Source: Kaistella chaponensis (GTDB lineage: Bacteria; Bacteroidota; Bacteroidia; Flavobacteriales; Weeksellaceae). From it: 64,000 bases of DNA. A program made the position numbers and the translations under genes. The stretch is taken from assembly GCF_900156725.1 (NCBI RefSeq), contig NZ_FTOI01000007.1, positions 62,001 to 126,000 of the forward strand, written 5' to 3'. This document shows positions 1 through 64,000 of this stretch, piece after piece. Each line of letters starts with the position of its first letter. Within the stretch, counting starts at the first letter, position 1. The notes under the pieces were generated by a model. The model ran no database searches, was not told the DNA's origin, and worked only from the letters and a program-made list of their open reading frames with translations.

Positions 1-127
1 TCCAGGCTTCATTGAAGAAATCATTTACGGGCGGAACTGCAAAATAACAGATGACCAAAATTGCGACTAAAAGCAGAGACAAATAAAGAGGCAGTTTACT
101 TTTCTTTGGGGAAGAACTTTTATTCAT
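1..127 (-). CDS. N-terminus of a membrane protein, possibly TVP38/TMEM64 family (partial)
   Basis: The first 42 codons of a minus-strand gene run off the left edge. The translation starts MNKSSSPKKSKLPLYLSL, a short basic cytoplasmic tail followed by one hydrophobic segment (about residues 13-30) ending in a VPPVNDF turn. This matches how I remember flavobacterial TVP38/TMEM64 (SNARE-associated, DedA-like) proteins beginning, but too little is present to confirm the family. The gene lies downstream of, and on the same strand as, the PepSY-like lipoprotein gene that starts at 639. Confidence 0.45.
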   Translation of the reverse strand, partial: MNKSSSPKKSKLPLYLSLLLVAILVICYFAVPPVNDFFNEAW

Positions 128-192
128 TATGCTTCATATCATTACAATTTCAGAATGTTGACGTAGTATTTTTTTAAGAATTAATGGTTAAT

Positions 193-639
193 TTAATTCC
201 AATACTTAATGTTAGACAATTCTTTTCCACTGCTGTCCAGAACCAGTTTTGTATCGGTAAAAAAACCTTCCAGTTCTATTTGAAAATATTTGGAATTTCC
301 ATCCACTATGTATTCCGCATCATCCCATTTTCCTTTGGGGTGATTTTGTGCAAGAAATGCTCTAATACCTTGCGGTACGGCAGTTCCATCAATTCTGCGT
401 TTGTGTTTTAATAGATTTCCGGAACTATCCAAAAGCGCATCGTGATCCACGTTATCTACTTCGAAACTGGCTTCATAAGTTTCATTTGCAAACTCCCACT
501 CCACATTTTTTGCCTGAACAAATTTGCTTTTGAAAGTATTTTCTACGATCGAGGGAACTTCTGAAGTTGTAATATCATTTTCACAGGAAACGAAACTTAA
601 TGATAGTACAAGTGCTATTAAATAAGGTAATTTAGACAT
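193..639 (-). CDS. PepSY-like (DUF2874) putative lipoprotein
   Basis: 148 aa. The N-terminus is a lipoprotein signal (hydrophobic stretch then SFVSC, cysteine near residue 19), so the protein is probably lipid-anchored in the envelope. The rest holds two PepSY-like repeats of the PF11396 type: a V..TF...F..A..VEW core, then F.VDN.DHDALLDSSGN, and a second copy ending LVLDSSGKEL. Such proteins are common beside two-component systems in Bacteroidetes and are thought to be periplasmic ligand or protein binders; no enzymatic role is known. It lies just downstream of the histidine kinase gene but has its own promoter, with a box at 677-692 shared with its neighbours. Confidence 0.8.
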   Translation of the reverse strand: MSKLPYLIALVLSLSFVSCENDITTSEVPSIVENTFKSKFVQAKNVEWEFANETYEASFEVDNVDHDALLDSSGNLLKHKRRIDGTAVPQGIRAFLAQNHPKGKWDDAEYIVDGNSKYFQIELEGFFTDTKLVLDSSGKELSNIKYWN

Positions 640-676
640 ATTTTTAAATTATTTAATGCAAAGATGCGAGGCAAAA

Positions 677-692
677 CTGTAAGAATTTGGGA
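677..692 (-). promoter_or_regulatory. Candidate response-regulator box 1 (PepSY lipoprotein promoter)
   Basis: On the minus strand the site reads TCCCAAATTCTTACAG. It is followed by 10 nt and a -7-like CATCTTTG at 666-659, 20 nt before the start codon at 639. The spacing is identical in boxes 2-4. Confidence 0.55.
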
Positions 693-712
693 AAAATTTT
701 AAAATGCAGGAT

Positions 713-1981
713 TTAATTAAACTCAACCGTAAAATAATGCTGTCCATTTTGAAAATGATATTCCAAAGTAAACCCAAATTTTTCCGCAATACTTTTGGCA
801 ATGGAAAGTCCCAAACCGGTAGAATTTGGATTATTTCCTATTTTTTGGAACCGTTCAAAGATATCTTCGTTTTGTAAGGAATCACTTTGCGAATAGTTGC
901 TGATCACAAAATCTTTATCGCTCAGTTTCATTGAGATTTCGCTGCCAGATTGCCCGTGAGCGATGCTGTTTTTAATCAGGTTTGAAAATAAAATATAGAT
1001 TAAATCCGGATTAGCATTTTTAACAGTTCTGTGTTCTGCATCAAAATTGATCTTTTGATTTTTATGATGAAGCATTTCAGAAAAATCTGAAATATTTTTT
1101 TCTATCACAACTTGTAGATGTACCTCTTCACGCATTTGAAACTGATCGTTTTCAATTTTTGATATCAGCAAAAGGGAACGGTTCAACCTTGTTAATCTTT
1201 CCAGATTTTCCAAAGTCTGTTGCAATTGTTCCGCCTGTGCTTCGGTTAATGTTTCATCTTCAAATAAAAGTTCCAGTTTATTGATCGCAATAGCCAATGG
1301 TGTTTGCAGTTCGTGACTGGCATTTTCTATAAACTGTTTTTGATTGGAATAACTTTGCTGCGTTCTGTTTAACAGTTTTTCAATACTTTTATTTAACAAA
1401 GAAAATTCTTCAATATTCGTCGCTTTATAATGAATGGGTTCATTCTTTTCGAGTTGATACCCTTTTAATTGATCTAAAATTCTATAAAAAGGTTGCCATA
1501 CTTTTCGCAGAAACAAATTATTTAAAAGCAAAATACTGAGAACCAGAGCCGCATATAAAATTAGAGTGTATTTAAGTAAATTATGAATTTGATCATCTTC
1601 CTCTACCATTGAGGTGACGATGGATATTTTGTAATAATCGTCATTTTTTTTAAAGACACTTTCCAGCAAACGAACGGGCTCATGATCTTTTTCATTGACC
1701 ATATACATCACCGAATCTTTGTAAGTATCTTTAAAACCACGATAGTCATTGTGGTCTACCTGTTTTATCGTGAATAAATATTCGTCATATTGTGGTTTGT
1801 CTAAAAGTGATAGATCCTCGTTTGCACGGGCGATCAAAACCATTTTGCGGTGCTCCAAACCATCATCAATACTATCATAGATCTCATTGAACATGGCGTA
1901 ATAAAAAACTACTGCCCAAATGGAAAGTAATCCCAAAAGCATAACAGAAAAATAGGTAGAAGTGTAATTAAGAAGTTTCAC
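713..1981 (-). CDS. Sensor histidine kinase of an OmpR-type two-component system
   Basis: 422 aa inner-membrane kinase. There are two transmembrane segments (about residues 10-30 and 138-155) around a roughly 105-residue periplasmic sensor domain. The HisKA H-box is FIENASHELQTPLA, phospho-acceptor His223. The HATPase domain follows, with N-box NLIKNSIAHG and G2 box STGLGLSIAKSIAEK; the usual DxGxG of the G1 box is replaced by an ISNYS stretch. The gene overlaps its response regulator by 4 nt, so the two are cotranscribed and probably translationally coupled. PepSY-like neighbours suggest an envelope or cation signal, but the ligand cannot be read from the sequence. Confidence 0.92.
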   Translation of the reverse strand: MKLLNYTSTYFSVMLLGLLSIWAVVFYYAMFNEIYDSIDDGLEHRKMVLIARANEDLSLLDKPQYDEYLFTIKQVDHNDYRGFKDTYKDSVMYMVNEKDHEPVRLLESVFKKNDDYYKISIVTSMVEEDDQIHNLLKYTLILYAALVLSILLLNNLFLRKVWQPFYRILDQLKGYQLEKNEPIHYKATNIEEFSLLNKSIEKLLNRTQQSYSNQKQFIENASHELQTPLAIAINKLELLFEDETLTEAQAEQLQQTLENLERLTRLNRSLLLISKIENDQFQMREEVHLQVVIEKNISDFSEMLHHKNQKINFDAEHRTVKNANPDLIYILFSNLIKNSIAHGQSGSEISMKLSDKDFVISNYSQSDSLQNEDIFERFQKIGNNPNSTGLGLSIAKSIAEKFGFTLEYHFQNGQHYFTVEFN

Positions 1982-2655
1982 TTATTCTGCATTTTGTACC
2001 CGATTCCATATACCGCCTTTATTTCAATATCAGCGCTGTGAAAATCCAGTTTTTTACGTAAATTTTTTATTTGAGAATAGATGAAATCAAAACTGTCTGC
2101 CTGATCGATATTATCTCCCCAAACGTGCTCTGCCAATGCATTTTTATTGACCAACCGATCTTTATTTGAGGCTAAATAAAGCAGAACATCATATTCCTTT
2201 CGGTTGAGTTCCACTTCCTTGTTTTCAATAAATAATGTTCTGTCCGAAGTATTAATCGAAATGTTTCCTATTTTCATTTCATCATGACCTTCAAATTTTT
2301 TTCTTCGCAAAACCGCTTTCACACGGGCACGAAGTTCAGCCATATGAAAAGGTTTCGGGAGATAATCATCCGCGCCAAGATCCAATCCCTGCAATTTATC
2401 ATCCAAAGAATCTCTCGCAGAAACGATGATCACGCCGTCCTGTAAACCTTTCTCTTTAATAATTTTAAGAAGTTCCAGACCGTTTCCGTCGGGAAGATTG
2501 ATGTCTAAAAGAATACAATCATATTCATAAACGCCGATGCGTTCTTGAGCCTGTATAAAATTGCTTGCGGTCTCAACCAAATAGCCTTCTGCCAAAAGAT
2601 TTTTGGACATGTTTTCAAGCATTTGTACTTCGTCTTCTACTATTAATATCTTCAT
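1978..2655 (-). CDS. OmpR/PhoB-family response regulator
   Basis: 225 aa. Residues 1-115 are a receiver domain with the acidic pair E7/D8, phospho-acceptor Asp51 in CILLDINLPDG, and the conserved lysine in YLPKPF near 101. Residues 128-222 form a winged-helix Trans_reg_C domain (EVELNRKEYDVLLYLA; final strand VYGIGYKM). It is the first gene of the regulator-kinase operon. Its promoter at 2674-2707 carries a box (CTGTAAAGAATTGGGA) also present before three neighbouring genes, which suggests autoregulation by this protein. Confidence 0.95.
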   Translation of the reverse strand: MKILIVEDEVQMLENMSKNLLAEGYLVETASNFIQAQERIGVYEYDCILLDINLPDGNGLELLKIIKEKGLQDGVIIVSARDSLDDKLQGLDLGADDYLPKPFHMAELRARVKAVLRRKKFEGHDEMKIGNISINTSDRTLFIENKEVELNRKEYDVLLYLASNKDRLVNKNALAEHVWGDNIDQADSFDFIYSQIKNLRKKLDFHSADIEIKAVYGIGYKMQNK

Positions 2656-2691
2656 TAAAGAAATTATTTGCGATAAATATACCTATTAAAA

Positions 2692-2707
2692 CTGTAAAGA
2701 ATTGGGA
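2692..2707 (-). promoter_or_regulatory. Candidate response-regulator box 2 (regulator-kinase operon promoter)
   Basis: Minus strand TCCCAATTCTTTACAG, then TTTT plus 6 nt, then the -7-like TATATTTA at 2681-2674, just upstream of the response regulator start at 2655. It is nearly identical to boxes 1 and 3. Confidence 0.6.
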
Positions 2708-2754
2708 TTGAAGATCCTTTCTACGAAGATGTATTTAGGACTACTAGAGCTCAT

Positions 2755-2770
2755 TCCAAATTGTTTACAG
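2755..2770 (+). promoter_or_regulatory. Candidate response-regulator box 4 (second PepSY gene promoter)
   Basis: TCCAAATTGTTTACAG, differing from box 2 at two positions, followed after 10 nt by the -7-like TTACTTTG at 2781-2788, 23 nt before the ATG at 2812. Confidence 0.5.
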
Positions 2771-2811
2771 ATTCAAGGAGTTACTTTGTTTAAATTTAAA
2801 AAGAAAATAGT

Positions 2812-3249
2812 ATGAAAATATTAAAAATTTTAGCAGTCGTGCTTTTCACCAGCGGTTTTGCAAAAGCACAGGAATTAAATTCGGCTGACGTTCCCGGCAA
2901 TCTGAACGACGCTTTTAACAAAGAATATCCCAAAGCAACAAATGCAGAATGGAAAAAAGAACTGGATCATTACAAAGTTGAATTTGATCTCGATAGACGC
3001 GATCATGAAGTTTGGTACAATGCTTCCGGAAATATGCTGAAAAAAGAACTGGAAATTACTGAAGCCGAACTTCCACAAGTCGTTCGTTCTATAATTAAAT
3101 CGAAATACGCAGGCTACAGAGTGGATGATGTAGAAATGGTGTGGAAAAATAAGGTGAAAACCTACGAAGTAGAACTTGAAAAAGGACAGGACGAAAAACA
3201 CATTATTTTTGATGAAAAGGGAAAAGTGTTAAACGAAAGAAATCACTAA
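2812..3249 (+). CDS. PepSY-like (DUF2874) periplasmic protein
   Basis: 145 aa with a cleavable signal peptide (LAVVLFTSGFAKAQ, cut after about residue 19; no lipobox). Two PepSY-like repeats follow: VPGNLNDAFNKEYPKATNAEW with VEFDLDRRDHEVWYNASGN, and a C-terminal copy ending HIIFDEKGKVL. It is a paralogue of the lipoprotein at 193-639 and is divergent from the two-component operon, sharing a 156-bp control region. The function is probably binding in the periplasm; no catalytic residues are recognisable. Confidence 0.82.
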   Translation: MKILKILAVVLFTSGFAKAQELNSADVPGNLNDAFNKEYPKATNAEWKKELDHYKVEFDLDRRDHEVWYNASGNMLKKELEITEAELPQVVRSIIKSKYAGYRVDDVEMVWKNKVKTYEVELEKGQDEKHIIFDEKGKVLNERNH

Positions 3250-3362
3250 TTTTTTGGTTAAATATACCAAAAACCCGCTCTAATGGGGGGATATTTTGTG
3301 AAGTAACAGTAAACAAGAATAAGTTTAAGGTTTCGAAAAACTCTATCTACACCCTGTTCTAT

Positions 3363-3378
3363 TCCCAATTCTTTACAG
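3363..3378 (+). promoter_or_regulatory. Candidate response-regulator box 3 (DUF2490 gene promoter)
   Basis: TCCCAATTCTTTACAG, identical to box 2, then 10 nt, then the -7-like TATTTTTA at 3389-3396. The start codon of the DUF2490 gene is at 3464. Confidence 0.6.
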
Positions 3379-3463
3379 TATTGCTTTCTATTTTTACTGC
3401 CGATATTTAAACAGGGTATTGTATACAAATTTGATGTGATGTATGCCTCACGAATACAACTAT

Positions 3464-4141
3464 ATGAAGAATTTTTTTTCAATTGTTCTCGTCGCACTGG
3501 GAACTACCATTCTTTTCGGACAAAATAAATTTAATGGATTCTATGAACCGTATATTAAGTTAGATTATGATGTAAGTAAGAATTTCTCGCAAGAGTTTAT
3601 TCTTGAAGAGCGAACCATTTGGTATGATGATGAATCTTTTAAGTTTGATGTCAAGCAAATTGATCTTGCCCATTTCTCCAAATTGAAATTAAGCGATAAA
3701 AATACAGTGGCAGTTGGTATTCAATACCGGGTTAGAGAAAATTTTGATAAGGACAAAGAAAATGAATTAAGATTTACCGAAGAATATACTTACACTACAA
3801 AACCAAAAGCTACTGAATTTGAGCACCGTGTTCGAGCAGAACAGCGCATCGCTTCATCAGAAACTTCTCATCGGTTCCGATATAATTTTGCAGTCAACCG
3901 TTCTTTTAAAGGAACTGAAATTAAGAAAGGCAATGCTTATATAATCGGAGATCTGGAAACGCTGCTGACCGTAGCCAAAACCAGCAAACCCGAATATGAA
4001 CAAAGAATCGGAGCTGGAGTAGGTTTTGCAGTGAGTGATCTCATGAAAATTGAACTGGTTGCCGAATACAGATTGAGTGACTTTACGCAAAATCTGGTGC
4101 ACGAATTATACTTTGTGACTGGACTGAAAATAAGTCTTTAG
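3464..4141 (+). CDS. DUF2490 domain protein, predicted outer-membrane beta-barrel
   Basis: 225 aa from the ATG at 3464, chosen because it begins a clean signal peptide (MKNFFSIVLVALGTTILFGQ); an in-frame ATG at 3443 would add seven residues before it. The mature part alternates polar and hydrophobic residues in beta-hairpins (LDYDVSKNFSQEFILEERT, ELRFTEEYTYTT, FEHRVRAEQRI) and ends in a strand with aromatic residues, as in DUF2490 outer-membrane proteins. Function is unknown in the family. It shares a promoter box with the adjacent two-component system and so is probably in its regulon. Confidence 0.8.
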   Translation: MKNFFSIVLVALGTTILFGQNKFNGFYEPYIKLDYDVSKNFSQEFILEERTIWYDDESFKFDVKQIDLAHFSKLKLSDKNTVAVGIQYRVRENFDKDKENELRFTEEYTYTTKPKATEFEHRVRAEQRIASSETSHRFRYNFAVNRSFKGTEIKKGNAYIIGDLETLLTVAKTSKPEYEQRIGAGVGFAVSDLMKIELVAEYRLSDFTQNLVHELYFVTGLKISL

Positions 4142-4215
4142 AGATACAAAGTTTACAAAAAGTACACATTTTTAAACCCATATCTTTAACCATTGAAAAT
4201 TAAAAGCCAAAACAA

Positions 4216-4752
4216 ATGATGATTTCTACTCTATTTTTAAGTTCCATACAAACCACAGAACAGCTCTTAACACGAGTTGGAGACCAACCTGATTTAACCT
4301 TTAATTTTGATTTCCTTTTCAAAATACTTTTGGCAATTGGAGCCGGACTTCTGATAGGAGTTGAACGGGAATTTAAGGGAAAAGATGCAGGCTTAAAAAC
4401 CAATATGCTGGTTTCTGTTGGCTCCTGCGTTTTTGTGTTTTTATCGCTCCAGTTTCAAGGCGGGGAATCATTTGATCCAACACGTGTTTTAAGTCAGGTA
4501 GTAACGGGAATTGGTTTTTTGGGTGCGGGCGTCATTTTAAAGAAGGGCGCAAATGTACAAGGTCTAACAACGGCAGCTACAGTTTGGTGCAGTGCTGCTG
4601 CAGGTTGTATCGCAGCATTTTACCTGGTTATGGATTTATTATTATTTACGGGCACCGTAGTTTTTGTCAATATGATCTTCGGATATATTGGGACAAAAAT
4701 TTCAGGAGATGACACATCTGCTTCCTTGCACAATTCCGAGAATGACAACTAA
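4216..4752 (+). CDS. MgtC/SapB family membrane protein
   Basis: 178 aa with about four to five transmembrane segments between residues 35 and 155. Family signatures are LLIGVEREFKGKDAGLKTNMLVSVGS (an R-x-K cytoplasmic loop after the first helix pair), TGIGFLGAGVILK and GLTTAATVWCSAAAGC. MgtC-like proteins act at the inner membrane in Mg2+ limitation or ATP-synthase control in pathogens; the role in Bacteroidetes is unknown. The large C-terminal soluble domain of classical MgtC is absent, as in the shorter SapB-like members. It appears to be a single-gene unit. Confidence 0.88.
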   Translation: MMISTLFLSSIQTTEQLLTRVGDQPDLTFNFDFLFKILLAIGAGLLIGVEREFKGKDAGLKTNMLVSVGSCVFVFLSLQFQGGESFDPTRVLSQVVTGIGFLGAGVILKKGANVQGLTTAATVWCSAAAGCIAAFYLVMDLLLFTGTVVFVNMIFGYIGTKISGDDTSASLHNSENDN

Positions 4753-4865
4753 GATAGTAATCAAAAAAAAAATCTACTCTAAAACAGCAAAATGATTGAC
4801 ACACCTAAAACTCTAATTTCTCTGATTTCTCTGGAATTAGTTTTAGATATCTTAGTATCTAGAGT

Positions 4866-5272
4866 GAGGGAGAAATACCTGAAAATTGGACGGTGGCAAA
4901 ACCGAAAGTGAAGCATCCATCCCGACTCTATAATCCTGACATTGCTAATGCTTTTTTCCGTAGCGGACTTATAGAATCCTGGGGAAGAGGTACAATTAAA
5001 ATTTTCAATGAAGCTAAAGCTGCCAAAATTCCTGTCCAATTTTCAGATATGAGGATAACGGTTTTTATGTCATTTTTAATTTTGTAGAAGTAAGTCTTCA
5101 CCAGCAAGTTTTGGATTTGATTAAGGAAGATCCAAAAATGACAGTTGTTAAAATTAGCGAACTGTTATCTGTGAATAACAGAACTATATTCATAACCTTT
5201 AAAGCCCTACAGGAAGATTCAATTATAGAAAGATTAGGAAATAATATAATTGGAGAATGGCGAATTTTATAA
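4866..5272 (+). pseudogene. Remnant of a RecG-like/AlbA-domain ATP-binding protein (C-terminal part, frameshifted)
   Basis: The frame from 4866 reads IPENWTV..KHPSRLYNP, then ANAFFRSGLIESWGRGT, the signature of the RecG-like C-terminal HATPase_c_4 domain of AlbA_2/AAA_4 proteins. Near 5050 the frame shifts. The continuation reads DNGFYVIFNFVEVSLHQQV and a winged-helix segment (MTVVKISELLSVNNRTIF..FKALQEDSIIERLG) ending at a stop at 5272. The roughly 300-residue N-terminal part is missing. It sits at the left end of the mobile element and may be decayed cargo or an older chromosomal remnant. Confidence 0.7.
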
Positions 5273-5404
5273 AAACATGTCACCATTAGTGTCACCATTG
5301 CCAAAAGTAAACATCACACTAAACTGCTATAAATCAAAATAATAACTGTTTATCTTAATAAAAATTGATACGAATTACACAATATTGTGTCATCAAATTA
5401 TTAA

Positions 5405-6594
<1,190 letters not shown>

Positions 6595-6598
<4 letters not shown>

Positions 6599-7050
6599 TG
6601 TTTGTTTCTTTCGTCCATTTTTGAATATAAATATTTACGGATAAGGTCAATAACTTCTTGTATTTCCTTAAGAATTCGCTTCTTATTTTGAAACATATTC
6701 CATTCCCTATTTCGCAAAAGATTAGTGATTCTGACAAAATTATTTCCGTAATTTAAAAGCGTTTTATCGGTTTCGAATTCATTCACTTTTAATTCTTTTT
6801 GCAGGTGAACCATTCTCGAGTAAGCGGATAATTTCAGATTAAATTCTTGCGCTTTTTTCTGACTTTCTTCATACTCGACATCCGTCAATCGAAAGGAAAT
6901 TACTTTAGATAATTGCTGTTCAGATTTTTTCCTTAAACCTCCTTTTCGTCCAATTTCTTGGAAGTGTTTTTTTCTTTTTTCAGCATTCATTTTTCGCTCA
7001 TTTTCTTGAGCCATTTTATCTATAAAATTTTTCAAATTATCTGCTTTCAT
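6595..7050 (-). CDS. MobC-like plasmid mobilization relaxosome protein
   Basis: 151 aa, highly charged and helical. The N-terminal half is a coiled basic region with GRKGGLRKKSEQQ followed by a ribbon-helix-helix-like segment (VISFRLTDVEYEESQKKAQEF). The C-terminal half contains NYGNNFVRITNLLRN, the LNqIarnlN-like signature of MobC/MbeC accessory proteins. It would bind oriT and help the relaxase. It overlaps the relaxase gene by 4 nt; the 239-nt region upstream is the likely oriT. Confidence 0.8.
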
Positions 7051-7059
7051 CTTTTATTA

Positions 7060-7285
7060 ATTTTCAATCTAATTGTATTTCTGACGATAGGAAGAAATTA
7101 AAAACTCCCATTTTTACGAAAAAGCAGCATGCGCTTTTTGTAAACATTGGGTACTTTTTGCACTAAAATTCTACCATATTTTGCCTTAACTTATTTTACG
7201 CAGGTGTTTTTATTCTTCCTGTGTTTATTTTACGCAGGCTGACACCTACTCTAATTTTGATATGCGTTTCGAAACTGGTACTATT
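7060..7285. other. Candidate oriT region of the mobilizable element
   Basis: Non-coding DNA directly upstream of the mobC-like gene. It holds an inverted repeat AAAAAGC/GCTTTTT around 7121-7141, two direct copies of TTATTTTACGCAGG (about 7190 and 7225), and an AGGTGT/ACACCT pair around the second copy. Position and repeat content are typical for oriT, but no known nic core was recognised. Confidence 0.35.
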
Positions 7286-7289
7286 TTAC

Positions 7290-8156
7290 TCACCTTCTTC
7301 TATATTTTACTTGCCTTTCTTCTGTAGGATTATTCTGGATCAACCAATCATTTAAGTCTTTAAAACCGGAATACAAAAGCCGACAATCTTCTGCGTTTTT
7401 CAAATCATTTTTGATTATTTCAACGGCTCGTGTTCCGGCGTCGTCATTGTCAAAATAGAGTTCAATGTTTTTATAATTTCCCAATAAATTTTTAATTTTA
7501 TGAATCATCGAAACCGAATTCAAAATGATATAATCAGAAGTTTCTTTTTCCAGATAATTTTCTACTTTTTTAAAGGAGAGAAAGTCAAAAAAGCCTTCGA
7601 AAACTCTTACATCTTTAGAATCGTTTTTTATCGATGTAATATCTTTTTTGCCCAGACATATTTTTGAATAAGCATTCCTAATTTCATATCCACCAGAGTC
7701 ATTTTTAAAACCGATTCCGAAATAATTTTTATCGTTCATCCGATAATGAATTTCTTCAACCCATTTTTTTAGATCTTCAACATTTCGGCTTTTTAAATAA
7801 TCTAATAAAGCAGGATGCTGAATTTCCTTGACGTCAATTATTTCGTAACCTTTTGGAATATTTTCTAATTTTAGATTTTGCTTTTGAAAAGAAAAATTAA
7901 ATTGTTCTAAATATTTTAATGCATCGCTTACTGAACATCTTTTCATGGTCTGAACAATTGAGATAATATCATAGCTTTTTCCGGTTCCAAAATCAAATGC
8001 GGTATTTTTAATAAAATCAACTGATAAACTTGGTGTTTTCTCTTCGCGATCAAGTGCAAAATAAAAAGCGGTTCGGGAATTTTCTTTGCTAGGGAAAAGA
8101 GAAAAACTTTCCAATACTGCTCTGATTGATATATTTTTTGCTTCTGAACAATTCAT
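7290..8156 (-). CDS. Toprim-domain DNA primase-like protein
   Basis: 288 aa. The N-terminal 95 residues resemble the CHC2-type domain fold (EEKTPSLSV, FDFGTGKSYDIISIV) without obvious zinc cysteines. The C-terminal half is a Toprim domain with catalytic Glu in VFEGFFDFLS (about residue 188) and the acidic motif YFDNDDAGTRAV (about 240). It would act as a primase or primase-like factor in element replication, together with the VapE-type helicase encoded upstream. An iteron-like region separates the two genes. Confidence 0.82.
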   Translation of the reverse strand: MNCSEAKNISIRAVLESFSLFPSKENSRTAFYFALDREEKTPSLSVDFIKNTAFDFGTGKSYDIISIVQTMKRCSVSDALKYLEQFNFSFQKQNLKLENIPKGYEIIDVKEIQHPALLDYLKSRNVEDLKKWVEEIHYRMNDKNYFGIGFKNDSGGYEIRNAYSKICLGKKDITSIKNDSKDVRVFEGFFDFLSFKKVENYLEKETSDYIILNSVSMIHKIKNLLGNYKNIELYFDNDDAGTRAVEIIKNDLKNAEDCRLLYSGFKDLNDWLIQNNPTEERQVKYRRR

Positions 8157-8190
8157 GATATTTGTATATGTTTCTATGTTTTTTGCTAAA

Positions 8191-8373
8191 CTACCTACCT
8201 ACTTACCAAACATTAGATAATCAATTATTTAAAGGGATTTTTTGTTCTTACCTCATTCTACCTACTTACCGAGTGGCTTTAATAGGTAAGTTTAGGTAAC
8301 TTTTTTTTATTTAAACTTACCTATATAATAAATTGAAATTCAATTAATTATAATATTTAGGTAAATAGGTAGA
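8191..8373. other. Iteron-like TACCTA/TAGGTA cluster, candidate replication origin
   Basis: About eight copies of TACCTA or TAGGTA in both orientations, for example TACCTACCTACTTACC (8192-8207), TACCTACTTACC (8259-8270) and TTTAGGTAAATAGGTAG (8356-8372). Within it is a perfect 13-bp inverted repeat, ATAGGTAAGTTTA at 8282-8294 with its complement at 8312-8324. The surrounding DNA is very AT-rich. It lies between the helicase and primase genes, as an origin or a replication-operon operator would. Confidence 0.45.
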
Positions 8374-8391
8374 TTATTTTTATGTTTTTAA

Positions 8392-9552
8392 TTATTCCAT
8401 GATTTTCAACCGAATGAGGTAACCATAGATTTGTCTTTGTGGATGTTTTACTCTGGGAAATTTGAAAGATGATAATGCTCTCCCGATTTTTAAATGGTTT
8501 AATCGAATTCCCTGCGTGCTCAAATCCATCATCACTTCGGTCGCAGTCTTGAATTCTTCTAGATTATCCGATGGTTCATAAAACTTGTTGATCATTTCCT
8601 GTTCTAAAGTCATCTGCGTAAATCTCTCATTCCGTTTTTCATTTTCAGAGATATCTGCCAAAGTCAGTTCCGGATTAAAACCCTTCTTTTTATAAGCGTT
8701 GAAGTATGCTTGTGACCAAACTTTATCAATGTCGATTTCCAATGAATAATTAAAGTTGATTTTCTCGGTCACTTCAAAAATGATCCAGCGCACGCTGCCC
8801 GATTCATCGGTTAGAAAATCAGTTTTGTTAGTAGAACCTACGAAACTGCAAATCCGCTCCAAATACTCCGCTTTACGTGCATAGGGAAGCCTTTCGTTGA
8901 TATGGGTTTTTGAGATAAATGCTTTCAATGAATTAATATCTGCTTTGGCTAAAATCGAGAGTTCATCTAAATTCATAATCAAATTTTTACACAATTTAAT
9001 TCTGCTGTCTTTATCCAAACCGATATCTTCCGAGAGATAATTCATCAATTTTCTGGGAATGAAAAATCTCAAATAAGTTGATTTGCCACTATTTTGAATA
9101 GTATTGGCGAGGACTAAACAATGTTTATTTATTTTTTCTTTTTCTAAAGCACATAAAACTGCTCTGGTAAACCACTTCTCCATATGATACAGAAAGGCTT
9201 TATCATCATTGGTTTTTACGTAACTACAAAGGTTTTTAATGTGATCGTCGCCGTCCCACTGTTCCAGACTTTCAAAATATTCCGAAATGGGATTATACTG
9301 GTTAATCAGATGGCTTCTTACCAGGATTTCCAATTTATTCATTGGGATATCAATTCCGGATTGAATCAGTTCGATATACAATGAACTTAAGTTCAAACTC
9401 GACCATTTTTTATCTAATGATCTTTTGATTTCAAACTCCAGAGATATCGTATTAAATCTCAAAGAATACTTAGAATTAAGATATTTCAGCGTTCGATCAA
9501 ATATAGTTTTGCTTACTGCACCAGTTTGATACAGCATTTTATCTTCCTCCAT
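8392..9552 (-). CDS. VapE-family (virulence-associated E) P-loop protein, likely replicative helicase
   Basis: 386 aa. The VapE/VirE P-loop domain spans about residues 95-320: Walker A-like NTIQNSGKST (about 150), Walker B LIMNLDELS (about 195), and a sensor region FVGSTNKTDFLTDESGSVRW. Family members are SF3-like ATPases in phages and mobile islands. The C-terminal 60 residues look like a small winged helix. It is adjacent to a Toprim primase, supporting a replication role. The upstream leader is covered by a putative antisense transcript at 9606-9667. Confidence 0.82.
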   Translation of the reverse strand: MEEDKMLYQTGAVSKTIFDRTLKYLNSKYSLRFNTISLEFEIKRSLDKKWSSLNLSSLYIELIQSGIDIPMNKLEILVRSHLINQYNPISEYFESLEQWDGDDHIKNLCSYVKTNDDKAFLYHMEKWFTRAVLCALEKEKINKHCLVLANTIQNSGKSTYLRFFIPRKLMNYLSEDIGLDKDSRIKLCKNLIMNLDELSILAKADINSLKAFISKTHINERLPYARKAEYLERICSFVGSTNKTDFLTDESGSVRWIIFEVTEKINFNYSLEIDIDKVWSQAYFNAYKKKGFNPELTLADISENEKRNERFTQMTLEQEMINKFYEPSDNLEEFKTATEVMMDLSTQGIRLNHLKIGRALSSFKFPRVKHPQRQIYGYLIRLKIME

Positions 9553-9591
9553 AAAAGATTAGGTATTTGGGAAGCAGAAACAAATAATTGC

Positions 9592-9667
9592 TATATTTGT
9601 ACTTCACTTCCAAGTGAAACAATACATTTAAGCCCAACTACTGCAATAGTTGGGTTTTACTTTTTTC
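9592..9667 (+). ncRNA. Possible short antisense RNA opposite the vapE leader
   Basis: On the plus strand a TATATTTG -7 element (9592-9599) with a TTTG at 9566-9569 could start a transcript near 9606. A hairpin (CCCAACTA/TAGTTGGG, 9633-9654) followed by a T-rich run would end it. A second small inverted repeat, TTCACTT/AAGTGAA (9603-9618), lies at the start. The product of about 60 nt would be antisense to the region before vapE. This is predicted only from signals. Confidence 0.3.
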
Positions 9668-9938
9668 GTAGAGAAAACTCCACAGCTTCCTGTTGGATTT
9701 CATCATTAGATTTATGGCTGTTTTTTAACAACCAAGTATCGATTTTTTTACGTTCGAAAAAGAGAACTTTTCCGTTGGGTTTAGAAAAAGGAATACTGTT
9801 GGTATGAACCAACTTGTAGATATAGGATTTCTTGAATCCAGTATAATCAGATAATTCCTCTGTGTTGAGAATTTCTTTCAGTCCGAAAATATGTTTTTCG
9901 ATACGATTGAGTTTGTGTAGAATGAGTTCATTTTCCAT
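9657..9938 (-). CDS. Excisionase-family helix-turn-helix protein
   Basis: 93 aa. After a short coiled-coil-like N-terminus, residues 25-75 form the MerR-like winged helix of HTH_17/excisionase proteins: LNTEELSDYTGFKKSYIYKL, then IPFSKPNGKVLFFERKKID. In Bacteroidetes mobile islands such genes lie next to the integrase and replication genes and serve as directionality factor or regulator. An inverted repeat (TTGTATC/GATACAA, 9939-9968) abuts its start codon. Confidence 0.8.
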   Translation of the reverse strand: MENELILHKLNRIEKHIFGLKEILNTEELSDYTGFKKSYIYKLVHTNSIPFSKPNGKVLFFERKKIDTWLLKNSHKSNDEIQQEAVEFSLRKK

Positions 9939-9968
9939 TTGTATCGTTTGATTGATTTATTGATACAA
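9939..9968. promoter_or_regulatory. Inverted repeat at the HTH gene start, possible operator
   Basis: Seven-bp arms TTGTATC and GATACAA separated by 16 nt, directly upstream of the excisionase-like gene. It could be an autoregulatory site; no further evidence. Confidence 0.3.
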
Positions 9969-10166
9969 AAGTCATCAACATAAACTTAATGGGCAATACC
10001 AGAAGTTTGCAAAAGGCTAAATACTATTAATATGGATTAAAAACGGTTCAAAAAAGTCTAAATAAGATGAATCTGGGCTATTCTGGATTCTACTTGCTTA
10101 AAAGTGAAAAATTAGGTTTTAAAACTCAGATTTTTCTTTACTGTAACATACTTCAAAGAAAAATAC

Positions 10167-11306
10167 TCACATTTCCAACTTAAGTTCTGGAATTATTTCT
10201 GCTGCTTCTTTCATTTTACTATCCACGATTTTAGCGTAAATCGCAGTTGTTCTAATTTCGCGATGTCCCAGTCTTTTTGAAACCGTGTAAATATCTGCAC
10301 CGTTTTCCAGTAATAGCACGGCATTGGTATGTCTTGCAGAATGAAAAGTAATGTGCTTTGGAACTGCCGCGCGATTGCACCAACGGATAATTTCAGTGTT
10401 ATAAGTCATCCCATATTTCAAACCTTTAAAAACCCGATCTTGAGGATCTTGTCTTTCGCCCAAAAGTTCACGAGCTTGTTTTGAAATATACAAATATTCT
10501 ACACCATCGGTTTTTTCTTGTCGAAAATTAACTTTAAAAACATCACCTTCATCACGAACTTCAGACCAAACTAAAGTATTAATATCCGACCAGCGAAGTC
10601 CCGACAAACACGAAAAAAGAAATGCTTTTTTCAAAACCGGATATTTGCATTCGGCTTTGGCTAAAGATTGCAGTTCATCAAAAGTCAGATATTCTCTTTG
10701 ACTTTCTGCCTGATCAAATGATTTTATTTTTGCAGCGTAATTAACGGTTAGATAACCATCGTCAAAAGCATTTCTTAGAGCTGCTTTAAACTTATTGAAA
10801 TAAGAATATTTTGAATTTTGTGAAAGTGACAACTCACTTTTTGTCAGAGCGTCCTTTTCAAAATACTTCCGGACTTTTTTGATGAGATTTTCATCAATTT
10901 CGTCAAACGTCATATTTTTTGGAACAACCTTTTTCAGATGTTGCAAAGTAGAAAACCAATTGCCGTAATTATTAGAAGAATCCTGCTTTTGCTTTTCTTC
11001 AGTCAGTTCCTCAAAATAGGTAAGGAAGAGCCTCTTTGATTTTACTTTATCTTTAAGATCATATTTGCCTTGTATATATTCCGCTTTACGAATCGCAAAT
11101 ATATTTTCTGCTAGAGCTAAAGTTTCTTTGTTTTCTTTCTTCTCCTTAACGGACTTTGGTTCTGGGTGTAAATACAACTTGAGGTACTCAAAATCACGTA
11201 GATGAATTCGTTTCCCTTGCAAATTCGTAGATGAACCTTTGTAATATTCGACGTAGAGACTAATCATACCGTCGGCCAATTTCTTTTGTTTTAATGTAAT
11301 TTTCAT
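10167..11306 (-). CDS. Tyrosine site-specific recombinase (integrase)
   Basis: 379 aa from the ATG at 11306. The longer frame to 11438 is rejected because it runs through the promoter and operator repeats. Residues 1-85 are an arm-binding domain, 100-190 a SAM-like core-binding domain, and 205-370 the catalytic domain. The catalytic Arg lies in CLSGLRWSDI, the HxxR box is ITFHSARHTNAVLLLENGAD, and the final His and nucleophilic Tyr are in RLGHREIRTTAIYAKI. It should integrate and excise the element. It starts about 170 bp downstream of mnmE and on the same strand, an arrangement like SGI1-type islands at trmE. Confidence 0.9.
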   Translation of the reverse strand: MKITLKQKKLADGMISLYVEYYKGSSTNLQGKRIHLRDFEYLKLYLHPEPKSVKEKKENKETLALAENIFAIRKAEYIQGKYDLKDKVKSKRLFLTYFEELTEEKQKQDSSNNYGNWFSTLQHLKKVVPKNMTFDEIDENLIKKVRKYFEKDALTKSELSLSQNSKYSYFNKFKAALRNAFDDGYLTVNYAAKIKSFDQAESQREYLTFDELQSLAKAECKYPVLKKAFLFSCLSGLRWSDINTLVWSEVRDEGDVFKVNFRQEKTDGVEYLYISKQARELLGERQDPQDRVFKGLKYGMTYNTEIIRWCNRAAVPKHITFHSARHTNAVLLLENGADIYTVSKRLGHREIRTTAIYAKIVDSKMKEAAEIIPELKLEM

Positions 11307-11316
11307 AAGCTTTATT

Positions 11317-11385
11317 TGAGGTGTACATTTGTACACCTCAGTACTACTTTTGTATCTTGAGGTGTACAAAAGATGTACAAATATA
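11317..11385 (-). promoter_or_regulatory. Integrase promoter with repeated GAGGTGTACA operator-like sites
   Basis: A minus-strand TATATTTG -7 element is at 11385-11378. Downstream, in the leader, lie a near-perfect 24-bp palindrome with GAGGTGTACA arms (11317-11340), a third direct copy (11359-11368) and a partial GATGTACA at 11372. The arrangement suggests repression of the integrase, or arm-type binding sites. Confidence 0.5.
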
Positions 11386-11474
11386 GAAATAAACTCCAAC
11401 AAGAGAAAATAAAATTTACATAAAGAACTGTAAATCAAATAAAAGAAAGAAAAAGAAACTAAAGAAAACGTAAT

Positions 11475-13028
11475 TTATTTCCCGATACAGAACTTAGAAA
11501 AAATATTCCCCAAAACCTCATCATTCGTAAATTCTCCGGAGATTTCACCCAACTGCTCCAACGCATTTCTCAACTCGTATGCCAAGAGTTCGGTATGAAT
11601 GCCGGAACTCACCGCATGTTCAACTTGCAATACCGATTGCAGTGATTTCTGCAAGGCATCGAAATGTCTTTGGTTCGTAATGATCACATTGCTTTCCTCG
11701 TCTTTCAGATTTTCTACGTAGTCGATCAGCACTGTTTTTACAGCTTCAATTCCGGTTTGATCTTTGGCGGAAATCCTCAACAATTCATCACAAAAATCCG
11801 GGAAAAGTTCCTGGTTCAAGGTGGCATCAAAACTGTTGGGCGTTTCCTGGTTGGTCAGATCTACTTTATTGTGCACCAAGACGATTTTCAAATCCTCGCG
11901 GTAAAATTCTTTTACAAAAGCAATTACTTCTTGCGTCGTAGAATCGCGCTCATCGTAGAGATACAGCAACACTTTTGCGGAGGCAATTTTTTCCTTCGCT
12001 TTCGTCACGCCAATTTTCTCAATGACATCGGTGGTTTCCCGAAGTCCGGCCGTATCTACAAACCGGAAAGCCGTTCCTTTCAGGTGAATAACTTCCTCGA
12101 TCGTATCACGGGTGGTCCCTGCAATTTCAGAAACGATGGCTCTTTCTTCTTTCAACAACGCATTCAAAAGCGTCGATTTTCCGGCGTTTGGTTTCCCGAT
12201 AATGGCGACTTCTACTCCATTTTTCACCGCATTTCCGTACTGGAAACTCTCGATCAAAGCGCGCAGTTTTTGGCGCAGATTCAGCAACAATTGGTTCATG
12301 GCGGCGCGGTCTGCAAACTCTACATCTTCTTCTGCAAAATCGAGCTCCAGTTCAATAAGCGAGGTAAAATTCAGCAAGTCATTTCTCAAGACTGAAATCT
12401 CATTCGTAATGCCGCCTTTTAACTGATTCAAAGCCACTTTCCGCGAGGCTTCATTTTCCGAGGCGATCAGATCAGCGATGGATTCCGCTTGTGCAAGATC
12501 GATTCTGCCGTTCATAAAAGCACGCATGGTAAATTCTCCGGCTTTTGCGAGTCGAGCCCCGTTTTTCACCAAAACTTCCAGAATTTTGCGAGCGATATGC
12601 GGCGATCCGTGAAAAGAAATTTCCACCACATCTTCCGTCGTAAAGGTTTTTGGTGCTCGAAAAACTGAAACCATGACCTCGTCGATCAGTTCTTGGGTAG
12701 TGTTGGATGTTTGATGTTGGGTGAGGGATGATTCCGAATTCTGAATCTTAGATTTTGAATTTTGAATGTTAAATTCCTCATCCTCCTCCATCTCTGGTCT
12801 ATCCTCTTTGCTCTTTTCTCTTGCCTCTTGCTTCTCGCCTCTTGCTTCTTGCGTCTTCCCATCCACAATATACCCGTAATGCACGGTATGCGATTTCACT
12901 GTTTCTAAATCGGTTCCTTTAAAAGTTTTTTGCGCAATCTTCACGGCTTCCGCGCCGGAAAGTCGGATAATTCCTAAAGCGCCCACTCCGTTTGCGGTGG
13001 CAATCGCACAGATCGTATCTTGATTCAT
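11475..13028 (-). CDS. mnmE: tRNA modification GTPase MnmE (TrmE) with an unusual in-frame insertion
   Basis: 517 aa; the family is usually about 455-470. With MnmG it forms the cmnm5 group on U34 of certain tRNAs. The N-terminal folate-binding domain starts DTICAIATANGVGALGIIRLSG. The G domain has GKPNAGKSTLLNALL, the switch with GTTRDTIEE, the DTAG motif and NKVD. The C-terminus has the required FCIGK motif. Between YGYIVDG (residue 57) and QELIDEVMVSVF (112) there is a roughly 54-residue low-complexity insertion not found in typical MnmE; its DNA resembles flavobacterial intergenic repeat. A tyrosine integrase lies directly downstream. Confidence 0.96.
   Translation of the reverse strand: MNQDTICAIATANGVGALGIIRLSGAEAVKIAQKTFKGTDLETVKSHTVHYGYIVDGKTQEARGEKQEAREKSKEDRPEMEEDEEFNIQNSKSKIQNSESSLTQHQTSNTTQELIDEVMVSVFRAPKTFTTEDVVEISFHGSPHIARKILEVLVKNGARLAKAGEFTMRAFMNGRIDLAQAESIADLIASENEASRKVALNQLKGGITNEISVLRNDLLNFTSLIELELDFAEEDVEFADRAAMNQLLLNLRQKLRALIESFQYGNAVKNGVEVAIIGKPNAGKSTLLNALLKEERAIVSEIAGTTRDTIEEVIHLKGTAFRFVDTAGLRETTDVIEKIGVTKAKEKIASAKVLLYLYDERDSTTQEVIAFVKEFYREDLKIVLVHNKVDLTNQETPNSFDATLNQELFPDFCDELLRISAKDQTGIEAVKTVLIDYVENLKDEESNVIITNQRHFDALQKSLQSVLQVEHAVSSGIHTELLAYELRNALEQLGEISGEFTNDEVLGNIFSKFCIGK
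12695..12857 (-). repeat. Intergenic-type repeat inserted in frame within mnmE
   Basis: About 162 bp encoding residues 58-111 of MnmE. The coding strand contains GCAAGAAGCAAGAGG-like purine repeats, then TTCAAAATTCAAAATC and AACATCAAACATCC stretches, all typical of flavobacterial spacer repeats and similar to the AATTTTAGATTTT repeats near 46.9 and 47.3 kb. The translation is charged and unstructured (QEAR and IQNSKSKIQNSE repeats). Confidence 0.7.
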
Positions 13029-13039
13029 GCTGCAAAATT

Positions 13040-13225
13040 ACGGAAATAATCCGATTGCTATCGGGATTTAGGAGCACCAAGATTTCGCCTCTTCCGAAGA
13101 CTTCACGCGCTGTCCACTGTATCTTTTTTGTGATTGCGAACAAAGGGCGGTACGCTGTTGAAAATGTTCGTCCTCGCAATCACAAAAAAGGATGCCGTTT
13201 CCATCGCGGCTAGAATGGAGGGTGG
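13040..13225. repeat. Long hairpin-forming intergenic repeat
   Basis: Between mnmE and the divergent oxidoreductase gene lies a structured repeat. A 17-bp perfect inverted pair, CTTTTTTGTGATTGCGA (13123-13139) and its complement (13174-13190), encloses a GC-richer loop of 34 nt. The flanks (CGCGCTGTCCACTGT, TTCCATCGCGGCTA) are of the kind dispersed between genes in Flavobacteriia. Short open frames across it are not genes. Confidence 0.6.
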
Positions 13226-13332
13226 TTTTTCTTTTGGAGATTTCAAATTTCTGTTAAATATTTTTTAAAATGGAATTTCACCAGTTTTAAAAATTGAAAA
13301 ATAGGCTATCTTTAGCACGAACAATACAAATT

Positions 13333-14304
13333 ATGCACGCAATCCACATCACCAAATCCGGCGGACCAGAAGTTTTACAACTGCAGGAAACCCCAAAACC
13401 AACACCAGAAAACAATCAGGTGCTCATCAAAATAAAAGCCGCAGGAATCAACCGCAGCGATGTGATTACGCGACAAAATACCGGCACTTACGGCAAAGAT
13501 TTGCCCCCATCTTTGATTCCGGGCTTAGAAGTTTCCGGCGTTATCGAAGAGATCGGCGCCGATGTGACCGACAAAAAAGTGGGCGACGCAGTCTGTGCGC
13601 TGATTGCAGACGGCGGTTATGCTGAATATGTAGCGGTAGAAAGTTCGCATTGTCTTCCCATTCCGGAAGGAATCAGTCTGGAAGATGCAGCCGCCATTCC
13701 GGAAGCGGTTTTTACGGTGTGGTTCAATATTTTTATGTTGGGGAAATTACAACGTGGGGAAAAATTACTCATTCACGGCGGAACAAGCGGCATCGGAACC
13801 ACGGGATTGCAAATGGCAAAAGCGTGGGGTTGCGAAACCTATTCCACCGTTGGAACCGAAGAAAAAAAAGCATTCCTAGAAAAAATGGGCGTTGATCAGG
13901 TAATCAACTACAAAGACAAAGCTTTCGAAGAAGTCTGGAAAGACGAAAACATCGATGTGATTCTCGATATGGTCGGTGGAGATTACACGCAAAAAAACCT
14001 CGAGATCCTGAATAAAAAAGGCCGCCTCGTGTACATCAACGGCATGAAAAGCACCGACGTGAACATCAATCTTCGCACGATCATGGCGAAAAATCTAACC
14101 TTGACCGGAAGTTTCCTGAAACCGCAATCTGCCGCAGTAAAAACCCAGATCGCGCAGGAAGTCGAAAAAAATATCTGGCCCCTATTTCTTTCCAAAGCGG
14201 TTCAACCCATTATTTACCAAAAGTTTCCTTTAGCAGAAGCCGCCGAAGCGCACCGATTGATGGAAAGCAGCGAACATATTGGGAAGATTTTGTTGGTGAT
14301 GTGA
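13333..14304 (+). CDS. NAD(P)H-quinone oxidoreductase (zinc-independent MDR family, PIG3-like)
   Basis: 323 aa from the ATG at 13333; an upstream in-frame start at 13294 is less likely because MHAIHITKSGGPEVLQLQE is the normal family N-terminus. GroES-like domain at residues 25-110 (AAGINRSDVITRQ, PGLEVSGVIEEIG). Rossmann domain with LIHGGTSGIGTTGLQMAKAWG (about 140-160), which binds NADPH. The zinc ligands of alcohol dehydrogenases are absent. It should reduce quinones or other small carbonyl compounds. It is a single gene, divergent from mnmE. Confidence 0.88.
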   Translation: MHAIHITKSGGPEVLQLQETPKPTPENNQVLIKIKAAGINRSDVITRQNTGTYGKDLPPSLIPGLEVSGVIEEIGADVTDKKVGDAVCALIADGGYAEYVAVESSHCLPIPEGISLEDAAAIPEAVFTVWFNIFMLGKLQRGEKLLIHGGTSGIGTTGLQMAKAWGCETYSTVGTEEKKAFLEKMGVDQVINYKDKAFEEVWKDENIDVILDMVGGDYTQKNLEILNKKGRLVYINGMKSTDVNINLRTIMAKNLTLTGSFLKPQSAAVKTQIAQEVEKNIWPLFLSKAVQPIIYQKFPLAEAAEAHRLMESSEHIGKILLVM

Positions 14305-14395
14305 TGATTTGGTGATGTGGTGATGTGATGATTTATTGATGTGATGATTTGACGATGTAATGATTTGAGAATGTGATGATTTGCTCATTTGGCGA
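14296..14395. repeat. Degenerate tandem repeat of GATGTGATGATTT units
   Basis: After the oxidoreductase stop codon about seven imperfect units of GATGATTTG/GATGTGATG follow one another with no coding capacity. It separates this gene from the MepB-like gene and resembles other simple flavobacterial spacer repeats. Confidence 0.7.
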
Positions 14396-14459
14396 TTTTT
14401 TTATTTGAAAGTGTGCTAATTGGTTAGTTCGAAAATGAAAGAAAGTTAAAAAAGTAAGA

Positions 14460-14984
14460 ATGATGATGAACTTTCGAAACATTAAAATAGCAGAAATCAA
14501 TGTACTCCATGAATTGATTTTCACATCGTGCAATCTGAAAATTACCGATTTAAAGCCTGAAGCAGAAAGTCAGGAATATGGTGCTCATCGTTTTAAATTG
14601 AATGACAAAAAGATCATTTTTCGCGTTGCCAAAATAACACCGACCAAAACTGGGCAGTTTGTAAGCATCTGGAAACGCAACGAACAAGGAATAACCGCTC
14701 CTTTTGACCACAAAGATGAAGTAGATTCCCTGCTGATTGTCACAAAAACGCCTACACAATTTGGACTTTTTATGTTCCTGAAAAAAGTACTGCTCGAACA
14801 CCGCATTATATCAAATGAAACACGAGACGGAAAACGCGGAATGAGGATTTATCCCAGTTGGGATTCCACGGTAAATCTACAATCACAAAAAACCCAAGCT
14901 TGGCAAACACGGTACTTTTTAGATCTTTCTGATGCCCAAAATATAGATTTTATCAGGATAAAAAATTTGTTCGGCGTTTATTAA
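14460..14984 (+). CDS. MepB family protein
   Basis: 174 aa. Family signatures: the AHRFKLNDKKIIFRVAKITP strand, TKTGQFVSIWKRN, IVTKTPTQFGLFMFLKKVLLEH, GKRGMRIYPSWD and QKTQAWQTRYFLDL. The family is named from the mepRAB locus of Staphylococcus aureus; the biochemical function is unknown. Three ATG codons in a row (14460-14468) make the exact start uncertain by one or two residues. No transporter or MarR gene is adjacent here, unlike mepRAB. Confidence 0.85.
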   Translation: MMMNFRNIKIAEINVLHELIFTSCNLKITDLKPEAESQEYGAHRFKLNDKKIIFRVAKITPTKTGQFVSIWKRNEQGITAPFDHKDEVDSLLIVTKTPTQFGLFMFLKKVLLEHRIISNETRDGKRGMRIYPSWDSTVNLQSQKTQAWQTRYFLDLSDAQNIDFIRIKNLFGVY

Positions 14985-15043
14985 AATCCATCATTAAAAG
15001 GAAATTTTACAACTTCAATCATTCCGATTCCCCTCTTTGTGGG

Positions 15044-15290
15044 TTAATGGTACGAAGTCAATTGCTTCTTCGTCTTCATTTTGGTGAGGGGTGAAAAAAA
15101 TGCATCGGTCTCCTTACTGATTTTAATTTGAAAAGACCTGAAAACACCCGTTCCCTTTTTATTTGTATTTGCGATTTTCATCATTTCAAATTGGCTGAGT
15201 TGCGCCTTTTTGAAATGCTTTCCGATACTGATCTCTATTGCTCCTTCTCCTCCAATTTTGAAATGAGTATTTTTGCAAAATAATTCAAAA
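15044..15290 (-). pseudogene. Possible gene remnant without start codon
   Basis: The 316-nt gap between the MepB-like and dipeptidase genes contains a minus-strand open frame of about 80 codons with coding-like composition (HFKIGGEGAIEISIGKHF, then GTGVFRSFQIKISKE) ending at 15044. No start codon fits at its upstream end, and the family is not recognised. It may be the tail of a lost gene. Nothing else was seen in the gap. Confidence 0.25.
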
Positions 15291-15300
15291 TAACGAAAAC

Positions 15301-16281
15301 ATGAATCAACCTGTCATCGATCTTCACTGCGATTTACTCAGTTATCTTACCCAACAGAATGCCGGTATATACAAAACTGAAGAAATTGGTTGCGCGATTC
15401 CATTTTTGAAAGAAGGCCAGGTAAAACTCCAGATCATGGCGATTTTTGCCGCGGTAGAAGCAACCAGTCATCAATTTGGATTCGTTCAAAGCGAAATTTT
15501 TAAAAATTTAAATGAAGAAGAAAATGAATTATACCGTTTTGAAAAGAAGCATTTAGAACATTTTGGAACCCATGAAAACATCGGAATGCTCGCTTCAATT
15601 GAAAGCGGTTCTGCTTTTTGCAATGAAGAAATGACTTTAAAAGAAGGTTTCCAAAACTTAGAAAAAATCATAGAAAATGTGGGGAACGTTTTCTATATCA
15701 GTTTTACGCACCACGAAGAAAACAGATTCGGTGGTGGAAATTACTCAAAAGCTGGTCTAAAAGACGACGGAAAAGCCTTGGTTGATTACTTGCACCAAAG
15801 AAACATCGCGATCGATTTTTCGCACACGAGTGATGCTTTAGCCTACGATTTACTCGATTATATTTCAAAGCAAAATTTGAATATTCCCATCATTGCGAGT
15901 CACTCCAATTACCGTCCGGTTTTTGATCATCCACGGAATTTACCCGATGATGTGGCGAAAGAAATCATCCATCAAAAGGGTTTAATCGGACTTAATTTTG
16001 TTCGCGCTTTCGTGAATCCGGAAAAAGTGGAAGCTTTGGAAGAGCATGTTGCGCACGGACTTTCTTTAGGTGGTGAAAACGCCATTTCTTACGGTGCAGA
16101 TTATTTTTATACGAAAGGTATGCTGGACAAATCCAGAATCCCGTTTTATTTTCCGGCACACGAAAATGCAGATTGTTATCCGCAGATTAATGAGGTTTTT
16201 AGGAAACAATTTGGCGCTGAACAAACCACTAAAATTAGCAGTGAGAATGCTTTGAATTTTATAAAAAAGATCTGGAACTGA
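15301..16281 (+). CDS. Membrane-type dipeptidase (peptidase M19 family)
   Basis: 326 aa. TIM-barrel metallo-dipeptidase: the N-terminal metal motif is IDLHCDLLSYL (HxD), a central glutamate lies in LASIESGS, and histidines in FYISFTHHEEN, IAIDFSHTSD and IIASHSNYRP supply further ligands. The family hydrolyses dipeptides, including D-amino-acid-containing ones. There is no signal peptide, so the enzyme is probably cytoplasmic. It is a single gene; a bidirectional terminator at 16413-16443 separates it from the convergent aminopeptidase P gene. Confidence 0.9.
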   Translation: MNQPVIDLHCDLLSYLTQQNAGIYKTEEIGCAIPFLKEGQVKLQIMAIFAAVEATSHQFGFVQSEIFKNLNEEENELYRFEKKHLEHFGTHENIGMLASIESGSAFCNEEMTLKEGFQNLEKIIENVGNVFYISFTHHEENRFGGGNYSKAGLKDDGKALVDYLHQRNIAIDFSHTSDALAYDLLDYISKQNLNIPIIASHSNYRPVFDHPRNLPDDVAKEIIHQKGLIGLNFVRAFVNPEKVEALEEHVAHGLSLGGENAISYGADYFYTKGMLDKSRIPFYFPAHENADCYPQINEVFRKQFGAEQTTKISSENALNFIKKIWN

Positions 16282-16412
16282 TGAATATTCGTTTCCGAAA
16301 CTCAACTGCATCAAAGGGTAGAATATCGCTTTCTAGCCCCTATTAAATCAGGTGAAATGGATAAAAATATGAAAACAAGGTAATCAACTTCTTCCCCGTT
16401 TTCAAACATTAA

Positions 16413-16443
16413 AAAAGTGCAACCCGTTCAAGTTGCACTTTTT
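16413..16443. terminator. Bidirectional terminator between dipeptidase and aminopeptidase P genes
   Basis: An 11-bp perfect stem AAAAGTGCAAC/GTTGCACTTTT with an 8-nt loop, T-rich on both strands, between convergent genes. Confidence 0.85.
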
Positions 16444-16449
16444 GTTTTT

Positions 16450-18222
16450 TTAAAGGGGTTTAACCTGCTCCAAAAACCAATTTTTCACGTCGCCTTCCAA
16501 ATCGTTTTCCAATTTATCTTTGCACCAATCATGGTAATCATTGAGCCAGTTTTTTTCTGGTTCGGTGAGTAATTCGGTAACAATTACGTTTTTATCGAAC
16601 GGACAAACCGTCAATGTTTCGAAATCATAGAAAGTTCCGAAATCTGTCGTTTCGAGTTCTCGTACTGCGATGAGGTTTTCGTGACGAATTCCATAGTGGT
16701 AATCATAATAAAATCCAGGTTCATTCGATAAAACCATTCCCGGAATGAGTTCCTGTGGATTCATGTCTTTTCTGATATTTTGTGGGCCTTCGTGAACATT
16801 CATAAAACTCCCAACTCCATGTCCGGTTCCGTGGTTGTAGTCTTTTCCTTGCTGCCAAAGTGCCATTCTCGCAAAAGCATCAAGCTGAACACCGCGCGTT
16901 CCTTTCGGAAACTTCACCATAGAAAGTTGGATGAGTCCTTTTAAAGCCAAAGTACAGTTGTTTTTGAAATCATCGGAAGCATTTCCTAAGGCGATCGTTC
17001 GCGTGATATCGGTTGTTCCTTCTAAATATTGTCCGCCAGAATCTACAAGAATCGTTTCTTGGTTCGTCACTTCTTTGCTGCCTTCACTTTTCGCGGAATA
17101 ATGCATGATGGCGCCGTTTTCTTTGTACCCGACGATGCTGCCAAAACTTTCGCCAACGAAGTTTTTTCCTTCTGCGCGGAAACCGCGAAGTTTTTCCCCG
17201 ATCGAAAACTCGGTCATTGCTTCTTTTCCTGCTTGATGAGTCAGCCAATAAAGGAATTTCACCATCGCTACTCCATCTCTCTGCATCACGGTTCGGAAAC
17301 CTTCTAGTTCGGTTTTGTTTTTAATGGCTTTCATTAAATTTCCTGGAACCGGAGCTTTAATGAAGGTATTATTGTCTTTTAACGCCTCGAAAATTGATTG
17401 ATTGCTATTTGGCGAAACAAGCACTTTTTCGTTTTTAATGTTTTTTAATTCATGATAGAATACTTCGTAAGGAAGCATTTTCACCCAGGAATCATCCATT
17501 TGTTTTCTTGCATCAACATCTAACTTCTCCAGATCGACAAACAGTTTTGCTTCATTTTTTGTTACCATTATATATCCTAAAAACACAGGATTTGATTGCA
17601 CATCACTTCCACGCAAGTTTAAAGTCCAGGCAACATCATCTAAACTAGAAATTACGTGCACTGAAGCATCTAATTCTTCCATTTTATTGCGGATGCTGAT
17701 CAATTTATCCGTAACCGATTTTCCGGCTCTTTCTACAGGTTGTACGAATATCGGATTCTTTTTAGTGTTTGCATTTCTGTTGGTCCAGATCTCTTTCAAC
17801 AAAGGCAAATCCACCAATTTGTTTCCTTTTGCGGCTAATTTCTCAGAAAGCAGTTCCCAATTTGCGTGGGAAGTTGCGATGGCGTTGACCGCGACAAGTC
17901 CGTTTTCTGGAATTTCCGAATTAATCCAATCGATGTAATGAGGAGTTCCTTCCATTCCCTCTTTAAAAAGATCGATTCCAGAACCTTCTAATTCTTGAGG
18001 AGCTTGTACAAAATATCTTCCGTCGGTCCACAAACCGCCTTTGTTTTTGGTAATTACAACGAAGCCCGCTGATCCTGAAAAACCCGAAAGCCAAGTTCTT
18101 TCCTGCCATTCTGCCGGTAAGTATTCACTCATGTGCGGATCTGCAGAATAAATAATAAAGGCGTCGATATTATTTTCTGACATTTTTTGGCGAAGCGCCA
18201 CTATTTTTTCTGATGAGGTCAT
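16450..18222 (-). CDS. Xaa-Pro aminopeptidase (aminopeptidase P, M24B family)
   Basis: 590 aa, the long three-domain form. Two creatinase-like N-terminal domains (1-300) precede the pita-bread catalytic domain. Metal ligands: two Asp in ILVDSGGQYLEGTTDITRT, His in NHGTGHGVGSFMNVHEG, Glu in SNEPGFYYDY and a last Glu before CPFD. A C-terminal extension ends NWLNDYHDWCKDKLE. It removes an N-terminal residue preceding proline. No signal peptide is present, so it is cytoplasmic. It is a single gene. Confidence 0.95.
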   Translation of the reverse strand: MTSSEKIVALRQKMSENNIDAFIIYSADPHMSEYLPAEWQERTWLSGFSGSAGFVVITKNKGGLWTDGRYFVQAPQELEGSGIDLFKEGMEGTPHYIDWINSEIPENGLVAVNAIATSHANWELLSEKLAAKGNKLVDLPLLKEIWTNRNANTKKNPIFVQPVERAGKSVTDKLISIRNKMEELDASVHVISSLDDVAWTLNLRGSDVQSNPVFLGYIMVTKNEAKLFVDLEKLDVDARKQMDDSWVKMLPYEVFYHELKNIKNEKVLVSPNSNQSIFEALKDNNTFIKAPVPGNLMKAIKNKTELEGFRTVMQRDGVAMVKFLYWLTHQAGKEAMTEFSIGEKLRGFRAEGKNFVGESFGSIVGYKENGAIMHYSAKSEGSKEVTNQETILVDSGGQYLEGTTDITRTIALGNASDDFKNNCTLALKGLIQLSMVKFPKGTRGVQLDAFARMALWQQGKDYNHGTGHGVGSFMNVHEGPQNIRKDMNPQELIPGMVLSNEPGFYYDYHYGIRHENLIAVRELETTDFGTFYDFETLTVCPFDKNVIVTELLTEPEKNWLNDYHDWCKDKLENDLEGDVKNWFLEQVKPL

Positions 18223-18357
18223 AAGTTCTAATTTTGACGTGAAATTACGAAGAATTTAAGGGGTGAGAAAAAGATGGGTCTTAAATTTTTAATAAAAAAA
18301 CATTCGGATCTTGAATGGTTAAGATGGTTTTGCTGGTTAGCGTTTAAGATAATGCAT

Positions 18358-18624
18358 TTAATGGTGCTTTTTTAAGACTTCCAATTTGAAATCTTCATCA
18401 TTTAAAATCATGGTAAAACCTCTCTGGAATCAAATTTCGCACCTGTTTTCAAAGTGTTTTCGGGATTCATTTTTGAAGTCTAAAGTTACTTTTGTTACCG
18501 AATTCTTGTTGGTTTTGCTTTCTTCAGAAAAACTACGATAAGAATCAGAATTGGGTAATTCGGGGATTTCATCTTGATCGGTAAAAACGGTTGTGAGTTT
18601 GAAATTGCTTTTATAGCATCTCAT
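18358..18624 (-). pseudogene. Possible broken gene in the aminopeptidase P / pseudouridine synthase gap
   Basis: The 495-nt gap holds a minus-strand frame from an ATG at 18624 (SNFKLTTVFTDQDEIPELP, VTKVTLDFKNESRK) that stops near 18430. A second frame continues with coding-like sequence (GFTMILNDEDFKLEVLKKHH) to a stop at 18358. The pair looks like a decayed gene with one frameshift. No family was recognised; the rest of the gap shows nothing. Confidence 0.3.
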
Positions 18625-18658
18625 TGCTCCTTAAAAAAACACTGCGCTCTCTCCAATT

Positions 18659-18693
18659 AAAAACCCTTTCTGCATTGTAGCAAAAAGGGTTTT
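18659..18693 (-). terminator. Terminator of the RluB-like gene
   Basis: Stem AAAACCCTTT/AAAGGGTTTT with a 14-nt loop, just downstream of the minus-strand stop codon at 18718. Confidence 0.75.
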
Positions 18694-18717
18694 CATAGGT
18701 ATTTTAAAAAAGAAAAA

Positions 18718-19827
18718 TTACATCATTTTCAAGTTGTTGACTTCTAATTCTGATAAAATTCTCCAGTGTCCACGTTTAATATTTTTCTTGGTTAATCCTG
18801 CAAACATTACACGATCTAACAATTCAACTTCATATCCTAATCTTCCGAAAATTCTGCGCACTACTCGATTCCAACCGATATGAATTTCGATTCCGACTTC
18901 ATTTTTTGGTTTTCCTTCGATGTAAGAAATGCTATCAACTTCGGCAACACCTTCTTCTAATCGAATTCCTTCTGCAATTGCGTTTAAGTCTGCTCTATCC
19001 AACTTTCGATCTAAAGTAACATGATATATTTTTTTCATGTTGAATGAAGGGTGCGTCAATTTTTTGGTCATGTGACCATCATTGGTGAGCAAAATAACCC
19101 CGGTTGTGGATCGATCTAATCTTCCCACAGGAAAAACACGATATGGTGAAGCGTTTGCAACAAGATCCATCACTGTTTTTCTGGCTTTTTCATCTTTGGT
19201 TGTAGAAATATAACCTTTAGGTTTGTTCAGTAAGATATATACGGGTTTTTCTGGTGTAATTCCTTGTCCATCAAAAATTACTTTATCGGTTTTCTGAACT
19301 TGATAACCCATTTCGGTAACCACCGTTCCATTCACTTGTACTAAACCTTGCGTGATTAATTCATCAGCTTCTCTGCGCGAACAAATGCCTGAATTGGCAA
19401 TATATTTATTTAGACGAATGGTTTCTTTGGGAACTTCTTTCGCTAATTTATCGAATCTTCTTTTCTGAACGAAGTTTCGTGTTTTCTCGTTTTCATCTAC
19501 TGGTCTTTCGTAATTTTTGAAAAGTTTTGTAGTGCGGGATTTAGTCTCCCCTTTTACAAATTTTCCGGCTGCACCAAAAGACTTTCCTATTCTTTTACCA
19601 GCTGGTTTCGCTGTTCTTTCAAAAGATTTATCGTAGCTTTTCGCTTCCGACTGTGACATTAGTCTCGGTTCTCTCGGCGCTTTTGCAGCTTTCGGCTCTT
19701 TGCTTTCTTCTGATCTTTCAGGACGTGGTCGCGTAGATTTTTGTGCACGTGGTTTTGCAGTATTTCCTGAATTGGAAATTTTGCTTATTCTTTGTGGCTT
19801 ACTTTTACTGTTTCGATCTCTGCTCAT
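18718..19827 (-). CDS. Pseudouridine synthase, RsuA/RluB family, with basic N-terminal extension
   Basis: 369 aa. Residues 1-130 are a basic, low-complexity tail rich in Lys, Arg, Ser and Pro, common in Bacteroidetes RluB-like enzymes and probably RNA-binding. An S4 domain follows (IRLNKYIANSGICSRREADELI, 137-195). The catalytic domain has the nucleophilic Asp in FPVGRLDRSTTGVILLTNDG and a C-terminal RQV-like VRRIFGRLGYEVELLDR. It should make pseudouridine in 23S rRNA (E. coli RluB acts at U2605); the exact site is inferred. It lies downstream of the UbiA gene on the same strand, with a 123-nt gap. Confidence 0.9.
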   Translation of the reverse strand: MSRDRNSKSKPQRISKISNSGNTAKPRAQKSTRPRPERSEESKEPKAAKAPREPRLMSQSEAKSYDKSFERTAKPAGKRIGKSFGAAGKFVKGETKSRTTKLFKNYERPVDENEKTRNFVQKRRFDKLAKEVPKETIRLNKYIANSGICSRREADELITQGLVQVNGTVVTEMGYQVQKTDKVIFDGQGITPEKPVYILLNKPKGYISTTKDEKARKTVMDLVANASPYRVFPVGRLDRSTTGVILLTNDGHMTKKLTHPSFNMKKIYHVTLDRKLDRADLNAIAEGIRLEEGVAEVDSISYIEGKPKNEVGIEIHIGWNRVVRRIFGRLGYEVELLDRVMFAGLTKKNIKRGHWRILSELEVNNLKMM

Positions 19828-19950
19828 GTTCTGAAAAATTTATCTGCAAAGATAAGGTATTTTTTAGTTCTTTTGGGAGGCTTTGAAACTGGTGTGTCGT
19901 TCTTTTTATATAAAATCAATAATCCCAAAGAGAATGATACGGAGAATATC

Positions 19951-20841
19951 TTAAAATCTTAAAATAATTCCGTCCATCAACATGGCGATAATGCCAACAA
20001 AAACCCAGATTCTAAGGATATTCAGTACTAAGAAATTGCTTTTTTTATAGGGGTTTAAGAGAAGATATATGGTGAAAACAAGTACCAATAATCCACCTGC
20101 AAAGTATAAATTCATAATATTATGAATTCCTTCTTTGCTGATTATTACGGTAGAAATCCACATTAAAAGAACAGAAATAACCCCTAAAATCACTTTTGAA
20201 ACATTGCTGCCCAATTGATTTGGAATGGTTGCATAGCCAAACATCTTATCTGCATTTTTGGTTAAGAAATCTTTGATAATGTCGATCATTAATAAGATTA
20301 AAAACAAAAAAATTGCCATCAGAAATATTTTGGCAGAAAACGTTTTGTAATAAATCCACATTCCAAAAAAAGGATAAACCGTCAAACTTACAAATGTTAA
20401 ATTATTAACAATTAAAATTTTGCTGAGTTTATGGCTGTAGAACCACATGAGAAATTGATAAATCAGGAAGAAAAAGAAAACCCGTGGAGAGATGAGAAAT
20501 GCCGTTCCAAGAGAAATTAAATTTAAGGTAAGATAGGCGTATAAAAAATATTTCTGCTTTAAAAACTTTTGGATTCTCGTTCGGAAAGGCTTGGTCAGCT
20601 GATCTTTTTCTTGGTCGTAGAACTGATTGATTATTCCGCCTGCCAAAATACTTAGAACGGTGCAGAAAATAATTCCGTGAACGCGAAAATCAAAAACGAA
20701 ATTTCGCAAACTTTCTTCTCTGTTGAACAGGAAAAAAGTAGAAACATAGAGGGCAAATGTTAAAAGTATCGTTACGAAAACCCTTGCTCCCAATAGGAAA
20801 CCGATTAACTGTGAAATTCTGTAAAAGAGAGGATTTTTCAT
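19951..20841 (-). CDS. UbiA-family prenyltransferase
   Basis: 296 aa with about eight to nine transmembrane helices. The two Asp-rich motifs of the UbiA fold are visible: GGIINQFYDQEKDQL (NxxxDxxxD) near residue 70 and DIIKDFLTKNADK near 188. The family transfers a polyprenyl chain to an aromatic or glycerol-phosphate acceptor. This flavobacterial group is often annotated geranylgeranylglycerol-phosphate geranylgeranyltransferase, but the acceptor cannot be read here. It lies 52 nt downstream of a mevalonate kinase gene, consistent with isoprenoid metabolism. Confidence 0.85.
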   Translation of the reverse strand: MKNPLFYRISQLIGFLLGARVFVTILLTFALYVSTFFLFNREESLRNFVFDFRVHGIIFCTVLSILAGGIINQFYDQEKDQLTKPFRTRIQKFLKQKYFLYAYLTLNLISLGTAFLISPRVFFFFLIYQFLMWFYSHKLSKILIVNNLTFVSLTVYPFFGMWIYYKTFSAKIFLMAIFLFLILLMIDIIKDFLTKNADKMFGYATIPNQLGSNVSKVILGVISVLLMWISTVIISKEGIHNIMNLYFAGGLLVLVFTIYLLLNPYKKSNFLVLNILRIWVFVGIIAMLMDGIILRF

Positions 20842-20893
20842 AAATAAAGCCGAATAAATGTAAAAGAGATTGCAAATTTTTCGACTTCAGTTT

Positions 20894-21820
20894 TTAGAAT
20901 CTATAAATGACTTCTTTGTGAAAACCTTCGAGCATTTTTTCTGCTTTTCCGTAATCTTTGGTAAAACCCAAAATATATCCGCCGCCTCCGCTTCCGCATA
21001 GTTTAAGGTAATAAGCATTCGTATCGAGCCCTTTTTTCCAGGCTTTATAAATGCTTTCGGGAATCATGGGTTTGAAATGTTCATACGCCCAAACAGAAAG
21101 ACTTTTCAAATTTCTAAAAAGCGGTGTCATTTCCTTTTTCAAAAAAGCATCGATACAAGCATTGTTGTAGCGGATAAACTCTTCTTTCATTGTTTTTCGG
21201 AAACCTTCAGTCTTCATTTTCTCAAAGAAAATCTGAACCATAGGTCCAGTTTCACCTGTTATTCCAGAATCAATTAAGAAAATAGCACCTTTTCCTTCTT
21301 CACTTTGTGGGATGGAAACTTTGTTTACATTTTCTTTATTTTCAATAAGAATTGGGAGATTCATGTAACAGATTAATGGATCGATACCAGAACTTTTACC
21401 GTGGAAATAGCTTTCCATTTGGCCAAAAATCTTTTTAAGATCTTTGAGTTCGTCTTTAGAAATATGTTCAGGAAGATAAGTTTTAATGGAATATCTTTCA
21501 AAAATTGCCGCTACTAAAGCACCGGAACTTCCGACACCGTAACCTTGTGGAATATTTGAATCAAAGAAAAGTCCTTTTCGAATATCCTTCTGCAAAGCAG
21601 AAATATTAATCGTGTATGCATCTGGAAGCTCTAAATCTTTAAGATAATTGGCATATTTCTTCAGAGATTCATTGGATTCCTTTTCAAAATCACTTTGCAA
21701 AGAGGAAAATTTCAACGCACCTTTATAAAAACTATACGGTAAAGTAAGTCCTTGAGAATCCTCAATAATGCCGTATTCACCGAACAACAGGATTTTTGCG
21801 TAAAATAAAGGATTCGTCAT
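20894..21820 (-). CDS. Mevalonate kinase-like GHMP kinase
   Basis: 308 aa. GHMP-kinase features: N-terminal YAKILLFGEYGIIEDSQGL, the ATP-binding loop NIPQGYGVGSSGALVAAIFE near residue 100, SSGIDPLICYMN, and the C-terminal glycine-rich motif KLCGSGGGGYILGFT. It phosphorylates mevalonate in the mevalonate route to isopentenyl diphosphate used by these bacteria. The remaining pathway genes are not in the window. It probably forms an operon with the UbiA prenyltransferase gene. Confidence 0.85.
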   Translation of the reverse strand: MTNPLFYAKILLFGEYGIIEDSQGLTLPYSFYKGALKFSSLQSDFEKESNESLKKYANYLKDLELPDAYTINISALQKDIRKGLFFDSNIPQGYGVGSSGALVAAIFERYSIKTYLPEHISKDELKDLKKIFGQMESYFHGKSSGIDPLICYMNLPILIENKENVNKVSIPQSEEGKGAIFLIDSGITGETGPMVQIFFEKMKTEGFRKTMKEEFIRYNNACIDAFLKKEMTPLFRNLKSLSVWAYEHFKPMIPESIYKAWKKGLDTNAYYLKLCGSGGGGYILGFTKDYGKAEKMLEGFHKEVIYRF

Positions 21821-21904
21821 AGATTACTGGTTATTTTCCACTGCAAATATACAACATTTCTGATTATCAATAAATTACTTATCAAAAATATTGAATTCAC
21901 CAAA

Positions 21905-23392
21905 TTATGCTTTATGGGATTTTAATTTAAGAAATCTGATTAAAATTAAGCCTATTGCGAAAAAGAAAGACATTCCGATAAACGCGTAATGCATATTGTG
22001 AAATTTCTGAATAACAATCCCGAAAATAAGCGAGCCCAAAATAATCGCCATTTTTTCTAAAACATCATAAAAACTGAAATACGTAGTGTTGTCCATGGAA
22101 TCTTCCGGCAACAGTTTAGAATAAGTAGACCGCGACATTGCCTGCAAACCGCCCATTACCAAACCTATAAATGCTGCTAAAACATAGAACTGCATTTCAA
22201 CTTTAGGATTTTCTTTGTTGAGGAAAAATGCGGATAGGCAACAAATAATCCAGATCGCGACTGCGATACTGATCACATTTTTATTTCCTATCGTTCTTGA
22301 TAATCGGGAAAAAGCCAATGCCCCAAAAATCGCAACAATTTGAATAACCAAAATGGTGATGATCAATTTGTACTGATCTTCTTCTTTGGTGAAAATTTCG
22401 GAGGTTCCGAACAAGGTTGCCATTAAAAAAATGGTTTGCATCCCAATACTGTAAAAGAAAAAAGAGGAAAGGAAAAATTTGAGATTTCTGTCTTTAAACA
22501 GTTCTGTTCCGACTTTAAACAACTCTCGAAAACTTTCTTTTGCCACATCAACATAAAAGGCCAAATTATCTTTCAAAACCTCGAAAAAACCACCATGCTC
22601 TTCGTGTTTCTCGAAGATGTTCTTGTAATTCAAGAGCACTAAATCTTTCGGCAGTTTATCTTTTATAAGTCCAAACTGAGGTAAGTATCTGAAAGTATAC
22701 TGTGAAAATCCGAACCACCAAGCTCCTGTAATCAAGAAAGTAATTCTGGTATAAATCTTGGTTTCCTCCGGCGTTTTTGCAACAACCTGAATAAGTAACA
22801 AGCATATAATCAGCAAGATTACTGAACCAATATAACCGTAAACATATCCTTTGGCAGAAAGTGCATCTTGCTTATCACGCGTCGCAATATCGGGTAAGAA
22901 CGAGTTATAAAATACTAAACTTCCCCAGAAACCAACACTTGCAGTAATGCTGAAGAGTAATCCCAGAAATACATTTTGCATGCCTGTAAACATTGCTAAA
23001 CCCATACAAGAGGTAGATCCCAAATAGCAAAAAAACTGAAGAAATGATTTCTTATTCCCAATGGTATCCGCCAATGAAGATAAGATGGGCGAAATAATTA
23101 CTACGATTAAAAAAGACAGGGTTAATGAAAAACTGAAAATCGCCGTGGGTTCATAAGAATCCCCCATAATATTGATCATATTCGGCACAGGAACTTCTTT
23201 CCACTCCCCAGAACTTTCGATAAAAACTTTCTTTTTGTAAGCTGTGGTAATGATGGAATAATAAATAGGAAAGATCGTGGAAGTAATTACTAAAGAGTAC
23301 ACAGAATTTGCCCAATCGTACAAAGCCCAAGCTTTCATGATCTTTGGATTATTCTTGATATTTGGCTTTTGCAAATCGGCGTTTACTGACAT
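21905..23392 (-). CDS. MFS transporter of the UMF1/Atg22-like family
   Basis: 495 aa with about 12 transmembrane helices. The N-terminal IMKAWALYDWANSVYSLV is the signature of this family (K-x-W-x-LYDWANSxY), and a large soluble loop lies between helices 6 and 7 (about residues 230-300). Yeast Atg22 exports amino acids from the vacuole; bacterial substrates are unknown. It lies on the same strand as the mevalonate kinase gene but without evident functional linkage. Confidence 0.88.
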   Translation of the reverse strand: MSVNADLQKPNIKNNPKIMKAWALYDWANSVYSLVITSTIFPIYYSIITTAYKKKVFIESSGEWKEVPVPNMINIMGDSYEPTAIFSFSLTLSFLIVVIISPILSSLADTIGNKKSFLQFFCYLGSTSCMGLAMFTGMQNVFLGLLFSITASVGFWGSLVFYNSFLPDIATRDKQDALSAKGYVYGYIGSVILLIICLLLIQVVAKTPEETKIYTRITFLITGAWWFGFSQYTFRYLPQFGLIKDKLPKDLVLLNYKNIFEKHEEHGGFFEVLKDNLAFYVDVAKESFRELFKVGTELFKDRNLKFFLSSFFFYSIGMQTIFLMATLFGTSEIFTKEEDQYKLIITILVIQIVAIFGALAFSRLSRTIGNKNVISIAVAIWIICCLSAFFLNKENPKVEMQFYVLAAFIGLVMGGLQAMSRSTYSKLLPEDSMDNTTYFSFYDVLEKMAIILGSLIFGIVIQKFHNMHYAFIGMSFFFAIGLILIRFLKLKSHKA

Positions 23393-23495
23393 TTTAAAAT
23401 AATTAGTTGAACAAAAATAAAAAAACCATTAAGATATCAATGAAAAAAAGGCATTAATAATTCTTAATGGTTTAAATTTAAAGAAATAAGATCGA

Positions 23496-24674
23496 TTACA
23501 TGTTCTCAATTACGATCGCACTTGCACCACCACCTCCGTTACAGATTGCAGCAGCACCGTATTTTCCGTTATTTTGTTTTAGTACATTGATCAAACTTAC
23601 AATGATTCGGGAACCTGAACTTCCGAGTGGATGACCGAGAGAAACAGCTCCTCCGTTTACATTTACTTTGGTAGCATCGAGGCCTAGAATTTTATTATTT
23701 GCTAAACCAACCACTGCAAATGCTTCATTAAATTCAAAGAAATCGATATCTGAAATTTGGAGATCTGCTTTTTTTAGAGCGATCGGCAAAGCTTTCGCTG
23801 GAGAAGTTGTAAACCATTCCGGAGCTTGGGCTGCATCGGCGTAAGAAACAATTCTTGCCAAAGGTTTTAGTCCCAATTCCTCCATTTTTTCTTTCGACAT
23901 TAAAATCAAAGCAGAAGCACCATCATTTAGCGTGGAAGCATTTGCGGCAGTTACCGTTCCATTTTCTTTTTGGAAAACCGTTGGTAAAGTTCCGATTCTG
24001 TCGAAGTTTACAGACTTGTACTCTTCATCTTCTTTAAAGATAATTGGATCTCCTTTTCTTTGTGGAATTTCTACAGATACAATTTCTTCATCAAATTTTC
24101 CTTCGCTCCAAGCTTTTGCGGATCGTTTGTAAGATTCGATCGCGAATTGATCTTGGTCTTCTCTTGAAATTCCATATTCAGCTGCACATTTCTCGGCACA
24201 AACTCCCATATGAACTTTACCGTAAACATCGGTTAAACCATCGAGAACCATTCCGTCTTGCATTTTCACGTCACCCAATTTCGTAGCGTTTCTCGCATTA
24301 AAATAATGGGGAACTGAAGACATATTTTCCATACCACCTGCAACGATCACCTCTTGATCACCTGCTTTAATGGATTGTGCAGCCATCATCACCGCTTTCA
24401 TTCCCGATGCACAAACTTTATTAATAGTTGTAGCGGGAGTTTCTTCAGATAATCCTGCTCCCATTGCTGCTTGTCGAGCAGGAGCTTGACCTTCACCTGC
24501 TTGCAGAACATTTCCCATATACACTTCTTGAACCAATTTCGGATCAAGGTTGATCTTTTCTAAAGCGCCTTTGATCGCGGTAGAACCTAATTTTGTTGCC
24601 GGAACCGTAGATAAACTTCCCAAAAAACTTCCCATTGGTGTTCTAGCTGCAGAAACGATGAATACTTCTTTCAT
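23496..24674 (-). CDS. Acetyl-CoA C-acetyltransferase (thiolase)
   Basis: 392 aa, the standard thiolase length. Nucleophilic Cys in NKVCASGMKAVM (about 88), NEAFAVVGLA and the His in GGAVSLGHPLGSSGSR (about 348), and the second Cys in AAICNGGGGASA near 378. Biosynthetic/degradative acetoacetyl-CoA type, as judged by length and motifs. It could supply acetoacetyl-CoA for the mevalonate pathway. It is a second thiolase besides fadA at 45.7 kb and is not preceded by the MarR palindrome found at the fad and etf promoters. Confidence 0.93.
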   Translation of the reverse strand: MKEVFIVSAARTPMGSFLGSLSTVPATKLGSTAIKGALEKINLDPKLVQEVYMGNVLQAGEGQAPARQAAMGAGLSEETPATTINKVCASGMKAVMMAAQSIKAGDQEVIVAGGMENMSSVPHYFNARNATKLGDVKMQDGMVLDGLTDVYGKVHMGVCAEKCAAEYGISREDQDQFAIESYKRSAKAWSEGKFDEEIVSVEIPQRKGDPIIFKEDEEYKSVNFDRIGTLPTVFQKENGTVTAANASTLNDGASALILMSKEKMEELGLKPLARIVSYADAAQAPEWFTTSPAKALPIALKKADLQISDIDFFEFNEAFAVVGLANNKILGLDATKVNVNGGAVSLGHPLGSSGSRIIVSLINVLKQNNGKYGAAAICNGGGGASAIVIENM

Positions 24675-24761
24675 AAATAGATTTTATAATTTATTTGATG
24701 CTTTTTAAACTGTATTTTTCAGTTTGGAAGCGTTAATTTTAAGTACGCCAAATTACAAAAA

Positions 24762-24789
24762 AAAACACACTTTTGGTAAAGCGTGTTTT
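24762..24789 (-). terminator. Terminator after the nucleoside transporter gene
   Basis: Hairpin AAAACACACTTT / AAAGCGTGTTTT with one mismatch and a short loop, followed by T residues on the minus strand. Confidence 0.7.
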
Positions 24790-24810
24790 ATATTATTTTA
24801 AAGGTTTTTT

Positions 24811-26070
24811 CTAATGTTTTACCGCTGCAATTTCTTCCGGATTATGTTTATGTTTAAACATAATAGCAAAAAGAACTGCAATCACTAAAGCGTAACCTGC
24901 GAAAACAAGCCAGATTTCGTGCCACATTTTATCTCCATTTGGTTGGGTAAAAAACTCCTGAATAAGCCAACCACTCACCAAACTTCCGGCAATTGCGCCA
25001 AAACCATTGGTCATCATCATAAATAAACCTTGTGCAGAAGAACGGATTTTAAAATCGGTAGTTGTTTCCACAAATAACGATCCTGAAATATTGAAAAAGT
25101 CGAAAGCCATTCCGTAAACGATACAAGAAAGAACAATCAATCCCAAACCAAATCCTACAGGAACACCGTAAGCAAATAAACCAAAGCGCAAAACCCACGC
25201 AAGCATGGACATCAACATCACGTTTTTGATTCCATATTTGCTTAGGAAGAAAGGAATTGCCAAAATAAACAAAGTTTCGGAAATCTGAGAAATGGACATA
25301 ATTAAGGTTGATCGTTTCACGACAAAACTTTCAGCATATTCGGGAATTTTACCGAAATCGGACAAGAAAGTGTCGCCATACATATTCGTTAATTGCAGTG
25401 CTGCTCCCAAAAACATGGAGAAAAAGAAGAATAATGCCATTTTGTAATCTTTAAATAACGAAAAAGCATTTAAACCCAATTTCTCTGATAAAGTAGCATT
25501 TGCAGGAATTAAATTCTGAGGCGGACATTTTGGTAAAGAAAAAGAGTAAATCCCCAAAATAATTGCGATCACCGCCGCAATATAAAATTGATTTCCAGAA
25601 GCTTTATTCCCGGTAAGATTGGTGATCCACATCGCAGCGATGAAACCAATGGTTCCCCAAACACGGATGGGTGGAAAAACTTTTACAACATCGTAGTTAT
25701 TATTTTTAAGAACATAATACGCGATTGAGTTGGAAAGAGAAATTGTCGGCATGTAAAACATCATCGCAATAAGCATGACCCAAAAGAAATTTTCTGGTGT
25801 CGTAATGGAGGGTAAAAAGAATATTGTTACTCCATACAAAATATGCAAGATGCCAAAGAGTTTTTCTGCATTCATCCAGCGGTCTGCAATGATTCCGGTT
25901 AAAGCAGGCATGATGATCGAGGCTATTCCTAAAGTTGCGAAAACTTTACCAAATTCTTCGCCTCCCCAATTTTTGGTTCCGAACCAATAAACTCCGATGG
26001 TAATCAGCCAAGCTCCCCACACAAAAAACTGCAGGAAAGACAATACAGTAAGTCTTAATTTTAAATTCAT
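24811..26070 (-). CDS. MFS nucleoside:proton symporter (NupG-like)
   Basis: 419 aa, 12 predicted transmembrane helices. It begins LRLTVLSFLQFFVWGAWLIT, characteristic of the nucleoside H+ symporter family, with RVWGTIGFIAAMW between helices 4 and 5 and GITADRWMNAEKL-like loop 2-3 (GIIADRWMNAEKLFG). It imports nucleosides. It lies 19 nt downstream of the bifunctional nuclease gene, so the two are probably cotranscribed, although a functional link is not obvious. Confidence 0.85.
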   Translation of the reverse strand: MNLKLRLTVLSFLQFFVWGAWLITIGVYWFGTKNWGGEEFGKVFATLGIASIIMPALTGIIADRWMNAEKLFGILHILYGVTIFFLPSITTPENFFWVMLIAMMFYMPTISLSNSIAYYVLKNNNYDVVKVFPPIRVWGTIGFIAAMWITNLTGNKASGNQFYIAAVIAIILGIYSFSLPKCPPQNLIPANATLSEKLGLNAFSLFKDYKMALFFFFSMFLGAALQLTNMYGDTFLSDFGKIPEYAESFVVKRSTLIMSISQISETLFILAIPFFLSKYGIKNVMLMSMLAWVLRFGLFAYGVPVGFGLGLIVLSCIVYGMAFDFFNISGSLFVETTTDFKIRSSAQGLFMMMTNGFGAIAGSLVSGWLIQEFFTQPNGDKMWHEIWLVFAGYALVIAVLFAIMFKHKHNPEEIAAVKH

Positions 26071-26089
26071 GATTTATTTATAAAATTTT

Positions 26090-26686
26090 CTAATCAATTT
26101 TTTTATTTCTTCTTTTAATCTCCTGCTGAAATTCCAATGCTGCATCAAAATCCTCTTCTTTCACTGCATCATCAATCAATTTTTGTAATTCTTCTACCGT
26201 AAAAGAAGCCAAATCTCCTTCGGAAGCAAGGGGCGAAAAATCGGCATCTGCTGATTCCGGTTGATCTAATTCTAATAAAATTCCTGCTTCACTTAATACT
26301 TGCGGAGTGGTATAAATAGGAACTTCAAACCGGACCGCCATTGCGACTGCATCAGAAGTTCGAGCGTCTAAAATGAGTTCTTCGTCGTTTAAATTATTTT
26401 TGAAGTTGATATTCGAAAAAAACACGCCATCAATAATTTGATAGATAATCACAGAAATTATAGTAAAATTAGCAGAGGTTATAAATTTTGCAAATAAATC
26501 GTGTGTTAAAGGTCGTGGCGGATGAATATCTTTCTCTAAACCAAGAGAAATTGACTGCGCTTCGAAATTCCCTATAACTACAGGTAATTTTACGCTGGTT
26601 TCCTCGTCTTCCAAAAGAAGCGCATAAGCTCCAGTTTGTGTTTGGCTGTAAGAAATCCCACGTATGATTAATCGTTTGTAATCCAT
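26090..26686 (-). CDS. Bifunctional nuclease family protein (DUF151) with UVR motif
   Basis: 198 aa. Residues 1-135 are the DUF151 domain (GAYALLLEDEETSVKLPVVIG, ILDARTSDAVAMAVRFEVPIY). Residues 160-195 match the UvrB/UvrC interaction motif (LQKLIDDAVKEEDFDAALEF). This two-domain layout is usual in Bacteroidetes. Plant and bacterial homologues have RNase/DNase activity; the role here is inferred. It is the first gene of a probable two-gene unit with the nucleoside symporter. Confidence 0.88.
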   Translation of the reverse strand: MDYKRLIIRGISYSQTQTGAYALLLEDEETSVKLPVVIGNFEAQSISLGLEKDIHPPRPLTHDLFAKFITSANFTIISVIIYQIIDGVFFSNINFKNNLNDEELILDARTSDAVAMAVRFEVPIYTTPQVLSEAGILLELDQPESADADFSPLASEGDLASFTVEELQKLIDDAVKEEDFDAALEFQQEIKRRNKKID

Positions 26687-26782
26687 AGCTACAAATATAA
26701 ATCAATTTTTAGATTAGGAATTTATTTTCAAAAGTTTTCTGAAAATTATTTAAGAAATTATGATGTAAATCATAAAATATGT

Positions 26783-28207
26783 TTAAGTTTTAGGAATTTC
26801 ATTTAAATTGATCATGATCGTAAAGGTGCTGCCATTTTCTGTACTTTCCTTTTTAACGCAGGCTTTCATGTACCGAACTCTGGATTCGATGTTGCTTAAA
26901 CCAATCCCTTTTGACCGAGAATTGAGGACAAATCCTTTGCCATTATCTTTCACAAGAATTTCTATGAAAGGATCATCATAGGTAATTTTAACTTCAGCAA
27001 GTTGCGCTTCAGAATGTTTCACGATGTTATTTAGCAGCTCTTGAATGATTCGATAGATATGGGTTTCGATTATTTTCGAGAGCTCCATTTTTTCTCCGGT
27101 GTACGAAAAATTGACTTTTATTTTATATAAGTCTTCAATCTTTTTGCAAAATTTTCGGGTTGCACTTACGATTCCGTAATTCGTAATGGGAGAGGGCGAA
27201 AGATTGTGTGAAATTTCTCTAATTTGAAGACAAGATTTATCGATAATTTCCGATAAATCTTCTAAAACGTTATCATTATTCTCGTCATTAATACTTTCTT
27301 TTAAATAAGATAAATTTAATTTAATTGCAGACAAATCACCTGCAATCCCATCATGAAGTTCTTCGGCAATCCTCTTTCTTTCATTTTCTTCACCTTCCAG
27401 TAAGCCTTGAAGTTTACTGATTTGTTTCTGGTGTTTATGTCGGATTACCATAAAATGAATTCTGTTTCTTTCATCATTCATCAATTTTATTTTGTAGGCC
27501 AGACCTAAACTAAAAAAAATCGTTTCAATCACGATTCCGACATAGAAAAACACCATCGGATTACCTATATTTAAAGAAGGAACAAAGGTGCCTACAAACG
27601 AAATTAAAGCACAAATTACAAATACAATTACTCCAAACAGGAAAAAATATTTGTGATTGCCTGAATTTTTTACCGCTTTAACAATCGTTAGGAAAAATAC
27701 AATAAGCATTACCGGTAAATAAAGGAAGGTGTAGAGAGCAATAAACAATTCTGCGTTCTTCAGAGAAAAAGTGAGAACTCCAAAAAACAGGAACAAAACC
27801 ACCAAAAATTTCAACAACCACAAAACATTATTGAAATATTTTTTGTTCCGCTTATTCAGATCTAAAAAATAAAGCGCAAAAAGCGAATAAAAGGTATAAA
27901 AGATTATTTGGATATAAAAATTAAAAATTTGGGTAAAGACTTCTGCATTATGGGAACCTAAAAAATAACCAACAGCATTTTGAAATTGGTCATAAAACTC
28001 GTCATTCCTGCTCAATAAGTAGAGCAATAAAAAGAGATTGTAGAGTGCGTAATATTTAAAACTTTTGTCCTTTACAAACACAAAAATAACTCCACTTATA
28101 ATAACAAAGAAGAGTTGAAAAGAAATTGCCATATTCCAAATGAACATTTCCACTAAAAAAGGTATTGTGTCAAAATTCGCATTTATAGTAAAATTACTCT
28201 TTTTCAC
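26783..28207 (-). CDS. Sensor histidine kinase, HisKA_3 (NarL-partner) type
   Basis: 474 aa. The first 235 residues form about seven membrane helices resembling 7TMR-DISM sensors but without the periplasmic domain. A coiled coil follows (HKHQKQISKLQGLLEGEENE), then the HisKA_3 box RIAEELHDGIAGDLSAIK with phospho-acceptor His near 286. The HATPase domain has YRIIQELLNNIVKHSEA, VKDNGKGF and GIGLSNIESRV. Such kinases pair with LuxR/NarL-type response regulators; none is adjacent, so this is an orphan kinase in the window. Confidence 0.9.
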   Translation of the reverse strand: MKKSNFTINANFDTIPFLVEMFIWNMAISFQLFFVIISGVIFVFVKDKSFKYYALYNLFLLLYLLSRNDEFYDQFQNAVGYFLGSHNAEVFTQIFNFYIQIIFYTFYSLFALYFLDLNKRNKKYFNNVLWLLKFLVVLFLFFGVLTFSLKNAELFIALYTFLYLPVMLIVFFLTIVKAVKNSGNHKYFFLFGVIVFVICALISFVGTFVPSLNIGNPMVFFYVGIVIETIFFSLGLAYKIKLMNDERNRIHFMVIRHKHQKQISKLQGLLEGEENERKRIAEELHDGIAGDLSAIKLNLSYLKESINDENNDNVLEDLSEIIDKSCLQIREISHNLSPSPITNYGIVSATRKFCKKIEDLYKIKVNFSYTGEKMELSKIIETHIYRIIQELLNNIVKHSEAQLAEVKITYDDPFIEILVKDNGKGFVLNSRSKGIGLSNIESRVRYMKACVKKESTENGSTFTIMINLNEIPKT

Positions 28208-28261
28208 TAAACAATTCGCAAACTATTTCACCTATCCTTATTCATTTTAAAATAAAATAAA

Positions 28262-28287
28262 AAAACGCCAGATTTCTCTGACGTTTT
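28262..28287 (-). terminator. Terminator of the etfBA operon
   Basis: Stem AAAACGCCAGA/TCTGACGTTTT with one mismatch and a TTTC loop, followed by a T-rich stretch on the minus strand, 22 nt after the etfA stop. Confidence 0.85.
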
Positions 28288-28309
28288 AGCATGTATTTTT
28301 TAGAAAAAA

Positions 28310-29257
28310 TTATCCCTTTAAAGCTTTAATTTTCTGTGTTAATTCAGGAATAATTTTGAAGGCATCACCTACTACTCCATAATCCGCAGATTTAAAGAAA
28401 GGTGCTTCAGGATCACTGTTGATTACCACAATGGTTTTAGAAGAGTTTACTCCCGCCAAATGCTGAATTGCGCCGGAAATACCAACTGCAATATACAAGT
28501 TTGGTGAAATCGCTTTCCCCGTTTGTCCTACGTGTTCTGCGTGAGTTCTCCAACCGATATCTGAAACCGGTTTTGAACAAGCAGTTGCTGCTCCCAAAAG
28601 ACTGGCCAAATCTTCGATCATTCCCCAGTTTTCTGGACCTTTCAATCCTCGACCTGCGGAAACTACGATTTCTGCTTCTTTCAAGTCTAGTTTACCAGAA
28701 CTCTGTTCGTGAGAAATAACTTTGGTATCTTCATTTGAAACGGATAGTTCCTTTATTTCTTCAGATCCCGAAACCGCATTTTCTTTGATTCCATAAGCGT
28801 TTTGAGAAATGGTAACGATCACACCTTGTGCATCTGCTTTTGCGTGCATATAACCTTTTCCGGAGAATGCCCGTCTTTTCACCTGAAATGGTGATAGGCT
28901 TTCTGGTGTTTCGATCACATTTGTAATTAAAGAAAAACCGTTCATAATCGCCAACATTGGAGCGATCGAAGAAGCATCTGTAGTGTGCGGGAAAACGATG
29001 ATATTTCCGATAGAAACTTCATTCACAGCTTGAGCATATGCTTTAGCACTGAAATTCTTCAAACCTTCATCTTTAATAATAATCACCTGTGATGCTCCAT
29101 ATTTATACAATAAATCTGAAGAATCGGTGGGGTTTATGGTGATCGCAGTTACGGTTTCGCCCGCTTGATCTGCAATCGCTTTTGCATAAGAAACCGATTC
29201 GAAAGCTGCTTTTTTATAAACTCCGTTGATATTTTCTGCGTATACGAATATTGCCAT
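28310..29257 (-). CDS. etfA: Electron transfer flavoprotein, alpha subunit
   Basis: 315 aa. The C-terminal FAD-binding half shows VSAGRGLKGPENW, KPVSDIGWRTHAEHVGQTG, and YIAVGISGAIQHLAG followed by INSDPEAPFF. With EtfB it accepts electrons from acyl-CoA dehydrogenases and passes them to ETF-quinone oxidoreductase. It is downstream of etfB after a 102-nt spacer that contains flavobacterial TTTTAGATTATCAA repeats. It is likely used with the fadE product encoded at 47.4 kb. Confidence 0.95.
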   Translation of the reverse strand: MAIFVYAENINGVYKKAAFESVSYAKAIADQAGETVTAITINPTDSSDLLYKYGASQVIIIKDEGLKNFSAKAYAQAVNEVSIGNIIVFPHTTDASSIAPMLAIMNGFSLITNVIETPESLSPFQVKRRAFSGKGYMHAKADAQGVIVTISQNAYGIKENAVSGSEEIKELSVSNEDTKVISHEQSSGKLDLKEAEIVVSAGRGLKGPENWGMIEDLASLLGAATACSKPVSDIGWRTHAEHVGQTGKAISPNLYIAVGISGAIQHLAGVNSSKTIVVINSDPEAPFFKSADYGVVGDAFKIIPELTQKIKALKG

Positions 29258-29359
29258 TTTTTTAAATTTTGAATTTTAGATTATCAATTTTAGATTATCA
29301 ATAATTGAATAAAATCTCTTAATCAATCTTACTCTATTTTCTAATCTCTAACTTCTTTA

Positions 29360-30106
29360 TTAAATTACTTTTGCTTCTTCGTGAAGTAATCTTACCAATT
29401 CGTCTATATTTTCTGCTGAAACCATTTTCACGGCAGCTCTTTGTGGAACTGAATCGTAAGAAACACCTTCTACCTTTACTTCAGAAGAAGTAGGTTCTAC
29501 AACCTGCAAAGGTTTTGATCTGGCCGACATAATTCCTCTCATGTTTGGAATGATGAGATCTTTTTCGTCAACCATTCCCTTTTGTCCTGCAATTACTGCG
29601 GGAAGTTTTACCGAAATAGTTTCTTTTCCGCCTTCAATTTCACGAACAGCATTTGCTTCAGCGCCATTTACCTCTAAACCCACACAAGCATTTACGAAAG
29701 GTTGATTCAATAATTGTGCAACCATCCCAGGAACTGAACCGCCATTATAATCAATAGATTCTCTCCCACAAAGAATTAAATCGTAACCTCCATTTTGGGC
29801 AACATTTGCAATTTCTTTTGCAACAGAATAACTATCTTTCGGTTCTACATTCACTCTAATTGCATCGTTTGCACCGATCGCTAATGATTTTCTGATCACC
29901 GGTTCAGTGGTCGCATCACCCACATTTATTACTGTTACGGTTGCTCCCTGCGTCTCCTGCAATTTAACTGCTTTCGTTAAAGCGAATTCATCCCATGGAT
30001 TGATCACCCACTGAATTCCGGTTTTGTCGAATGCTGATTTGTCTGCTGTAAAATTAATTTTTGAAGTAGTATCTGGAACACTACTTATACATACTAATAT
30101 TTTCAT
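29360..30106 (-). CDS. etfB: Electron transfer flavoprotein, beta subunit
   Basis: 248 aa. N-terminal MKILVCISSVPDTTSKI, central GANDAIRVN, and the ETF-beta signature region CGRESIDYNGGSVPGMVAQLL binding AMP and contacting EtfA. Partner of EtfA in accepting electrons from acyl-CoA dehydrogenases. Its promoter region carries a palindrome at 30197-30215 identical over 19 bp to one at the marR-fad promoter, indicating shared control of beta-oxidation and electron transfer. Confidence 0.95.
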   Translation of the reverse strand: MKILVCISSVPDTTSKINFTADKSAFDKTGIQWVINPWDEFALTKAVKLQETQGATVTVINVGDATTEPVIRKSLAIGANDAIRVNVEPKDSYSVAKEIANVAQNGGYDLILCGRESIDYNGGSVPGMVAQLLNQPFVNACVGLEVNGAEANAVREIEGGKETISVKLPAVIAGQKGMVDEKDLIIPNMRGIMSARSKPLQVVEPTSSEVKVEGVSYDSVPQRAAVKMVSAENIDELVRLLHEEAKVI

Positions 30107-30196
30107 TTGTCAATGTTTATTTATTTTTTGGTTAGAAGTGAAACATTTTTTCGCAGCACAACTGCCTTATTTTATTTTTTGTAAATATAAATATAA

Positions 30197-30215
30197 ATAC
30201 TATGCATGCATAATA
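30197..30215. promoter_or_regulatory. MarR-type operator upstream of etfBA
   Basis: ATACTATGCATGCATAATA, core palindrome TATGCATGCATA at 30201-30212, about 90 bp before the etfB start. Downstream on the minus strand are TATATTTA -7-like elements. The 19 bp are identical to the site at 42675-42693 before the MarR gene. Confidence 0.65.
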
Positions 30216-30257
30216 AATTTTTAGGAAAATATATTATCCGCATAATAATTATGGCGA

Positions 30258-30965
30258 CTAATTATTTGGTTTTGAGGGTCTAATCTCAATTTTAGAAGGT
30301 AAAGAGCGTGGATTCATTTTAAGGATATCGAGAACCAAGTTCCCTAAATCTTCGGGTTGAATTTTCCAGGAATCCTTTTCAGAAGGTACATTTCCATTAA
30401 AGTTGGTTGCAACAGAACCCGGCATAATCGTAGCAACTTTGATGTTGTATTTTCGCAAATCGATCATCGCAGCTTGTGTAAAACCTACTGCACCAAATTT
30501 TGAAGCATTGTAACCTGAACCTTTTTCAAAAAAATTAGTTCCCGCTAAACTGGAAATACTAATAAAATATCCTTCCGATTTTTTCAATTCTTCCATTGAA
30601 GCTCTCAAAGTATAAAAAAGACCTGAAAGATTGGTTCCAATCATATCGTTCCAATCCTCAACAGAAAGTTCATCAACAGGTTTGAAAACTCCCAAACCAG
30701 CGTTCGCGATCACATAATCTAAGCGACCGAAGTGATTTTTTATCGCCGAAACAGCTTGTACTTCCTCCTCAAAATTTCTTACATCTGAAACGATTCCTAA
30801 AACTTTTGATGAATCTGGTGACAGTTCCGAAACGGCATGATCCACGTCTGCTTTTTTTCTACCCGTAATCGCTACATTGATTCCATTTTGTAACAGAATT
30901 TTTGCAATCCCAAATCCGATTCCTTTAGTACCACCCGTTATATAGGCCACTTTATTTTCAAACAT
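30258..30965 (-). CDS. Short-chain dehydrogenase/reductase (SDR)
   Basis: 235 aa classical SDR. Cofactor loop TGGTKGIGFGIAKILL (TGxxxGxG), NAG motif in VIANAGLGVF, and the catalytic Ser-Tyr-Lys in ISSLAGTNF and GYNASKFGAV. The residue after the second beta strand (TGRKKAD) favours NADP(H). The substrate is unknown. It is divergent in neither direction from the fatty-acid genes, lies upstream of etfB on the same strand and is separated from it by the operator region. Confidence 0.88.
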   Translation of the reverse strand: MFENKVAYITGGTKGIGFGIAKILLQNGINVAITGRKKADVDHAVSELSPDSSKVLGIVSDVRNFEEEVQAVSAIKNHFGRLDYVIANAGLGVFKPVDELSVEDWNDMIGTNLSGLFYTLRASMEELKKSEGYFISISSLAGTNFFEKGSGYNASKFGAVGFTQAAMIDLRKYNIKVATIMPGSVATNFNGNVPSEKDSWKIQPEDLGNLVLDILKMNPRSLPSKIEIRPSKPNN

Positions 30966-30997
30966 GATTAAATTTTAAACCTTAAATATAAAAAAAA

Positions 30998-31014
30998 CGC
31001 CTCAGATAGAGGCG
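30998..31014 (-). terminator. Terminator of the T9SS protein gene
   Basis: CGCCTC/GAGGCG stem with an AGATA loop, flanked by A-rich and T-rich runs, directly downstream of the stop codon at 31042. Confidence 0.85.
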
Positions 31015-31041
31015 CTTTTTAACAAATATTATAATTGTCTA

Positions 31042-32037
31042 TTATTGTTTGATAAACTTTTCAGTTTGCGTACCATTTTCAGTTTCAAACTTCACCACAT
31101 AAACTCCTTTTGCAAGGTTTCTTACTTCGATTTGGTTATTTGTTGCTTTAGATGAAGATACGTTTCTTCCTGCAGCATCAAAAATCTGTGCAGATTTTAC
31201 TTTCGCACTAAAGTTTAAGTAATCTGCTGTTGGGTTTGGATAAAGCGAAATTTTCGCGTTATTGGTTACAGCCTGTCCTGTTGCTAAACTTTCCGTATTC
31301 TCTGCAGAGATCACATAATTGTCGATGGAACCATTATTGACCGCTGTATTGGTAGCGTTTACTTGATTAACGATATTGTGCTGATTTGGTGCTAAATTCT
31401 TTGTAACCGCATAACCTGCAATATTTAGTGTTGTTTTCACTCCATCAACGGTATAGGTAATAATTCCGTTAACTGAATCATAGGTAAATGCAACTGAAAT
31501 CCAAGTGTTTGCAGGATACGTATTTAGGGTAATTCCTGTAATATTATAAAAACCTGAAGCTCCTCCGGTTGGTGTAATATTAGCTTGACCATTAAGTGTT
31601 TTTGTCTCAGAATTATAGTGAATCCCTACAATTCCTGCTGTAGTAGATGTAATATTGGTACCAATTCTGGTAGAACCAACTGCCGTTCCGGTATAAATTT
31701 CAAATTTTTCCTGAATAATATTATTTCCAGAAGTTCTTGCGTTCCATGCCGCACTTAGACCTGGTTTTACAGCCTGTCTGTTTGAAGCAGTTGCGACGCC
31801 TGTATTTCCTGAAGCCATTTGAAAAGACTTTCCGTGTCCAGCATCAATACTCACAATTTGATAATCTGCATTTGCACCTCCGTTGGTGTAAATTCCGCCT
31901 TGTCCAGGTGCTCCAAATGTGGTGCTTGTACCAACATCGCCATTGTTTAAGGCATTAAAATTATCAGAATCTAAAATCTGAGCGGAGAAGAATGTTGTTG
32001 AAAGTGCTACTGCACTTAAAAAATAGAATTTTTTCAT
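31042..32037 (-). CDS. Secreted protein with type IX secretion C-terminal domain
   Basis: 331 aa. Signal peptide MKKFYFLSAVALSTTFFSAQ. The middle is a roughly 220-residue beta-rich domain that looks like a concanavalin/LamG-type jelly roll (ITYTVDGVKTTLNIAGY, GSIDNYVIS). The C-terminal 75 residues are a type A T9SS sorting domain (ISLYPNPTADYLNFSAK, then VRNLAKGVYVVKFE and EKFIKQ). It is exported through the outer membrane and probably surface-attached; the ligand is unknown. It has its own terminator and is a single gene. Confidence 0.88.
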   Translation of the reverse strand: MKKFYFLSAVALSTTFFSAQILDSDNFNALNNGDVGTSTTFGAPGQGGIYTNGGANADYQIVSIDAGHGKSFQMASGNTGVATASNRQAVKPGLSAAWNARTSGNNIIQEKFEIYTGTAVGSTRIGTNITSTTAGIVGIHYNSETKTLNGQANITPTGGASGFYNITGITLNTYPANTWISVAFTYDSVNGIITYTVDGVKTTLNIAGYAVTKNLAPNQHNIVNQVNATNTAVNNGSIDNYVISAENTESLATGQAVTNNAKISLYPNPTADYLNFSAKVKSAQIFDAAGRNVSSSKATNNQIEVRNLAKGVYVVKFETENGTQTEKFIKQ

Positions 32038-32133
32038 AAAAATAGAGTTTGTTTTTCGTCGACTAAAATAGCAAAAAAAATTGATTAATACGTATTAATC
32101 AATTCTTATTAAAATTACTTAGAAAAAACGCTT

Positions 32134-33513
32134 TTATTTTGCGTAATTCTCAAAGAACAACGGAATACTTTCAATTCCTTTATAGAAATTATATAAACCG
32201 TAATGCTCATTTGGGGAATGAATTGCATCGGAATCTAACCCGAATCCCATCAAAACTGATTTGGCCTCTAAAACCTGTTCAAACATTGCTGTAATAGGAA
32301 TACTTCCCCCACTTCTGTACGGAAGAACTTCTTTCCCGAACGCAGTTTCCATAGCAGCTTTTGCGGCTCTAAATTCTTTCGTGTCGCTTGGTAAAACATA
32401 CGGCATTCCACCATGATGAGGCGTTACTTTTACTTTCACGTTTGCAGGAGCAAGCTTTTCAAAATATTTCGTGAATTTTTCGGTGATCTCTTCTGGAGTT
32501 TGATATGGAACCAATCTCATTGAAATTTTCGCAAAGGCTTTCGATGGAATAACGGTTTTTGCTCCTTCACCAATATAACCGCCCCAAATTCCGTTGCAAT
32601 CTAAAGTCGGGCGAATTGAGGTTCTTTCCAATGTAGTGTAACCTTTTTCCCCTTCCACTCCATTCAACCCGATTGATTTCTTGAAGTGTTCTTGATCATC
32701 TTTCAACTTGTTCATTTCTGCTCTTTCTTCCTCAGAAACCGTTTCTACATTGTCGTAAAAACCTTCAATCGTGATGTGTCCGTTATCATCAATCAAATTG
32801 GCGATCATTCTCGAAAGCACGTGAATAGGATTGGGAACTGCACCACCATAAAGTCCGGAATGCAAATCTCGGTTTGGTCCTTCCACTTCTACTTCCACAT
32901 AACTTAAACCTCGTAATCCTGTAGTTACCGTGGGTTGTTCATTGGAATAAATATGTGTATCTGAAATCAAAATAACATCACAAGATAATTTTTCTTTATT
33001 TTCATTGACAAAAGCTTCCAAGCTTTTCGAACCCACTTCTTCTTCCCCTTCAAAAATGCATTTCACATTACAAGGTAAAGTATTGGTTTTCATCATTGCT
33101 TCCAGCGCTTTTATGTGCATAAAAAACTGACCTTTGTCATCAGCGGAACCTCGTGCGAAAATAGCTCCTTCCGGATGGATTTCTGTTTTTTCGATATACG
33201 GCTCGAATGGAGGTTTTTTCCACAATTCTAATGGATCCGGCGGTTGCACATCATAGTGCCCGTAAACCAAAACGGTTGGTAAGTTGGGATCAATTAATTT
33301 TTCACCATAAACAATAGGATATCCTTTCGTAGCGCAAACTTCCACATTATCGGCACCAGCATTTTCTAAAAATCGCGCAACTTCATCTGCACATTTTAAA
33401 ACCTCGTCTTTATAAGCTGGATCTGCTGAAATAGAGGCAATTCTCAACAATTCGAAAAGCTCATCAATGTACAGTTGCTTGTTTTCCTGTATGTAATTCA
33501 GGGTTTCTTTCAT
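32134..33513 (-). CDS. M20-family dipeptidase
   Basis: 459 aa. Zinc-peptidase motifs: VYGHYDVQPPDPLELW (His and catalytic Asp), ARGSADDKGQ (bridging Asp), CIFEGEEEVGS (catalytic Glu and metal Glu), and His in VTPHHGG and SPNEHYG near the end. A lid/dimerisation domain occupies the middle. CNDP-like cytosolic dipeptidase type; exact substrates unknown. It is a single gene without a signal peptide. Confidence 0.92.
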   Translation of the reverse strand: MKETLNYIQENKQLYIDELFELLRIASISADPAYKDEVLKCADEVARFLENAGADNVEVCATKGYPIVYGEKLIDPNLPTVLVYGHYDVQPPDPLELWKKPPFEPYIEKTEIHPEGAIFARGSADDKGQFFMHIKALEAMMKTNTLPCNVKCIFEGEEEVGSKSLEAFVNENKEKLSCDVILISDTHIYSNEQPTVTTGLRGLSYVEVEVEGPNRDLHSGLYGGAVPNPIHVLSRMIANLIDDNGHITIEGFYDNVETVSEEERAEMNKLKDDQEHFKKSIGLNGVEGEKGYTTLERTSIRPTLDCNGIWGGYIGEGAKTVIPSKAFAKISMRLVPYQTPEEITEKFTKYFEKLAPANVKVKVTPHHGGMPYVLPSDTKEFRAAKAAMETAFGKEVLPYRSGGSIPITAMFEQVLEAKSVLMGFGLDSDAIHSPNEHYGLYNFYKGIESIPLFFENYAK

Positions 33514-33561
33514 TTTATTTTCATTAAAATTATTAAAAAATCGGATTCAGTAAAAATAAAA

Positions 33562-33589
33562 AAAATGTCCAGCAAAGGCAAGACATTTT
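33562..33589 (-). terminator. Terminator of the small lipoprotein gene
   Basis: Stem AAAATGTC/GACATTTT with a 12-nt loop, A-rich upstream on the plus strand (T-rich on minus), 21 nt after the lipoprotein stop codon. Confidence 0.75.
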
Positions 33590-33610
33590 GAATTATATTC
33601 TAGAAATATT

Positions 33611-33892
33611 TTATTTTCGTTCTCTCATCGGAGACTGCAAATTTGCCGGAATAATTTTCGCACTATCCATTAACGCTGGAGTTGCTTTCTTGGTGCTGTC
33701 TGCAGTTGCAGTTCCATCTACCGTTTTCGCAGCTGCTTCTTTCCCTTCAGTCGCTTTATCAGACATCTCATCATCGGTGTATCTTTCAGTTCCCTCTTCC
33801 AATTTCAAAACACCAATATTTCCGCCCGCCTGAACTTTTTTACAACTTAATGCTAAACAAGCGATTGCAACACCTAAAATTACTTTTTTCAT
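33611..33892 (-). CDS. Small putative lipoprotein
   Basis: 93 aa from the ATG at 33892. The start is chosen because MKKVILGVAIACLALSCKK is a complete lipoprotein signal (lipobox LALSC, Cys17); the longer frame to 33931 would bury it. The mature part is polar, rich in Lys, Glu, Ala and Thr, with no recognised domain (DDEMSDKATEGKEAAAK). Anchored in the envelope; function unknown. Confidence 0.7.
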   Translation of the reverse strand: MKKVILGVAIACLALSCKKVQAGGNIGVLKLEEGTERYTDDEMSDKATEGKEAAAKTVDGTATADSTKKATPALMDSAKIIPANLQSPMRERK

Positions 33893-33971
33893 ATCTACTT
33901 TATGATTATTATGAATATTTAAAATTTTCACTGCCCAAAAGTAAGAAATATTGGCATTTTCAGCAAAGAAA

Positions 33972-35123
33972 TTATTGAGATTTTAAAATAATCTTTCTGT
34001 TTTGGGTTTGCGTGAAAATTAAATAGCAGTTTCCACCATCCAAAATCTTGTATTTTTTCTTGATTTCATCTGGTGACAAGGGATAATTTTTCGAAATAAT
34101 ATTGTATTTCTCGCCTTTTCTAATGTGTTTGGAATCGATCATATTTATTTCTAAAATTCTCCCCGGAAAACGCTCTATTCGCTTGTCACTCGTATAAAAA
34201 TGAGTATTCGGATGAAGCTTTTTACCATTGAAAAACTGAGAAACTAAATTAAATGCACCTGATTTTAAAACCGCATTATTCGGAATGTAGAGAAATTGTT
34301 GCGGTTCAGAAAATGCAGAGACCGCGGTTTTCTCCTCTTTAAATTGAAAAGCAAATTCAGCATCATCACTTTCTAAATTAATACACGAAATTTCTACATC
34401 ATCACCTTTTCTTGCTTTTTCGAGAAAAACAATCAATTCTTTTACTTCATTTCGAACTGCAATAATCTGGATTTTGGCAACATTTTTTAAAACAGAAATC
34501 AAATAAGAAATATCGATTAAAGGCGAAAGTTTAATTATAATTTGAGAAGAAATTTCTAAAAGCTGATCCTGAATTTCTAAAAGATTGGGCGATAAATCTT
34601 CGAGCAGAAATTTTTTATTTTTTTCAGAATCTCTTCTCGCCGGATCCAAATAAATGACATCAAAACTTTCGCTATTTTTCGCTAAAAAATGCTCCAAATT
34701 TTCATTGACGAACGTGGCTTTTTTATTCAGAATTTTCCAGTTGTGTTTCACAAGGTCTAAAAGCTCTGGATTCTTTTCTACTAAAGTAATTTCTTCGAAG
34801 TTTTGCGACAAAAAATAAGCATCGATTCCGAAACCGCAAGTTAAATCGAGGAACTTTTTCCCATTCAAATTGTCTGCTTTAAATTCTGCGGTCGATTGTG
34901 ATGAAGCTTGCTCCAGATTAAGATTTGGTGGAAAAACAATGTCTTCTTTGAGCAAAAAAGGGAATTTTCGCTGGGCTACTTTTTTACCTTTAATTTGTTG
35001 CACCATTTCCTGCATTGAAACATCTGAAAAAGGCGATTTTTTTAACAATAAAGAATGCAAATCGGTTTCTAAATTTGCATTGATATAGTTTTGAACTTCT
35101 TTATTTAAAATTTCAGTCTTCAC
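33972..35123 (-). CDS. THUMP-like domain SAM-dependent methyltransferase
   Basis: 383 aa. Class I methyltransferase core: motif I FLDLTCGFGIDAYFLSQ (about 92-108), ITLVEKNPEL (motif II) and FDVIYLDPARRDSEKN, where DPAR replaces the usual D/NPP[Y/F]. The C-terminal part resembles the THUMP-like domain of Bacteroidetes RNA methyltransferase-like proteins (KRIERFPGRILEIN, RKGEKYNIISKNYPLSPDE). It probably modifies RNA, but the target is unknown. It lies downstream of the methylmalonyl-CoA mutase gene after 198 nt in which I see nothing. Confidence 0.85.
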   Translation of the reverse strand: MKTEILNKEVQNYINANLETDLHSLLLKKSPFSDVSMQEMVQQIKGKKVAQRKFPFLLKEDIVFPPNLNLEQASSQSTAEFKADNLNGKKFLDLTCGFGIDAYFLSQNFEEITLVEKNPELLDLVKHNWKILNKKATFVNENLEHFLAKNSESFDVIYLDPARRDSEKNKKFLLEDLSPNLLEIQDQLLEISSQIIIKLSPLIDISYLISVLKNVAKIQIIAVRNEVKELIVFLEKARKGDDVEISCINLESDDAEFAFQFKEEKTAVSAFSEPQQFLYIPNNAVLKSGAFNLVSQFFNGKKLHPNTHFYTSDKRIERFPGRILEINMIDSKHIRKGEKYNIISKNYPLSPDEIKKKYKILDGGNCYLIFTQTQNRKIILKSQ

Positions 35124-35321
35124 CCTCTAATTTAATCCAATTTATCACGAAAAAACGAATTGATCTTGCTCGATCGTTGGAAAATCTTCTGCAAAGTCCA
35201 ATGATTTGACAGCAATTTTCTGCACAGACCATTGCGATTATCATTGATTTCTATTCTTTTCAAAACCGAATAAATACTTCAAGTGAAAAACAGAAATAAA
35301 TGCGTGTGATCACAACAAAAT

Positions 35322-36488
35322 CTACTCAAACATTTCGGCTAAGCGAACTGGTTTTATTTTCGTTGAAACATACATTTCTTCCACTGATCTGACTTTCTCT
35401 AGTTTCGGATAAAGATTGACGCCAATGATTTTTAGTTTCCCCTCTTCTACCCAATTTTGTTCTTTCAGGGCGCATTCGTAAATCATCTCCTGAATTTTTC
35501 CCGCTTTCAAAAGTTCGCAATACCCTCCATTATTTTCGATTTCCAAAAACAATTTCCAGGATTTGTCTGCAAATTGCTGCGTGATGGTTTCAATGCTATA
35601 ACTTCCGTTTCCAGCGTCATCGAAAACATTAATAATACTTTCATACGCCAAAACAATTTGCTGCTTGAAAGAAACTTCCTCAGAAAGAGAAGTAGAATTC
35701 TCCATTTTATAATCATTGCTGAAAACAGCATCTGCACCACCAATCATGGCTGCAGAAAGTTCTAAGGTTGAACGAATTAAATTATTTTCCGCATCATTTT
35801 TCGATTTATTTCTTAATGAAGTTTCCGCAAAAATGAAGGGAATTTCATTGAAATCAAATTCTTTAGAAAATTGATTAAAAAGCAATTTAAGTGCTCTGAT
35901 TTTAGCAATTTCAAAGAAATAATTTCCACCGATGGCGATTTTGAAAATGATTTTGTTTAAAATTTCTGACCCGAAAATCTCTGTCAATTCTTTTGTTTTA
36001 GCCAAAGCAAAGGCTAATTGCTGAGTGATTGTCGCTCCTGAATTTTGATGGAGAGAAACATCAATACAGATATTTCGGTCGAAATTTTTTGCCAATAATT
36101 CTTGAACCAACTGCTGATTAACTTCCGCTTTTTCGTCTTCTGAAAAAACGTCGATCAAAGAAAAATAGCGGTTGGTTTCGTCTAAAGAAATATGATCCGC
36201 TAAATCTTTATTATTCACAAAAATCACTTTCTCTGTCAAATTTTCAACATTTTGATCGAGGAGAAAAGCAAATACATTTTCTTCGGCACTTGCATGATAA
36301 AGCGAAACCAGATGCGTAGATTCTTCTATTCTCGGAAGATTGGGTAAAGGTTTTGAAACCGTATCGTAATAAGGTTTTAGTTCAATTCCCTCGAGATTTT
36401 CTTTCGATAAAACGGTGTAAATATCTTCTGTTTTCAGTTGCTTTTGAACCAAATTTTCCCAGTCTTTTAAAGTCGTTTTTGCAAACAT
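35322..36488 (-). CDS. mutA: Methylmalonyl-CoA mutase, small (beta) subunit
   Basis: 388 aa, shorter than the roughly 450-620-aa small subunits of some species. It matches the TIM-barrel part of the non-catalytic subunit: LKPYYDTVSKPLPNLPR, the NICIDVSLHQNSGATITQQL region, and FAETSLRNKSKNDAENNLIRST. It lacks a C-terminal cobalamin-binding DxHxxG domain, as expected for this subunit. With MutB it isomerises succinyl-CoA and methylmalonyl-CoA. mutB is not adjacent on either side. It lies 23 nt downstream of the ftsB-like gene, so it is probably in the same transcript. Confidence 0.85.
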   Translation of the reverse strand: MFAKTTLKDWENLVQKQLKTEDIYTVLSKENLEGIELKPYYDTVSKPLPNLPRIEESTHLVSLYHASAEENVFAFLLDQNVENLTEKVIFVNNKDLADHISLDETNRYFSLIDVFSEDEKAEVNQQLVQELLAKNFDRNICIDVSLHQNSGATITQQLAFALAKTKELTEIFGSEILNKIIFKIAIGGNYFFEIAKIRALKLLFNQFSKEFDFNEIPFIFAETSLRNKSKNDAENNLIRSTLELSAAMIGGADAVFSNDYKMENSTSLSEEVSFKQQIVLAYESIINVFDDAGNGSYSIETITQQFADKSWKLFLEIENNGGYCELLKAGKIQEMIYECALKEQNWVEEGKLKIIGVNLYPKLEKVRSVEEMYVSTKIKPVRLAEMFE

Positions 36489-36511
36489 TATTTAAGTTTT
36501 ATCAAATTTGA

Positions 36512-36868
36512 TTATTTATCGGCACGCTTCAAATTGGTAGAATCTACCACCAAGATAAAAATTTCTTCATTGGGTTTCTTCATGAAATAATTTTCGCGCG
36601 CAAATTTTTCTTTTTCCGATTTATTCGTCATTAATTTTTTGAAGAAATTATCATTTTTTTTGTATTCATCTTTATAATAAGCCAGTTGCTTTTCATAGCG
36701 ATTGATTTCTCCATTGAGCTCATTTACAACAAGAAAAGAGGTATTATCAAAGAAAACCATCCAAATCAAAAAGAGAAAAACCGTAATAAAATATTTCGTC
36801 AAAATATATTTTTGAAAAAATTTAATAATCGGGGGTTTTGGGGTAATTTCTTTAATTAATTTTTTCAT
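36512..36868 (-). CDS. Septum formation initiator family protein (FtsB/DivIC-like)
   Basis: 118 aa from the ATG at 36868; an in-frame ATG at 36901 is also possible. One transmembrane helix (YFITVFLFLIWMVFF, about 25-40) is followed by a coiled coil (VNELNGEINRYEKQLAYYKDE) and the short conserved motif EKFARENYFMKKPNEEIFI. This is the layout of FtsB/DivIC cell-division proteins. It is encoded between uridine kinase and mutA on one strand with small gaps, a common flavobacterial order. Confidence 0.85.
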   Translation of the reverse strand: MKKLIKEITPKPPIIKFFQKYILTKYFITVFLFLIWMVFFDNTSFLVVNELNGEINRYEKQLAYYKDEYKKNDNFFKKLMTNKSEKEKFARENYFMKKPNEEIFILVVDSTNLKRADK

Positions 36869-36916
36869 CTGATGACGCTTTATTTCTGGAACACGATTCA
36901 AATTTTCAATTCAAAT

Positions 36917-37534
36917 TTAATGCGTTTTTTTCAAAGTATTGTTGATCACGGTCGAAAGAAAATCAATTGCGACTGTGTTTTGTTTCATATTGGGAACAAT
37001 CAAATCTGCTTCATTTTTCGAGGGTTCTATAAACTCCTGATGCATGGGTTTCAGCGTCGTTTGGTAACGGTGCAGAACTTCCTGCAGATCGCGACCTCTT
37101 TCCTGGGTGTCGCGACGGATTCTTCTAATCAATCTTTCATCGGAATCCGCATGAACAAAGACTTTTAGATCATATTCCTTTAATAATTCGGAATTCGTCA
37201 ACACCAAAATTCCTTCTACAATCAAAACACTTTTGGGTTCGATAGAAACGAAATCTCCAGATCTGGAATGGGTAACAAATGAATAAATCGGTTGCTCGAT
37301 CGCCACACCATTTTTGAGTGCTGCGACATGTTTAATCAACAAATCAAAATCAATCGACTTTGGATGATCATAATTTAAAACCTCTCGTTCAGAAAGCGTA
37401 AGATGTTGATTATCATGGTAATAATTGTCTTGCGAAAGTACATTTACACCTTCAACATTCAGTTGTTGAAGGATTTTATTCACAACAGTGGTTTTACCTG
37501 AGCCGGTTCCCCCCGCGATTCCGATAACGAGCAT
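36917..37534 (-). CDS. udk: Uridine kinase
   Basis: 205 aa from the ATG at 37534, preferred because MLVIGIAGGTGSGKTTVV is the standard N-terminus; an ATG at 37552 adds six residues. P-loop GGTGSGKTT, substrate-binding DNYYHD and NYDHPKSIDFDLL, and the lid RRIRRDTQERGRDL. It phosphorylates uridine and cytidine in pyrimidine salvage. It is first in a udk-ftsB-mutA gene cluster. Confidence 0.93.
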   Translation of the reverse strand: MLVIGIAGGTGSGKTTVVNKILQQLNVEGVNVLSQDNYYHDNQHLTLSEREVLNYDHPKSIDFDLLIKHVAALKNGVAIEQPIYSFVTHSRSGDFVSIEPKSVLIVEGILVLTNSELLKEYDLKVFVHADSDERLIRRIRRDTQERGRDLQEVLHRYQTTLKPMHQEFIEPSKNEADLIVPNMKQNTVAIDFLSTVINNTLKKTH

Positions 37535-37616
37535 ATATTTTTGTTTGCACAAAGATAGCTTTTTGTACGAATTTTTTAAAAATTAAGGTCAGAAATTTAA
37601 CTAAAGCGCGCTAAAA

Positions 37617-38237
37617 TCACCCTTTTTTCTCAATGTTCAGTATATAAAAAAGCACAGCAGAAACTCTTGCCAAAAATTCTCGCGACTGATTTCTATAAAA
37701 ACTTTGATTGCTTAAAACATCTTGTGCATCAAAACCCAATGCATTCATGTCATTATTTCGTGCATAAAATAAAGCGCGAAGATTGTGAAAACCTTGCGAC
37801 ACGATAATCACGTTGTTCTGATGATAAATATTTTTGCAGTTATTGATGCTGACTTGCGTTTTAAAACCTTTGGGATCTTCGGTAATGATATTTTCGGGAA
37901 CTCCTTCCTGATACACCAAGTAATTTTTCATGGCAGATGGTTCATCATATCCTTTGCTTTTTTCTCCGCTGACAATAATTTTCTTAATTTTTCCGTGATG
38001 GTATAACAATGCTGTTGCGTCCATCCTGGACGTAAAATAGGGATTTGAAATTCCTGATTTCATCCTTGGGGAAGTTCCCAAAACCAAGGCGGTTTCTCTT
38101 GGTGGAATTTTCGAAATTTTGGTAAAAGTCTTCCCATTGGTGACTGCAAACACCCATACGTTTGCTAAAATCATCAGCAAAATTCCCATTTCCACCAAAG
38201 TGAAAAATGATTTCAAAAGGTCTAAAATCTTTTTCAA
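37617..38237 (-). CDS. SanA/YdcF-like (DUF218, ElyC) membrane protein
   Basis: 206 aa. One N-terminal transmembrane helix (about 10-32), then the DUF218 domain: ALVLGTSPRMKSGISNPYF, IKKIIVSGEKS, DEPSAMKNYLV and VIIVSQGFHNLRALFYAR. The pattern fits SanA (vancomycin-exclusion) proteins more than ElyC. It is anchored in the inner membrane and probably acts in envelope polysaccharide metabolism; the reaction is unknown. The oxidoreductase gene upstream ends 4 nt before this one starts, so they are cotranscribed. Confidence 0.85.
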   Translation of the reverse strand: MKKILDLLKSFFTLVEMGILLMILANVWVFAVTNGKTFTKISKIPPRETALVLGTSPRMKSGISNPYFTSRMDATALLYHHGKIKKIIVSGEKSKGYDEPSAMKNYLVYQEGVPENIITEDPKGFKTQVSINNCKNIYHQNNVIIVSQGFHNLRALFYARNNDMNALGFDAQDVLSNQSFYRNQSREFLARVSAVLFYILNIEKKG

Positions 38238-38241
38238 ATCA

Positions 38242-39372
38242 TCAGTTTAAATCAAAGTTAACTTTAATATTTTTGCTAAGAATAACCGACATACAGGCTA
38301 ATATTATTCCTGCTTTTTCTTCCTTTTCTGTTAAATATTCATTCTCCAAAAGTTCAACATCACCTTCTTCTAAAACACATTCGCAACTGCCACAAATTCC
38401 TGATTTACAAGAATATGGCACCGGAAACCCTTGAATTAAAAGCTGCTGTAAAAGTCTCACTTTATTGTTTTTTAATTTTGAAGAATATTGATGATGAAGG
38501 AGTTTGAAATCAACCTCAATATCTTCAATCAACGGAAAATCTTTTTCAACAGGATAAATATCTTCATTAAATTCTTCAAAAAGTTCAAAATGAATATTCC
38601 TTTTCGGGATTCCGTGATGGTAACATGCATTAGCAACCGATTTGATCATTTCTCCTTTGCCACAGATTAAAACTTCATCTACAGCATCCCAAATGGTGCT
38701 TTCTTCATCGGTATCATCCAGAAGTAAAATCTGATTGATGATTAAAGCGACTTTTTTCTCATTTAATCGACCTTCAAACAAGCCATTTCCTATTTTTTCC
38801 TGCGAATAGAAATAATAGATTTTTAGCCTATCAGAATGGGAATTCATCAATTCATCGAGCTCATTTTTAAAAGCGATATCCTCTTTGGTTTTATTGCCGT
38901 AAAAAAGAAAAAGTCGTGTTCGAGGTTCGTTTCGCAGAATATTTTTAAAATGACTGAGCAATGGAGTAATCCCAATTCCACCCGCAAAACCAATAATGGT
39001 GCGAAATTCGTGGGGTTTAGAAACCAGCGTAAACCGACCTTTAGGTTCTGAAACTTCAAGTAAATCGCCGACTTTCAGGTTTTCAAATAAATCTTTCGCC
39101 GAACTTTTTTCGTAATTGATTTTAATCCCTAAAGTAATTTTACCTTCATAAGGCGCCGAAGTCATCGAAAAATCGTTTTGATTCCACTGTCCCATCGAAA
39201 AGTATTTCAAAGTGACGTATTGCCCGGCTTCAAACTGAAAATGGACTTGCAAAGACTGAGGAATTTCAAATTCCAAAAAAAAGATGGTTTTGGTCAACTG
39301 TCGTTTTTTTGCTAATTTTAGCCAATGAAATTCAGTTTGCTTTGCTTTAGGTAAGAGTTTTTCCATAATCAA
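38242..39372 (-). CDS. Ferredoxin-NADP-type reductase with C-terminal 2Fe-2S domain (PaaE-like)
   Basis: 376 aa, three domains in order. FAD-binding barrel (FEAGQYVTLKYF, DFSMTSAPYEG, about 20-120). NAD(P)-binding domain (IIGFAGGIGITPLLSHFKN near 145, and the unusually long LICGKGEMIKSV loop). Plant-type 2Fe-2S domain at 290-376 with SCKSGICGSCECVL and a last Cys in ILACMS. It resembles PaaE/HmpX reductases that feed oxygenases, but no paaABCD genes are near, so the partner is unknown. It overlaps nothing; the next gene starts 4 nt later. Confidence 0.88.
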   Translation of the reverse strand: MIMEKLLPKAKQTEFHWLKLAKKRQLTKTIFFLEFEIPQSLQVHFQFEAGQYVTLKYFSMGQWNQNDFSMTSAPYEGKITLGIKINYEKSSAKDLFENLKVGDLLEVSEPKGRFTLVSKPHEFRTIIGFAGGIGITPLLSHFKNILRNEPRTRLFLFYGNKTKEDIAFKNELDELMNSHSDRLKIYYFYSQEKIGNGLFEGRLNEKKVALIINQILLLDDTDEESTIWDAVDEVLICGKGEMIKSVANACYHHGIPKRNIHFELFEEFNEDIYPVEKDFPLIEDIEVDFKLLHHQYSSKLKNNKVRLLQQLLIQGFPVPYSCKSGICGSCECVLEEGDVELLENEYLTEKEEKAGIILACMSVILSKNIKVNFDLN

Positions 39373-39399
39373 TAATGAGTCAAAAATAATAAAAATAAA

Positions 39400-39972
39400 A
39401 TGAAAAAATTAACTTTTAGTTTAATGATTATCGCACTGCTTTCTGCTTGTAAAAAAGAAACGAAAATCACTAAAAACGAAGAAAACAAAATAGAAGATTC
39501 GATCACAATTCCAGAATCCAATGAAACGGTTGAAGCGGCAGTTCCTTTCAAAAAAATAGAATTAAGTCCCGAAGAAACCACAAAATTTCTAGGCAAACAA
39601 AATAGTGATACTTTATATGTCAACAATTTCTTTGCAACGTGGTGTGGTCCTTGTATGCAGGAAATTCCGCATTTTAAAAAGAAAATGGAAGAAATGAAAG
39701 GTCAACCGGTAAAATTTACATTCGTTGATCTCGACCAAAAAGAAGATTGGGATACGAAAGTGAAAGCCTTTGCAGAAAAAGAAAACCTTTCCAATCATAT
39801 TGTTTTTATCGATGGTTCAAAACTGACTCCCGAATTTTTCAAAGCGAATTTTAAAAAATGGGACGGTGGAGCAATTCCTTTTACTTTTTTAAGAAAAGGC
39901 GATAAAACCGATGAAACTTTAGGATCTATGAGTGAGGAAATGTTGGCAGAAAAACTCAATTCTTTCAAATAA
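39400..39972 (+). CDS. Thioredoxin-like lipoprotein (TlpA/ResA type)
   Basis: 190 aa. Lipoprotein signal MKKLTFSLMIIALLSAC (Cys17), a polar linker to about residue 60, then a thioredoxin fold with the active site ATWCGPCMQEIPHF. The cis-Pro loop is GGAIPFTFL. It should act as a periplasmic thiol oxidoreductase attached to a membrane. It is divergent from the reductase gene (27 nt apart) and is followed by a terminator-like hairpin before the ABC permease gene. Confidence 0.9.
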   Translation: MKKLTFSLMIIALLSACKKETKITKNEENKIEDSITIPESNETVEAAVPFKKIELSPEETTKFLGKQNSDTLYVNNFFATWCGPCMQEIPHFKKKMEEMKGQPVKFTFVDLDQKEDWDTKVKAFAEKENLSNHIVFIDGSKLTPEFFKANFKKWDGGAIPFTFLRKGDKTDETLGSMSEEMLAEKLNSFK

Positions 39973-39992
39973 ACTTCAACTAACAAGTCGAA

Positions 39993-40018
39993 GAAAACAT
40001 CTCTCCAAAGGTGTTTTC
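39993..40018 (+). terminator. Terminator after the thioredoxin lipoprotein gene
   Basis: GAAAACATC / GGTGTTTTC stem followed by eight or more T residues, 20 nt after the stop codon. Confidence 0.75.
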
Positions 40019-40052
40019 TTTTTTTTGTCCTCAACATTACCCTCTTTCTGAA

Positions 40053-41024
40053 ATGAACAAAAATTTTAAGATTACCACTATTTTAATCCTTATTGCAATC
40101 TTGGTTTCGATGGTGATTAATTTGAATATTGGATTTATAAAATTAAATTTTTCAGATTTTCTCTCCTCCAGTTCAGATCAAGCACAAATTGCACAATTGC
40201 GCATCAATCGTATTTTAGTAATGCTTTTGGCGGGAATTTCTATTCCTACTTCGGGATTTTTATTGCAGGAATATTTTCAAAATCCTTTGGCTGGACCATC
40301 AGTTTTGGGAATTACTTCGGTAGCAAGTTTGAGCGTGGCATTTTATATTTTCTTTTCTCAGGATTTTATCCTTCCAGAATTTTTGCAGAACAGCTTTTTA
40401 AGTATTTCCGCAATTGGAGGAAGTTTGGTTTTGATGCTGATTTTGCTTGCTTTTTCAGGTAAATTTCAAGATAAATCGTTCTTGATTATTTTCGGATTTT
40501 TAATCTCTGCTTTAGCCGGAGCGATTGTTTCTATTTTACAATTCTATGCAGAAAATCAAAGTTTGAAAAACTATGTTTTGTGGAGTTTTGGCGCTAATAA
40601 TCAGGTTTCTACGAATCAAATTTGGATTCTTTCCGTGATTGTGATTTTGGGATTATTCCTTACTTTTAAAACCATCAAACCGTTAATTGGAAATTCGCTG
40701 GGAACAGCTTATGCGCAGAGTTTGGGTGTTAATTTAAGACAGTTGAAGTATTTTGTAATCATTGCTTCTTCCCTGCTTTCTGCTTCTGTGACTGCATTTT
40801 TGGGACCGATTTTATTTATCGGAATCGTAGTTCCGCATTTTTGCAGAATGTTATTTAATCCCGCAAAATTATGGCAACAATGGATTTTGAATATGTTATT
40901 AGGAATATTAATCATGGAATTTTTCTCGATCATTTCCGAAACGACACAGTTTCCCTTAAATATAATTACCTCACTCTTTGGAATTCCTGTAATTTTGATG
41001 ATGATGTTGAAGAATAGCAAATAA
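40053..41024 (+). CDS. FecCD-family ABC transporter permease (iron-siderophore/cobalamin type)
   Basis: 323 aa from the ATG at 40053; the in-frame start at 40011 lies in the preceding terminator. About ten transmembrane helices. Family signatures: LRINRILVMLLAGISIPTSG, NPLAGPSVLGITSVASL, LGVNLRQLKYF, and FLGPILFIGIVVPHFCRMLF, which contacts the ATPase. It imports iron-siderophore, haem or cobalamin. The ATPase gene follows at 41640, but a GxxExxY unit of about 600 bp lies between them. No substrate-binding protein gene is in the window. Confidence 0.9.
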   Translation: MNKNFKITTILILIAILVSMVINLNIGFIKLNFSDFLSSSSDQAQIAQLRINRILVMLLAGISIPTSGFLLQEYFQNPLAGPSVLGITSVASLSVAFYIFFSQDFILPEFLQNSFLSISAIGGSLVLMLILLAFSGKFQDKSFLIIFGFLISALAGAIVSILQFYAENQSLKNYVLWSFGANNQVSTNQIWILSVIVILGLFLTFKTIKPLIGNSLGTAYAQSLGVNLRQLKYFVIIASSLLSASVTAFLGPILFIGIVVPHFCRMLFNPAKLWQQWILNMLLGILIMEFFSIISETTQFPLNIITSLFGIPVILMMMLKNSK

Positions 41025-41631
41025 GTTGGTGAGTCGCAAAGACGCTATTTTTTTTACAAAAATACTTCTTTAAGACGCGAGGATTTTATCCGTGATAAAA
41101 TTTACACTGTAGTAATATACTTCAAAAATCTATCCTTTGATGTTTAAAAAAATAAAAACTACACAAATGACAGAAAATGAATTATCAAAAATTGTTTTTG
41201 AGATCGATTTAAAAATTCATAAAAATTTAGGTCCCGGTTTATTTGAAATTGTTTACGAAGAATGCTTGTTTTATGAATTGAAAAAAGCAGGATTGAAAGT
41301 AGAAAAACAAAAATTATTGCCCATTAAATATGAAGAATTGACTATTGAAAATGCGTATAAATTAGATATGATTGTTGAAGACAAGTTAATTTTGGAAATA
41401 AAAACCGTAGATTACATCAATTCCTCACACAAAGCCCAACAACTCTTAACCTATCTAAAAATGACCGATTGTAGATTAGGTTTACTCATCAATTTTCAAT
41501 CAGATTTATTCAAAAATGGAGTAACAAGAATTGTAAATGGCTTATAAAAAAAAGAAAATTTGACTTTGTCAAATTCCTTGCGCCTTAAAGAAGTATTTTA
41601 GCAAAAAAATTGCGCCTTTGCGAAATCCAAC
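41025..41631. mobile_element. Repeat-flanked GxxExxY unit with terminal inverted repeats
   Basis: The left end (41025-41082) and the right end (41576-41631) are imperfect inverted repeats of 56-58 nt. Their inner 24 nt, AAAATACTTCTTTAAG and the next 8 nt, match at 22 positions, and the outer parts share GTTGG, TCGCAAAG and a T-run. Immediately inside each end is an 8-bp hairpin with a 3-nt loop (ATTTTATC/GATAAAAT at 41083-41101; AATTTGAC/GTCAAATT at 41557-41575). The only gene inside encodes a GxxExxY protein. The unit fills the gap between ABC permease and ATPase genes exactly. Confidence 0.7.
41167..41547 (+). CDS. GxxExxY family protein
   Basis: 126 aa from the ATG at 41167, the usual family start (MTENELSKIVFEIDLKIH); an ATG at 41137 is in frame but atypical. 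The naming motif is GPGLFEIVYEECLFYEL. The remainder shows the PD-(D/E)XK-like core YKLDMIVEDKLILEIKTV (D, then ExK), then SSHKAQQLLTYLKMTDC. The function is unknown; the fold suggests a nuclease ancestry. The gene sits alone between terminal inverted repeats and separates two ABC transporter genes, so it is probably a mobile passenger. Confidence 0.9.
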   Translation: MTENELSKIVFEIDLKIHKNLGPGLFEIVYEECLFYELKKAGLKVEKQKLLPIKYEELTIENAYKLDMIVEDKLILEIKTVDYINSSHKAQQLLTYLKMTDCRLGLLINFQSDLFKNGVTRIVNGL

Positions 41632-41639
41632 AACAAAAT

Positions 41640-42563
41640 ATGTTTTTAAAATTAAAAAATACAACAATTGGTCACCAAACTCCTTTAATTAAAGGCGTTA
41701 ATACCACTTTGGAACTTGGTGACACTTGTCTTTTGGTCGGAAACAATGGCGTGGGAAAAACGACTTTAATAAAAAGTATTCTTAATCAGATTTCTGCTTT
41801 AGAAGGCGAACTTTTTCTCGGCGGAAAAAACCTAAAAACACTTTCAAACAAAGAAATTGCTGAACAAATTGCGGTGGTTTTTTCGAAATCCCAAATTCCT
41901 GCAAATTATACCGTAACTGATCTGATCTCGCTCGGGAAATACATTCATTATCCTTATTATTTTGAGCTTAATGATGCTGATAAAAAACACGTTGAAGTAA
42001 TTATCGAAAATTTGAATTTAATGCAATACCGGAATTTTTCACTGCATCAATTATCCGATGGAAATCTTCAAAAAGCATTTATAGGAAGAGCTTTGGCGCA
42101 GAATTCACCGATGATTATCCTAGATGAGCCAACAACTCACTTGGATGAAGAAAATAAAATTATCATTCTAAAACTCCTCAGAAAACTAGCGAAAAATCAA
42201 AACAAACTCATTCTGTTCTCCTCCCATGATTGGCGTTTGTCTAAAGAATTTGCGTCTAAAATGTGGTTCATTCACAACGAAAAATTAGAAGCAGGAATTA
42301 CAGAAGATATTTTATTGAAAAATGATGAACTCCTTAATCCACAACTTTTTCACCTCGACGAAGAATTTTCACCACCTTATATTGATGCGCCTTCATTAGA
42401 AAAAGAAATGCTCTATTCTTTTCTTCAAAAAAACTTCAGAAAAAACCTTTCCTCTTATAAATTTGAATGGAAAGGAACATTTTGGGTCATATCTAAACCT
42501 AATTTTCAGCAAAACTGCGATTCTTTTGCGGATCTTTCACACATCATCGAAAACCTTCGTTAA
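41640..42563 (+). CDS. ABC transporter ATP-binding protein (FecE/BtuD-like)
   Basis: 307 aa from the ATG at 41640; a start at 41610 would lie inside the repeat. Walker A GNNGVGKTTLIKS, Q-loop region VVFSKSQIPANYTV, signature LSDGNLQKAFIGRAL (LSDGN instead of LSGGQ), Walker B MIILDEPTTHLDEEN and H-loop LFSSHDWRLS. The last 70 residues are an extension beyond the ATPase core. Partner of the FecCD permease, originally adjacent to it before insertion of the GxxExxY unit. Confidence 0.9.
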   Translation: MFLKLKNTTIGHQTPLIKGVNTTLELGDTCLLVGNNGVGKTTLIKSILNQISALEGELFLGGKNLKTLSNKEIAEQIAVVFSKSQIPANYTVTDLISLGKYIHYPYYFELNDADKKHVEVIIENLNLMQYRNFSLHQLSDGNLQKAFIGRALAQNSPMIILDEPTTHLDEENKIIILKLLRKLAKNQNKLILFSSHDWRLSKEFASKMWFIHNEKLEAGITEDILLKNDELLNPQLFHLDEEFSPPYIDAPSLEKEMLYSFLQKNFRKNLSSYKFEWKGTFWVISKPNFQQNCDSFADLSHIIENLR

Positions 42564-42590
42564 ATCCTTATTAAATGGGTCCTTTTTACA

Positions 42591-42610
42591 ATACTATGCA
42601 TGCATAGTAT
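42591..42610. promoter_or_regulatory. Distal MarR-type operator
   Basis: A perfect 20-bp palindrome, ATACTATGCATGCATAGTAT. Its centre is 84 bp from the centre of the second site at 42684.5, close to eight helical turns, which would allow two bound dimers on one DNA face. Confidence 0.6.
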
Positions 42611-42674
42611 TATGCAATTCATATATTTTAATGTGTTGATTTTCAACGATTAACATTTATTCAACAAAAATAAT

Positions 42675-42706
42675 ATACTATGCATGCATAATATTATTTA
42701 TATTTG
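42675..42706 (+). promoter_or_regulatory. marR-fad promoter with overlapping operator
   Basis: Operator ATACTATGCATGCATAATA (42675-42693) is followed 5 nt later by a consensus -7 element TATATTTG (42699-42706). The operator therefore fills the space between -33 and -7, and a bound regulator would block initiation. The marR ATG is at 42729. Confidence 0.7.
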
Positions 42707-42728
42707 GGTAACCACATTATTAAAAAAT

Positions 42729-43181
42729 ATGAACAAAAAAAATGATGAAAAAGTTGAAAATGTAGATCTCATTTTGAAATCTACGTGGCTTGCTGTTTCG
42801 AAAATGTATTCGGAATTAGCGCAAGTTCACGATGCAACTGCTGTTCAGGCTTTAACGCTTCTGAAAATTGATCCTAAAGAAGGAACACGAAGCACCAATC
42901 TTGGTCCCAAAATGGCCATTGAACCAACCTCTTTGACGCGGATAATTAAATTACTGGAAGATAACGGATACATTTATAAAGAGAAAACGACCAACGATAA
43001 GCGCGAAGTGATCATTAGACTTACCGACAAAGGTCTTAACTCCCGAAACTTATCCAAAGAAGTTGTGGTGAACTTTAACAAAAAAGTGATAGAAAATATT
43101 CCCACTGAAAAAATGGACATTTTCAAAGAAGTAATGACCGATATTTTGAAAATCGCAAACGAATTAAATAATAAAAAATAA
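42729..43181 (+). CDS. MarR-family transcriptional regulator of the fatty-acid degradation operon
   Basis: 150 aa from the ATG at 42729; the alternative at 42684 lies inside the operator. MarR winged helix: VQALTLLKIDPKEGTRSTNLG, recognition helix IEPTSLTRIIKLLEDNGYI, wing KEKTTNDKREVIIRLTDKG. It is 4 nt from fadN and so cotranscribed with the beta-oxidation genes. Palindromic sites at its own promoter and at etfBA suggest it represses both, probably relieved by an acyl-CoA; the ligand is inferred. Confidence 0.9.
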   Translation: MNKKNDEKVENVDLILKSTWLAVSKMYSELAQVHDATAVQALTLLKIDPKEGTRSTNLGPKMAIEPTSLTRIIKLLEDNGYIYKEKTTNDKREVIIRLTDKGLNSRNLSKEVVVNFNKKVIENIPTEKMDIFKEVMTDILKIANELNNKK

Positions 43182-43185
43182 ATAA

Positions 43186-45579
43186 ATGAAACGAAGAATT
43201 AAACACGTAACGGTTCTCGGTTCAGGAATTATGGGTTCCGGTATCGCAGCACATTTCGCCAATATCGGCGTGCAAGTGCTTTTATTAGATATCGTACCTT
43301 TTGAACTGACGGAAGCTGAACAGAAAAAAGGGCTAACCAAAGAAGACAAAGCGGTAAGAAATAGAATTGCAACGGAAAATTTTGTGAAACTACAAAAATC
43401 AAGTCCAGCGCTTTTATATTCACCTAAATTTGCGGAGAGAATTACCGTAGGAAATTTCGATGATGATTTAGAAAAGATCAAAAAAACCGACTGGATTATT
43501 GAAGTTGTAGTAGAAAGACTCGACATTAAAAAATCGGTTTACGAAAAAATTGAACAGCACAGAAAACCAGGAACTTTGGTTTCTTCCAACACTTCCGGGA
43601 TTCCAATTCATTTCTTAATCGAAGGACGAAGCGATGATTTCAAAAAATATTTCGCAGGAACGCATTTCTTTAATCCGGTAAGATATTTACCGCTTTTAGA
43701 AATTATTCCAACCCCGGAAACTGATCCGGAGATCATCAAATTCTACATGGAATATGGAGCTAAATTCTTGGGAAAAGCAACCGTAGAAGCGAAAGATACT
43801 CCTGCATTTATCGCCAACAGAATTGGGGTGTTCTCTATGATGAACTTGCTTCATGAAGTTCAAAATTTAGGATTAAATGTTTCCGACATTGATAAACTAA
43901 CTGGACCTGTAATCGGCCGACCGAAATCTGCAACGTTCAGAACTGCGGATGTTGTTGGTCTAGATACTTTGGTCATGGTAGCAAACGGAGTTCGCGACAG
44001 TAAAGCTGAAGCAAACGATTTTAATGATGTTTTTGCACTTCCGAAATACATCCAAACCATGATCGACAACAAATGGTTGGGTTCAAAAACGGAACAAGGA
44101 TTTTATAAGAAAGTAAAAAATGCTGAAGGTAAATCCGAAATTCACGGATTAAATCTGGACACTTTAGAATACGAACTTCAAGGTAAATCAGACTTCCCTA
44201 CTTTAGAATTAACAAAAAGTATCGATAAACCAATCGACCGTTTCAAGGTTTTGGTGAGTGGAAAAGACAAAGCCGGAGAATTGTATAGAAAATCGTTAGG
44301 CGCTTTGTTCGCTTACGTTTCTCATAAAGTTCCAGAAATTTCGGATGAAGTTTACAAGATCGACGACGCCATGCGTGCAGGTTTCGGTTGGGAAAACGGA
44401 CCCTTCGAAATTTGGGACGCCGTTGGTGTTCAGAAAGGAATCGAACTTGCAAAAGAAGCGGGTTACGAAGTTTCCGACTGGGTGAAAACCGTAGCTTCTT
44501 TCTATAAAGTAAACGACGAAGGTCAAACCATATACTTCGACAAAAACTCTGGAAACTACAACAGTATTCCAGGTCAGGAATCTTTTATCATCCTTGATAA
44601 TATCAGAAAAAACAAAACCCTTTGGAGCAATTCAGGTTCTGCAATTCAGGATTTGGGTGATGGAATTATCAATTTTGAAATCCGTTCTAAAATGAACTCT
44701 TTGGGTGGTGAAGTTTTAGATGGTTTGAACAGAGCCATCGACTTAGCTGAAAAAGATTATGAAGGTTTGGTCATCGGAAATCAGGGTGCTAATTTCTCTG
44801 TCGGAGCCAATTTAGCGATGATTTTAATGATGGCGATCGATCAGGATTGGGATGATTTGAATATGGCAATCGCCTATTTCCAAAAATCCATGATGCGCGT
44901 TCGTTATTCTTCAATTCCTGTCGTAGTTGCTCCTCACGGAATGACTCTTGGTGGTGGTTGCGAAATGACCATGCACGCCGATCGCGTTGTTGCAGCTGCA
45001 GAAACCTATATCGGATTGGTAGAAACCGGAGTCGGCGTAATTCCTGGCGGTGGTGGAACAAAAGAAATGGCATTGAGAGTTTCCCGTGAATTCCATTCTG
45101 ATGATGTGAAGAACAACAGACTTCGAGATATGTTCATGAACATCGCGATGGGTAAAGTGGCGACTTCTGCTTACGAAGCTTACGATATGGGAATTTTAGA
45201 AAATCATAAAGACATCGTGGTGGTCAATAAAAACCGTCAGATCAAGACTGCTAAAATGATGGCTTTAAGTTTAGCCGAACACGGTTACACGCAACCCATC
45301 GAACAAAAAGTAAAAGTTTTAGGTCGCGATGCACTCGGAATGTTCTTGGTTGGAACCGATCAAATGCTTACCGGAAAATACATCTCTGAGCACGACAAAT
45401 TGATCGCAGACAAGTTAGCCAACGTTCTAGTGGGAGGAAATCTTTCCGAACCAACTGTTGTTACGGAGCAATATCTATTGAATCTCGAAAGAGAAACGTT
45501 CTTACAGCTTTGTGGGGAAAGAAAAACATTGGAAAGAATTCAGTTTATGTTAACGAAAGGAAAACCATTGAGAAACTAA
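43186..45579 (+). CDS. fadN: 3-hydroxyacyl-CoA dehydrogenase/enoyl-CoA hydratase (FadN-like)
   Basis: 797 aa. Dehydrogenase first: Rossmann motif VLGSGIMGSGIAAHFANIG, GTHFFNPVRYLPLLEIIP (catalytic His) and a duplicated C-terminal helical domain to about 460. Then the enoyl-CoA hydratase (crotonase) domain, about 480-700, with VIGNQGANFSVGANL and VETGVGVIPGGGGTKEMALR. This order is that of Bacillus FadN, the reverse of E. coli FadB. It performs the second and third steps of beta-oxidation. The operon order fadN-fadA-fadE is as in Bacillus subtilis. Confidence 0.92.
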   Translation: MKRRIKHVTVLGSGIMGSGIAAHFANIGVQVLLLDIVPFELTEAEQKKGLTKEDKAVRNRIATENFVKLQKSSPALLYSPKFAERITVGNFDDDLEKIKKTDWIIEVVVERLDIKKSVYEKIEQHRKPGTLVSSNTSGIPIHFLIEGRSDDFKKYFAGTHFFNPVRYLPLLEIIPTPETDPEIIKFYMEYGAKFLGKATVEAKDTPAFIANRIGVFSMMNLLHEVQNLGLNVSDIDKLTGPVIGRPKSATFRTADVVGLDTLVMVANGVRDSKAEANDFNDVFALPKYIQTMIDNKWLGSKTEQGFYKKVKNAEGKSEIHGLNLDTLEYELQGKSDFPTLELTKSIDKPIDRFKVLVSGKDKAGELYRKSLGALFAYVSHKVPEISDEVYKIDDAMRAGFGWENGPFEIWDAVGVQKGIELAKEAGYEVSDWVKTVASFYKVNDEGQTIYFDKNSGNYNSIPGQESFIILDNIRKNKTLWSNSGSAIQDLGDGIINFEIRSKMNSLGGEVLDGLNRAIDLAEKDYEGLVIGNQGANFSVGANLAMILMMAIDQDWDDLNMAIAYFQKSMMRVRYSSIPVVVAPHGMTLGGGCEMTMHADRVVAAAETYIGLVETGVGVIPGGGGTKEMALRVSREFHSDDVKNNRLRDMFMNIAMGKVATSAYEAYDMGILENHKDIVVVNKNRQIKTAKMMALSLAEHGYTQPIEQKVKVLGRDALGMFLVGTDQMLTGKYISEHDKLIADKLANVLVGGNLSEPTVVTEQYLLNLERETFLQLCGERKTLERIQFMLTKGKPLRN

Positions 45580-45618
45580 TTTTCAATTGTGCAGCCACAA
45601 AGTGGCGAAATCAATAGC

Positions 45619-45637
45619 ATTGGGTGAAGCCCAATGA
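45619..45637. repeat. Hairpin in the fadN-fadA spacer
   Basis: CATTGGG/CCCAATG stem with a 5-nt loop inside a 116-nt spacer that also contains paired GCAGCCACAAAGTGGCGAAATC and GCTGCGAAGTAGCGAAATC-like units. It is a flavobacterial spacer repeat, not a strong terminator, because the operon continues. Confidence 0.5.
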
Positions 45638-45695
45638 AATTAGAAGGTTTTTTTGAAGCTGCGAAGTAGCGAAATCAAATTTAAAAAATTAAAAA

Positions 45696-46880
45696 ATGTC
45701 AAAACAAGCATATATAATCAATGGTTTCAGAACTGCCGTTGGTAAAGCGCCAAAAGGAAGTTTAAGATTTACCAGACCCGACGTCATGGCAGCAACCGTT
45801 ATTGAAAAATTAATGGAAGCCGTTCCACAACTCGACAAAAACAGAATCGACGATTTAATCGTTGGAAACGCAATGCCGGAAGCTGAACAAGGGCTAAACG
45901 TAGCGCGTCTCATTTCATTAATGGGATTAAACACCGATCAAGTTCCCGGAGTAACCGTGAACAGATATTGTGCTTCTGGATCTGAAGCGATCGCAATTGC
46001 TTCTGCGAAAATTCAAGCAGGAATGGCTGATTGTATCATCGCGGGTGGAACAGAATCCATGTCTTACATTCCGATGGGTGGTTACAAACCAGTACCGGAA
46101 AGCGACATGGCAAAATCCAATCCCGATTATTATTGGGGAATGGGTTACACTGCAGAAGAGGTAGCAAATCAGTTTAAAATCTCCCGAGAAGAACAAGATC
46201 AGTTTGCTTTTGAATCTCACCAAAAAGCTTTGAAAGCCAACGAATCCGGACGATTCAAAGATCAAATCGTTTCTATTCCAGTAGAATACAATTATCTGGA
46301 TGAAAACCAAAAAATGCAGACCAAGAAATACGACTTTGCAATGGATGAAGGTCCACGAAAAGACACGAGTTTGGAAGGTCTAGGAAAATTACGTCCGGTC
46401 TTTGCAAACGGAGGATCGGTAACCGCAGGAAACTCTTCTCAAATGAGTGATGGTGCTGCTTTCGTGATTGTAATGAGCGAAGAAATGGTAAAAGAATTAG
46501 GCCTTGAACCAGAAGCAAGATTGGCAGCGTACGCCGCCGCAGGTTTAGAGCCAAGAATCATGGGAATGGGACCTTTGTACGCTATTCCAAAAGCTTTAAA
46601 GCAAGCAGGTTTAGAATTAAAAGACATCGACCTCATCGAATTGAACGAGGCTTTTGCTTCTCAATCCGTGGCTTTGAAAAAAGAACTTAATCTAAATCCA
46701 GATATCTTAAACGTCAACGGAGGCGCCATCGCACTCGGACATCCACTCGGTTGTACCGGAACCAAATTAACCGTTCAACTTCTCGACGAAATGCGCAAAC
46801 GCGGAAACATGAAATACGGAATGGTTTCCATGTGTGTAGGAACAGGACAAGGTGCAGCGAGTATTTTCGAGCTTCTTTAA
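45696..46880 (+). CDS. fadA: Acetyl-CoA acyltransferase (3-ketoacyl-CoA thiolase)
   Basis: 394 aa. Nucleophilic Cys in VNRYCASGSEAI (about 91), NEAFASQSVAL, His in GGAIALGHPLGCTG (about 350), and the second Cys in MVSMCVGTGQGAAS (about 381). FadA-type (degradative) thiolase that cleaves 3-ketoacyl-CoA in the last step of beta-oxidation. It lies in the marR-fadN-fadA-fadE operon, with a four-helix-bundle gene inserted after it. Confidence 0.93.
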   Translation: MSKQAYIINGFRTAVGKAPKGSLRFTRPDVMAATVIEKLMEAVPQLDKNRIDDLIVGNAMPEAEQGLNVARLISLMGLNTDQVPGVTVNRYCASGSEAIAIASAKIQAGMADCIIAGGTESMSYIPMGGYKPVPESDMAKSNPDYYWGMGYTAEEVANQFKISREEQDQFAFESHQKALKANESGRFKDQIVSIPVEYNYLDENQKMQTKKYDFAMDEGPRKDTSLEGLGKLRPVFANGGSVTAGNSSQMSDGAAFVIVMSEEMVKELGLEPEARLAAYAAAGLEPRIMGMGPLYAIPKALKQAGLELKDIDLIELNEAFASQSVALKKELNLNPDILNVNGGAIALGHPLGCTGTKLTVQLLDEMRKRGNMKYGMVSMCVGTGQGAASIFELL

Positions 46881-46881
46881 A

Positions 46882-46911
46882 AATTTTAGATTTTAAATTA
46901 TAAATTTTAGA
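46882..46911 (+). repeat. 30-bp direct repeat, left copy, flanking a four-helix-bundle gene
   Basis: AATTTTAGATTTTAAATTAT followed by AAATTTTAGA, identical to 47292-47321. A related inverted form lies at 47405-47436, just before fadE. Confidence 0.85.
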
Positions 46912-46915
46912 GGAG

Positions 46916-47272
46916 ATGAGTTACAAAGAAGATAATTTAATTCAGATAAAAACATTCGATTTTGCATTGAGTATTATTAAATTTTACATGGAATGCAAAT
47001 CTCAGAATGAGTATATCTTGTCTAAACAAATTCTTCGAAGTGGTACATCAATCGGAGCCAATGTAGAAGAAGGGATTGCAGCTCAGTCTAAAAAAGATTT
47101 TATCTCCAAGCTATCTATTGCAAATAAAGAAGCAAGAGAAACAAAATATTGGTTGCGATTATATCATTCTTCAAATTTGGTCCAAATTGACGTCGAACCT
47201 TATTTGAAAGAGATTGAAAGCATCATCAATATCTTAACTAAAATCATCAAAACATCATCTCAAAATTTATAA
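46916..47272 (+). CDS. Four-helix-bundle protein (23S rRNA intervening-sequence protein family)
   Basis: 118 aa. Family signatures: IKTFDFALSIIKFY, EYILSKQILRSGTSIGANVEEG (the most conserved segment), KKDFISKLSIANKEARETKYWLRL, and LKEIESIINILTKII. Homologues occur in 23S rRNA intervening sequences and as the accessory Avd protein of diversity-generating retroelements; the solitary genes have unknown roles. Here it lies between fadA and fadE inside identical 30-bp repeats, so it looks like a repeat-borne passenger rather than part of beta-oxidation. Confidence 0.88.
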   Translation: MSYKEDNLIQIKTFDFALSIIKFYMECKSQNEYILSKQILRSGTSIGANVEEGIAAQSKKDFISKLSIANKEARETKYWLRLYHSSNLVQIDVEPYLKEIESIINILTKIIKTSSQNL

Positions 47273-47291
47273 AAGAATCTAAACGAACTAC

Positions 47292-47321
47292 AATTTTAGA
47301 TTTTAAATTATAAATTTTAGA
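47292..47321 (+). repeat. 30-bp direct repeat, right copy
   Basis: Same 30 bp as 46882-46911, 20 nt after the four-helix-bundle stop codon. Similar AT-rich units continue to 47436. Confidence 0.85.
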
Positions 47322-47442
47322 TGGAAAACAATTTAATTGACATGTTTTGTAATTAATGAAATGGAAACTTTTAATAAACATCTAAAATTTATGAACGCGA
47401 ATCTAATTTAAAATCTATAATCTATAATTTAAAATTACAATA

Positions 47443-49221
47443 ATGAGCAATACACTAAAAGGCGGCGAATTCATCATCAAAGATATTCCTGCAGCAGAAC
47501 TTTTCAGTTTAGAAGAATTGAACGAGGAGCAAAAAATGCTTCGCGAATCTTTAACGGAATTTATCGACAGAGACGTCATTCCACAAAGAGAGCGTTTCGA
47601 AAACAAAGATTACGCGTTGACAGAAGAAACCATGCGTAAACTTGGAGAACTCGGAGCTTTAGGAATCGCGGTTCCTGAATCGTACGGCGGACTCGGAATG
47701 GGGTTTGTGAGCACCATGTTAACTTGCGACGTTGTTTCCGGAGCCAATGGTTCTTTGGCAACCGCTTACGGCGCACACACGGGAATTGGAACACTTCCGA
47801 TCCTGCTTTATGGAACCGAAGAACAAAAACTAAAATACCTTCCCGCTTTAGCAACAGGTGAAAAATTCGGAGCCTATTGTTTGACAGAACCGGATGCAGG
47901 TTCTGATGCAAACTCCGGAAAAACCAGAGCAGTATTGTCGGAAGACGGAAAACATTACATCATCAACGGACAGAAAATGTGGATCTCCAATGCGGGATTT
48001 GCAGATACTTTCACCTTGTTTGCAAGAATTGGAGACGATAAAAACATCACCGGTTTCGTGATCAACCGTTCTGAACTGGAAGATCCAAACAGCATGACTT
48101 TTGGGGAAGAAGAACACAAATTGGGGATCCGATCCTCTTCTACGCGTCAGGTTTTCTTCAATGATATGAAGATTCCGGTAGAAAATCTTTTAGGCGAAAG
48201 AAACAACGGTTTCAAGATCGCTTTGAATGCTTTAAATGCAGGCCGAATTAAATTAGCTGCGGCAAACATCGACGGACAAAGAAGAATCACAGGTTTAGCA
48301 ATCAATTATGCGAACGAAAGAAAACAGTTCGGCGTTTCTATTTCTACTTTCGGGGCGATCCGTAAGAAAATTGCAGAAATGACCACGGGTATTTTCGTTT
48401 CCGAAGCTGCAGCGTACAGAGCAGCGAAAAATGTAGAAGATCAGATTGAAGAATTTGTAGCAGCAGGATCCACGCACGAAGAAGCAGAGCTAAAAGCGTT
48501 GGAAGAATACGCGGTAGAATGTTCAATTCTAAAAGTATATGTTTCCGATCTTACGCAACATATTGCGGATGAAGGAATTCAGATCTATGGTGGAATGGGA
48601 TTCTCTGCAGATGCACCGATGGAAGCAGCTTGGAGAGACGCCCGAATCGGCAGAATCTACGAAGGAACCAACGAAATCAACCGTCTTCTTGCGGTAGGAA
48701 TGTTGATCAAAAAAACCATGAAAGGCGAATTGGATCTCTTGAAACCAGCGATGGCAATCGGGAAAGAATTGATGGGAATTCCGTCTTTCGAAGTTCCTGA
48801 TTTTTCAGCTTACATGTCTGAAGAAAAAGCCATCCTTCACAACCTGAAAAAAGTATTCTTAATGGTTGCCGGAGCCGCGCTTCAGAAATACATGATGGAG
48901 ATCGAAAAACAGCAGCACCTTTTGTTGAATGCTTCTGAAATTCTGAACCAAATCTACATGGCAGAATCTGCAGTTTTAAGAGCAGAAAAACATTTCTCTG
49001 CCGATTCAGTAGAAGCAGCAATGGCACAACTGAACCTTTACAAAGCCGTGGAAGCAATCACCACTGCCGCGAAAGAAGGAATTGTCTCTTTTGCAGAAGG
49101 CGACGAACAGCGCATGATGCTTTCAGGATTAAGAAGATTTACCAAATACACCAATATGCCAAATGTAGTAGCATTAACTGAAAAAGTTGCCGCTCATTTC
49201 GTGGAAAAAGGATCTTACTAG
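47443..49221 (+). CDS. fadE: Acyl-CoA dehydrogenase (FadE-like)
   Basis: 592 aa, the long VLCAD/Bacillus FadE size rather than the 380-aa short form. N-terminal helical domain (1-150), flavin contact AYCLTEPDAGSDANSG, middle beta domain, and the C-terminal domain with YGGMGFSADAPMEAAWRD and the catalytic Glu region RIGRIYEGTNEINR. A roughly 170-residue extra helical tail follows. It performs the first step of beta-oxidation, passing electrons to EtfAB. Last gene of the fad operon, followed by a terminator. Confidence 0.93.
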   Translation: MSNTLKGGEFIIKDIPAAELFSLEELNEEQKMLRESLTEFIDRDVIPQRERFENKDYALTEETMRKLGELGALGIAVPESYGGLGMGFVSTMLTCDVVSGANGSLATAYGAHTGIGTLPILLYGTEEQKLKYLPALATGEKFGAYCLTEPDAGSDANSGKTRAVLSEDGKHYIINGQKMWISNAGFADTFTLFARIGDDKNITGFVINRSELEDPNSMTFGEEEHKLGIRSSSTRQVFFNDMKIPVENLLGERNNGFKIALNALNAGRIKLAAANIDGQRRITGLAINYANERKQFGVSISTFGAIRKKIAEMTTGIFVSEAAAYRAAKNVEDQIEEFVAAGSTHEEAELKALEEYAVECSILKVYVSDLTQHIADEGIQIYGGMGFSADAPMEAAWRDARIGRIYEGTNEINRLLAVGMLIKKTMKGELDLLKPAMAIGKELMGIPSFEVPDFSAYMSEEKAILHNLKKVFLMVAGAALQKYMMEIEKQQHLLLNASEILNQIYMAESAVLRAEKHFSADSVEAAMAQLNLYKAVEAITTAAKEGIVSFAEGDEQRMMLSGLRRFTKYTNMPNVVALTEKVAAHFVEKGSY

Positions 49222-49242
49222 CAATAGTTTGACATGTGGTTG

Positions 49243-49275
49243 GAACGCTCTGAGAAATCGGGGCGTTCTTTTTTT
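49243..49275 (+). terminator. Terminator of the fad operon
   Basis: Stem GAACGCTC/GGGCGTTC followed by seven T residues, 22 nt after the fadE stop codon. Confidence 0.85.
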
Positions 49276-49586
49276 GTATAGGACCCAAAGTTGGAAACTT
49301 TGCTCAACAAAAAATCGGTCACCGTCATTGCTAGGAACGAAGCAATCCCTTAATTAAACAAAACACCTCAAGAATTTGGGGCGTTTTGTTTATTGACTCA
49401 AAGCCGGAGACTTTTCGTAGCGGGCTTAAAGTCGTAAATTGTACGCAATGCAGTAATATTAATGATTTATTAACAAAATGAAATTCCATTCCATATATTT
49501 TTTTTACATTTAGTCCAACTTTGTTTGAATATAAGAAAGCGGAAAAATACAAGACTTAATTACGTAAATGATTTGTTTGATATAAA
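49276..49586. repeat. Non-coding spacer with flavobacterial repeats and a second terminator
   Basis: The gap before the methylase gene holds a GTCATTGCTAGGAACGAAGC unit (49324-49343), of a type dispersed in many Bacteroidetes genomes, an AAAGTTGGAAACTTT palindrome (about 49288), and a strong hairpin AAACAAAACACC/GGCGTTTTGTTT at 49356-49392. No gene was seen. Confidence 0.55.
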
Positions 49587-52058
49587 ATGAAATACCAAAA
49601 AATAAGAGAAGAAGAACTAAAAAATAAAGTTGGGGCAGACTGGTTCAGCCAATTTGACACCACCGAAATCATTGGAAATATCGACTTTTCCGTTTTTCCG
49701 AGACAGGATAATTTGTTTGGTAGAACGGCGTTGCTTTGGGCAGAAGCAAAGACAGGGAATTACGATGTTCCTGCGATGTTTGTTCAATTAATACTCACCA
49801 TTGGCAAAGCCAGAACTTTTGACAAAACTTTACCCCCTGCTTTCTTAGGTGCATTTGATTTTAAGAAAATGGCTTTTATTCCTTACATAAGCATTCAGGA
49901 TATTTTTTATCTCAATGATTTCAACTGGAATGTTACGCCAAGTAATCATTCCACCAAAGAATTTAAATTGATTAAAGAAAGAATCGAAGCAATTCTTAAA
50001 CAAAAGAGCTACATTTTTGATTTCCAAAAAGATGAAAAAGAACTCGCGACTTTTATTAAAAACAATGTGGCAAAAGCTACTACGGCTAATAAAATAAAAA
50101 TTGATAAAAATAACTTCATTCCTATTTATCTCCGTTGGCTTGAAATAGTGAAACCAAATATCGATGTTAATTGGGACGACCTAAAAAAAGCAAATATTTA
50201 CGACAACGATTTTTATCTCGCTGATCTTTTTGTAGACGATAGAGATACCCAAAACATTGATGATGATCTCACCATAAGAGACAGTCTTTTTGTGGTCTTT
50301 CAAAACCAAGGTTATAAAATAGCAAAGGAAGATCTGAAGCAAATGTTTGATGCAACCATTAAATTTAAAAATACAGAAACCTATCTGCAATTTTGGAAAT
50401 TATACAAAAGACCACCAATAAAAGAATTCCAGGATTATATTATAGAACGCAGAGATTTGCTCGCTCCGCAGGATATTCGGGAAAGAAAAGGGGCATTCTT
50501 TACACCGCGTAAATGGGTAGAATTATCCCAGAAATATATTGCAGATTATTTAGGAGAAGACTGGCAAGACGAATATTACATTTGGGATTGTGCTGCAGGA
50601 ACAGGAAATCTCTTGGCAGGCCTAACGAATAAATATAATATTTATGCAAGTACGCTCGATCAGGCAGATGTAAATGTAATGCACGAACGGATAGAACACG
50701 GCGCAAATTTATTGGACAGCCATGTTTTTCAGTTCGATTTTTTAAATGACGATTTCACCAAACTCCCTCAAAGTTTACAGGACATTATTAATAACGAAGA
50801 GAAAAGAAAGAAGTTGGTCATTTATATTAATCCGCCTTATGCGGAAACAGGTAGCACTAAACATAAAGAATCAAAAAAGGGTGTTTCCAATGAGACGATG
50901 AGTCATAAAAAGTATTTTGCTAAAATGAGTACTTTCTCAAAGAGGGAACTTTACGTGCAATTTTTAATGAGAATATATGCCGACATTCCTACCAGCAAGA
51001 TTGTAAATTTTTCAAAGTTGAAAAATTTACAATCTTCTTACTTCTTAGAATTTCGCGAAGTATTCCAAGCTAAGCTTGAGAAACTTTTTTTAGTTCCAGC
51101 CGATACATTTGATAATGTAAAAGGAAAATTTCCAATCGGGTTTTTCATTTGGAACAGTGAAAAAAATCAAATATTTCAAGAAATAATTGCAGATGTTTTT
51201 GACTCAGAATCTAAATTCATCGGAAATAAAAAAATATTTAGTTACAATAACGAAAAATATTTAAATGACTGGTTACGTCCAAATTGGTCAAATATTAAAA
51301 AGGAAATAGGATTTTTATCTTGTAATAGCAATGATTTTCAAAATCAAAACGGGGTATTTATTGAAGTAGAAAAGAAAAACCAAACTTCAACATATTTTAA
51401 ACCAATTGGAGTTTCAAATTTAAAAGAATCAAGTATATATTTTGCTGTTCGTCATTGTATATCTGCCGATTGGCTAAATGATCGAGATCAATTTTTATTT
51501 CCGAACAATCGTTGGATGACTGATTTAGAATTTCAGAATAACTGTTTGGTATTTACACTTTTCAGGAATGATATCTCAGCAAAATCTGGAATAAACCACT
51601 GGATTCCCTTCACCGAACATGAAGTAAACGCCAAAGAAAAATTTGCCAGTAATTTCATGACCAATTTCATTAACGGGAAATTAAAAATAGAAGAGCCATC
51701 TGAAAACACATTATTCGAAAATGAAAACTCCGGTGGTATTTACGACAATCAACCAAGACAATTTTCAGCAGAAGCAACCGCAGTCTTTGATGCCGGAAGA
51801 GAATTATGGAAATATTATCACGCTCAAAAATTCCCCTCCTCCGGAGGGGTGTCCGAAGGACGGGGTGGTTATAATGTGAACGCTAGCTTGTACGATATCA
51901 GAGAATATTTCCAGGGCAGAAACGAAAAAGGCAGAATGAATTCCCGAAGTGAAGATGAAACGTACACTCAATTATTAGGTGATTTAAGATCAAATCTCAA
52001 AATACTTGCAGACGTCATAAAACCAAAGATATATGAATACGGGTTTTTAAAAGAATAA
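49587..52058 (+). CDS. Large DNA adenine methylase, possible type IIG restriction-modification protein
   Basis: 823 aa. SAM motif I WDCAAGTGNLLAGL (about 333) and catalytic NPPY motif YINPPYAETGS (about 415) mark an N6-adenine methylase of gamma type. Before it, residues 30-60 contain DNLFGRTALLWAEAKTGNYD, which could be a PD-(D/E)XK nuclease core (D..ExK). The region after 480 is probably for target recognition. If the nuclease call holds it is a fused restriction-methylation enzyme; otherwise it is an orphan methylase. No separate endonuclease or specificity gene is adjacent. Around residue 748 a palindromic repeat is inserted in frame (51833-51870). Confidence 0.72.
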   Translation: MKYQKIREEELKNKVGADWFSQFDTTEIIGNIDFSVFPRQDNLFGRTALLWAEAKTGNYDVPAMFVQLILTIGKARTFDKTLPPAFLGAFDFKKMAFIPYISIQDIFYLNDFNWNVTPSNHSTKEFKLIKERIEAILKQKSYIFDFQKDEKELATFIKNNVAKATTANKIKIDKNNFIPIYLRWLEIVKPNIDVNWDDLKKANIYDNDFYLADLFVDDRDTQNIDDDLTIRDSLFVVFQNQGYKIAKEDLKQMFDATIKFKNTETYLQFWKLYKRPPIKEFQDYIIERRDLLAPQDIRERKGAFFTPRKWVELSQKYIADYLGEDWQDEYYIWDCAAGTGNLLAGLTNKYNIYASTLDQADVNVMHERIEHGANLLDSHVFQFDFLNDDFTKLPQSLQDIINNEEKRKKLVIYINPPYAETGSTKHKESKKGVSNETMSHKKYFAKMSTFSKRELYVQFLMRIYADIPTSKIVNFSKLKNLQSSYFLEFREVFQAKLEKLFLVPADTFDNVKGKFPIGFFIWNSEKNQIFQEIIADVFDSESKFIGNKKIFSYNNEKYLNDWLRPNWSNIKKEIGFLSCNSNDFQNQNGVFIEVEKKNQTSTYFKPIGVSNLKESSIYFAVRHCISADWLNDRDQFLFPNNRWMTDLEFQNNCLVFTLFRNDISAKSGINHWIPFTEHEVNAKEKFASNFMTNFINGKLKIEEPSENTLFENENSGGIYDNQPRQFSAEATAVFDAGRELWKYYHAQKFPSSGGVSEGRGGYNVNASLYDIREYFQGRNEKGRMNSRSEDETYTQLLGDLRSNLKILADVIKPKIYEYGFLKE
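51833..51870 (+). repeat. Palindromic repeat within the methylase reading frame
   Basis: CCCCTCCTCCGGAGGGG (51833-51849) followed by TGTCCGAAGGACGGGGTGG. The GC content is far above the gene, it is palindromic, and it encodes SSGGVSEGRGG in frame. The motif is of a kind that I recognise as dispersed in Flavobacteriia. Confidence 0.65.
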
Positions 52059-52181
52059 TTTAACCTAGACAATGTTTTTATTATTTCCGCTGCTGGCAAA
52101 GTCTCCCGACTTCGAGCAACACCAATCTCCCTTTTGATAATACTTAAACTTCCAAAATCACAAATTTTCCGTCTTAAACCA

Positions 52182-52372
52182 GGTCATCCCAGTTCAGAAC
52201 CCCGTCATCCCGGTCCAGAACCCCGTCAGCTTCGTTCAGAACCCCGTCAGCTTCGTTCAGAACCGCGTCGTCCCGGTTCAGAACCGCTTCAGCTTCGTCC
52301 GGAACCCCGCCATCCCGGTTCAGAACCCCGTCGTCCCGGTTCACAACCGCGTCGGCTTCGTTCTGAACCGCG
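52182..52372. repeat. 21-bp tandem repeat, nine copies
   Basis: Nine consecutive 21-bp units of two alternating types, CATCCCGGTTCAGAACCCCGT and CAGCTTCGTTCAGAACCCCGT-like. The period is exact across 189 bp and GC-rich against an AT-rich background. One frame is open and would give heptapeptides (SEPRHPG/SEPRQLR), but it only has a TTG start and no clear signals, so I do not call it a gene. Confidence 0.9.
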
Positions 52373-52378
52373 ATTGCA

Positions 52379-52405
52379 TAAAAAATCCCTGCACGAAGCA
52401 GGGAT
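52379..52405 (-). terminator. Terminator of the hypothetical gene at 52.4-52.9 kb
   Basis: Stem ATCCCTGC/GCAGGGAT with an ACGAA loop; six T residues follow on the minus strand. Lies 22 nt after the minus-strand stop codon at 52428. Confidence 0.85.
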
Positions 52406-52427
52406 TGATGGTTAGAAATTGTTTTTG

Positions 52428-52919
52428 TTACTCAACAACAGGATTTTCTGTGGGCGGTTTTTTATTGCCCCGCGAAACAAAAAATTGTTTGAGCTCATTC
52501 ATTTTGTTTTCAAAACCTGCTGCTCCGGAACCTGCCCGATACGTGGTATATCCATAATCATTCAGCGCTGTCTGATAATTATCGTAATCGTGAAGGATCT
52601 TCGCATCTCTCATTCTCTCCTGCAGCGCCTGAATTCTGTTCCAGGCATTTTCCAGAAAAAGTCTGCTGCTGTAATCCAGACCAAACTCCGTCCAGTCAAT
52701 TTCGGGATCGGAAAGCTGCGGACTGCTGTTACGGAAATCCGACACCTTGTTCACCAGTAGTTTGTTTTGTTCGTTTACGCTGCCATAAGATTTTCGCTCA
52801 GCCGGTGTAAGCGCTACGGTCAGCATTTCCAATGCCAGTTCCAAAGCAGTAATTGCATCATTGATTGCGTCTTGTTGTGCTGCGGTTAAGTGCACATTGT
52901 TTAGATTGTTGATTGCCAT
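52428..52919 (-). CDS. Hypothetical helical protein
   Basis: 163 aa, no signal peptide, not recognised. It is mostly alpha-helical: a leading amphipathic helix pair (AAQQDAINDAITALELALEM, then ALTPAERKSYGSV), IDWTEFGLDYSSRLFLENAW, and helices to NKMNELKQFFVSRGN. The C-terminus is proline-rich. Codon use is ordinary and a good terminator follows, so it is likely a real gene. It is convergent with the methylase gene across the 21-bp repeat array. Confidence 0.7.
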   Translation of the reverse strand: MAINNLNNVHLTAAQQDAINDAITALELALEMLTVALTPAERKSYGSVNEQNKLLVNKVSDFRNSSPQLSDPEIDWTEFGLDYSSRLFLENAWNRIQALQERMRDAKILHDYDNYQTALNDYGYTTYRAGSGAAGFENKMNELKQFFVSRGNKKPPTENPVVE

Positions 52920-53189
52920 AATTAGTGTTTTTATTAATTAATTATACCAAAAGTAACAAGAAAAACAAATTCAATCCACCGTGAAAACACCCATTTTTTA
53001 TCCAAATCGAAAAATTTTTAAAAATTGAAAGAAGAATTATTAAGTGATGCTAAGGTCACAGTTTTTCAGGTCATTAGAAGATAAAAGTGATTTCGATTTA
53101 TTTTGTGTATGATCGCAATCTATCATCTACCGTCTTTTCATGAACGCTTGGAATAAAATTTGAAATCACTAAACCACAAAAATATTATT

Positions 53190-54593
53190 ATGAGCAATAC
53201 AACCAAAACACCTTCTATAAAAAGCATCAATCCTTTTAATAATGAAGTGGTAAAAGAATTTGAATTAATGTCTCCTGAAAAGGTTGCCTCCATGATTGAT
53301 AAAGCAGATCAGGCATTTAAATCATGGAAAAATACGTCCATCGAAGAGCGCGCCAAGATCATGCATAAAATGGCTTCTTTGATGCGCGACAAAAAAGAAG
53401 ACCTCGGAAAATTAGCCACTTTGGAAATGGGGAAAGTTTTAGCCCAGGCAATTGGCGAAGTAAAAATCTGCGCCGCTATCTTTGATTATTATGCGGATAA
53501 CGCTGCCGAATTTTTAGCAGATAAACCACTAGAAGTTCCCCACGGCGAAGCATTTCTAAGTTACGAGCCGATCGGAGTTATTTTGAGTGTTCAACCCTGG
53601 AATTTCCCTTTTTATCAGATGACCAGATCAGCCGCTGCACATATTACTGCCGGTAATGCAATGGTTTTAAAACATTCATCCAATGTGCCGCAATGTGCGC
53701 AAATGATGGAAGATCTTTTCAAAGAAGCCGGTTTACCGGATGGTGTTTACACGAATTTATTCGTCGCCGGAAAAGATATCGAGCCCATCGTAGAAAACCC
53801 AAAAATTAAAGCGGTAACTTTAACAGGAAGCGAACCAGCCGGCGCAAGTATTGCGACCGCCGCTGCAAAACAGGTAAAAAAATCGACGCTGGAATTAGGC
53901 GGAAGTGATCCCTTCATTGTTTTAGAGGATGCCGATGTTCAGTTAGCCGTGAAGACTGCAGTTCAGGGAAGAATGGCGAATGGCGGACAGGTTTGTACCT
54001 CCCCAAAAAGAATCATTGTAGCATCAGGTATTTACGAAGAATTTTTAGCCAAAACGAAAGAAGCTTTTGCCCAGATCAAAGTTGGAAATCCTATGGATTC
54101 AGATACTACATTAGGGCCTCTAAGTACAGAGAAAGCTGCAGAAGATGTATTGGCTCAAATCAAAAAAGCCGCAGAACAGGGTGCGACTATTGAACTGGGT
54201 GGAAAAAGAATTGACCGCGTCGGAGCGTTCTTAGAACCCACTTTGATCACCGATATTACTCCGAAAATGGATCTTTATTTTGAAGAAGTATTCGGACCTG
54301 TGATGATGGTTTACAAGTACGAAACAATCGAAGAAGCGTTGGAAATTGCCAATGCTACCGAATTTGGATTAGGGGGAACCGTTTTCGGGACCGACACGAA
54401 AAAAGCAGTGAAAGTCGCCCGAAAAATAGATTCCGGAATGATCTACATCAATCATGCGACAAGTGTAGCGCCCCAACTTCCTTTTGGTGGTACGAAAAAA
54501 TCCGGTTACGGAAGAGAACAGGCGATCGAAGGTCTGCTGGAGTTTGTAAACATCAAACTCATCAGAACAACTTCTCCTGATCAACCGTTTTAA
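53190..54593 (+). CDS. NAD(P)-dependent succinate-semialdehyde (aldehyde) dehydrogenase
   Basis: 467 aa from the ATG at 53190; an upstream start at 53160 is not family-like. ALDH fold: VILSVQPWNFPFYQ (cofactor Asn region), VTLTGSEPAGASIA, catalytic Glu in STLELGGSDPFIVL (about 230) and nucleophilic Cys in GGQVCTSPKR (about 264), EVFGPVMMVYK near the end. Best fit is the GabD/Sad group that oxidises succinate semialdehyde to succinate; other aldehydes are possible. Single gene with a downstream terminator. Confidence 0.88.
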   Translation: MSNTTKTPSIKSINPFNNEVVKEFELMSPEKVASMIDKADQAFKSWKNTSIEERAKIMHKMASLMRDKKEDLGKLATLEMGKVLAQAIGEVKICAAIFDYYADNAAEFLADKPLEVPHGEAFLSYEPIGVILSVQPWNFPFYQMTRSAAAHITAGNAMVLKHSSNVPQCAQMMEDLFKEAGLPDGVYTNLFVAGKDIEPIVENPKIKAVTLTGSEPAGASIATAAAKQVKKSTLELGGSDPFIVLEDADVQLAVKTAVQGRMANGGQVCTSPKRIIVASGIYEEFLAKTKEAFAQIKVGNPMDSDTTLGPLSTEKAAEDVLAQIKKAAEQGATIELGGKRIDRVGAFLEPTLITDITPKMDLYFEEVFGPVMMVYKYETIEEALEIANATEFGLGGTVFGTDTKKAVKVARKIDSGMIYINHATSVAPQLPFGGTKKSGYGREQAIEGLLEFVNIKLIRTTSPDQPF

Positions 54594-54642
54594 ATTTTCA
54601 TGATAGAAAATCGACGAACAGTTTTTCATCAACTTATCATTA

Positions 54643-54668
54643 TCCGTGTTTAAAATTTTAAACACGGA
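54643..54668 (+). terminator. Terminator after the aldehyde dehydrogenase gene
   Basis: A perfect 26-bp palindrome with TCCGTGTTTAAAA arms, followed by TTTCTTTTATT. Confidence 0.75.
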
Positions 54669-54752
54669 TTTCTTTTATTAAAGCGCTTTTTATTTATTCA
54701 TGCACTCCACTACAATTTTCTTAAAAAGAGTATTTTTGCTGTCTATAGAATT

Positions 54753-56006
54753 ATGATGCAAAAACAGAATTACAAAATACACATTATCGGAGGGGGCGTT
54801 TGTGGTTTAATAGCTGCGAAGACGCTTGAAGATCACGGGTTCTCCCCTATCATTGTAGAAGCGACCAATTTTGTTGGTGGTCGCGTAAAGACAGACCTCA
54901 TCGAAGGTTATCAACTGGATCACGGTTTTCAGGTTTTGTTAACGGCCTATCCTGCAGCGCAGAAATTTCTGGATTTTAAAGCTTTAGAATTGCAAAATTT
55001 CCTACCGGGAGCATCCATTTTTAAAGAGGGAAAAGAAAACCAAATTGGCGATCCTTTGCGTGATTTTTCCTTATTGTTTCCGACGGTATTTTCCAGCCTA
55101 ATTCCTTTAAAAGATAAAGTTAAAATCCTAAAGCTCAACATTCAACTCAAGAAAAAAAAAATTACAGCGATATTTGAGGAAAAGGAAAAAACCACGCTTC
55201 AGTATTTGCAGGATTTTGGCTTTTCAGACGAAGTGATCACGCAATTTTTCAAACCATTTTTTAGCGGGATCTTTCTGGAAACGCAGTTGGAAACATCAAG
55301 CCGGATGTTTGAATTTGTCTATAAAATGTTTGGAACCGGAAATGCAGCGGTACCAAAAGCCGGAATCCAAGCCATTCCTGATCAATTGAAGAACCAATTG
55401 AAAACGACGGAAATCCTCTTTAATACTAAAGTAAAATCCGTCATTGATGGGCAAATTACCTTAGAAGATGGTACCATTCTGGAAAGCGACTTCACCATTA
55501 TCGCCACAGATTCTACTGCTTTACTTTCTAATTCCTCTAAAAAATCTATAAAGTGGAAATCCTGTTTCACCCTTTATTTTGAAACCGAAAAACGCGTCAT
55601 TGCCAAACCACTGATCGGACTTTTACCGAAAGAAAATTCCTTAATCAACAATCTTTTTTATACCACCAGTTTGAAAACTGCGCGGAATGGCGGGAAAGAA
55701 CTGCTTTGCGTTACGGTTATCGACAATCACGGTTTAAAAGGTGATGAACTCACGCAAAAAGTAAAAAGTGAATTAAAAGAACACTTCAATATTGATGTTC
55801 TGAGATGGATCAAGACCTATGAAATCCCAAAAGCACTACCCGATTTAAAAGAGATCAAATATACTTTAACCGCTACTGAAAGTCGATATTCAGAGAAAAT
55901 TTTTCTTGCAGGGGATACTTTGGTTAATGGTTCTCTAAATGCTGCCATGCTTTCTGGGGAACATGTGGCTCTTGAAGTGATTAAGACCATCAATGGACGA
56001 ATTTAA
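54753..56006 (+). CDS. FAD-dependent amine-oxidase/phytoene-desaturase-like oxidoreductase
   Basis: 417 aa. N-terminal dinucleotide motif HIIGGGVCGLIAAKTLEDHG (GxGxxG), with VEATNFVGGRVKTD (the GGR motif of NAD(P)-binding_8 amine oxidases) and a C-terminal FAD-contact IFLAGDTLVNGSLNAAMLSG. Protoporphyrinogen oxidase-like and amine-oxidase-like members share this pattern, so the substrate cannot be assigned. No signal peptide is present. It is a single gene, followed by a weak hairpin at 56059-56096. Confidence 0.85.
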   Translation: MMQKQNYKIHIIGGGVCGLIAAKTLEDHGFSPIIVEATNFVGGRVKTDLIEGYQLDHGFQVLLTAYPAAQKFLDFKALELQNFLPGASIFKEGKENQIGDPLRDFSLLFPTVFSSLIPLKDKVKILKLNIQLKKKKITAIFEEKEKTTLQYLQDFGFSDEVITQFFKPFFSGIFLETQLETSSRMFEFVYKMFGTGNAAVPKAGIQAIPDQLKNQLKTTEILFNTKVKSVIDGQITLEDGTILESDFTIIATDSTALLSNSSKKSIKWKSCFTLYFETEKRVIAKPLIGLLPKENSLINNLFYTTSLKTARNGGKELLCVTVIDNHGLKGDELTQKVKSELKEHFNIDVLRWIKTYEIPKALPDLKEIKYTLTATESRYSEKIFLAGDTLVNGSLNAAMLSGEHVALEVIKTINGRI

Positions 56007-56058
56007 AATAATGATGCGCGATATATATTTCACAGAATCGTTGCAAACCCCTTTAAAA

Positions 56059-56096
56059 AAGTAAAACCTTATTTTTAATGATTTAAAGTTTTACTT
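56059..56096 (+). terminator. Weak terminator-like hairpin after the oxidoreductase gene
   Basis: AAGTAAAAC/GTTTTACTT stem with a 20-nt AT-rich loop; only a short T-run follows. Confidence 0.4.
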
Positions 56097-56318
56097 CTTT
56101 GTTGCCATTCATTACGCTTTTCTTCAAACATTTTTAAAATGACAAAAGCATGCGGAAAAAGACTTTGATTGATCTTATTACTGAGATTAGAATTTAATCA
56201 AGCAAATTTCCTTATTTGATCGCTTAGTTCTCTCATGATGGTTCGTGGTTTCTTCGAGGATGGTTCGAAAAAAAGTACTTTTTTTGGGAACTGATACGAA
56301 GCAAAGTCGAACAAAGGT

Positions 56319-56357
56319 TTGTCAAGGTTCAAAACCTTGACAAGGTTAATTAAGTGA
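56319..56357 (+). repeat. CAAGGTT palindromic repeat, copy 1
   Basis: TTGTCAAGGTTCAAAACCTTGACAAGGTTAATTAAGTGA-type unit of 39 nt (positions 56319-56357), identical in sequence to the copy at 56429-56467. It contains a palindrome with CAAGGTT/AACCTTG arms. No gene was found between 56007 and 56494. Confidence 0.85.
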
Positions 56358-56428
56358 AAAGCGCTAAGAAATAACGAAATACCAATAAAAAAAAGGAAAG
56401 TATTACTTTTAATCCCCAAAATTTAACC

Positions 56429-56467
56429 TTGTCAAGGTTCAAAACCTTGACAAGGTTAATTAAGTGA
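56429..56467 (+). repeat. CAAGGTT palindromic repeat, copy 2
   Basis: Second copy of the 39-nt unit, directly before the membrane-anchored nuclease-like gene. A degenerate third piece (TTCAAGGTTTTGCATCTTGA) lies near 57233. Confidence 0.85.
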
Positions 56468-56494
56468 CAAATACTAAAGAACTAAGAACTATTA

Positions 56495-57040
56495 ATGAAA
56501 AAAATGGCTTTATTATTTTTAATCCTCGGAGTGCTGAGTTTGGCACTCTCCTACTATTTCTACACCAAAAAGGAAATACCACCTGCTGATTTTTCTGCGG
56601 TCAATAAACAAAAAGGCAATGATTTTGAAGACTACCTCATTCAGTTACTCGGAAAAACGGAGGGCATTCAATTGGTGGGTAAAGTTTCTGATTATCACAA
56701 AGACGGCGTTTCTGCCTTAGAAAACACAGAACCCGACCTGAAATTTAAAACTCAAAGCGCCCATTTTGCGGTAGAATGCAAATGGAGAAGCAGCTTCAAA
56801 AGCGGCAATATCAACTGGGCAAAAGATTATCAGATCAAGAACTACAACACCTATCAAAAAACAAAGAACGAAAAAGTATTTGTCGCTCTCGGAATTGGCG
56901 GCACTTCCACCCAACCGGAACGGCTGTTTTTTGTGCCTTTATATCGGTTGAAACTGGAGTTTGCCAACGAGGATTACATCAAAGAATTTGAAATAAAAGA
57001 CCAACGCGATCTGTTGAAAATACTGCGAAATACGCTTTAA
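56495..57040 (+). CDS. Membrane-anchored PD-(D/E)XK nuclease-like protein
   Basis: 181 aa. One N-terminal transmembrane helix (ALLFLILGVLSLALSYYFY, residues 4-22), then a restriction-endonuclease-like domain: KQKGNDFEDYLIQLL (helix with conserved Glu), NTEPDLKFKTQSAHFAVECKW (D, then ExK, about 78-98) and a long helix with QIKNYNTYQ. The fold resembles Mrr/NERD-type nucleases. The helix would place the domain at the inner membrane. No toxin-antitoxin or restriction partner is adjacent. The function is inferred only from the motif. Confidence 0.7.
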   Translation: MKKMALLFLILGVLSLALSYYFYTKKEIPPADFSAVNKQKGNDFEDYLIQLLGKTEGIQLVGKVSDYHKDGVSALENTEPDLKFKTQSAHFAVECKWRSSFKSGNINWAKDYQIKNYNTYQKTKNEKVFVALGIGGTSTQPERLFFVPLYRLKLEFANEDYIKEFEIKDQRDLLKILRNTL

Positions 57041-57210
57041 AAACGGACCAGTCAAAAGGTAGTAAAAACCTCCATCAGTGGGTTACTTCAGATGAGATTC
57101 AACCGACAAATGAGCAGTCTGCTTCGTCTCTTTCAGTAGCGAGAGAATTCATAAGTATTACAGCAGAATCGCATCCGTTCCTCATCAAAAAACAACGGCT
57201 GGATTTTTAA
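57019..57210 (+). pseudogene. Possible remnant: open frame overlapping the nuclease 3' end
   Basis: A frame open from inside the previous gene reads TDQSKGSKNLHQWVTSDE, then SLSVAREFISITAESHPFL, and stops near 57210. Composition is coding-like but there is no start codon and no recognised family. It may be the tail of a decayed gene. Confidence 0.2.
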
Positions 57211-57312
57211 AATGAAGGTGAAAAATTCAACATTTTCAAGGTTTTGCATCTTGACAAGGTTTGCGAAGATTAGTAAAAAGAACAAAATACTTTTAGCATC
57301 AACAAAAAAGAA

Positions 57313-57768
57313 ATGGGTTTACGAGAAGCAAAAATTGAGGATATCAAGCAGATTCAGAAAGTCAGAAATGCGGTAAAGGAAAACACCTTATCGAACCCCG
57401 ATTTGGTGACAGATGAAGATTGTACGGCCTTTCTCACCGTGCGCGGAAAAGGTTGGGTGTATGAAATTGAAAATGACATAGTGGGATTTGCCATCGCTGA
57501 TTTGCAGGATCATAATGTTTGGGCTTTATTCCTGGATCCGGAATTTGAGAAACAAGGCATTGGTCAACAATTGCATAACACCATGCTGAACTGGTATTTT
57601 TCACAAACTCAGCATCAAATCTGGTTGGGAACGGCTTTCAATACAAGAGCAGAACACTTCTACCGAAAAGCAGGTTGGACAGAAGCTGGGACAAACGGAA
57701 CCAAAGAAATGAAATTTGAAATGACGTATGAAAACTGGAGAAAAAATGCCGCTTATGCGCAGGTTTAA
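57313..57768 (+). CDS. GNAT family N-acetyltransferase
   Basis: 151 aa. GNAT fold: strand 4 with ALFLDPEFEKQGIGQQLHN (acetyl-CoA-binding QxxGxG loop, about residue 80) and IWLGTAFNTRAEHFYRKAGW. The leading residues MGLREAKIEDIKQIQKVRNAV are a typical start. The acceptor is unknown. Single gene. Confidence 0.85.
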   Translation: MGLREAKIEDIKQIQKVRNAVKENTLSNPDLVTDEDCTAFLTVRGKGWVYEIENDIVGFAIADLQDHNVWALFLDPEFEKQGIGQQLHNTMLNWYFSQTQHQIWLGTAFNTRAEHFYRKAGWTEAGTNGTKEMKFEMTYENWRKNAAYAQV

Positions 57769-58203
57769 GTTGAAAAAATTTGGCTTCACCCTTTTTTTTG
57801 CACACCCTTTTCCTCAGTGTTTATTCCATTAAACAGAAACGGTTTAAAAAGCAAAAAGACCAAAACCTAGGATTGAATAAGATTGCACATGATGATAAGA
57901 TCATGATTGTCCTCGCTGAAAACCATCGTTTATGGCAGAAGATCACCGCGTCGGAAAGAGAAAGTTGTTGAATCGCACTTTGGTACATTTAGGAATTTTA
58001 GGATAAGTTAAATAACTCCATTGCATGCCGTAGCAAAGAATTTCCGCGCAAAGGCTCGATAAAATGGGCCATCCACGAATAAATGGACTCCACAAAATTA
58101 CTTGTTTCTCCTTATTTTCAAAGGATCAATCGGTATAGCATTCATTGGAAGCATATTTGATGCATCCATAGAAAGATTATACAAACCCCAAAACCATTTA
58201 ATC
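57769..58203 (+). other. Gap between GNAT and PCD genes: gene debris
   Basis: A plus-strand frame at 57780-57971 (SIKQKRFKKQKDQNLGLNK, then DDKIMIVLAENHRLWQKI) looks partly coding but has no recognised family and a poor N-terminus. The remaining bases to 58203 show no gene or structured repeat. Confidence 0.3.
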
Positions 58204-58437
58204 ATGTGGAAAGAAATCAATGGAAAACTCGAGCAGACTTTCAAGTTTAAAGATTTTTCTGAAGCCTTTGCTTTTATGACCAGAGTTGCTCTGGTTGCAG
58301 AATGCGCAAACCATCATCCCGACTGGTCAAACGAATACAACAAAGTGAAAATCACCCTCTGTACGCATGATCAAGATGATGCCATCACCGAAAAAGACCA
58401 TCAACTTGCCAAAGCAATCGATCAAATAAGGGCGTAA
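58204..58437 (+). CDS. 4a-hydroxytetrahydrobiopterin dehydratase (PCD/DCoH)
   Basis: 77 aa from the ATG at 58204, which gives the family length; the frame extends upstream to 58102 without conservation. Core motif [19 protein letters not shown] contains the catalytic histidines, followed by [18 protein letters not shown]. It dehydrates the pterin 4a-carbinolamine after aromatic amino-acid hydroxylation. No hydroxylase gene is adjacent. N-terminally the protein is a little shorter than the usual roughly 95 residues. Confidence 0.88.
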
Positions 58438-58516
58438 ATCCGAATCTCCATGAAACAGTCCGTGGTAGTTTTCACCAAAAAACATCAAATTCGACAAGGT
58501 TTTCGATAAGAAGGCT

Positions 58517-58868
58517 TATTCATTCCTTGGTACAAACCAGCCTTCTCCCATTTTCGAGGTCAGTTTTGCGACTCGTTTTTGTACTTCCTGCTCCAAATTC
58601 AAAATAAACGATCAAATCAGGTCATCTAAAAAAGGGAGAAAAGAATTTAGAATTTTATTGAGGTGGATTGAAGAGATGATGATCAATTCAAAAAAGCATT
58701 CAGGATTTCATCATCATTGGACTGTTGCAAGTAAGTGATTTTGAAAATAAATATTTTCCCCGAAAAGAAATCACGCTGAAAGATTATCGGCTTGTTCACA
58801 TTCGGGGTGATCATCATTTTGGTGGTAATACCAAAATGCTTGCAGATAAAATTGTTCCTTATTTCTAA
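58517..58868. pseudogene. Decayed gene fragments, one resembling the C-terminus of an AcvB/VirJ-like hydrolase
   Basis: In the 442-nt gap, a plus-strand frame ending at 58868 reads QDFIIIGLLQVSDFENKYF, then YRLVHIRGDHHFGGNTKMLA, resembling the C-terminus of VirJ/AcvB-type alpha/beta hydrolases (the HHFGG catalytic-His region). On the minus strand near 58517-58591 another fragment reads EQEVQKRVAKLTSKMGEGWF and stops. Both lack starts. Confidence 0.35.
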
Positions 58869-58879
58869 AAACCAATGCT

Positions 58880-59182
58880 ATGTCGAATAAAACTTCACAA
58901 CATATTCTTCCCACTGCTGCTAATTTACTGGGATTCTGCTTAATTGTAATCACGTCTTTACACCTCAGTTCTGCGACCTCCAACTCCATTATTGACGAAG
59001 TTGCAAGCATCGTTTCGGTTTTGCTATGCATTTCGGTAATCCTTTCTTTTGCATCGATAAAAAGCAGAAGTTTGATTTGGACGCAACGTTGGGAAAATCT
59101 GGCCGAAATCCTTTTTGGCGCATCCATTATCGGAATCGCATTGATTGTTTTGGTACTTTTGAAAAAATTCTGGCTCAGATAG
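58880..59182 (+). CDS. Small integral membrane protein of unknown function
   Basis: 100 aa with three hydrophobic segments: TAANLLGFCLIVITSLHL, IVSVLLCISVILSFA and LFGASIIGIALIVLVLL. The N-terminus MSNKTSQHILPTAANLLG and the WTQRWENLAEILF loop look conserved, but I do not recognise a named family. It is followed closely by a DUF1003 gene, possibly in one transcript. Confidence 0.65.
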   Translation: MSNKTSQHILPTAANLLGFCLIVITSLHLSSATSNSIIDEVASIVSVLLCISVILSFASIKSRSLIWTQRWENLAEILFGASIIGIALIVLVLLKKFWLR

Positions 59183-59241
59183 AAAACTAATTCCAGTATT
59201 GGTTGAATAAAATTAATACCATTCATTTAAAAATATTAAAA

Positions 59242-59796
59242 ATGAAAAATAAGAAATACGTCCTTGATCTTTTGAAAAATGAAAATGCTCAACTGCATAA
59301 AATGCACGACATTGTAGAAAAGGCAATTAAAGAAGAAACACTTATTACAACAACGATTGAAGAAGTAGATGAAGAGCGCACGTATGGAGAAAAACTCTCC
59401 GACCAAGTGGCTACATTTGGTGGAAGTTGGAGGTTTATTATCATTTTCGGCGTTATTTTGATATTATGGATTTTTTACAATACCTACATTATGGTCAATA
59501 AAAGTTTTGATCCTTATCCGTATATTTTGCTCAATCTAATTTTATCTTGTATTGCCGCGATTCAGGCACCGATTATCATGATGAGTCAAAATCGGAAGGA
59601 AGTGAAAGATCGAAAAAGATCCATCAATGATTACATGATTAACCTGAAATCTGAAATTGAAATCAGAAACCTGCATGAAAAAGTAGATTTATCGATTATC
59701 GATCAGTACAAACACCTTTGCGATATACAGCAAAAGCAGCTCGAACTCTTAGAAGAACTCAATAAAAAATTAAAATTAATGGCTAAACCGCAGTAA
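59242..59796 (+). CDS. DUF1003 domain membrane protein
   Basis: 184 aa from the ATG at 59242. The DUF1003 core runs from TYGEKLSDQVATFGGSWRF (the conserved D-x(5)-GSW-F motif) through two transmembrane helices (about 64-82 and 95-115) to IMMSQNRKEVKDRKRS, with the conserved NxxLSC-like LNLILSCIAAIQAPIIMMSQ. A coiled coil follows (DIQQKQLELLEELNKKL). It is an inner-membrane protein of unknown function. Confidence 0.88.
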   Translation: MKNKKYVLDLLKNENAQLHKMHDIVEKAIKEETLITTTIEEVDEERTYGEKLSDQVATFGGSWRFIIIFGVILILWIFYNTYIMVNKSFDPYPYILLNLILSCIAAIQAPIIMMSQNRKEVKDRKRSINDYMINLKSEIEIRNLHEKVDLSIIDQYKHLCDIQQKQLELLEELNKKLKLMAKPQ

Positions 59797-59876
59797 TATT
59801 TAAAAGAAATTTTTACGACAATTCCCCTTAAAATTAATATATTTCCATCCAATTAAATTTTACTATAAATAGCAAC

Positions 59877-60320
59877 ATGACAAAGGAAGAACTCTTAAAC
59901 AAAGCCATTAAAATTGCCCAAAAAGCCCATCGAGGACAAACCGATAAATTTGGAACGCCTTATATTGGACACGTGATAAGAGTAATGAACGCAGGCAAAA
60001 CCTACGATGAAAAAATTGTAGGAGTCTTACATGATGTCATCGAAGATTGTCCGGAAATTACGTTGAATGACCTTTTGGAAGAAGGTTTCCCAAATCATAT
60101 TGTTTTCGCAATTGAATGCTTAACCAAAACTCCGGCCGATCAGGACTACACAGAATTCGTAAAACAGACGGAAAAGTCGCCACTTGCAGTCTCGGTAAAA
60201 ATGAATGATCTCGCGGATAACATGGATTTAAAACGCTTCACCGAACCGCTTACGAACCGGGATTTTAAACGCCTTAATAAATATTTGACGGCATATCTTT
60301 ATTTGAAGGAAAAACACTAA
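59877..60320 (+). CDS. HD-domain phosphohydrolase (SpoT-like small hydrolase)
   Basis: 147 aa. HD motifs: AQKAHRGQTDKFGTPYIGH (first His), VLHDVIEDCPE (HD with ED), and MNDLADNMD (distal Asp). This is the hydrolase domain of RelA/SpoT proteins without synthetase or regulatory parts, so it may degrade (p)ppGpp or a related nucleotide. Single gene. Confidence 0.85.
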   Translation: MTKEELLNKAIKIAQKAHRGQTDKFGTPYIGHVIRVMNAGKTYDEKIVGVLHDVIEDCPEITLNDLLEEGFPNHIVFAIECLTKTPADQDYTEFVKQTEKSPLAVSVKMNDLADNMDLKRFTEPLTNRDFKRLNKYLTAYLYLKEKH

Positions 60321-60489
60321 AACTTCTTAAAGATTAAGATAGTAAATAATTGATTTTTAGACATTTAAATTTTGTTTGAAAAATCGAGATTCTCTTTCAA
60401 AACAAAGCCGCGGACAGCGTTTTATTTGTCGAAAAAATTAAAAAAAGTAAAAAATATTTGTGGTTTTTTCGGTTTAAAAAGGTCTTGCT

Positions 60490-61212
60490 TTAATCCACCG
60501 TTTTATTAGAATCCCCCAGAAGTGCATGCAGTTCTTTTAATTCTGTTTCCGTTAAATCCCGCCATTTCCCGACCGGAAGATCCAGTTTAAGATTCATAAT
60601 TCGGATGCGTTTTAGCTTTTTCACTTCATAGCCACAGAACTCACACATTCTGCGGATCTGTCGGTTTAAACCTTGTGTTAATACTATTCGGAACGATAAA
60701 TTGTCGATCTGTTCTACTTCACATTTATTTGTAACAGTGTCTAAAATAGGAATTCCACCACGCATTTGCATCAAAAATTTGGGAGAAATGGGTTTGTCAA
60801 CTCTTACGATGTATTCTTTTTCGTGGTTGTTTCTGGCGCGAAGTATTTTGTTTACAATATCACCATCATTGGTAAGCATAATCAAACCTTCACTCGGTTT
60901 ATCTAACCGACCGATGGGAAAAATTCTTTTCGGATGATTCACAAATTCAACAATATTGTCTAGTTCTCTTTTGGTATCGGTGGTACACACGATTCCGACT
61001 GGTTTGTTTAAAACAATATAAACGGGTTTTTCTTCCGATTTTTTAATGGAATTTCCATCTACAAAGATTTCGTCAGCATCAGAAACTTTGGTTCCCATTT
61101 CTGGAATTGCACCATTGATGGTAATTCGGCCTTGTTCCAACAAACGATCGGCTTCTCTGCGCGAACAGAAACCGACTTCTGAAAGATATTTATTAATACG
61201 TGTTTGTTCCAA
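60490..61212 (-). CDS. rluF: 23S rRNA pseudouridine synthase RluF-like
   Basis: 240 aa. S4 domain [24 protein letters not shown] (4-60), catalytic Asp in [20 protein letters not shown], and C-terminal [20 protein letters not shown]. It makes pseudouridine in 23S rRNA (E. coli RluF modifies U2604). Unlike the RluB-like enzyme at 18.7 kb it has no basic N-terminal tail. It lies 5 nt after the beta-barrel gene, on the same strand. Confidence 0.9.
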
Positions 61213-61217
61213 TTTTA

Positions 61218-61775
61218 TTAAAGATTTTTATTGCTAAAAAGGATGATTCCGTAAGATATTCCTATGAAAACGCTACTTTCACCATCGATGATCTGATCGT
61301 CTAAACTCACTTGAAACTGATGTCCGAATCTTTTGCTTAAAGGCTCTATTGCACCAATTCCAATGCCGACAAATCCTGCATTTTTAGCAGCCGTGTGATT
61401 GATTTTGTTGCCAAAGTTAGCAAAAAGATAAACAAGATCATCCGTTTCAGGGGCGTTGATATAAAAATTCGGTTGCACTTTATAATAGATCAAGTGGAAA
61501 TTCGGATCAATGTAACTGTATCGCAAACCACCACTCACAGAAAACCAATTGAAAGGTTGATAACCAGCTAAAACACTGAATCCGTAATTATATTTTCCGG
61601 GCGGAAGCTTACTTTTTTCGTAATCAGTTTTCGCCGTACTATTTCTAATCATACTTCCCAAATCAAAACCAATATTTGCATCCAAAGACGTGAATACTCC
61701 TAATTTTGTTGTTGTTTTTTGCGAATAAAGAAAAATAGAACTTGCAATAAAAAAAAGTAGAATTAATTTTTTCAC
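61218..61775 (-). CDS. Outer-membrane beta-barrel-like protein of unknown function
   Basis: 185 aa with a signal peptide ([19 protein letters not shown]). Mature part of alternating strands: [55 protein letters not shown], and a final strand [14 protein letters not shown]. Likely a small porin-like barrel; no family assigned. It overlaps truB by 4 nt and is followed by rluF after 5 nt, so truB, this gene and rluF form one operon. Confidence 0.7.
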
Positions 61776-62473
61776 TCTTGATTAAATTTAAAATCATTTT
61801 GCAAATAATCAGAACTTGCATTTTCAACTAAATAATCCCCAATTTTTGTTCTGCGAAGATTGGTTAAATACGCGCCAACTCCCAATTTCTGACCAATATC
61901 GTGCGCCAAACTCCGGATATAAGTTCCTTTGGAGCAACCCACGGTAAATCTTACGAAAGGCAAATCAATTTCTATATTTTCAATATAATTAATCGTTGTT
62001 TTTCTGGATTTCATTTCAACCTCTTTTCCGGCTCTGGCTAAATCATAGGCGCGATTTCCTTCTATTTTGATGGCTGAAAAAATGGGTGGTTTCTGATCGA
62101 TTTCTCCAAGAAATTTTTCTAAAGTTTCTTTGATTTGGGTTTCAGTAATTTCAGAAATATCCTGGTGAAGAATCTCCGGTTTTTCGGTGTCGTACGATTC
62201 TGTTTGCACTCCGATTTTTATTTCGGTGAAGTATTCTTTCGGCGCATCTTGAATTTGGGGAATAATCTTGGTGAATTTTCCGGTGCAGATAATTAAAAGT
62301 CCGGTTGCTCTTGGATCTAAAGTTCCGGCATGACCAATCTTGAATTTCTTTGGAAGATTAAATTCGCTTTTGAGTTTATATTTGAGTTTATTGACGGATT
62401 GAAAACTCGTCCAATCCAAAGGTTTGTCGAGGAGGATGGTTTGTCCGTTTAAAAAATCTTCGGCTGTTTTCAT
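61772..62473 (-). CDS. truB: tRNA pseudouridine(55) synthase TruB
   Basis: 233 aa, a usual length for TruB without a PUA domain. LLDKPLDWTSFQSVNKL at the N-terminus, catalytic Asp in IGHAGTLDPRATGLLIIC (about residue 50), YDLARAGKEVE, and CSKGTYIRSLAHDIG. It makes pseudouridine 55 in the T loop of tRNAs. First gene of the operon truB - barrel protein - rluF. Confidence 0.95.
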   Translation of the reverse strand: MKTAEDFLNGQTILLDKPLDWTSFQSVNKLKYKLKSEFNLPKKFKIGHAGTLDPRATGLLIICTGKFTKIIPQIQDAPKEYFTEIKIGVQTESYDTEKPEILHQDISEITETQIKETLEKFLGEIDQKPPIFSAIKIEGNRAYDLARAGKEVEMKSRKTTINYIENIEIDLPFVRFTVGCSKGTYIRSLAHDIGQKLGVGAYLTNLRRTKIGDYLVENASSDYLQNDFKFNQE

Positions 62474-62499
62474 TTTTTTAAAAGGCCAAATATACAGAA

Positions 62500-62538
62500 A
62501 ATGCCAAAACTTTCGGGGTGATCCTTGGTTTTGGCATT
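62500..62538 (-). terminator. Terminator of the T9SS delta-60 gene
   Basis: Perfect 11-bp stem AATGCCAAAAC/GTTTTGGCATT with a 17-nt loop, just after the minus-strand stop at 62559; no strong T-run. Confidence 0.6.
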
Positions 62539-62558
62539 TGAAAAAACATGATTAGTGT

Positions 62559-64000
62559 TTATTGTTTGATTATTTTTTCTGAAATTATTTCTCCTTTATT
62601 ATTTTTTCCATTGATGAAATAAATTCCTTTTGGTAAATTTTCTACAGAAATATTTTTGGTTTTTTCTTTATTAAAAAACACTTGTCTGCCGCTTAAATCT
62701 GTGATTTTTATTTCTGAAATTTCTTGGGAAAAATTTAAATTAGATTTGGTAGGATTCGGGTGAATCTTTAGAACATAATTGGAAGTTTCCTCGTTTTGGA
62801 GAATAAGATTAACTCCATATCGAAACATTGAAACTATTCCTGTTGCAGTATAGCCCATTGTATAAATTTTTCCGTTGCTGTAATCTACTCCCAAAAAAAT
62901 CGGCGAAGTATGATTGGCAATTGTTGTAGGCACAGAAGTGAAACCAGATGTTCCAAAAGTACTATCTAACGTACCGTTGGAATTAATTCGGCTAAGAAAA
63001 ACATCAGAGTTACCGGTTTGTTGTCGGGTTCTTCCTGCGAGAATAATTTTAAAATCATCGATACCATGAGAATACGGAGCAATCGAAGTTACATTGTCAT
63101 AATATTTGTTAGGTAAATCTAAAGACACTACACCATTTGTCCCAAAAGTAGGATCCAAACTACCATTTGCTGCTTTTTTTACAACCATCATTTTATAAGT
63201 TGTACTCATCCCAAAAATGTAAGAAGTGCTATTTAATCCGTTTAATAAATATCTTGGTGACGGATCATAACTTCTAGATCCATTGACATTCAAACTATAA
63301 CTATAGTCCTGAACTCCTACATTTGAAAATTTTACGGTATACGAATCCTGAACGCCTCCTTGTGTATATAAGCCATGAATATAAATATTACTTGCCGTAT
63401 CTGTATGAGCGCTATTTAGATTAATAATCTGTCCGCCGCTATAAAAATAAAACCTTTTCATATTTCCGTTGTTAAAAGTCGGGTCTATCGTTCCATTAGC
63501 ATTCAATCTTAATATTTTTCCACCATCACTACTGTTCCAACTACCATCTGCTCTTACTAAAGTAATTTTTTCAGTGGAAGGATTGTAATTTACAGAAGCA
63601 TGTCTATAACTACCGGTGGCTTCGTATTCTAAAATTCCATTGGTTCCGAAAGAGGAAGAAAAAGATCCGTCTTCCATAATTTTTGCAATTTCTCCGCTTA
63701 TAGAGGAAGCTACAAGATAAGCATAACCACTTGAATGGTTCATGATAGCGAAAGAAGCAGGAGTTTCGCTGTCATTCCCAAAATCTACTATTTTGATTCC
63801 GTCATTGTCAAAAGTAGTATCTAATGTGCCATCGAGATTAAATCGTACTAAAATTGGGTTTCCATCGGTATGCTTTCCTAGAGCTATCATTTTTCCATTG
63901 TCCACCTTCATATCAACAAAAGTAGAAAAGAATGAATAATCTATTTTTCCGTTGGTTCCGAAGCTGGTATCTAAAATTCCATCTTGTGCGTTTGCTAGAA
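62559..64000 (-). CDS. Secreted delta-60 repeat protein with T9SS sorting domain (N-terminus beyond window)
   Basis: At least 480 aa; the frame remains open to the right edge, where it reads LANAQDGILDTSFGTNGKI, probably the end of a signal peptide (cleavage around ANAQ), so only about 15-20 residues are missing. It contains at least six delta-60 repeats with LDxxFGxxG cores (LDTTFDNDGI, SSFGTNGIL, IDPTFNNGN, LDPTFGTNGVV, LDSTFGTSG), forming a beta-propeller-like array. C-terminal type A T9SS domain with KIHPNPTKSNLNFS and IYFINGKNNKGEI. Surface or secreted protein; ligand unknown. An internal ATG at 63911 is not the true start. Confidence 0.88.
   Translation of the reverse strand, partial: LANAQDGILDTSFGTNGKIDYSFFSTFVDMKVDNGKMIALGKHTDGNPILVRFNLDGTLDTTFDNDGIKIVDFGNDSETPASFAIMNHSSGYAYLVASSISGEIAKIMEDGSFSSSFGTNGILEYEATGSYRHASVNYNPSTEKITLVRADGSWNSSDGGKILRLNANGTIDPTFNNGNMKRFYFYSGGQIINLNSAHTDTASNIYIHGLYTQGGVQDSYTVKFSNVGVQDYSYSLNVNGSRSYDPSPRYLLNGLNSTSYIFGMSTTYKMMVVKKAANGSLDPTFGTNGVVSLDLPNKYYDNVTSIAPYSHGIDDFKIILAGRTRQQTGNSDVFLSRINSNGTLDSTFGTSGFTSVPTTIANHTSPIFLGVDYSNGKIYTMGYTATGIVSMFRYGVNLILQNEETSNYVLKIHPNPTKSNLNFSQEISEIKITDLSGRQVFFNKEKTKNISVENLPKGIYFINGKNNKGEIISEKIIKQ

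Follow-up and report, generated by a model that had tools for sequence, protein, structure and literature searches.

Genes of the GxxExxY family were found in small cassettes with inverted ends at operon junctions, and these cassettes point to a kind of tiny mobile element that is widespread among bacteria and has not been described before. Such a cassette is very probably mobile as a unit; in the reading preferred here, to which roughly an even chance is given, it is a selfish operon-junction cassette, made up of a nuclease gene and lineage-specific inverted ends and spread by homing-like allelic invasion. The window, i.e., the whole stretch of DNA analysed, comprises 64,000 nucleotides of Kaistella chaponensis (contig NZ_FTOI01000007.1, positions 62,001 to 126,000), and coordinates are given in its numbering.

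In the window, a 126-aa GxxExxY gene (41167-41547, plus strand) separates a FecCD permease from its ATPase and is surrounded by inverted ends; the parts are as follows:

40053..41024, plus strand: FecCD-type ABC transporter permease, upstream of the slot (PF01032, E 2e-58).
41025..41101, plus strand: left end, with outer word TCGCAAAGACGC, inner word TTTAAGACGCGAGG and the arm 41034-41087, followed by a hairpin.
41083..41101, no strand: left hairpin, 8 bp with a 3-nt loop, inner side of the left end, ATTTTATC-CGT-GATAAAAT, exact.
41140..41166, plus strand: leader with an in-frame upstream ATG (MFKKIKTTQ).
41167..41547, plus strand: GxxExxY gene, 126 aa, PD-(D/E)XK (RecB/Cas4-like) nuclease as judged by sequence, all conserved residues present.
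41557..41575, no strand: right hairpin, 8 bp with a 3-nt loop, inner side of the right end, AATTTGAC-TTT-GTCAAATT, exact.
41557..41631, minus strand: right end, an inverted copy of the left one, with a hairpin, inner word CCTTGCGCCTTAAAGAAG, outer word TTGCGCCTTTGCGAAA and the arm 41571-41623.
41640..42563, plus strand: ABC transporter ATPase, downstream of the slot (PF00005, E 1e-26).

The gap from the permease stop codon (41022-41024) to the ATPase ATG (41640) is wholly taken up by this unit, which is as discrete as an earlier note on the same DNA had described it, with the GxxExxY gene inside. The outer inverted repeats of that note are present and were measured at 53-54 nt and 85% identity with small gaps (41034-41087 and 41571-41623; ungapped core 39 nt, 87%), instead of the 56-58 nt stated; the hairpins that it had placed at the inner side of each end were recovered exactly, the left one (41083-41101) being also present in the predicted RNA fold. 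The inner 24-mer is found twice in the window, the two copies being oppositely oriented (0.00 expected by chance); elsewhere in the window's own genome a search for copies of the ends returned only short, weak matches, and the general word AACCRCNNAGNNCRCNNAG was in no excess over control there. A known transposase, which the note had found lacking, was indeed not detected in the unit by profile search, the sole ORF being PF13366 / TIGR04256.

The leader (41140-41166) is similar to the opening 20-27 nt of the ATPase gene that follows (MFLKLKNTT; score 29, null 99th percentile 22); the same likeness to the ATPase start is seen in L053 (genome G013), and in such AT-rich DNA it may be due to chance. 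Further downstream, two copies of a TACTATGCATGCATA(G/A)TATT palindrome (42594-42612 and 42674-42692) lie just upstream of, or overlap, the start of a MarR-like regulator ORF (42684-43181) and are possibly its operators.

The window protein was matched to PF13366 with E 9e-37 (126.4 bits; cut-off 22) and to TIGR04256 with E 1e-38 (131.9 bits; curated cut-off 35). Invariant in 16 diverse members were G-x-G-x-x-E-x-x-Y, E38, D68, E78-x-K80, Q93-x-x-x-Y97 and NF; these residues make up, to all appearance, a complete RecB/Cas4-type PD-(D/E)XK active-site pattern. The nearest folds to the AlphaFold model (pLDDT 93) were SSO0001/Cas4 and phage (lambda-type) exonucleases (Foldseek E 2e-3); the structural match to 4ic1 gave Z 9.7 (99 residues at 2.9 A). 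By its intact RecB/Cas4 motifs and the Cas4-like fold of the model, the gene looks like an active nuclease gene, in agreement with the nuclease-like character proposed for it before, and the protein is taken to be in use because the median dN/dS is 0.11 (29 pairs). A defence-system identity was dropped, the PADLOC search having given weak Cas4-like matches only (best E 0.001); no match to PF01797 (HUH, Y1) was found in the cassette protein. In a library of 5.4 million papers, the name GxxExxY was found in two only, once in each; one of these mentions, made in passing, is of a misread cas4 neighbour.

PF13366 was found in 33/36 species of the window's genus, usually in several copies; the 93 genus copies examined fall into 27 slots, and at least two copies are held by 13 of these. 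In a Bacteroidota sample the family is present in 101/198 genomes (about half), with up to 12 copies each, and it is also present in several other phyla. One genome often holds several different subfamilies, each with its own ends, the copy number per lineage per genome being usually one. The wide set was obtained by a genome scan with the closer four-sequence set as query, is for that reason biased to close relatives, and is mostly Bacteroidota. Both neighbours are co-directional with the cassette at 84/101 wide loci (39% expected, p 9e-20) and in 23/27 genus slots; this orientation bias probably reflects the need for read-through expression, together with tolerance within operons. Carriage by phages or plasmids was dropped, the family being present in 0/50,697 phage records, 8/72,556 plasmids and one viral contig.

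The architecture of the ends is shared far more widely than their sequence. Comparison of the upstream flank with the reverse-complemented downstream flank gave a median similarity of 33 over 159 loci (control ORFs 19, p 3e-34). Outside the genus, the ends are composed of CRCNRAG-like tandem words, about 9-12 nt apart and inward-pointing on both sides: 2.12 words per left flank and 2.39 per right flank (controls 0.09 and 0.21), with at least 2 words on both sides at 56% of 110 loci (controls 0/131); such words were also found at loci in Planctomycetota, Cyanobacteria (Tolypothrix), Treponema, Chloroflexi and Ignavibacteria records. Within the genus, the words vary by subfamily (CGCAAAG, CACAGATT, CACAAAAG, CGAAT and others). 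The 24-mer of the inner end, put forward by the earlier note as a means of finding other copies, proved specific to its own lineage and is not a signature of the whole class, because the end sequence changes with lineage and the architecture stays. Nor are the hairpins general: present on both sides in 5.4% within the genus (0.1% in shuffled sequence), they showed no enrichment across phyla in the wide set and were dropped as a class feature. Across the 27 slots, protein similarity tracks end similarity (Mantel r 0.35, p 2e-4), and therefore gene and ends are inherited together; within the same slot, the two ends of one element are more alike than the ends of different elements (p 0.001). In the permease slot of G007 (L068 / L109), the GxxExxY gene stands between arrays of end units: the left unit, about 100 bp long and including its hairpin, recurs about six times in tandem, and on the right the end unit is repeated as well.

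The permease-ATPase slot holds a cassette in 7 species (two decayed) and end remnants in 3 (G005, G010, G030); in the remaining species mostly short junctions of 1-45 nt were found. The empty sites between the same two transporter genes, by which the earlier note would have recognised a mobile unit, thus exist, G006 and G009, the nearest relatives of the window's genome, being examples. Three slots were followed through the genus, and there the cassette alternates with remnants and with clean empty junctions; turnover in the rfbB-rfbA, NifU-HemH and FAH-flavin-reductase slots is like that in the permease-ATPase slot. On the species tree, occupancy changes numbered 6 in the permease slot (8.7 for shuffled states) and 10 in the FAH slot (11.7); for rfbB-rfbA, 16 changes were counted (shuffled 15.0), i.e., occupancy is as scattered as random. 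In the NifU-HemH slot of several species (L295-L305), the place of the cassette is taken by TAGTTGA repeated in tandem, together with a structured repeat containing TTGCGCCCCGACTTGAACGGAGCTC.

A second cassette of the window (46880-47445), downstream of a thiolase-like gene and with repeats ATTTTAGATTTTAAATTATAAATTTTAGA on both sides, has the same architecture as the GxxExxY cassette and an unrelated gene:

46916-47272: IVP gene, four-helix bundle (PF05635 / TIGR02436), in the cassette 46880-47445.

IVP cassettes display mirrored tandem words at lag 7 and co-directional neighbours in 27/28 and 42/46 loci. Two slots, rfbB-rfbA and the junction before MKNLYINNRFF, hold GxxExxY or IVP according to species, with both neighbours unchanged. 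In slot 10 (L453-L455, L478, L480) a RAYT gene (PF01797) with the REP palindrome GGACAGGTCGCGACCTGTCC stands where relatives hold GxxExxY; it may be remarked in passing that operon junctions would then be docking sites shared by RAYT and GxxExxY.

Exchange limited to the cassette was observed between species in two slots. In slot 10, the G022 cassette shares 99% identity with its counterparts in G031, G017 and G008, and the outer flanks match the sister species G026, mostly at 0.97-1.00; donor-like sequence continues beyond the cassette for about 40 nt to the left and some 70-100 nt to the right. In slot 9, the flanks of G017 are mostly 95-100% identical to those of its sister G008, and its cassette is about 76% identical to that of G008 and about 94% to that of G004. 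The GxxExxY gene was more than 5 points above both of its flanks in 12/185 same-slot pairs, against 0/192 for control blocks of similar length; although the pairs are not independent, the difference is plain. The proposal that gene and ends travel together is upheld by these exchanges as well as by the protein-end correlation. Slot-specific spread combined with short co-transferred flanks is what homing would be expected to leave behind. In the G022 case, the sister species hold the RAYT insert in slot 10 and not an empty junction; the same mosaics could also come from ordinary homologous recombination followed by selection.

The following cycle is proposed. The cassette would sit between the stop and start codons of an operon in the transcribed orientation, where it would be expressed by read-through and do little harm. 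When locus DNA bearing the cassette enters another cell or species, the GxxExxY nuclease would open a cassette-free or differently occupied junction, guided either by target sequence there or by the end words of its own cassette; homologous repair would then copy the cassette together with tens of bases of flank, and the cassette would later decay to end remnants. The GxxExxY protein is in this scheme the presumed maker of the initiating cut, and the end words its presumed binding sites; the mirrored words may instead be relics of copying. Entry into a junction for the first time, with its long target duplication, may be a process apart and less frequent. 'Homing-like' fits better than the dispersal of an ordinary transposon, because cassettes re-occupy the same operon junctions, unlike dispersing transposons. 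Long, inverted, tandem-word ends are beyond what homing by itself explains; the tandem end arrays of G007 and the dispersed gene-less units of G032 are likewise not explained by homing alone and look transposon- or REPIN-like.

The strongest competitor, considered rather unlikely, is a small transposon: GxxExxY or a host factor would bind the ends, excise or copy the unit and insert it with a target duplication of about 26-42 bp, and same-slot occupancy would result from an insertion preference for operon junctions. Inverted repeated-word ends that co-vary with the protein speak for it, and two target duplications are convincing. At the G011 cassette, 26-33 nt of the ATPase start recur as a flanking copy, ATGTTTTTACAATT[G/A]AAAAATACAAC (score 51, null 99th percentile 25), which points to a putative insertion just inside the ATPase gene with target duplication; a gene-less unit in G032 is flanked by a 42-nt repeat. 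The same genome, G032, contains the GxxExxY cassette twice at distant places (L243, L244; protein score ratio 0.97) and about 40 matches to the gene-less unit (L422-L451), on both strands and many of them 'inside-out' (right end, then left); these gene-less palindromic units are, by analogy, much like REPINs. The transposon reading is opposed by the usual single copy per lineage per genome, by the fact that same-slot cassettes are each other's relatives, by the slot 9 and slot 10 mosaics, in which entry was by homologous exchange, by the lack of a transposase domain in the unit, and by the scarcity of target duplications: only a handful of the 159 elements exceeded the null 99th percentile, one of them of low complexity, and the two convincing cases are long and unequal (26-33 and 42 nt), with little overall excess. 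No enrichment of downstream-start or upstream-end duplications was found overall, and in L149, L178 and L220, near-perfect-ended and young-looking, no target duplication was seen by eye. Target-site duplications, to which the earlier note had looked, are thus clear in two cases and rare in the set as a whole, and duplication as a general property was dropped; the two cases suggest another mechanism than homing for the first entry into a new slot.

It is improbable that the unit is an immobile host gene, e.g., one for a repair nuclease, whose regulatory flanks are rich in repeats and whose gains and losses are due to ordinary homologous recombination. The strong purifying selection and the filling of the same slots in many species would suit such a gene, and natural transformation could yield mosaics; it is contradicted by the random-like scatter of rfbB-rfbA occupancy, by the presence in a genome of several subfamilies that differ in their ends, by cassette-limited exchange, not found in control blocks, by target duplication, and by the existence of decayed and gene-less copies.

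Least probable of all, and dropped as the main explanation, is an RNA intervening sequence as in 23S rRNA, with the gene in a loop of the transcript and RNase III cutting the stem from the operon mRNA: the RNA 41022-41640 has an unusually strong predicted fold (z = -5.3) with a long closing stem, insertion is co-directional, and IVP genes, known from rRNA intervening sequences (PMC4990558), occur in similar cassettes and slots, but there is no Rfam match, and G.U mismatches between the arms, which selection on the sense RNA would make more frequent than A.C, are equal to them (124:116 in the wide set, 80:83 in the genus), so that end matching is a property of the DNA (binding sites or copying). 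Reverse transcription in trans was also dropped, a reverse transcriptase being present in 16/36 genus genomes and missing from 20/36, several of them cassette-rich (none in G032, G003, G007, G011, G013 and G016). In G024, one reverse transcriptase (443-aa frame) is present nine times, with several of the copies inside 28 kb (C1:2130438-2158828), which looks like a recent burst unrelated to cassettes.

The homing-like cassette may belong to a larger, phylum-crossing class of mobile junction cassettes with mirrored spaced words, transcribed orientation, interchangeable GxxExxY / IVP genes and end-dependent homing; this extension is put forward tentatively, with somewhat less than even confidence. 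If it is true, two common orphan families of bacterial genomes would acquire a function, and a common type of intergenic repeat would be offered an origin. With the family tied to mirrored word arrays, operon-junction slots and cassette-only exchange, its role is directly testable. Homing biology may gain a nuclease family, with possible use as natural site-directed insertion systems, and, by way of the similar IVP cassettes, the long-standing puzzle of intervening sequences in rRNA is tied to a wider class.

Among known systems, Cas4 and other RecB-type nucleases share with GxxExxY the fold and the D, E-x-K and QxxxY motifs; GxxExxY differs from them in being a single 126-aa domain. Cas4 has four cysteines for an iron-sulphur cluster, which are not among the conserved GxxExxY residues, and no CRISPR genes were found in or beside the cassette. 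The TAACTGA heptamer direct repeats of Beggiatoaceae, Cyanobacteria and Bacteroidetes (PMC4679880) are likewise short words in tandem between genes, with a patchy distribution over phyla; the cassette word is different and mirrored around a gene, whereas no linked nuclease is reported for the heptamers. The intervening sequences of 23S rRNA, which encode IVP/S23 (PMC4990558), resemble the cassette as short units with one small ORF and terminal inverted repeats in transcribed DNA; unlike them, the window unit lies in a transporter operon and not in rRNA, its cargo is a nuclease-type gene and not IVP/S23, and nothing in the cassette arms suggests selection for RNA pairing. RAYT genes with REP/REPIN repeats (PMC3116915, PMC3686654) are similar in that one small nuclease-type gene is associated with its own inverted repeats at low copy number on the chromosome; RAYT is, however, an HUH (Y1) enzyme (PF01797) and GxxExxY of the PD-(D/E)XK type, and the cassette ends are tandem 7-mer words, for which the window's own genome yielded no dispersed copies. 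None of the known parallels, i.e., free-standing homing endonucleases (PMC2988022), RAYT/REP (PMC3116915) and rRNA intervening sequences (PMC4990558), has this combination of features. The free-standing homing endonuclease genes of T4-like phages, which spread by intronless homing (PMC2988022, PMC2993671), differ in that the cassettes reside on bacterial chromosomes, belong to another nuclease family and have long inverted tandem-word ends; like the phage genes, the GxxExxY gene lies between host genes, outside any intron or intein, and both are small nuclease genes between ordinary genes, patchy at homologous junctions and exchanged with short co-transferred flanks.
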